Of a DNA stretch of 22,480 nt, positions 1 to 22,480 are shown piece after piece. The DNA comes from a virus. The DNA is taken from positions 1-22,480 of IMG/VR virus record IMGVR_UViG_3300008055_000372; one strand, given 5' to 3'. The notes beneath the pieces were generated by a model. It was not told the origin of the DNA and searched no databases. It was given only the letters and a program-made list of their open reading frames with translations. The stretch's first letter is position 1. The number at the start of each line of letters is the position of its first letter. A program made the translations under genes and the position numbers.

Positions 1-42
1 GGTGTCGCAGTGCGTGACCGCTACGCTCAATACTTCAGGTGA
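1..42 (+). CDS. 3' end of an upstream gene (partial)
   Basis: The first reading frame is open from the window edge and ends at TGA 40-42, giving 13 residues, GVAVRDRYAQYFR. One other frame stays open a little longer, so this choice rests on the layout: it leaves about 120 non-coding bases before the next gene, and those bases hold promoter-like sequence. Too short to assign a family. Confidence 0.4.
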   Translation, partial: GVAVRDRYAQYFR

Positions 43-45
43 GTT

Positions 46-73
46 TTGTATAAGCACGTAGCTGTGCTATAAC
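46..73 (+). promoter_or_regulatory. Possible sigma70-type promoter with an inverted repeat in its spacer
   Basis: A -35-like TTGTAT (46-51) and a -10-like TATAAC (68-73, 5 of 6 consensus bases) are separated by 16 bases. The spacer is almost filled by an inverted repeat, AGCAC-GTAGCT-GTGCT (53-68), which could be a repressor site. A second AT-rich GATAAT lies at 79-84. The site is well placed to drive the rightward operon that starts at 162, but the -35 matches only three consensus bases. Confidence 0.33.
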
Positions 74-126
74 CGTAGGATAATAAAGAGCCGCGCAAAG
101 CGGACGACAATCACAACAACCAAAGT

Positions 127-142
127 CTTAACCGTGGTTAAG
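127..142 (+). promoter_or_regulatory. Palindrome (operator-like) just upstream of the MoxR gene
   Basis: CTTAACC-GT-GGTTAAG is a perfect inverted repeat with 7-base arms and a 2-base centre. It ends 19 bases before the ATG at 162 and lies in the 5' leader of the operon if the promoter at 46-73 is real. It could be a protein-binding site or a short leader hairpin. Fifteen of its bases recur at 2275-2289. Confidence 0.4.
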
Positions 143-161
143 CAATATCAAGGAGCATAAT

Positions 162-1235
162 ATGAGTGCATTAAACTTCGGCACGACTGTGTCACTCGCA
201 GAGGCAGCAAGCCTTATCATCAACTGTCCGAACAATCGGTTCTTCCTTCAGGGTGAGCCGGGCATCGGCAAGTCATCCATCATGGGCACACTGGAGCGTC
301 ACTTCGGTGACGCATATGCCTACGCATATTTCGACTGTGCGCAAGCCGACCTTGGCGACATCGCCATGCCGAGTATCAACCGTGACCAGCAAATCACAGA
401 GTATTTTGCCAACGCTATATTCCAGTTACAGTCCGGCAAGCCTGTGGTTATTATGCTAGACGAGTTCACCAAGGCACCGCAGCCAGTTCAGAACATGCTG
501 CATCCGCTACTCGAGGCGCGTAAGCCACGGCTAGGTAACAACGTGCTGCCCGATGGTTCCATCGTGCTTATGACTGGCAACATGGCTGGCGAAGGTCTTG
601 GCGATACAGTCAAGGCGCATACGCGCAACCGTGTAACCACAGTTACGGTGCGCAAGCCAGATGCAGACGAGTGGTTGGCATGGGCTGTGACTAACGACAT
701 CGACCCTGTTGTCATGGCGTGGGTTAACCAGTTCCCGCATGCGATGGCGTCCTACATGGACGGTGACCAAGAGAGTAACCCGTATATCTTCAACCCCAAG
801 CGGATGCAGGGTAGCTTCGTAACAGGCCGGTCCTTGCAGCTTGTATCTAATGACGTGCTTAAGCAGCGTGAGAAGGTGACCGCCAACGCGCTACTCGCAG
901 CCATGTCAGGTACAATCGGTGAGTCCGCTGCGCGGGACATGCATGCATTCGTCGAGTATCAGGACCAGCTACCTACGTGGGAAGACATCACCAACGAGCC
1001 AGCCAAGGCCAAGCTGCCCGAGAGTCCCGGCGCGTGTGCAGTCATGGTGTTCGGTGCGATTGCCAAGATTGACCGGACTACAATCACGCCGTTCATGGAG
1101 TATGTCGAGCGCATGGCACCCGAGTGGCAAGCTGTGTTCGCAGTCAACCTGTCCAAGAACCCAGACAAGAAGCAGATTGGCTTCACGTCCACCAAGTTCC
1201 GTGATTGGGCATTGGCTAACGTGGATATCCTGTGA
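162..1235 (+). CDS. MoxR-type AAA+ ATPase
   Basis: This 357-residue protein is a AAA+ ATPase of the MoxR/CbbQ type, an ATP-driven remodeller of other proteins. A P-loop is at residues 31-39 (GEPGIGKSS, Lys37), Walker B at 96-102 with Asp100 and Glu101, and sensor-1 Asn140 in LMTGN. The length fits a single AAA+ module with a C-terminal helical part. The ATG follows an AAGGAG site by six bases. MoxR ATPases usually work with a von Willebrand A protein, and one is encoded one gene downstream, so the two probably form a pair as RavA-ViaA or CbbQ-CbbO do. The client is not evident. The family is clear; the function in the phage is inference. Confidence 0.9.
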   Translation: MSALNFGTTVSLAEAASLIINCPNNRFFLQGEPGIGKSSIMGTLERHFGDAYAYAYFDCAQADLGDIAMPSINRDQQITEYFANAIFQLQSGKPVVIMLDEFTKAPQPVQNMLHPLLEARKPRLGNNVLPDGSIVLMTGNMAGEGLGDTVKAHTRNRVTTVTVRKPDADEWLAWAVTNDIDPVVMAWVNQFPHAMASYMDGDQESNPYIFNPKRMQGSFVTGRSLQLVSNDVLKQREKVTANALLAAMSGTIGESAARDMHAFVEYQDQLPTWEDITNEPAKAKLPESPGACAVMVFGAIAKIDRTTITPFMEYVERMAPEWQAVFAVNLSKNPDKKQIGFTSTKFRDWALANVDIL

Positions 1236-1252
1236 CCAAGGAGCTTCATGTC

Positions 1253-1417
1253 GTGGATGTGAAGCGTAGTAAGATTTGGTCGATATGGCAGGTCAATCTG
1301 TCCGATGGCAAAGTCATGCACGTTTCATTCTTCGACCATCCCGATGAGCTAAGCGCGTATGTATACGCAACTAACAGACTAAAGGAGCAAGCTAATGGCA
1401 CTAACAGCCGAGCGTAA
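1253..1417 (+). CDS. Small unknown protein between the MoxR and VWA genes
   Basis: A protein of about 54 residues that I do not recognise; it has aromatic, beta-like segments (KIWSIWQVNL, MHVSFF) and no clear motif. Two GTG starts are possible. GTG 1232 overlaps the MoxR stop as GTGA but has no ribosome binding site. GTG 1253 lies 9 bases after AAGGAG (1238-1243) and is preferred here. An ATG at 1248 in another frame stops after four codons. The gene overlaps the start of the next one (ATG 1395) by 23 bases. Its position between two partner genes suggests a co-translated accessory subunit, but nothing more can be said from sequence. Confidence 0.55.
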   Translation: MDVKRSKIWSIWQVNLSDGKVMHVSFFDHPDELSAYVYATNRLKEQANGTNSRA

Positions 1418-2591
1418 ACTAACACGGGTTGTCATTGACTTGATGCGCAACCCGTTGTTCGCAGACATGTCCGGTATCTTTATGATGGGCACGAAGGAGG
1501 TGAGCGACGACATACCAACCGCTGCCACTGATGGGCGTGACGAGGTATACGGACGCAGCTTCATCGACTCGCTATCCATACAGGAGGTAGCTTTTGTCGT
1601 GGTGCACGAGTCGTTCCACAAGATGTATCGCCATCTAACTACGTGGCAGAAGCTATGGAAGGAGGATGCGCGGCTAGCCAACATGGCCTGTGACTACGTC
1701 ATCAACCTAGAGATTGTCACACGTGACCCGAACGGCACGGTGGTGGCGATGCCCAAGAAGGATGGCAAGACTATCGGTCTACTCGACCGCAGGTTCGCAG
1801 GTATGAACACCAAGCAAGTCTTCGACCTACTCAAGAAGGAGCAGGAAGAAGGCGGTGGCGCAGGTGGTGGCGGCGAAGGCGAAGGCATGGACCACCATGA
1901 CTGGGAAGGCGCGAGTGAACTGACCAAGGAGGAGAAGGAAGAGCTGGCTAAGCAAGTAGACCAAGCCATCCGCCAAGGTATGATTGCTGCGCAGAAGATG
2001 CATGGCAAAGGTGCAGGTGGTATGTCGCGTGAGTTGTCGGACATACTCGAGCCGAAGGTAGACTGGCGTGAGCAGCTACGTGAGTTCGTCAACGCCACGT
2101 GCGGTGGGCGTGACTACTCATCATGGCGCAAACCCAACCGTAGGTTTCTATCATCGGACACTATCATGCCCAGCCTCGTCGGGGAGCGCGTAGCCAACAT
2201 AGTCATTGGCTGTGATACGTCTGGTTCAATCACCAACGCGGACCACGCACGGAACCTGTCGGAGACTGACGCTATCTTAACCGTGGTTACGCCTGACAAG
2301 CTGCACATCATCTATTGGGACCACACGATGGCAGGGCATGAGGTGTATGATGACTCGACACGCAGTTCGTTCCGTAACTCGACTAAGCCAGTAGGTGGGG
2401 GTGGTACAGACCCAGCAGCTATGGAGCGATACCTCAAGGAGAAGGACATCAAGGCCGACTGCATCATCATGTTCACGGATGGCTACGTGCCTAACTGGGG
2501 CACAGACTGGAACGGTGCGCCGATACTGTGGGTAATCACAGGCGGTGGCCGGATGACAGCGTCAACAGGCAAGACAATCCATATCAACTAA
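1395..2591 (+). CDS. Metallopeptidase-like / von Willebrand A-like domain protein (MoxR partner)
   Basis: This 398-residue protein has two recognisable parts. The N-terminal domain carries a zincin-type HExxH, HESFH at residues 71-75, with a conserved-looking ACDYVIN segment (Asp100) as in DUF2201-type putative metallopeptidase domains. A glycine- and glutamate-rich linker (about 150-175) leads to a charged helical region. The C-terminal part is VWA-like, with the MIDAS motif DTSGS at 274-278 and a later metal-site Asp362 in MFTDG. Proteins of this architecture are commonly paired with MoxR ATPases, as here. The ATG at 1395 follows AAAGGAG. Whether the peptidase is active is unproven, though the two His and the Glu are all present. 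Confidence 0.9.
   Translation: MALTAERKLTRVVIDLMRNPLFADMSGIFMMGTKEVSDDIPTAATDGRDEVYGRSFIDSLSIQEVAFVVVHESFHKMYRHLTTWQKLWKEDARLANMACDYVINLEIVTRDPNGTVVAMPKKDGKTIGLLDRRFAGMNTKQVFDLLKKEQEEGGGAGGGGEGEGMDHHDWEGASELTKEEKEELAKQVDQAIRQGMIAAQKMHGKGAGGMSRELSDILEPKVDWREQLREFVNATCGGRDYSSWRKPNRRFLSSDTIMPSLVGERVANIVIGCDTSGSITNADHARNLSETDAILTVVTPDKLHIIYWDHTMAGHEVYDDSTRSSFRNSTKPVGGGGTDPAAMERYLKEKDIKADCIIMFTDGYVPNWGTDWNGAPILWVITGGGRMTASTGKTIHIN
2275..2289 (+). repeat. Second copy of the TCTTAACCGTGGTTA 15-mer
   Basis: The 15 bases are identical to 126-140, the palindrome upstream of the MoxR gene. Here they lie inside the VWA coding region (encoding part of AILTVV), and the outer arm base is changed, so the inverted repeat shrinks to TAACC-GT-GGTTA. 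Either chance or a second binding site for the same protein. Confidence 0.35.
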
Positions 2592-2602
2592 GGAGCAAAC
2601 CA

Positions 2603-3454
2603 ATGAGTATTTCAAGTTCAGCAATGCTGGTGGAGATGAACATCTCCGTATGGACAGCAGCAATCATCGACCGGAAAGCAACGGACAAGGCAACGCTAGA
2701 CGCACATGCTGTGGCTGACGCTGGTAAGTTCAGGAAGAACCTTATGGCTGGCACTAGCTTGCGTAAGGACATAGCTGACTACGCTGCGCTGTGTCGCACG
2801 TGGCACAACGGACGCACACTACCTTGGTCTGACAAGGGCGTGAGACTGCTGCCTACATCTATGTTTCTGGAGTATAAGCGCGAGGCAGACGCACGAGCGG
2901 CGTACTTCAACTCGAAGGTGACTAAGTTCGTAGCTGAGTACCCTACGCTGGTTGAGGCTGCGAGGTTCAACCTTGGTGACCTATTCAATGCAGGTGACTA
3001 CCCAAGCGCAGATGATGTGGCGTCCAAGTTCGCGTTCCGCATGGTGTTCAGCCCTGTGCCAGAGGTGGGTGACTTCCGTATCGACGTAGCCAGTGATGAG
3101 CTGGCCCATCTACGCAATCAGTACGAAGCGGCATACATAGACCGTGTGGGTGACGCGATGAAGACCACGTGGAACAAGCTGCACTCGACACTGCTAACCA
3201 TGAGCGAGAAGTTGACCGAGCCAGAGGGCGAAGAGACTAAGCAGTTCCGGTCTACGTTCGTAACCAACGCGCAGGAGATGTGCCAGCTATTGTCGCACCT
3301 CAACATAACTAAAGACCCAGAGTTGGAGTCAGCTAGGTTAGCACTGGAGAAGGCCATTCGCGGTGTAGACGTAGACGACATCCGCAAGGACGAGTTAGCA
3401 CGTAGCGACCTCAAAGCGCATGTGGACTCGGTACTAGGACAATTTGATTGGTAA
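2603..3454 (+). CDS. Unknown helical protein of the MoxR/VWA module
   Basis: A 283-residue protein, largely alpha-helical in appearance, with no catalytic motif I can identify. The ATG at 2603 is chosen because AAGGAG lies 8 bases upstream; the frame is open further upstream but only inside the preceding gene. The stop lies 14 bases before the next ATG. MoxR and VWA genes on plasmids and phages often have a third helical partner (DUF3150-type proteins are one example). That resemblance rests on context and helical character only and was not tested. Charged helical segments near residues 180-260 could form coiled coils and support an adaptor role. Confidence 0.82.
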   Translation: MSISSSAMLVEMNISVWTAAIIDRKATDKATLDAHAVADAGKFRKNLMAGTSLRKDIADYAALCRTWHNGRTLPWSDKGVRLLPTSMFLEYKREADARAAYFNSKVTKFVAEYPTLVEAARFNLGDLFNAGDYPSADDVASKFAFRMVFSPVPEVGDFRIDVASDELAHLRNQYEAAYIDRVGDAMKTTWNKLHSTLLTMSEKLTEPEGEETKQFRSTFVTNAQEMCQLLSHLNITKDPELESARLALEKAIRGVDVDDIRKDELARSDLKAHVDSVLGQFDW

Positions 3455-3468
3455 GAAGGAGTATTACA

Positions 3469-4347
3469 ATGAATAGCGTTAGCAGAACTAAGCACCCACT
3501 GAATGTGCACAACACATATTTGACTTACCCCACAGGCGCAGACTCACTCACCGAGTCCCGTGCCAGAGAGTCCATAGTGCATCCGTTCATGGTTCCTCTA
3601 ATCGAGGCGCTGCAGCTTAAGCGTCCGCACTGGGAGTTCGAGGCCACTGGCTTTGGTAGCAGAGGGGTTGGCGAGTATGCATACAACGTGCTGCACGATA
3701 GCTTCAACGTCTACGACAACGGCGACAAGCTGGGCAATATAGAGCGTGAGTATTACAGGGACGAGAACGTGTACGCAGCGGGTAATCACCGCATAAACGC
3801 GAAGCGTCAGGTGGGCATGCGCAAGAAGAGCAAGCACCTCAAGGTTATCGTGGCCGAAGTATTGCAGGAGTTCTACCCGCTCACGATAGATGAGCTTGCT
3901 GCTGAGAAATACAAGAAGGCCCACGCTGCTATGCAGCAAGCCACCTACAAAGATAAACGACTGTACCTAAACAATGTTGACCTGATACGCGACTCGATGC
4001 TGGCGTACTTAACATCAGGCGACAGGTGGGCAGAGTTCGAAGCGGCCTCAGATAAGCCCGCTGTTATGCAAGCCAAAGCAGCGTACCATACCCTAGCAGA
4101 CAATGCGCGTGTGGCATCAGAGATTAGTGGTTCACCCCATACACTATTGATTGAGCGTCCGAGAGATATTGTCGCCAAGCGTTGCGATGAGGCTGCACGG
4201 TCCACTAACTTAGATGCACTGTCTGACCACATGAAAACATCACTTGCCCTGCTCAAGATGACTGACGTCAATACGCTAGTCGAGGGGGTTGGTGTGCGCA
4301 CCGACGAAGATACTTTCTATATTTTAGATAAGAGTGTTGACGTATAG
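3469..4347 (+). CDS. Unknown phage protein, last gene of the MoxR/VWA module
   Basis: A 292-residue protein that I do not recognise. It starts at ATG 3469 after AAGGAG; the frame also allows a TTG at 3448, but that has no ribosome binding site. The N-terminal part contains WEFEATGFGSRGVGEYAY and a mixed alpha/beta pattern, the middle is basic (KRQVGMRKKSKHLK), and the C-terminal half is helical. There is no membrane segment or signal peptide. It follows the preceding gene by 14 bases and is followed by a 40-base gap before the nuclease gene. Co-transcription suggests a shared process, possibly client recognition, but that is inference. Confidence 0.82.
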   Translation: MNSVSRTKHPLNVHNTYLTYPTGADSLTESRARESIVHPFMVPLIEALQLKRPHWEFEATGFGSRGVGEYAYNVLHDSFNVYDNGDKLGNIEREYYRDENVYAAGNHRINAKRQVGMRKKSKHLKVIVAEVLQEFYPLTIDELAAEKYKKAHAAMQQATYKDKRLYLNNVDLIRDSMLAYLTSGDRWAEFEAASDKPAVMQAKAAYHTLADNARVASEISGSPHTLLIERPRDIVAKRCDEAARSTNLDALSDHMKTSLALLKMTDVNTLVEGVGVRTDEDTFYILDKSVDV

Positions 4348-4387
4348 CCCCGAGAGGGATAAACACTCATAAGAAGGAGCAAACAAC

Positions 4388-4693
4388 ATGGCGTCAACGC
4401 CAGAGAAAAGAGTCAAAGAAAAAATCGTTAAGGTGTTGAAGGAGGAAGGAGTTTACTACTTCTTCCCCGCCACCCATGGCTTTGGCCGTAGCGGTGTGCC
4501 TGACATAATATGCTGTGTGAACGGTTACTTCTTAGGCATCGAGGTCAAGGCAGGGACTAACAAGCCCACTGCTCTACAGGTGCGTGAGATTGAAGCCATA
4601 CGCAGGTGTAACGGCGTAGCTGTGGTAGCCAACGATGAGAACTGGGACATGGTGCGCGGACTGGTGCACAAGTTGAAGGAGCAAAACACATGA
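4388..4693 (+). CDS. VRR-NUC domain endonuclease
   Basis: A 101-residue stand-alone nuclease of the VRR-NUC branch of the PD-(D/E)XK superfamily. The core reads GVPDII (Gly36, Asp39), then after a beta hairpin Glu52-Val-Lys54, and Gln64 in the following helix. The length is typical for phage single-domain VRR-NUC proteins, which in known cases are Holliday-junction or structure-specific nucleases. An AAGAAGGAG site precedes the ATG. The stop overlaps the next start as ATGA. Its likely role is resolving branched DNA during replication or packaging. The family is well supported; the precise substrate is not. Confidence 0.88.
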   Translation: MASTPEKRVKEKIVKVLKEEGVYYFFPATHGFGRSGVPDIICCVNGYFLGIEVKAGTNKPTALQVREIEAIRRCNGVAVVANDENWDMVRGLVHKLKEQNT

Positions 4694-4869
4694 CCGACGA
4701 AGAAATCACACAGGCCGCACGGGACATTTGTGCCTTGCAAGCATGGAAACACGATAGCTTGGCGTCACAGAATTACCTAATTGGTAATTACGACCACACA
4801 ATCTGGATGCGCCTCGTAGAGCAAGGCATCCGCAAGGGCATTGAGGGGCAGAAAAATGACAAAGATTAA
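4690..4869 (+). CDS. Small unknown protein (59 residues)
   Basis: The ATG overlaps the VRR-NUC stop (ATGA) and the frame is open for 59 codons, beginning MTDEEITQAARDICALQAWK and ending GIEGQKNDKD. The last 14 bases overlap the start of the next gene. GAAGGAG at 4676-4682 lies 7 bases upstream of the ATG. The composition is helical and mildly acidic, with no known motif. The overlapping-stop pattern on both sides matches the rest of the operon, which is the main reason to call it. It falls below common length cut-offs and may be missing from automatic annotation. Confidence 0.6.
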   Translation: MTDEEITQAARDICALQAWKHDSLASQNYLIGNYDHTIWMRLVEQGIRKGIEGQKNDKD

Positions 4870-5182
4870 AGGCCGAGGCCAGACCGACCAAGATATTATC
4901 CGTGCCATTGGATATATAACTGACGACAAATATATCGCAGCTTATTTTGGTGTAGAGACGAAGCGCGTCAACCAGCTACGTAGAGAGGTGGAAGGCCGCA
5001 AGACCAAGATGGCACAGGCGATATACGTCAGCCAGAAGAGTGCACCTACAGGGATGAACAGCGACTCCGAGCGTAGGTGGAACGCCAACGCCAAGGAAGG
5101 CTCCGCACAATTATTAGCGGCGCTCAATAAGTTCTTTGAGAAACGACTGCTAGAGAAGGCAGCACTGGAGCGGGGGCAATGA
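4856..5182 (+). CDS. Putative small helix-turn-helix DNA-binding protein
   Basis: A 108-residue basic protein. Residues about 12-45 (DQDIIRAIGYITDDKYIAAY, then FGVETKRVNQLRREV) look like a helix-turn-helix of the kind found in small phage regulators and terminase small subunits: a helix, a turn at FGVE and a recognition helix. The C-terminal end is a charged helix rich in Lys, Glu and Leu. ATG 4856 is chosen because GAGGGG lies just upstream; a TTG at 4841 is a weaker alternative. The stop overlaps the next start as ATGA. The HTH call comes from pattern reading and is moderate. Regulator or DNA-packaging accessory protein are both possible. Confidence 0.72.
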   Translation: MTKIKGRGQTDQDIIRAIGYITDDKYIAAYFGVETKRVNQLRREVEGRKTKMAQAIYVSQKSAPTGMNSDSERRWNANAKEGSAQLLAALNKFFEKRLLEKAALERGQ

Positions 5183-5256
5183 CCCTGCGCCAGTTCCTAT
5201 TCGATAACTTCGGGTGGGATATTTATGATTGGAGTGAAGATGACATTCGGTTCTGA
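5179..5256 (+). CDS. Possible 25-residue micro-ORF linking two genes
   Basis: ATG 5179 overlaps the stop of the preceding gene (ATGA), and the frame closes at TGA 5256, giving 25 residues starting MTLRQFLFDNFG and rich in aromatic and acidic residues. A purine-rich GCGGGGGC precedes it. The end overlaps the start of the next gene (5240) by 17 bases. It may act mainly by passing ribosomes from one gene to the next. It is short enough to be chance. Confidence 0.3.
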   Translation: MTLRQFLFDNFGWDIYDWSEDDIRF

Positions 5257-5440
5257 TATTCGCAAGTCTAAGCACGGCCTCAATAGTATGGAGGTAGGTG
5301 AGGTGCGCGTGTTTGATACGCCCACGCCCCGCGATAAGACTTTAATTCGCCGCGCTGCACACAACCGGAACGAGAGGACCGAGACGTACTACATAACCCG
5401 TTCCGAGGGCGACACTATGCGCGTGACAAGGGTACGATAA
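5240..5440 (+). CDS. Small unknown phage protein (66 residues)
   Basis: A basic 66-residue protein, MTFGSDIRKSKHGLNSMEVG and onward, with a predicted beta strand (GEVRVFD), a helix containing RRAAHNRNER, and a final strand pair ending MRVTRVR. This resembles small phage proteins with a beta-alpha-beta outline that are annotated as hypothetical. ATG 5240 is preferred because GGAG (5231-5234) sits five bases upstream; ATG 5225 in the same frame would add five residues. It is followed by a 40-base gap holding the best promoter candidate in the window. Confidence 0.65.
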   Translation: MTFGSDIRKSKHGLNSMEVGEVRVFDTPTPRDKTLIRRAAHNRNERTETYYITRSEGDTMRVTRVR

Positions 5441-5446
5441 TGGAGG

Positions 5447-5474
5447 TTGACAATAGACTGGTAAAAGGTATTAT
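5447..5474 (+). promoter_or_regulatory. Candidate sigma70 promoter upstream of HNH endonuclease and DNA polymerase
   Basis: TTGACA (5447-5452, full consensus) and TATTAT (5469-5474, 5 of 6 bases) are separated by 16 bases. It lies in one of the few gaps in the operon. Transcription would start near 5481, which is the ATG of the HNH gene, so that message would be nearly leaderless and the polymerase gene would be the first with a normal leader. Confidence 0.5.
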
Positions 5475-5480
5475 GAGTCT

Positions 5481-5966
5481 ATGACAAAGAAACAAACACC
5501 CGAAAACTTCTGGTCCAAGGTCCGCAAAGGGGCAAACGATGAATGCTGGGAATGGACCGGCTGCATTAACAGCACCGGCTACGGCAACGTTGGTTGGGGT
5601 GGCAGCAATTATACAGCCCACCGCGTTGCGGCTTGGCTCTGCGAGTTGGTTAAATCTCCAAGGCGTCCCAAACATAGCAGTGAGAAGGGGCACGTCTTAC
5701 ACAAGTGCGACAACCGTAAGTGCTGCAACCCCAACCATTTTATGATTGGTTCTTACTCCGACAACCAACGTGACGCATACCATAAGAAACGCAAAGTGCA
5801 GCCCAAGGGTGAAGCGCATAGCAACGCCAAACTGACTAACGAACAAGCAAAAGAAATACGGCGTAAATACAAAGAAGGAGCATACCAGATGCCGCTAGCT
5901 AAAGAGTATGGTGTTAGCCAAGTAACTATTAGTCTAATAGTGCGGGGGATTACTTACAATGACTGA
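5481..5966 (+). CDS. Free-standing HNH homing-type endonuclease
   Basis: A 161-residue HNH endonuclease of the HNH_3/NUMOD-associated kind. The core is AHR (His47), then LHKCDN (His74, Cys76, Asn78), CCNPNHF (Cys81, Cys82, Asn83, His86) and Asn95, giving the zinc cluster and the His-Asn-His metal site. Residues about 117-160 (AKLTNEQAKEIRRKY to QVTISLIVRG) form a C-terminal helix-turn-helix typical of these mobile endonucleases and probably provide DNA specificity. There is no good ribosome binding site; AAAGG lies 12 bases upstream. The end overlaps the polymerase start by 8 bases. Such genes usually spread by cutting a neighbouring locus in endonuclease-free relatives, so this is probably a selfish element beside the polymerase gene. 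Confidence 0.9.
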   Translation: MTKKQTPENFWSKVRKGANDECWEWTGCINSTGYGNVGWGGSNYTAHRVAAWLCELVKSPRRPKHSSEKGHVLHKCDNRKCCNPNHFMIGSYSDNQRDAYHKKRKVQPKGEAHSNAKLTNEQAKEIRRKYKEGAYQMPLAKEYGVSQVTISLIVRGITYND

Positions 5967-7827
5967 TATCCTAGTTGTCGATGTGGAGACGTTCTACGAC
6001 CAGAAGTTTAGTCTGTCTAAGATGACAACGGAGGAGTATATCCGTGACCCGCAGTTCGAGACCATCGGCGTTGCAGTCAAGCGCAACAATGAGCCGACTG
6101 AGTGGTTCAGTGGTAGCAAGGCGCAGACCAAGCGGTGGCTGGATAAGTGGGACTGGGCTAACAGCATAGCTGTAGCACATAACGCCATGTTCGACATGGC
6201 TATCCTTAACTGGTGTTATGACATTCGCCCCAAGCGCATTGCTGATACCCTGTCTATGCTTCGTGCCATTGACGGGCCGCATGCTGGTAACAGCCTAGCT
6301 AAAGCTGTCGAGCGTTATGGTCTGGGCGAGAAGGGCACAGAGGTTATCAACGCGCTGGGTAAGCGGCGACTAGACTTCACTGACGAAGACCTTGAGCGGT
6401 ACGGCGAGTACTGCATTAACGACGTAGAGCTGACGCAGAAGTTGTTCGAGGCTTTGGCTCCGCTCATGCCTGTGTCCGAGCTGCGGTTAATTGACCTTAC
6501 TATCAGGATGTTCAGCGAGCCTGTGCTTAAGCTGGATAAGAGTGTGCTGTCGTCGCATTTGGATAACGTGCAAGCCAAAAAAGCTGCGCTCATGGATGCT
6601 GTCGTGGCAGACAAAGACGCGCTCATGTCCAACCCCAAGCTGGCCGAGTTATTAAAGACGCTAGGTGTGGTGGTGCCTATGAAGGTAAGCCCGAAGACAG
6701 GTAAGGTGGCATATGCCTTTGCCAAGAGTGACGAAGGGTTCAAGGCACTGCTGGACCACCCTGACCCGCGAGTGCAAGCGGTAGTAGCTGCGCGACTGGG
6801 TGTGAAGTCTACGCTTGAGGAGACGCGCACCGAACGGTTCATAGGCATTGCTGACCGGGGGCCGTTACCAGTTCCACTACGTTACTACGCAGCACACACG
6901 GGACGCTGGGGTGGCGACGACAAGGTGAACCTCCAGAACCTACCAAGGAAATCACCTCTAAAGCGCGCAATTCTGCCGCCCGAAGGCCATATCTTTATCG
7001 ACTGCGACTCATCGCAAATCGAAGCGCGGACCTTGGCGTGGCTAGCTGGTCAGGAAGACTTGGTGGAGTTCTTTGATAAGAACAATGCGGAAGTCGCAGC
7101 GGGTGTAAAGAAGGAGGACATGCAGTACGACCCATATAAAATCATGGCGTCGGAGATATACGGCAAGCCGGTGAGCGAGATAAACGAGCATCCCGAACGC
7201 TTCATAGGTAAGATGACCATCCTCGGCGCTGGCTACGGCATGGGCGCGGCTAAGTTTAAGGTGCAGCTGGAGACCTTGGGCGTGTCACTGTCGTCGTCAG
7301 AGTGTGCCAGCATCGTATATAAGTACAGGGACCAGTTTGAGCGCATACCGCTATTGTGGGCGGAGGGCGATAAGGCTCTCGATGCACTTATGTCCACTCG
7401 CACCGCACCTCTAGGTAAGCATGAAGCTGTGCTTGTTGATATGTTCGGTGTCAAGCTGCCTAACGGTATGTACTTGCGGTACGATAACCTACGCAAGGAG
7501 CGAGACCCGAAGTCGGGCCGTGACCAGTATGTCTACGATGTCAAGAAGGGTCGGGCTACGTTACCTACGTACATATACGGCGGCAAGCTCATAGAGAATG
7601 TGTGCCAAGCACTGGCTCGTATCATCATAGGTGAGCAGATGCTGATGGTCGCACGTAAGTATCGCGTAGTGATGACCGTCCACGACGCTGTGGGGGTGAT
7701 TGCCCCCATAGAAGAGGCTGACAAGGCCCGTGCGTTTGTGGAGCAGTGCATGCGTATGAGGCCCAAGTGGGCACCGACGCTACCATTAAACTGTGAAAGT
7801 AAGAAAGGAGCAAGCTATGGCGGATAA
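5959..7827 (+). CDS. polA: Family A DNA polymerase with 3'-5' exonuclease domain
   Basis: A 622-residue replicative DNA polymerase of the Pol I family without a 5' nuclease domain. The exonuclease motifs are all present: DVE (Asp8, Glu10), HNAMFD (Asp79) and YCIND (Tyr151, Asp155), so proofreading should work. The polymerase part has TGRW (Thr314-Arg316), motif A DSSQIE (Asp350), the O-helix with Arg414, Lys418, Leu422 and Tyr426, and motif C HDA (Asp576). Two features stand out: leucine instead of phenylalanine at the E. coli 762 position, and alanine instead of the usual glutamate after the motif C aspartate. GGGGG (5943-5947) serves as ribosome binding site. It overlaps the next gene by 11 bases. 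Confidence 0.97.
   Translation: MTDILVVDVETFYDQKFSLSKMTTEEYIRDPQFETIGVAVKRNNEPTEWFSGSKAQTKRWLDKWDWANSIAVAHNAMFDMAILNWCYDIRPKRIADTLSMLRAIDGPHAGNSLAKAVERYGLGEKGTEVINALGKRRLDFTDEDLERYGEYCINDVELTQKLFEALAPLMPVSELRLIDLTIRMFSEPVLKLDKSVLSSHLDNVQAKKAALMDAVVADKDALMSNPKLAELLKTLGVVVPMKVSPKTGKVAYAFAKSDEGFKALLDHPDPRVQAVVAARLGVKSTLEETRTERFIGIADRGPLPVPLRYYAAHTGRWGGDDKVNLQNLPRKSPLKRAILPPEGHIFIDCDSSQIEARTLAWLAGQEDLVEFFDKNNAEVAAGVKKEDMQYDPYKIMASEIYGKPVSEINEHPERFIGKMTILGAGYGMGAAKFKVQLETLGVSLSSSECASIVYKYRDQFERIPLLWAEGDKALDALMSTRTAPLGKHEAVLVDMFGVKLPNGMYLRYDNLRKERDPKSGRDQYVYDVKKGRATLPTYIYGGKLIENVCQALARIIIGEQMLMVARKYRVVMTVHDAVGVIAPIEEADKARAFVEQCMRMRPKWAPTLPLNCESKKGASYGG
7688..7711 (+). other. Stable hairpin in the polymerase message next to motif C
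   Basis: CTGTGGGGG (7688-7696) pairs with CCCCCATAG (7703-7711) around a six-base loop TGATTG, with one G-U pair. It begins two bases after the motif C aspartate codon. It may be no more than a consequence of the codons used for AVGVIAP. Confidence 0.4.
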
Positions 7828-8218
7828 ACCTACAAATGAAACGCTGATTGACGACCTAGAGCTGTCGGTACGGACGGCCAACTGCCTCCTTGGTATGTAC
7901 AGAGACATACACGGGTGGCGACCATTTGAGCCAGCTGGCACGTTGCCCCTGCCAAAGGTTAAAGACCTGAGGCACATATCAGATGAAGAGATGCTGCGGA
8001 CCCCTAACTTTGGTAGGAAGTCACTGGTCGAATGGAAACACATACTTTGGCTTGTTGACGAACCAGAGGGGACAACTGCCTCTAGCGAGTACCACACAAT
8101 CCAAGCATTAAGGGATACCCTTTCACGTATCGACAGAACACGCAACGAGCTTGGTAGTTTTGTGCGCCGTGCGCGGGACCTTGTGGATACGCTAGATAAA
8201 CTAGGAGCAGACCAATGA
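7817..8218 (+). CDS. RNA polymerase alpha-subunit C-terminal-domain mimic
   Basis: A 133-residue protein whose first 78 residues match the C-terminal DNA-binding domain of bacterial RNA polymerase alpha. IDDLELSVRTANCLL (11-25) and MLRTPNFGRKSLVEWK (59-74) nearly equal the alphaproteobacterial sequence. The equivalents of the E. coli DNA-contact residues Arg265, Asn268, Cys269, Gly296, Lys298, Ser299 and Glu302 are kept (Arg19, Asn22, Cys23, Gly66, Lys68, Ser69, Glu72). About 16 extra residues (GWRPFEPAGTLPLP region) sit between the two halves, and residues 80-133 add a helical, coiled-coil-like tail. The alpha N-terminal assembly domain is absent. It probably binds promoter UP elements or activators to redirect host transcription. 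ATG 7817 has AAAGGAG upstream. Confidence 0.9.
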   Translation: MADKPTNETLIDDLELSVRTANCLLGMYRDIHGWRPFEPAGTLPLPKVKDLRHISDEEMLRTPNFGRKSLVEWKHILWLVDEPEGTTASSEYHTIQALRDTLSRIDRTRNELGSFVRRARDLVDTLDKLGADQ

Positions 8219-8757
8219 GTGAACCACACGAGGTAGTAACACTGCTACTCGCACGTATGAAGAGCCACCCAGAGGAATTTAAACGCCATGAGGACACCTA
8301 CAGCGACCGCTGGTATGACCATGTGAACACGATAAACGCCTACGGAAATGAAGCGGACAGGGCTGCACTTGCCACAGGTTTGCGGGAAATCCGGCTGGGC
8401 GAAGTTCACGAGCTGGTGATGGACGAGTTGCTTAACGGCGACGAGCGCCGCCGCAAGGCAGAGGAAGAAGCCGAGTACGAGCGTGGCTTTATGATGAAAA
8501 ATACGCAGCAACAGAACGCCGTGCATCGGTATCAGAATGCCATAGGGCAGCAACAGGCATGGACGCAAGGGGGCCTACAGAACCAGCTAGGGCAAGCCCA
8601 AGCGTTAGGTATCGGCACCCAGTCACCGTCGCAGCCGCTGACTATTGGCACAGGCGGTAAGGAAATCATGCGTATCAAAGCTGATGGCGGCGTCATCACT
8701 CAACCAAACCTGTCATCATCAGCAATCAACCAAATTAAGAAAGCACTAGGAATATGA
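8215..8757 (+). CDS. Unknown glutamine-rich phage protein
   Basis: A 180-residue protein with three visible parts: a helical, acidic N-terminal region with two charged helices (to about residue 90), a glutamine- and alanine-rich stretch (about 96-135, with QQQ repeats), and a C-terminal beta-like tail, LTIGTGGKEIMRIKADGG, followed by a short helix. Tails of the form TIG-x-G-x-EIMRI-x-DG occur in small phage proteins of unknown role and in some fibre-associated proteins; this is recalled resemblance, not a search result. The ATG overlaps the alpha-CTD stop and follows AGGAG. The end overlaps the methyltransferase start as ATGA. Confidence 0.78.
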   Translation: MSEPHEVVTLLLARMKSHPEEFKRHEDTYSDRWYDHVNTINAYGNEADRAALATGLREIRLGEVHELVMDELLNGDERRRKAEEEAEYERGFMMKNTQQQNAVHRYQNAIGQQQAWTQGGLQNQLGQAQALGIGTQSPSQPLTIGTGGKEIMRIKADGGVITQPNLSSSAINQIKKALGI

Positions 8758-9365
8758 CCGAATACCAATTCACCAAAGACTGGTTCCAGTGGGCACCGGA
8801 GGTCTGGACGCAACTTATCCCTATGTTACCGGAGCGGGCAGAAGAAGGACGTTGCTTTCTTGAGATTGGTTCCTTCGAGGGCCGCAGCACTGTCTGGATT
8901 ATGGAAAACATGATGCAAGATGGCGATGAAATCCACTGCGTAGACACATGGGAAGGCGGCGAGGAGCATAGTGCCGAGGATATGGCGGCTGTCGAAAAAC
9001 GGTTTAGTCACAATATCGGGGTTGCCGTCAATAAGTTCCCAGATAGAGTGGCAATTTGGCAAAAGGGTACTTCGACCCGCAACCTTGCTGGGATAATCCA
9101 GTACGAGGGTGAGGGTGGGTTCGACTTCATCTACATCGACGGTAGCCACATAGCCAAGGACGTGCTGACCGATGCGTGTATGGCTTGGCCGTTGCTCAAG
9201 CCCAAGGGGTTGATGGTGTTTGATGACTACCTGTGGTCGCCTAGCGCACGGGATATCTTGCATCGCCCTAAAGCAGCCATCGACGCCTTCACCAACCTGT
9301 TTGCAGAGGAGGTGGAGATTGTCCACGTTGGATATCAATTAGTTGTACGTAAGAAAGGAGAGTAG
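8754..9365 (+). CDS. Class I SAM-dependent methyltransferase (Methyltransf_24-like)
   Basis: A 203-residue Rossmann-fold methyltransferase. Motif I is LEIGSFEGRST (Glu37-Ile-Gly39 to Ser45), which binds S-adenosylmethionine. HCVDTWEGG carries the acidic residue for the ribose, FDFIYIDGSH (Asp129) and VFDDYLW (Asp157, Asp158) follow. The IDGSH and FDDY motifs are those of the Methyltransf_24 / cephalosporin hydroxylase-like group, which act on small molecules or sugars rather than DNA bases; no DNA-methylase DPPY motif is present. It is linked by ATGA to the upstream gene and ends 2 bases before the next start. With the glycosyltransferase at 10116 it could form a glycan- or base-modification pair. 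Confidence 0.88.
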   Translation: MTEYQFTKDWFQWAPEVWTQLIPMLPERAEEGRCFLEIGSFEGRSTVWIMENMMQDGDEIHCVDTWEGGEEHSAEDMAAVEKRFSHNIGVAVNKFPDRVAIWQKGTSTRNLAGIIQYEGEGGFDFIYIDGSHIAKDVLTDACMAWPLLKPKGLMVFDDYLWSPSARDILHRPKAAIDAFTNLFAEEVEIVHVGYQLVVRKKGE

Positions 9366-9367
9366 AT

Positions 9368-9550
9368 ATGGAGATTGTAGTAGCAGTAAGCGTGTTCGTG
9401 CTGGTCTACTTTAGCTACAAGCTAGGTAAGGGTAGCGCGGACGGGCACACCATGACCCTCAAGCGTGAGAATGAGCGCCTCAACGCCGAACTGCTTAAAC
9501 TAACGGACCGCGACGAGCGTGGCCGTTTCACAGGAAATAAGTCCAAGTAA
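9368..9550 (+). CDS. Small single-pass membrane protein
   Basis: A 60-residue protein beginning with a hydrophobic helix (IVVAVSVFVLVYFSYKLG, residues 3-20), followed by a charged, coiled-coil-like stretch (LKRENERLNAELLKLTDRDE) and a basic end. No signal-peptidase site is visible, so it should stay anchored, with the charged part on one side of the inner membrane. AAAGGAG precedes the ATG. Possible roles are membrane attachment, an i-spanin-like or holin-associated factor, or superinfection exclusion. None is supported beyond topology; no lysis genes are adjacent. Confidence 0.72.
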   Translation: MEIVVAVSVFVLVYFSYKLGKGSADGHTMTLKRENERLNAELLKLTDRDERGRFTGNKSK

Positions 9551-9573
9551 CAACCAAAGAAGGAGTAAGTACC

Positions 9574-10119
9574 ATGAGTAATATACATACCATTCGTCCA
9601 CACACTCGGAAGAGAGAAGTCTTAGATATGCTGAAGCTTCACCCCAACAGCACGACTAAAGACCTCCACGACCTTATGCCGCATTTAGATATAGACCATA
9701 TATCGCATGCTATCAGCTCAATGATGGGTAAGGACGTAGTGTTTATAACAGGCAAAAAGCGCGAGACTGGCCCGTCTGGTCGGACCACGACACACCGTTC
9801 GTACTCCGCAAAGCAGCCGAAGGAAGTATGCAACAAATCGCAGGTGAAACCACAGGCTAAGCCGCAGGGTGAGTTACTTAACTCGCTTATCAAAACGCTG
9901 GAAGCTGAAGTTAAGACGCTTCAGGAGTGGAAACAAGCTGCACTACTTCGCTACCCAGACCTCGACGTGGACCCCATAGTGCTTAGGGCACGGCGCTTGC
10001 TAGCGGCTCAGCTAGAAGAAGATGGCAGGATTACACGTGTAGAAGATGTGCTTAACGGCATGATGGACCACACATCCGCGCTTCGGGCCTTGGTTAAGAT
10101 ACTAGGAGGAACAAAATGA
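9574..10119 (+). CDS. Putative winged-helix DNA-binding protein
   Basis: A 181-residue protein. Residues about 8-60 (TRKREVLDMLKLHPNSTTKD, then a second helix and ISHAISSMMGKDVVFITG) fit a winged helix: helix, turn, recognition helix and a beta wing. A basic, proline- and lysine-rich linker (about 65-97) follows, then a coiled-coil segment (LLNSLIKTLEAEVKTLQEWK) and a C-terminal helical domain. AAGAAGGAG precedes the ATG. The gene ends in an ATGA overlap with the glycosyltransferase. A transcription factor or replication accessory role is plausible. The HTH call comes from pattern reading, and I know no named family. Confidence 0.75.
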   Translation: MSNIHTIRPHTRKREVLDMLKLHPNSTTKDLHDLMPHLDIDHISHAISSMMGKDVVFITGKKRETGPSGRTTTHRSYSAKQPKEVCNKSQVKPQAKPQGELLNSLIKTLEAEVKTLQEWKQAALLRYPDLDVDPIVLRARRLLAAQLEEDGRITRVEDVLNGMMDHTSALRALVKILGGTK

Positions 10120-10880
10120 CCGAAGAAAACGCTAAACGCCCAAGCATTATGATTGCCACCCCCATGTACGGGGGCATGTGCACAGGACACTATGTGCAGG
10201 GTCTGCTTATGACCATGAACAAGATGCGTGAGATTGGCGTCAACGTGGCATGGTGTCAGATTATGAACGAGAGCCTTATCACACGGGCGCGTAATGACTT
10301 GGCACGGGTGTTTCTTGAGAGTGACCATGACTACCTCATGTTCATCGACGCTGACATTGGCTTTGACCAAGAGGCCATCGCGCACCTGTTGCTGGCTGAC
10401 AAGGATATCGCATGCGGTATCTACCCTAAGAAAGAAGTGAACTGGGATAGCGTCAACCGCGCCGCCGTTGAGGGCAAGACCGACCTTGCGGACCATGCCG
10501 GAGCCTTTGTGTTTAACATGGTAGGTGCTGGCGATGCGCACACAGACGAGACGGGGTGCATCGAAGTGCGCCATGGCGGTACAGGCTTCATGCTAATCAA
10601 GCGTGGGGTATTCGAGCATTTGATACCGCACGTGCCGACTTATCGTACATCGTCGCTCAAAGACCCACAGACAGGCGAGTATGCCAAGCCGTTAACCCAT
10701 GAGTTCTTTGCCACCAGCATTGACGATAGCGGTGCACTGCTAAGCGAAGATTATCACTTCTGTGAGTTGTGGCGCAAGCACGGGGGCAAGATACACGCCC
10801 ACCCATTCATTAAACTACACCATGTAGGCACGTATGTGTTTGGTGGTGACATTCTAAAGAGCGGAGGAAATTTGAAATGA
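10116..10880 (+). CDS. GT-A fold glycosyltransferase (family 2-like)
   Basis: A 254-residue glycosyltransferase. The N-terminal segment PSIMIATPMYGG starts a nucleotide-sugar-binding Rossmann half; FIDADIGF holds the metal-binding DxD (Asp78, Asp80); ALLSEDYHFCELW (Glu211, Asp212) resembles the catalytic acidic region of GT2 enzymes, followed by HAHPFIKLHHVG. No membrane helix is present, so it is a soluble cytoplasmic enzyme. Related phage proteins sit among replication genes and may glycosylate modified DNA, a virion protein or a surface glycan. No gene for making a hydroxymethylated base was seen in the window. It overlaps both neighbours by 4 bases (ATGA). Confidence 0.88.
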   Translation: MTEENAKRPSIMIATPMYGGMCTGHYVQGLLMTMNKMREIGVNVAWCQIMNESLITRARNDLARVFLESDHDYLMFIDADIGFDQEAIAHLLLADKDIACGIYPKKEVNWDSVNRAAVEGKTDLADHAGAFVFNMVGAGDAHTDETGCIEVRHGGTGFMLIKRGVFEHLIPHVPTYRTSSLKDPQTGEYAKPLTHEFFATSIDDSGALLSEDYHFCELWRKHGGKIHAHPFIKLHHVGTYVFGGDILKSGGNLK

Positions 10881-11359
10881 GTATGAGAAAGAAAGTCGTA
10901 GCGGAAAACGTTATAAAACTGTTGAAGAAGGGTTATTCGCCCAAGGAAATTACCGAACGTATGGCGGTAAGCTACAACTATGCGTGGAAGTTGAAGAAGG
11001 ACTTGGAGACCGCAGCGAAAGACGTGCTAACCGAAGTCAAGGCCAAGGCCGGTGAGTTTATCGTAGTCGAGGGCGCTAAGAACGCCCAAGAGGTAGACGC
11101 AATCCTTAACGAACGTGGTAATACATACGGTAGCTTCGAAACCGTAGCGGGGACTGCACAGGATATTAAGTCGCTAATCCATACAGCCCTCATAGGTAAC
11201 CCCACGGTGCTGGATGCCGACCAAGTTGAAGCACTCGATATGATTGCCACTAAGATTGCGCGTATACTTAACGGTAACCCCGACCACGTAGATAGCTGGA
11301 TTGATATAGCCGGATATGCTACGTTAGTGGCTGACCGACTCAAAGGGGAAATCAGATAG
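10877..11359 (+). CDS. HTH plus DUF6378-like domain protein
   Basis: A 160-residue protein with two segments. Residues about 5-45 (VVAENVIKLLKKGYSPKEIT, then AVSYNYAWKLKKDLE) read as a helix-turn-helix. Residues about 73-158 (ILNERGNTYGSFETVAGTAQ through QVEALDMIATKIARILNGNP to DSWIDIAGYATLVADRL) match the DUF6378-like phage domain, a compact helical fold whose function is not established; its all-helical outline with conserved acidic residues recalls MazG-type pyrophosphatases, which is only an analogy. It overlaps the glycosyltransferase by ATGA and is followed after one base by the nuclease gene. It may couple DNA binding to the DUF6378 activity. Confidence 0.8.
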   Translation: MSMRKKVVAENVIKLLKKGYSPKEITERMAVSYNYAWKLKKDLETAAKDVLTEVKAKAGEFIVVEGAKNAQEVDAILNERGNTYGSFETVAGTAQDIKSLIHTALIGNPTVLDADQVEALDMIATKIARILNGNPDHVDSWIDIAGYATLVADRLKGEIR

Positions 11360-11360
11360 C

Positions 11361-12029
11361 ATGACAGCGTGGTCCTATAGTAGCATCAAGACCTTCGACC
11401 AGTGTCCGAAGAAGTACTTTCACCTCAAGGTGATTAAGGACGTAAAGGACGACCCCGGCGAAGCCGCTATCTATGGGACCAACGCGCACGAAGCAGCCGA
11501 GCATTACATCAAGCACGGCACCCCTATACCAGAGAAGTTCAGCATCATGCGGCCCGTGGTGGAAGTGCTGGCTAAAGTTGCTGGCGATAAACACACCGAG
11601 TTAAAGCTTGGCGTCAGGAAGACGGATACTGGCTATGAGCCATGCGGCTTCTTCGACAAGGACGTATGGTGGCGCGGCATCGTCGATTTGCTTATCGTGA
11701 ACGGCAAGACTGCCCACATGGTGGACTATAAGACAGGCAAGAACGCCAAGTATGCGGACATGAAGCAGCTAGACCTGATGGCTGGCGCAGTGTTCGTGCA
11801 CTACCCAGAGATAACCAAGGTTAAGTCTGGGCTGGCATATGTGGTGTCCAACGAGTTTCCGAAGAAGACACACACCCGTGAGCACTTGGATACGTACTTA
11901 TCCGTGTTTGATAATCAGCTAGAACAGCTTGAGGACAGCATGCGGAATGGCGTCTGGAACGCAAAGACCAGCCCGCTATGCGGCTGGTGCCCAGTAAAAA
12001 GCTGCGAGCATTGGAAGCAGCGTAGGTAG
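11361..12029 (+). CDS. PD-(D/E)XK nuclease, RecB/Cas4-like, with putative Fe-S cysteines
   Basis: A 222-residue exonuclease-type protein of the PDDEXK_1 group. His43 (GTNAHEAAE), Asp109 (RGIVDLL), Asp122-Tyr-Lys124 (VDYKTG) and the following QLDLMAG helix form the RecB-family active site. Cys15 near the N-terminus and Cys207, Cys210 and Cys215 near the C-terminus (CGWCPVKSC) have the spacing used by Cas4 and AddB nucleases to hold a 4Fe-4S cluster. The length fits a single-domain Cas4-like enzyme. It probably resects DNA ends for phage recombination, perhaps with the SNF2-like helicase encoded just downstream. No cas genes or repeats are nearby, so a CRISPR role is not supported. Confidence 0.9.
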   Translation: MTAWSYSSIKTFDQCPKKYFHLKVIKDVKDDPGEAAIYGTNAHEAAEHYIKHGTPIPEKFSIMRPVVEVLAKVAGDKHTELKLGVRKTDTGYEPCGFFDKDVWWRGIVDLLIVNGKTAHMVDYKTGKNAKYADMKQLDLMAGAVFVHYPEITKVKSGLAYVVSNEFPKKTHTREHLDTYLSVFDNQLEQLEDSMRNGVWNAKTSPLCGWCPVKSCEHWKQRR

Positions 12030-12039
12030 GAGCAGAGAT

Positions 12040-12270
12040 ATGGAAGAAGTAGACGGAAAGACCCAAGCCGAGTTGGCTATACAGCTGTCGGACAACGTGC
12101 GGGAACTGGTGCGTATGCATCTGAAAGCGGCACTAGAAGACATGAACTTTATGGCAACCGTTAACACATACCCGATGGCGGAAGGTGTGCTACGGAACTT
12201 AAATCCAAACAACCATCTCTTTCAACAGGCCATTAAGAATGTTATAGTCCAGCAGATGAACAAATACTAA
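12040..12270 (+). CDS. Small unknown helical protein (76 residues)
   Basis: A 76-residue, mostly helical protein (MEEVDGKTQAELAIQLSDNV and onward, ending AIKNVIVQQMNKY). No motif is recognised. TAGGAG lies upstream of the ATG at normal spacing, and the flanking gaps are 10 and 9 bases, as expected for a real operon member. It has no membrane segment or cysteine. Its place between a nuclease and a small HNH-like protein suggests a DNA-metabolism accessory role, by context only. Confidence 0.7.
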   Translation: MEEVDGKTQAELAIQLSDNVRELVRMHLKAALEDMNFMATVNTYPMAEGVLRNLNPNNHLFQQAIKNVIVQQMNKY

Positions 12271-12279
12271 GGATACATC

Positions 12280-12558
12280 ATGGCACGGGATTACAGGGCG
12301 GAGTACGATAAGTACCAAGGCACAGAGCAGCAGAAGAAGAACCGCGCTGCGCGTAACGCCGCCCGTGCCAAGATGATGAAGGCCGGTAAGGTCAAGAAGG
12401 GTGATGGCAAAGACGTTGCCCACGTAAAAGCATTTGACAAGGGCGGCAGCAACAAGACAGGGTTGCGCGTAGAAAGCAAGACCGCTAACCGGTCGTTCCT
12501 CCGTGATAAGAAGGGTAACCTCGTGTCGGAGCGCAGCAAGCGGGAACGCAAGAAGTAA
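12280..12558 (+). CDS. Small basic HNH-like phage protein
   Basis: A 92-residue, highly basic protein. The N-terminal half is a Lys/Arg/Ala-rich helix (NRAARNAARAKMMKAGKVKK). Then comes GDGKDVAHVKAFDKGGSN, GLRVESKTANRSF and a basic tail. The pattern DV-x-H, GGSN, LRV and NRSF is that of a short phage family often labelled HNH endonuclease; it keeps one His and two Asn that could act as an HNH site but lacks the cysteine zinc cluster. It may be a nicking enzyme or a DNA-binding protein. AAGGA lies upstream of the ATG. The family resemblance is from memory. Confidence 0.72.
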   Translation: MARDYRAEYDKYQGTEQQKKNRAARNAARAKMMKAGKVKKGDGKDVAHVKAFDKGGSNKTGLRVESKTANRSFLRDKKGNLVSERSKRERKK

Positions 12559-12574
12559 CCACGAAGGAGCAATC

Positions 12575-14119
12575 GTGCAGATAATTGATAACAAGGCGCT
12601 GCTAATTACAGCGCCGAACGCACATAATATACCTGATTACATCACAAAGAGTGCCGTAGTTGAAGGCGGAGCCGTAGCCGTACACTGGGGGCTACACGAG
12701 ACTACGCAGCTAGCTAAGCTTGGCTATGACGGTGTGCCGTCTCCTATGCTCCGTGACTATAAGTGGACAGGTAAATACGCGCCGTTCGACCACCAGAAAG
12801 AGACAGCTTCGTTCTTGTCAATACGCAAACGTGCCTTCTGCTTCAACGAGCAGGGCACAGGCAAGACGGCCAGCGTCATATGGACTGCTGACTACCTGAT
12901 GAAGAAGGGCAAGGTTAAGCGCGTACTGGTGCTATGCCCGTTGTCGATTATGAAGTCGGCTTGGCAGCGTGACTTGTTTACCTTCGCTATGCACCGCTCA
13001 TGTAGTGTCGCACACGGCGCAGCGCCGCAGCGCAAGAAGATTATCGCAGCAGGGGCAGAGTTCGTCATCATCAACTTCGACGGTCTTGCTATCGTGAAGG
13101 ACGAGATAATTGCAGGGGGCTTCGACCTTATCGTAGTGGACGAGGCGAACGCATATAAGAACGTGCAGACCAACCGCTGGAAGACGTTCAGCAAGATTGT
13201 AGAGGCTACAGACCCACGGCTTTGGATGATGACGGGTACACCTGCCGCACAGTCGCCCATAGACGCCTACGGCTTAGCCAAGCTGGTTAACCCAGAGGGT
13301 TGCCCTAGATATTTTACCGAGTTCCGTGCAGCCGTCATGCACAAGGTAACGCACTTCAAGTGGGCACCAAAGCCACACGCCGCTGAGTATGTACATAACA
13401 TACTGCAGCCAGCCATCCGGTTCGAGAAGAAAGACTGTCTCGACCTACCCGAAGTGACGCACGTGTCGCGTGACGCACCGCTAACGACGCAGCAGAGCAA
13501 GTACTACAAGATGCTCAAGGACCAGATGCTGATTGAAACAGGCGGCGAAGAAGTCAGCGCGGTCAACGCAGCTACGCAGATAAACAAGCTGCTGCAGATA
13601 AGCGGAGGCGCGGTCTATACGGATACTGGCGAGGTGCTGGAGTTCGACGTGTCTAACCGTGTTAACATCGTGCTCGAGGTTATAGAAGAAGCCAGCAACA
13701 AGGTGCTGGTCTTCGTGCCGTTCACGCACACCATCGAGATACTTCGCGCTAGGCTGGAGAAGGAAGGCATATCGTGCGGGGTCATCAACGGCAGAGTGTC
13801 GCTGAACAAGCGCAGTGAAATCATCGAGCGGTTCCAGACAGCCAAAGACCCACATGTGCTTATCATCCAGCCACAGGCTGCATCGCACGGCCTTACGCTC
13901 ACAGAGGCAGATACCATCATCTGGTATGCGCCCGTAACCAGCGTGGAAACTTATTTGCAAGCAAACGCACGTATCGACCGTCCCGGCCAGAAAAACGCCA
14001 TGACCATTGTGCATATCGAAGGCAGTCCGGTGGAGGGGCGGCTGTACAGTATGCTCAAGAGTAATATTTCCAACCACAAAAAACTTATTGACTTGTATAA
14101 GGAAGTTATGGAAATATAG
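12575..14119 (+). CDS. SNF2-like superfamily 2 helicase/translocase
   Basis: A 514-residue SF2 ATPase of the SNF2 type. The Q-like region (PFDHQKETA) leads to motif I GTGKT (Lys97), motif II DEAN (Asp189-Asn192, where DEAH is usual), motif III MMTGTP, then the second RecA domain with VLVFVPFTHT, motif V ASHGLTLTEAD and motif VI QANARIDRPGQ (Arg466, Arg469). The start is GTG 12575, five bases after AAGGAG; no suitable ATG exists nearby. Enzymes of this size in phages move along double-stranded DNA and may remodel replication or recombination intermediates. A RecB-like nuclease gene lies just upstream. It is followed by a 76-base gap holding a palindrome. Confidence 0.93.
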   Translation: MQIIDNKALLITAPNAHNIPDYITKSAVVEGGAVAVHWGLHETTQLAKLGYDGVPSPMLRDYKWTGKYAPFDHQKETASFLSIRKRAFCFNEQGTGKTASVIWTADYLMKKGKVKRVLVLCPLSIMKSAWQRDLFTFAMHRSCSVAHGAAPQRKKIIAAGAEFVIINFDGLAIVKDEIIAGGFDLIVVDEANAYKNVQTNRWKTFSKIVEATDPRLWMMTGTPAAQSPIDAYGLAKLVNPEGCPRYFTEFRAAVMHKVTHFKWAPKPHAAEYVHNILQPAIRFEKKDCLDLPEVTHVSRDAPLTTQQSKYYKMLKDQMLIETGGEEVSAVNAATQINKLLQISGGAVYTDTGEVLEFDVSNRVNIVLEVIEEASNKVLVFVPFTHTIEILRARLEKEGISCGVINGRVSLNKRSEIIERFQTAKDPHVLIIQPQAASHGLTLTEADTIIWYAPVTSVETYLQANARIDRPGQKNAMTIVHIEGSPVEGRLYSMLKSNISNHKKLIDLYKEVMEI

Positions 14120-14121
14120 TA

Positions 14122-14136
14122 TTTGACATTGTCAAA
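14122..14136 (+). promoter_or_regulatory. Perfect palindrome containing a -35-like TTGACA
   Basis: TTTGACATTGTCAAA is a perfect inverted repeat with 7-base arms and a single central base, starting two bases after the helicase stop, in the widest gap of the replication genes. It contains a consensus -35 TTGACA (14123-14128). At 17 bases' spacing there is only TAGCTA, preceded by an extended-type TGG, so the -10 is weak. It looks like a repressor operator placed over a promoter. Confidence 0.45.
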
Positions 14137-14195
14137 GATTGGTGGTAGCTAACAATATAACAAACCACAGTCACAACCAAGAAGGAGCAAAGAGT

Positions 14196-14597
14196 ATGGA
14201 AGACTTACCTGTAGACAAGCTTGTACGTGTCTACCGCAAAATACGCGATGCCGTGCAAGAGAAGGAAGACGCCCACAAAGCCGAGATAACAGAGCTTAAA
14301 GAGCAGATGGATATGATTAGCACCAAGCTGCTAGAAATCTGCAATACACAGAACGTCGATAGCCTACGTACCAAAGAAGGTACGATAACGAGACGCGCTG
14401 CTACCCGCTACTGGACGAGCGATTGGGAGTCCATGTACAAGTTCCTCAAGGAGAACGATGCCATGCATCTTCTCGAACAGCGCATACACAATGGCAATAT
14501 GCGTACGTACCTAGAGGAGAACCCCGACAGTCTACCCGTCGGCCTCAATGCAGATACTAAGTATGTGCTTTCGGTTCGCAAACCTACAACCAAGTGA
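14196..14597 (+). CDS. Conserved-type phage coiled-coil protein of unknown function
   Basis: A 133-residue protein. The first half is a charged helix likely to form a coiled coil (VRVYRKIRDAVQEKEDAHKA continuing to about residue 50). The second half, with RTKEGTITRRAATRYWTSDW, MHLLEQRIHNGNM and a PVGLN segment, resembles a widespread phage protein often found next to the ssDNA-binding protein gene, as here; that resemblance is recalled, not searched. ATG 14196 is chosen because AAGAAGGAG lies just upstream; an in-frame GTG at 14139 lacks a site. The stop overlaps a possible GTG start of the next gene. It may be a replication or recombination accessory factor. Confidence 0.82.
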   Translation: MEDLPVDKLVRVYRKIRDAVQEKEDAHKAEITELKEQMDMISTKLLEICNTQNVDSLRTKEGTITRRAATRYWTSDWESMYKFLKENDAMHLLEQRIHNGNMRTYLEENPDSLPVGLNADTKYVLSVRKPTTK

Positions 14598-14605
14598 GAG
14601 AAACC

Positions 14606-15541
14606 ATGACCAATTTGACTATTTTCAAAAACCCTAACTCCGTCACTGCTGCAGCATTGCCACCATCAAAACTGGGTGCGCAAATCGCTTCGAGCATGGG
14701 CGGATATAACCGCATCGCCACCAACACCAACGGCACGTTCAAGCGCATCGTAAATGGTGAGCAGGTCGGCAAGGCCATCCGTGGTGAGTTTAACTGCATC
14801 ATCATTGCCATGCTGGATAAGCCTAGCCGTAGCTTCTATGCTAGCGACTATGACCCCGACGCTAAGGGCAGTGCACCTGACTGCTTCTCTAACCTAGGTG
14901 ATAAACCAGAAGCGTCCGCATCCAACCGTCAAGCCAGCAACTGCGCTAGCTGCCCTAAGAACATCGACGGTTCGGGTAAGAACGGTAAGGGTAAAGCCTG
15001 TCGCTTTAGCCGCAAGGTCGCATTGTTCTTGGACGGTGATGACTCCGGCGACGTGTATCAGTTCAACATTCCAGCTAAGTCGCTATTCGGTAAGGGCACG
15101 GGCAACACGCTCCCGTTTGAGCAGTACTGTCGCCATCTGGTGTCGAACGGTGCAGCGCCTGACCGCGTAGTTACCACGGTTGCATACAACCTTGACGCAG
15201 AGACCATGGAGCTTAACTTCACTGCTGACCGGTTTATCGACTTAGAAGAGCTGGAGCGCGTCAACGAGGCACAGGGCAACCCTGCCACCACACGCTTGAT
15301 TAGCTTCGACATGACGAAGGCCGCTCCGGCAGAGGAACCTGCTAAGCTTGCAGCGCAGCCAGAGGTGAAGGCGAAGAAGCCATCGTTCTTGGACGCTGAT
15401 GACGAAGAAGACGACGAAGAAGAGGCGCTGCCCGAGCCAGTGAAGCGCGCTGCTAAGAAACCTGCCGCTGCCGAAGTGCCTACTGGCAGTCTCGCTGCTG
15501 TAGTTAGCGACTGGGCTGATGACGAAGAAGAAGACGACTGA
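14606..15541 (+). CDS. Putative ssDNA-binding protein with Cys4 site and acidic tail
   Basis: A 311-residue protein. The body is mixed beta with a cysteine set, Cys93, Cys113, Cys116 and Cys132 (NCASCPKN ... GKACRF), that should bind zinc. The C-terminal third is a disordered, acidic and Lys/Ala-rich stretch with two acidic runs, ending DDEEEDD. An acidic tip is the usual partner-docking tail of ssDNA-binding proteins, and phage proteins with this CPKN...GKAC pattern are placed with replication genes. ATG 14606 follows a weak GAGAG; GTG 14594, overlapping the upstream stop, would add four residues. The stop and next start share a base (TGATG). The SSB role is inference from architecture and context. 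Confidence 0.7.
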   Translation: MTNLTIFKNPNSVTAAALPPSKLGAQIASSMGGYNRIATNTNGTFKRIVNGEQVGKAIRGEFNCIIIAMLDKPSRSFYASDYDPDAKGSAPDCFSNLGDKPEASASNRQASNCASCPKNIDGSGKNGKGKACRFSRKVALFLDGDDSGDVYQFNIPAKSLFGKGTGNTLPFEQYCRHLVSNGAAPDRVVTTVAYNLDAETMELNFTADRFIDLEELERVNEAQGNPATTRLISFDMTKAAPAEEPAKLAAQPEVKAKKPSFLDADDEEDDEEEALPEPVKRAAKKPAAAEVPTGSLAAVVSDWADDEEEDD

Positions 15542-15783
15542 TGAGTGACGGCTATAGCCTACGTATTAAAGAAGCCAACGCCAAGGCGAGCAAACACAAG
15601 TTGGGTGTTCGTCTAGGTAGGCTCTGCATTGCGCAGGACATTCCGGTATCCGTGGTCGCTAAGTGCACAGGCGTAACGAGGCAGACAGTATATAACTGGT
15701 TCTGCGGGACTTCGGTCCCGCAGGGCACTGCCACGGCGCTTATAGCCTCATACATGGCGAGTTTGGAGAGTTCTACTTCATAA
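15541..15783 (+). CDS. Small Cro/CI-type helix-turn-helix regulator
   Basis: An 80-residue DNA-binding protein. Residues about 24-60 (VRLGRLCIAQDIPVSVVAKC, then TGVTRQTVYNWFCGTSVPQG) form a classic XRE-type HTH with a TRQTVYNW recognition helix. There is no second domain, so it is Cro-like and would probably bind as a dimer to a palindrome. Candidate sites in the window are the palindromes at 14122-14136 and 127-142. The ATG overlaps the previous stop (TGATG). The coding sequence contains a very stable UUCG hairpin at 15702-15723. It could be a repressor of the operon or a transcription timing factor. Confidence 0.85.
   Translation: MSDGYSLRIKEANAKASKHKLGVRLGRLCIAQDIPVSVVAKCTGVTRQTVYNWFCGTSVPQGTATALIASYMASLESSTS
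15702..15723 (+). other. UUCG tetraloop hairpin inside the regulator gene
   Basis: CTGCGGGAC (15702-15710) and GTCCCGCAG (15715-15723) pair perfectly over nine bases around a TTCG loop, closed by a C-G pair, which is the exceptionally stable cUUCGg arrangement. No T-run follows, so it is not a normal terminator. It lies within codons for FCGTSVPQG of the HTH protein. Confidence 0.75.
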
Positions 15784-15843
15784 CGGAGTAGGGAGCATTT
15801 TTAAGAAATGGGCGGATAAGTTGCCCTATGGAGTGGTGTCTGC

Positions 15844-18678
15844 GTGGCGGAGGATTTTGACCTTTTATCAGCGGTGCAGCCCGAAGAGGGTTGGTACGCT
15901 ATCGTCGGGCTAAGCCCCGACAGCAAACAACAGGAGCTAGTAGAGACCCGCGAAGAGGCCGATGCATGGGCCAAGACGTTCCTCAACCAAGGGAAGAATG
16001 TATTTTTTGGTGTAGCTAAATATATAGACGGTAAGTCGCGCACCAAGCAAAACGTGAAAGCGTTGAAGTCGCTCTGGCTGGATATAGATTGCGGACCGGA
16101 GAAAGACTACGATACGCAGCAGGAGGGCGTAGACGCCCTTCGTAGCTTCTGTAAGACAGTCGGTATGCCTAAGCCCACCCTAGTTAACTCTGGGCGCGGT
16201 CTGCACGTATACTGGACGCTGACGGAAGAAGTTACACGCGAAGAGTGGGAGCCGGTGTGTCTACGGCTAAAAGAAGTCTGCGCTATTAAAGGGCTACGTG
16301 TCGATAACAACTGCTTCGAAGCAGCGCGCATCCTGCGTATTCCGGGCACATTCAACTTTAAGGGCACAGACCCGCTGCGCGTTGAGGTTATGCATGTCGG
16401 CAAGCCGACGCCCATACAGGACATACGTGACCTGTTGGGTGTAAAGGAGACGAAGGCGTCACCGCTGGGTGATATGCCGGTGTTCGCACCTAGTCCGCTA
16501 GCTAAGGCTATCCGTGCCAACATGGAGTCCAGCTTCACCAAGATTATGAGCCGTGGTGACAAAGGCTGCAAACAGCTTAACGCCAGTTACATGGACCGCA
16601 GGGACATATCGGAGCCACGCTGGTTTGCTGCATTGTCAATCGCTAAGTTCTGCAAAGACCGCGACAAGGCGATACATAAGCTATCTGCGGACCATCCTGA
16701 CTATGACCCTGACAAGGTCGAGCAGAAGGTGACCCACATAGTCGGGCCGCACACCTGTGCGGAGTTCGAGAAGCACAATCCCGGTGGATGTGCAGGGTGT
16801 CCGCATGCTGGCAAGATACGCTCTCCTATTACGCTAGGTAAAGAACTGAAAGAGGCAACTCCAGAGGACAACGTAGTTATAGAGGAGACCCAAGTCGGGT
16901 CAGTTAAATACCATATACCCGAGTTCCCCTTCCCCTACATGCGGGGCAAGCACGGTGGTGTATGGCGCAAAGTTGCACCCAAGGACGAGGAAGAGGGCGT
17001 AGAGGACATCGCGCTGGTGTATCCGTACGACATATATGTGGCGAAGCGCATGGATGACCCTGTTGAGGGCGGCGTGGCGCTTATCCGTCTGCACACACCG
17101 CAGGACGGCGTCAAAGAGTTCACGGTGCATAATTCCAAGATGGCGGACGGCAACGAGCTGAAGAAGCTTCTCGCCTCTAAGCACGTGATGCTTAGTTCAA
17201 AGACGGACTACGCATACTTGGTGGATTTCATAATAAAATCAATAGCTCAGTATTTTCATAACATAAAGGTAGAACAAATGCGCAATCAATTTGGATGGGT
17301 CGATAACGACAGTAAGTTTATTATAGGTGACCGCGAGATAAGCGCGGAGGGCACGTACCATAGTCCTCCGTCGTCAGTTACTAAAGTGCTAGCAGAGCAT
17401 ATGACAGCCAAGGGCACACTGGATAAGTGGCGCGAAGTGTTTGACCTGTATGGGCGTCCGGGCCTTGAGGGGCATGCGTTTGCAGCAGCCACCGCCTTCG
17501 GTGCGCCTCTCCTGCGCTTCTCTGGGCAGCGTGGAGCGATTATCAACGTGGTGCACCCTAAGTCAGGCACAGGTAAGACGACAGCCCTGCAAATGGCTAA
17601 TAGCGTGTATGGTGACCCTGTGGCGCTCTGTGCCAAGAAGGACGACACGTTCAACTCGAAGGTGTTTAAGATTGGTGTCTTCTGCAACCTGCATATCAGC
17701 TTCGACGAAATGTCGAACACAGAACCTAAGCAGTTGAGTGAACTCGCCTACTTGATTACACAGGGTACAGGCAAAGACCGCATGAAGGCGTCCTCCAACG
17801 AGCTTCGGGCAAACCTGACGTCGTGGCAGACCATAGCACTGTGCTCGTCTAACCACTCATTCTACGAGAAGCTGGAGATTAACAAGGGGTCGCCTGACGG
17901 TGAGACCATGCGTATCATCGAGTACACCATCGACTATTCTGACGCGATTGACATCGAGTATGGCAAGAAGATGTTCGACCACCAGTTGCTCGAAAACTAT
18001 GGGCATGCCGGTGATATCTACGCACGATATCTTATCACGCATTACGACGAAGTTAAGGCGCTCTACGCTACGGTCCAACAGCGCATCGACTCCAAGCTAA
18101 AGCTAACGCAGCGTGAGCGCTTCTGGTCGGCCACTGCGGCTGCTAACATAACCGGTATCTACATCGCCCTGCATCTGGGCCTGTGCAACTGGGACATTGC
18201 TGCTATCTTTAAGTGGACGTGCAAGATGATACTCAACCTGCGCAACACGATGACACCGCCACCCGAGGGCGACCAGCAGATACTGGGTGAGTTTATGAAC
18301 GCTCGTCTAGGAAACATTCTCATCGTCAATGATGGGGTAGACCGGCGCAGCAAGATGGCAGAAGTGCCGGGGTTGGAGCCTAAGCAGGAACTTATGATAC
18401 GCTACGAGCCAGACACGGCCAAGGTGTACATAACCGCTAGCTCGTTCCGTGAGTATTGCGGGGCACGTAATATAGCTTACCGCTCGACCATCAACGCCAT
18501 GAAAGCCAAGGGTCTGTACCTCGACGCAGAGAACAAACGCATGTCGAAGGGCATGAAGGTCAACACGGTGCCAGTGCAGGCACTAATCTTCGATGCTAAT
18601 CATCCTGACTTTGGTGGCATTACGGACATATTCAATAACGCAATCACGGCTGCGAAGCCGGACGCCGACGAAGAGTGA
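15844..18678 (+). CDS. Primase-helicase: AEP primase fused to DUF927-like ATPase
   Basis: A 944-residue fusion. The N-terminal part is an archaeo-eukaryotic-type primase: LWLDIDCG (catalytic Asp80 and Asp82), NSGRGLHVYW (Ser116, His121) and AARILRIPGT (Arg162, Arg165). Next comes a helical region and a Cys/His cluster (Cys305, Cys316, Cys319, His321) likely to hold zinc. The C-terminal half is a DUF927-like ATPase: HPKSGTGKTT (Lys578), SFDEM (Asp621, Glu622), LITQGTGKDRM and Asn670 in a sensor-like CSSNHS. It should prime and unwind at the phage replication fork. The GTG at 15844 is preferred: an in-frame TAA lies at 15817-15819 and no ATG lies between; GGAG is 10 bases upstream. Confidence 0.93.
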   Translation: MAEDFDLLSAVQPEEGWYAIVGLSPDSKQQELVETREEADAWAKTFLNQGKNVFFGVAKYIDGKSRTKQNVKALKSLWLDIDCGPEKDYDTQQEGVDALRSFCKTVGMPKPTLVNSGRGLHVYWTLTEEVTREEWEPVCLRLKEVCAIKGLRVDNNCFEAARILRIPGTFNFKGTDPLRVEVMHVGKPTPIQDIRDLLGVKETKASPLGDMPVFAPSPLAKAIRANMESSFTKIMSRGDKGCKQLNASYMDRRDISEPRWFAALSIAKFCKDRDKAIHKLSADHPDYDPDKVEQKVTHIVGPHTCAEFEKHNPGGCAGCPHAGKIRSPITLGKELKEATPEDNVVIEETQVGSVKYHIPEFPFPYMRGKHGGVWRKVAPKDEEEGVEDIALVYPYDIYVAKRMDDPVEGGVALIRLHTPQDGVKEFTVHNSKMADGNELKKLLASKHVMLSSKTDYAYLVDFIIKSIAQYFHNIKVEQMRNQFGWVDNDSKFIIGDREISAEGTYHSPPSSVTKVLAEHMTAKGTLDKWREVFDLYGRPGLEGHAFAAATAFGAPLLRFSGQRGAIINVVHPKSGTGKTTALQMANSVYGDPVALCAKKDDTFNSKVFKIGVFCNLHISFDEMSNTEPKQLSELAYLITQGTGKDRMKASSNELRANLTSWQTIALCSSNHSFYEKLEINKGSPDGETMRIIEYTIDYSDAIDIEYGKKMFDHQLLENYGHAGDIYARYLITHYDEVKALYATVQQRIDSKLKLTQRERFWSATAAANITGIYIALHLGLCNWDIAAIFKWTCKMILNLRNTMTPPPEGDQQILGEFMNARLGNILIVNDGVDRRSKMAEVPGLEPKQELMIRYEPDTAKVYITASSFREYCGARNIAYRSTINAMKAKGLYLDAENKRMSKGMKVNTVPVQALIFDANHPDFGGITDIFNNAITAAKPDADEE

Positions 18679-18875
18679 AGGTAGCTGGGGTCAGCTACGA
18701 TATAAACTGGCGCGCCTTCACAAAGGGCGCGTCACTCTTTTTTCCGTGCCTAGACCCCAAGGCTGCAAAGAAGGAAATACGCCCCGTACTACGCAGGTTA
18801 AAGCTAAAAGTAGTGTATCGGAGCGTAATAGACCCTAAATCTGGTATTAGGGGTTTACGTATCTGGCGAATGTAA
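18675..18875 (+). CDS. Small basic unknown protein, last gene of the rightward operon
   Basis: A 66-residue basic protein, MKVAGVSYDINWRAFTKGAS and onward, ending IRGLRIWRM. The start is GTG 18675, overlapping the primase stop as GTGA, without a strong binding site of its own, so it depends on translational coupling. The pattern F-T-K-G-x-S-x-F-F-P-C followed by a basic helix and G-I-R-G-L-R-x-W looks like a small phage family, but I cannot name a function. Oddly, a terminator-like hairpin plus T-run (18708-18743) lies inside the coding region, which should lower its expression. It is most likely a DNA- or RNA-binding accessory protein. Confidence 0.65.
   Translation: MKVAGVSYDINWRAFTKGASLFFPCLDPKAAKKEIRPVLRRLKLKVVYRSVIDPKSGIRGLRIWRM
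18708..18743 (+). terminator. Terminator-like hairpin and T-run inside the 66-residue gene
   Basis: TGGCGCGCC (18708-18716) pairs with GGCGCGTCA (18726-18734), nine pairs including one G-U, around a nine-base loop. CTC and then six Ts (18738-18743) follow. A second hairpin, GTAGCTG-GGGT-CAGCTAC, lies at 18681-18698. Together they follow the primase-helicase stop immediately. The T-run encodes LFFP in the small protein, so the structure may be partly chance. Confidence 0.45.
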
Positions 18876-18888
18876 TTATAAGCAGCGC

Positions 18889-18906
18889 CGGAAGATGCTC
18901 CTTCCG
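18889..18906 (+). other. Hairpin in the convergent intergenic region
   Basis: CGGAAG (18889-18894) pairs with CTTCCG (18901-18906) around a six-base loop. AGCGCC (18884-18889) could instead pair with GGCGCT (18929-18934), which would open the top two pairs of the terminator at 18921. No T-run follows on either strand, so it is not called a terminator. The rest of the gap, 18876-18920, shows nothing else. Confidence 0.4.
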
Positions 18907-18920
18907 TTTGGTTGATACTA

Positions 18921-18958
18921 CCCCCGCTGGCGCTCCTCCCCGGCGGGGGTTTTTTATT
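18921..18958 (+). terminator. Strong intrinsic terminator of the rightward operon
   Basis: CCCCCGCTGG (18921-18930) pairs with CCGGCGGGGG (18940-18949), ten pairs with one G-U, around a nine-base loop, followed at once by TTTTTTATT (18950-18958). It lies between the last + strand gene and the stop codon of the minus-strand gene. Read from the minus strand the hairpin has no T-run after it, so it acts in the + direction only. Confidence 0.9.
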
Positions 18959-21900
18959 ACTCCGTAGGTTTCTTTATCATAAACGGCTCTGCTGCACGTT
19001 TCCTGCGTTCCTCTGACTTCTTGCTTACCTGTAGACCCTGTATGTTACGTTCTGAACGTGCGGAGCGACCCTTCATAGACCGGATTATGGTATCTTCGGT
19101 GATTACAAAGTCTTCGTTCGGGTAGGTGCGGTTGAACGGCTCAATTTCTTCCTGCCAGAACTCACGCAAGCCTTCCTTAGACTTAATGTCACCGGACCTG
19201 ATTTTGTCTTCTAGGTCGTCCAAGATGTCCTGCTTCTCTGCTTTGATGCGCTTCTCGTTCTTAGCAGCCGTGATGTAGTAGTCCTGCCAACGTGCCAGCT
19301 TGCCAGACCGAGCACCGAGAACTGAGCGGAACGCATCCGCGCCCGTTATGTCTTCCTTCGGTATTATGGTGTCACCCTTACGGTTCTTAACGCCCTCAGT
19401 CTCGTTTACATACGCTGTTACCCAAGAGCGGAAAAAGGCAGGCAGTGTCTTCTTAAGTCCGTCAGCAATGTCACCCTCGTACATAGCTTCGCCACCACGA
19501 AGAAACTGCGTAGCCATACTCAGACCAGCAATGTTGGCAATAGCTGTAGCAATCATGGTACTCTCGAGGTTATCACCAGAGATAGGCTCACGGAACCACA
19601 TATTAACGAGGTCAAGCGACACGGTGCTAGAGATTTCTGTATCCGTCAAAGCGCCGGGCACACCGCCTATAAATATATCTGCGAAGTCTACGTCCTCGCC
19701 GTCTGGCGTACCCATATGCTCCATCAACCAGCGGCGGAACATAATATCGGCGTCGTAGGCAGTCGTCACGTCCATGCCCATCAGCTTGCGAACGTCTTCA
19801 TCGTCTTCTTCATCAAAGCCTTCCGCTAACGCATGGGCCATCATGGTGTAGAACGGCAACGCTCCGACGCCACCTAGCAGACCGGCCATCATCAAAACGC
19901 CAGAAAACTCTTTGAGTGCACCAGCCATATAGGCGGTGTCTTCCTTGGTAAGCTTGCCACGGCCAGTAGCCTGACGTGCAGCGCCGCGCAGCGGTGCACC
20001 GATAATGTCGCGGAACGCACCAACCATGAACTTAGTCTGCAGGATAGGGTGCATTTTGAACAGGAAGAAGCCGCGAGTAAGTTCGCCCTTAGTTATGCTT
20101 GGACGCTCCCAGTCAGCGAAGTTGCCGATAGTGTCGTCCGTAATCCGCATGGCCTTTTGCAGTGCAGCCTCACGCTGCATCTCTAGCGGCTTCGTGGGGT
20201 TTTCTTTCTTCTGCTTGTTCATCTCCAACTCGAAAGCCATGTAGAATGTGGCTTGCCGTGAGATGTTTTCCGTGCCTGTAAAGAGGAAGCTCATAACTTT
20301 ACCGACATTAGCCAGTAAGTCTTCAGCTTTTCCGGTCAGGTCCGACTGCGACTTGAAAGAAGCGCCACGGTCATTGTGCACCATGGTATCCATAGTAGTC
20401 ATCAATATGCCGCGCTCGGTGCCCGCCTTCATAGCCCACTGCAGGTCAGCATTGTTCTTAACGAAGTTAGAGCCATTCACGTTTGGCATAGCAGCGTCGA
20501 GGTAGTCACCGAAGCGCATGTTGGTGCGCTCTATCTTAACGCGACCTAGGCTATCCCACATCTTCATGTACTTCATCCACATGGCAGTGCCTTCGACGTA
20601 GCCATATTCACGCCAGAAACGTGGTATAACGCGCATAGGAATGTTGGCGAAGTTGGTTAGTGCCGTCCTAGCCGACGTCAGGAAGTAGTAGAATGATGAG
20701 CGGTTGATGAAGTTCAAAATCGCATTTTGTTCACTCGGGTTGATTTCTTGCTCGGCGCGTGTCTCTAGCTCCCGTGCAAAGTCACCCAACATTGCCTGCT
20801 CGCTTGCTGGACGTTGTTTATCGCCAATAATATCCTTTATAGCTTTAACATCCAGACGCACCTGACCTGCATATGCCAGCTTAGTAAGCTCGTTTGCGTT
20901 CGTCGAGACCGACCGCTGCAGGTTTGCAAGAGTATTAGGTGAGAAACCAGCAATCAGCTTAGCATGCATGAAGTGACGCCGCGCAGACCGTTCTGGTGTT
21001 GTCATCAGCCACGTCTGGAAAACGGAGTCCACAAGGTCCCGCATGTCCACCTGACCGGAGTCTTCGTATTCTTTTCGGGCTTTACCAACAATATCGAAGA
21101 CACGCTGCATGAGGTCATCTGTCTCACTCAAGGTGTTTTGTAGCTCACTTATTTTATTATCAAACTTAAACACATTAGAGTCTTCAGGGTCTTCCCCTAA
21201 GCGCTTAGCTATTTCGCGCCGTGCCTGTGCAAGTTGGCGGGCACTTTCAAAGATATAAAACTGCTCTTCGCGACCCTTAGATAAGTCTTCTTCGACGCGT
21301 AACCAGTACTCACCGTCACGCAGTGCTGGGAAATATTCTTTGTCGAACAAGTCGGCGTCTAGGTCCCAGAATATGTCTCCTTTTTTCTGCCGCGCATCTG
21401 AAGACTGCAGCTCGCGCATCATCTGAGCGCGCATATCACGTATACGCACCAGAGCTTCTTCACCCTGTCCACGTGCAATGCGCTCATCAAGCAGTGCCTG
21501 CCTCGCTTCGAACATATCCTTATGGTACTCGCGCTCGTCCTTGTAGAGCTTAAGACCGCCCTTCTGCTTAGCCAGTTCTTCCTTAGTGGCGTAGCTGTCG
21601 CGTATACGCTGGGTCATCGCAGCAAGCTGCTGGACCTTGAGCAGAACTTTATCGTTAGCAATCGCTACTTTCGTAAGCGAGTTCATGTGCGCAAGGATAG
21701 GCGTAGATAGCTTGACCTTATTCTTGAGCACTGTGGTGTTGTCTGTTGCACTCTGTGCCTGCTGTTTGATTGCGTCAATCAACCTGCGTGTTTCAGCCTT
21801 ATTGTTCGAGTTCGAGAGCAGTGCATCCTCAATGGCCTTTATCGCCCTATGGTTAGCCAGCGCTTCGTCCACCGTCTTGAACGCAAGAAAATCAACTTCG

Positions 21901-22480
21901 TTAATACGGTTGGTGAACTGGGCACGGGCAAGTGCCTCACTACCGTACTGGCGCACAAAGTCTTCCATATCGCGGACTAAATCGTCACCTGCAGCTTTAA
22001 GGCTAACCCGCAAGCCGTTCATCTTACGTACGGTGTCAACAAGAACTTCAGCCTGCTTATATACCGCTGGTGCTTTTCGCTCTAGCCAGTTGGTGATGCC
22101 TGACGAAGGCATAGATTTAAGCGCTATCTGCCGTATCGGGGACGCGGTGTCTTTTGCATATATAAGGGCATTGCGCAGTGTAGGGGCGCTGTCCGCAGCT
22201 TCTTCGATGCCGTCCATCAAGCCGTAGGTGCTCATGGTGTCGTTCACCCGACGTGCGCCAGCACTAAGCCCAGCGGCTGCGTCTTCGACCTTTTTACGCT
22301 CCTCGGGAGTGGCTTTAGGCCGCGAGTATTTGGCCGTCATGGTGACATCGTCATCAGCAAATATGACGTAGTTATATCCGGGCTTGTCTAGATTTAACCC
22401 ACGTGAGTTGCCGTCGAGATACTTGTTACCACGTATGCCAGCATCAAGCAGGGCTAGTGAAGCAGCTTTAGGAGAGCCTA
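18957..22480 (-). CDS. Large polyvalent / internal virion protein, C-terminal part (partial)
   Basis: The minus-strand frame is open from the window edge to TAA at 18957, giving at least 1,173 residues; the true start lies outside. An ATG at 22340 is internal, because the frame continues upstream with GIRGNKYLDGNSRG and NYVIFADD (about 22445-22341), a motif common at the end of domains in phage large polyvalent proteins. Long charged helices follow, then hydrophobic patches near 20640-20705, 19829-19901 and 19495-19565 that could enter membranes. The C-terminal region (about 19160-19430, with EGVKNRKGDTIIP and ADAFRSVLG) resembles PLxRFG-type phage proteins. Such giants are internal virion or ejection proteins in podoviruses. 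Convergent orientation fits a late structural operon. Confidence 0.85.
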   Translation of the reverse strand, partial: GSPKAASLALLDAGIRGNKYLDGNSRGLNLDKPGYNYVIFADDDVTMTAKYSRPKATPEERKKVEDAAAGLSAGARRVNDTMSTYGLMDGIEEAADSAPTLRNALIYAKDTASPIRQIALKSMPSSGITNWLERKAPAVYKQAEVLVDTVRKMNGLRVSLKAAGDDLVRDMEDFVRQYGSEALARAQFTNRINEVDFLAFKTVDEALANHRAIKAIEDALLSNSNNKAETRRLIDAIKQQAQSATDNTTVLKNKVKLSTPILAHMNSLTKVAIANDKVLLKVQQLAAMTQRIRDSYATKEELAKQKGGLKLYKDEREYHKDMFEARQALLDERIARGQGEEALVRIRDMRAQMMRELQSSDARQKKGDIFWDLDADLFDKEYFPALRDGEYWLRVEEDLSKGREEQFYIFESARQLAQARREIAKRLGEDPEDSNVFKFDNKISELQNTLSETDDLMQRVFDIVGKARKEYEDSGQVDMRDLVDSVFQTWLMTTPERSARRHFMHAKLIAGFSPNTLANLQRSVSTNANELTKLAYAGQVRLDVKAIKDIIGDKQRPASEQAMLGDFARELETRAEQEINPSEQNAILNFINRSSFYYFLTSARTALTNFANIPMRVIPRFWREYGYVEGTAMWMKYMKMWDSLGRVKIERTNMRFGDYLDAAMPNVNGSNFVKNNADLQWAMKAGTERGILMTTMDTMVHNDRGASFKSQSDLTGKAEDLLANVGKVMSFLFTGTENISRQATFYMAFELEMNKQKKENPTKPLEMQREAALQKAMRITDDTIGNFADWERPSITKGELTRGFFLFKMHPILQTKFMVGAFRDIIGAPLRGAARQATGRGKLTKEDTAYMAGALKEFSGVLMMAGLLGGVGALPFYTMMAHALAEGFDEEDDEDVRKLMGMDVTTAYDADIMFRRWLMEHMGTPDGEDVDFADIFIGGVPGALTDTEISSTVSLDLVNMWFREPISGDNLESTMIATAIANIAGLSMATQFLRGGEAMYEGDIADGLKKTLPAFFRSWVTAYVNETEGVKNRKGDTIIPKEDITGADAFRSVLGARSGKLARWQDYYITAAKNEKRIKAEKQDILDDLEDKIRSGDIKSKEGLREFWQEEIEPFNRTYPNEDFVITEDTIIRSMKGRSARSERNIQGLQVSKKSEERRKRAAEPFMIKKPTE

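Follow-up and report, generated by a model that had tools for sequence, protein, structure and literature searches.

The window analysed here is the entire IMG/VR contig G000, a fragment of 22,480 bases from an uncultured tailed phage of about 60 kb, and it carries near its start a conserved unit of four genes encoding a MoxR-type AAA+ ATPase, a zincin-VWA protein, a 283-residue protein and a 292-residue protein (hereafter X). We propose, with about an even chance of being right, that the four genes encode one ATP-driven protein-remodelling machine, possibly proteolytic, which acts around genome replication and for which X serves as the adaptor. The relevant features are as follows.

162-1235, plus strand: MoxR-type AAA+ ATPase, 357 residues (Pfam AAA_5, 3.4e-8; phrog_1297, 2.4e-47)
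1253-1417, plus strand: accessory 54-residue ORF with a GTG start and AAGGAG 9 nt upstream
1395-2591, plus strand: zincin-VWA protein, 398 residues (DUF2201_N, 1.8e-28; DUF2201, 5.3e-12; phrog_1314, 2.1e-85)
1605-1619, plus strand: HESFH zinc-binding motif of the zincin-VWA protein, residues 71-75
2214-2228, plus strand: MIDAS motif DTSGS of the same protein, residues 274-278
2603-3454, plus strand: 283-residue protein, a distant relative of proteins annotated as DUF3150 (tblastn: phage MinM2 ‘DUF3150’, 4e-23; plasmid triads, down to 6e-33)
3469-4347, plus strand: protein X, 292 residues, candidate target adaptor, found in all of the 74 loci that have downstream sequence
3650-4220 (approximately), plus strand: interior of X that cannot be aligned at the DNA level with loci L017-L021
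4388-4693, plus strand: VRR-NUC/Hjc-type resolvase, first gene of the neighbouring replication block (Hjc, 3.8e-5; phrog_93, 6.4e-18)
5959-7827, plus strand: family A DNA polymerase, a conserved downstream neighbour (phrog_17, 1.8e-84)

The first-pass annotation had described five tightly packed ORFs with strong binding sites, and all five are present with the lengths that it gave (357, 54, 398, 283 and 292 residues); AAGGAG lies 6-8 nt upstream of the starts at 162, 1395, 2603 and 3469. The window begins just 161 bases before the ATPase gene, and its remainder is a replication block (VRR-NUC, HNH, family A DNA polymerase, exonuclease, helicase and primase-helicase). A DarB-like protein is encoded on the opposite strand within the window.

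The ATPase contains Walker A (GEPGIGKS), Walker B (IMLDE), sensor 1 (TGN), RNR and sensor 2 (GRS) motifs, and the Walker, sensor and arginine motifs are retained with minor variants across 58 ATPases of the group, so that the intact AAA+ protein read from the window alone is borne out by its relatives. This core, together with the adjacent gene for a VWA-domain cofactor, places the protein in the MoxR class. In trees of the ATPase and of the VWA protein, the window's group forms one clade (100/100). By analogy with its family, the phage ATPase would form a hexameric motor ring with remodelling activity.

The fusion of an HESFH zincin to a MIDAS-bearing VWA-like domain, also recognized in the first-pass annotation, holds up equally well. 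An N-terminal DUF2201_N domain (‘putative metallopeptidase’ in Pfam) is followed by a glycine-rich linker and a C-terminal VWA domain with a MIDAS (DUF2201, ‘VWA-like’), which assigns the protein to the DUF2201 zincin-VWA class (phrog_1314, N4 gp25). HExxH is found in 64 of 66 relatives, with HEAGGH in the other two; H, E and H are fixed, whereas the letters between E and the second H change freely, which fits a zincin site under selection. Downstream of it, A-x-D-x3-N is kept in all 66 (ACDYVIN in the window, residues 98-104). The D-x-S-x-S of the MIDAS is likewise kept in 66 of 66, as are its companions, the threonine at T338 (within 2394-2411, GGGGTD) and the TD at D362 (within 2475-2480, FTDG). 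The conserved active site suggests that the zincin domain has peptidase activity. At least 607 sequenced phage records contain a relative of the protein, N4 among them, often under the GenBank label ‘HNH endonuclease’, and an experimentally tested function for them was not found in the literature searched.

The four genes travel together. Among well flanked IMG/VR loci picked by the 283-residue gene, the complete set is present in 44 of 46, on a single strand and spanning 3.9-5.9 kb; the order is ATPase-VWA-283-X in 37 loci and VWA-ATPase-283-X in seven. Loci picked by the VWA gene give the same picture (31 of 33, or 24 of 26 on contigs outside the first set), the exceptions being L155 and L182, which retain X without the 283-residue gene. 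Linkage in more than 90% of homologous loci is more than would be expected by chance, and the two main gene orders show that the unit is not a frozen operon. It is nevertheless smaller than the five-gene module first described: the 54-residue ORF (61 residues when read from the GTG at 1232), the C-terminal part of which overlaps the start region of the VWA gene, occurs in only ten loci, those of the nearest relatives, and gave no family match in Pfam and PHROG searches. Given this sporadic occurrence, we count four genes in the conserved unit. Its constant neighbours among relatives are an upstream 300-residue gene (34 loci), which falls outside the window, and the downstream VRR-NUC (73) and PolA (65) genes.

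The third component is encoded by at least 307 IMG/VR contigs. Its AlphaFold2 model is mostly helical (pLDDT 79.5) and has no PDB match at E ≤ 0.001 and no known fold; neither this protein nor X has a Pfam or PHROG family match at a useful level. Against Pfam DUF3150 itself (PF11348), the window's protein gave no match and one of 16 relatives scored 0.0043; none of the records searched exceeded the PF11348 cut-off, the best being a Cupriavidus plasmid at 1.9e-5, below the cut-off. The protein is thus outside Pfam DUF3150 by the model cut-off but, by its sequence matches, is homologous to proteins so annotated in an ATPase/VWA context (MinM2, 4e-23; a Simplicispira plasmid, 6e-33), and the Cupriavidus plasmid relative also bears this annotation. 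DUF3150 is mentioned nowhere in the open literature searched. A 283-residue-like gene in Tunturi_3 is a shaky candidate (tblastn 9e-5), as no VWA or phrog_1297 ATPase was found in Tunturi_3 and its strong profile score is circular, Tunturi_3 having been a row of the profile's own alignment. Two other candidates were dropped: profile-profile comparison did not support N4 gp30, a putative thymidylate synthase (PMC2784036), as a hidden homologue, nor did comparison support a 257-residue gene of Rhizobium phage RHph_TM3_14A as a third or fourth subunit.

Relatives of the 283-residue protein also occur on 42 plasmids, while a scan of genome contigs for cellular carriers gave no relative. On conjugative/megaplasmids of Simplicispira, Rhodovastum, Cupriavidus and Burkholderia the gene has an AAA ATPase gene on its upstream side and is followed immediately by a DUF2201 VWA gene, and some of these triads adjoin PRTRC or conjugation genes; Synechocystis pSYSA has the ATPase-VWA pair only. 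The module is phage-borne, as the first-pass annotation had it, but its 283-residue gene is not restricted to phages. A possible cobS-DUF3150-VWA arrangement beside bet/exo in SXT/IncC elements was dropped as a lead, since no match to DUF3150 was obtained on the IncC plasmid peH4H.

X was detected solely in the window's virus group among the phage and plasmid sets searched. Its AlphaFold2 model (pLDDT 82.9) comprises a mixed β N-terminal part, a long helical hairpin and a β C-terminal part; it has no PDB match at E ≤ 0.001, and its structural matches in BFVD are models from uncultured Caudovirales only. A PDB match to PARIS AriA (E 0.0037) had a TM-score of 0.15 and was judged to be a coiled-coil artefact, and hhalign gave no support for a homologue of X among the MinM2 genes that follow the VWA gene. 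X is the fastest evolving of the four genes, with a dN/dS of 0.24-0.37 compared with 0.04-0.20 for the other three (ATPase, 0.06-0.13; VWA, 0.14-0.20; 283-residue gene, 0.04-0.17; pairwise NG86, window versus up to nine relatives). Moreover, its interior has no DNA-level alignment in L017-L021 between flanks that are 85-90% identical on both sides, and synonymous divergence between the window and L020 jumps from 0.36 in the 283-residue gene to 1.68 in X, which indicates allele replacement. Other stretches of the L017-L021 genomes are variable too, X being one of several, and the replacement therefore hints at a target-facing role without proving it; the speed of X could also reflect relaxed constraint. 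On these sequence patterns, X may act as an adaptor that is specific to its lineage and picks the target. Of the three jobs floated in the first-pass annotation (maturing a phage enzyme, taking apart a host complex or countering a host defence), such rapid, putatively target-facing evolution fits the last two best.

In a near-complete relative of 62,304 bases (G001), the terminase, portal, major head and virion proteins are encoded on one strand at 1.5-40 kb; the module and the replication genes are on the strand opposite TerL, portal and capsid, and the module provides the first genes of the replication arm instead of lying beside the structural genes. Elsewhere, the cultured Rhizobium phage RHph_TM3_14A has its ATPase and VWA genes just upstream of a related PolA, N4 gp24/gp25 lie upstream of replication genes, and jumbo phage MIJ3 carries the pair after polA, within about 10 kb. 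This adjacency to replication genes is a correlation only. In jumbo phage fENko-Kae01 the pair adjoins tail-tube genes, and its ATPase was detected by LC-MS/MS. The module is absent from HTVC027P, HTVC023P, DSL-LC04, 023Pt_psg01 and KPP25 despite their related terminase or polymerase; it is thus constant in the group, yet not basic phage machinery. The first-pass annotation had named, as a finding that would refute the module, related phages with the ATPase but not its four companions. For the set as a whole such phages exist, since N4, At2, phage G, phiFa and RHph_TM3_14A have the pair without detectable 283- or 292-residue genes and the near relatives L155 and L182 lack the 283-residue gene, whereas inside the window's group the four are found together.

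The module resembles several known systems in part. MoxR ATPases form rings, and their VWA cofactors give access to targets via the MIDAS, as in RavA-ViaA and CbbQO. RavA-ViaA and CbbQ-CbbO share with the module the architecture of a MoxR ATPase with a VWA cofactor; to our knowledge, however, they are chromosomal, their cofactors have no DUF2201 zincin domain and there is no comparable third or fourth subunit. N4 gp24/gp25 (Schitoviridae) are closer, with an AAA+ ATPase followed by a DUF2201 zincin-VWA protein in a middle-gene region ahead of the replication genes (PMC2784036, PMC4193335), but no homologue of the 283-residue protein or of X was found in N4 by profile or profile-profile searches. 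The MoxR and metallopeptidase-vWA pair of group 2.2 jumbo phages has the same two-protein architecture, and a role in virion assembly has been proposed for it (PMC7824862); it differs in the tail-gene context and LC-MS/MS detection in fENko-Kae01, and no 283-residue homologue was detected. The triads of Burkholderiales and Rhodovastum (mega)plasmids match the module in three components, which lie side by side or inside a stretch of about 7 kb on the same strand, but they do so at about 23-31% identity, without a detected X and, in some, with PRTRC or conjugation neighbours. Synechococcus phage MinM2, with a terminase 50% identical to that of G001, and its 65,014-base sister records carry MoxR ATPase, DUF3150 and VWA-like genes in one run, albeit in another gene order, with extra small genes and no X found. 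The VMAP component of the ternary conflict systems (MoxR-vWA-VMAP) was not found, the 283- and 292-residue proteins having no meaningful Pfam match and no PADLOC match. The pair is thus already published, in jumbo phages (PMC7824862) and in N4-like phages (PMC2784036, PMC4193335), and the earlier statement that a five-gene phage version has no clear job overlooked both the virion-assembly proposal for the pair and the middle-gene status of N4 gp24/gp25 (PMC4193335). A description of the four-part version, with a third gene shared with plasmids and a fast fourth gene, was not found in the open literature searched.

For the window's phage, we infer how the proteins assemble, what each subunit does, what the substrate is and when the machine acts as follows. 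The AAA+ protein, judging from its family, would be the motor ring, and the VWA half of the zincin-VWA protein would use its MIDAS to dock on the ring, like the cofactors in CbbQO and RavA-ViaA. The zincin domain thus brought to the ring would cut, or at least bind, peptide. The 283-residue protein would be a subunit of structural or adaptor type that the plasmid versions employ as well, and X would select the target, lineage by lineage. The machine would act early to mid infection, near the start of genome replication; its substrate would not be the virion but a protein complex involved in replication or belonging to the host or to a defence. Counting against this reading are L155 and L182, without the 283-residue gene, and the tail context in fENko-Kae01, which fits virion work in that lineage.

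The published alternative is a virion-assembly chaperone-protease, for which capsid or tail proteins would be the substrates to fold or trim, in line with the proposals made for the pair of group 2.2 jumbo phages (PMC7824862) and for the ATV tail proteins. The position of the pair beside tail-tube genes in fENko-Kae01, with its ATPase seen by LC-MS/MS, speaks for it, as does the second structural module that roseophages carry near their N4 gp24/25 homologues (PMC4193335). In the window's group, however, the module belongs to the replication arm and is encoded on the strand opposite the structural genes, and N4 gp24/25 are middle genes (PMC4193335). Furthermore, plasmids make no virion and yet keep the ATPase, DUF3150-type and VWA genes, so that virion assembly cannot be the general job; we regard it as unlikely for the module. 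That the 283-residue protein and X are unrelated passengers of an early region, beside a genuine ATPase-VWA pair, would account for the pair alone in N4, phage G, phiFa, pSYSA and RHph_TM3_14A. It is hard to reconcile with four genes linked in 44 of 46 and 31 of 33 loci despite changed order, and with the plasmid relatives of the 283-residue gene also sitting between ATPase and VWA genes, which makes it very improbable. Least credible is a cofactor or metal insertase in which the ATPase and VWA protein act as a CobST/BchID-like chelatase motor: the general AAA+ plus MIDAS-VWA architecture is, as is well established, the same, but a chelatase-sized (CobN/BchH-type) gene was not found among the conserved neighbours and the VWA partner is a DUF2201 protein with a zincin domain.

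A counter-defence or host-takeover machine that dismantles or cuts a host or defence complex, with X tracking a changing target, overlaps with the remodelling machine that we prefer, the difference being the target. X alone is fast-evolving and swapped among close phages, the absence of the module from HTVC027P, HTVC023P, DSL-LC04 and KPP25 agrees with something other than basic machinery, and such a role is plausible too for conjugative plasmids entering new hosts. On the other hand, the PADLOC anti-phage defence models gave only weak AAA matches (best 4.1e-4), and purifying selection on the ATPase and 283-residue genes is strong and the group almost always retains them, whereas typical anti-defence genes are patchy. 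We therefore consider this reading possible, though on the unlikely side.

Returning to the remodelling machine around replication, a more specific and rather speculative version is that the phage has a constant core (ATPase, zincin-VWA and DUF3150-related protein), one that conjugative plasmids share, and that a swappable, fast-evolving X directs this core against complexes of the host or of its defences while the phage takes over the cell and replicates; the four proteins would then be an ATP-driven dismantling machine with exchangeable targeting. The four-part version assigns concrete, testable roles to its subunits and speaks against virion assembly as what the module does in general, and if X proves to be the target chooser, it would reveal what the machine acts on.

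The zincin-VWA protein of the module (1395-2591) belongs to phrog_1314, a family that carries the name 'HNH endonuclease' in PHROG, and this label has been copied in many RefSeq phage records. Despite the label, its domains are a DUF2201_N metallopeptidase and a VWA.

A gene of 300 residues lies immediately 5' of the module and is conserved in 34 loci, with no match in PHROG; it is absent from the window because the window begins too late. In 38 relatives, an additional 116-residue ORF, which matches phrog_4367 weakly, lies between the VWA and 283-residue genes, where the window has none. Examples from relatives are as follows.

L007, 1326-2243: 300-residue upstream gene
L111, 3160-4077: 300-residue upstream gene
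L010, 2671-3585: 300-residue upstream gene
L085, 7437-7781: 116-residue ORF

The window itself also contains two other genes inside the replication block and a very large one convergent with the replication arm. At the equivalent junction, the 62,304-base relative G001 has a 2021-residue ORF on the plus strand, that of its late arm.

8754-9365: Methyltransf_24 protein (6.3e-22), replication block
10116-10880: Anp1/glycosyltransferase-like protein (phrog_1574, 1.2e-45), replication block
18957-22340, minus strand: DarB-like antirestriction protein (phrog_10089, 1.7e-25), frame open to the window end

On two Burkholderiales plasmids (L038 and L039), PRTRC/ThiF genes are found a few kilobases from the ATPase-DUF3150-VWA triad.

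Three phage records (OQ594354, OL906435 and PP438419), ascribed to Synechococcus, Planktothrix and Planktothricoides hosts, are all 65,014 bases long and give the same matches; they are probably one phage, whose host is uncertain.

Finally, L155 and L182 retain the ATPase, the VWA protein and X (the 292-residue protein) and lack the 283-residue gene. These two loci are natural loss variants of that gene, useful for testing the roles of the subunits.
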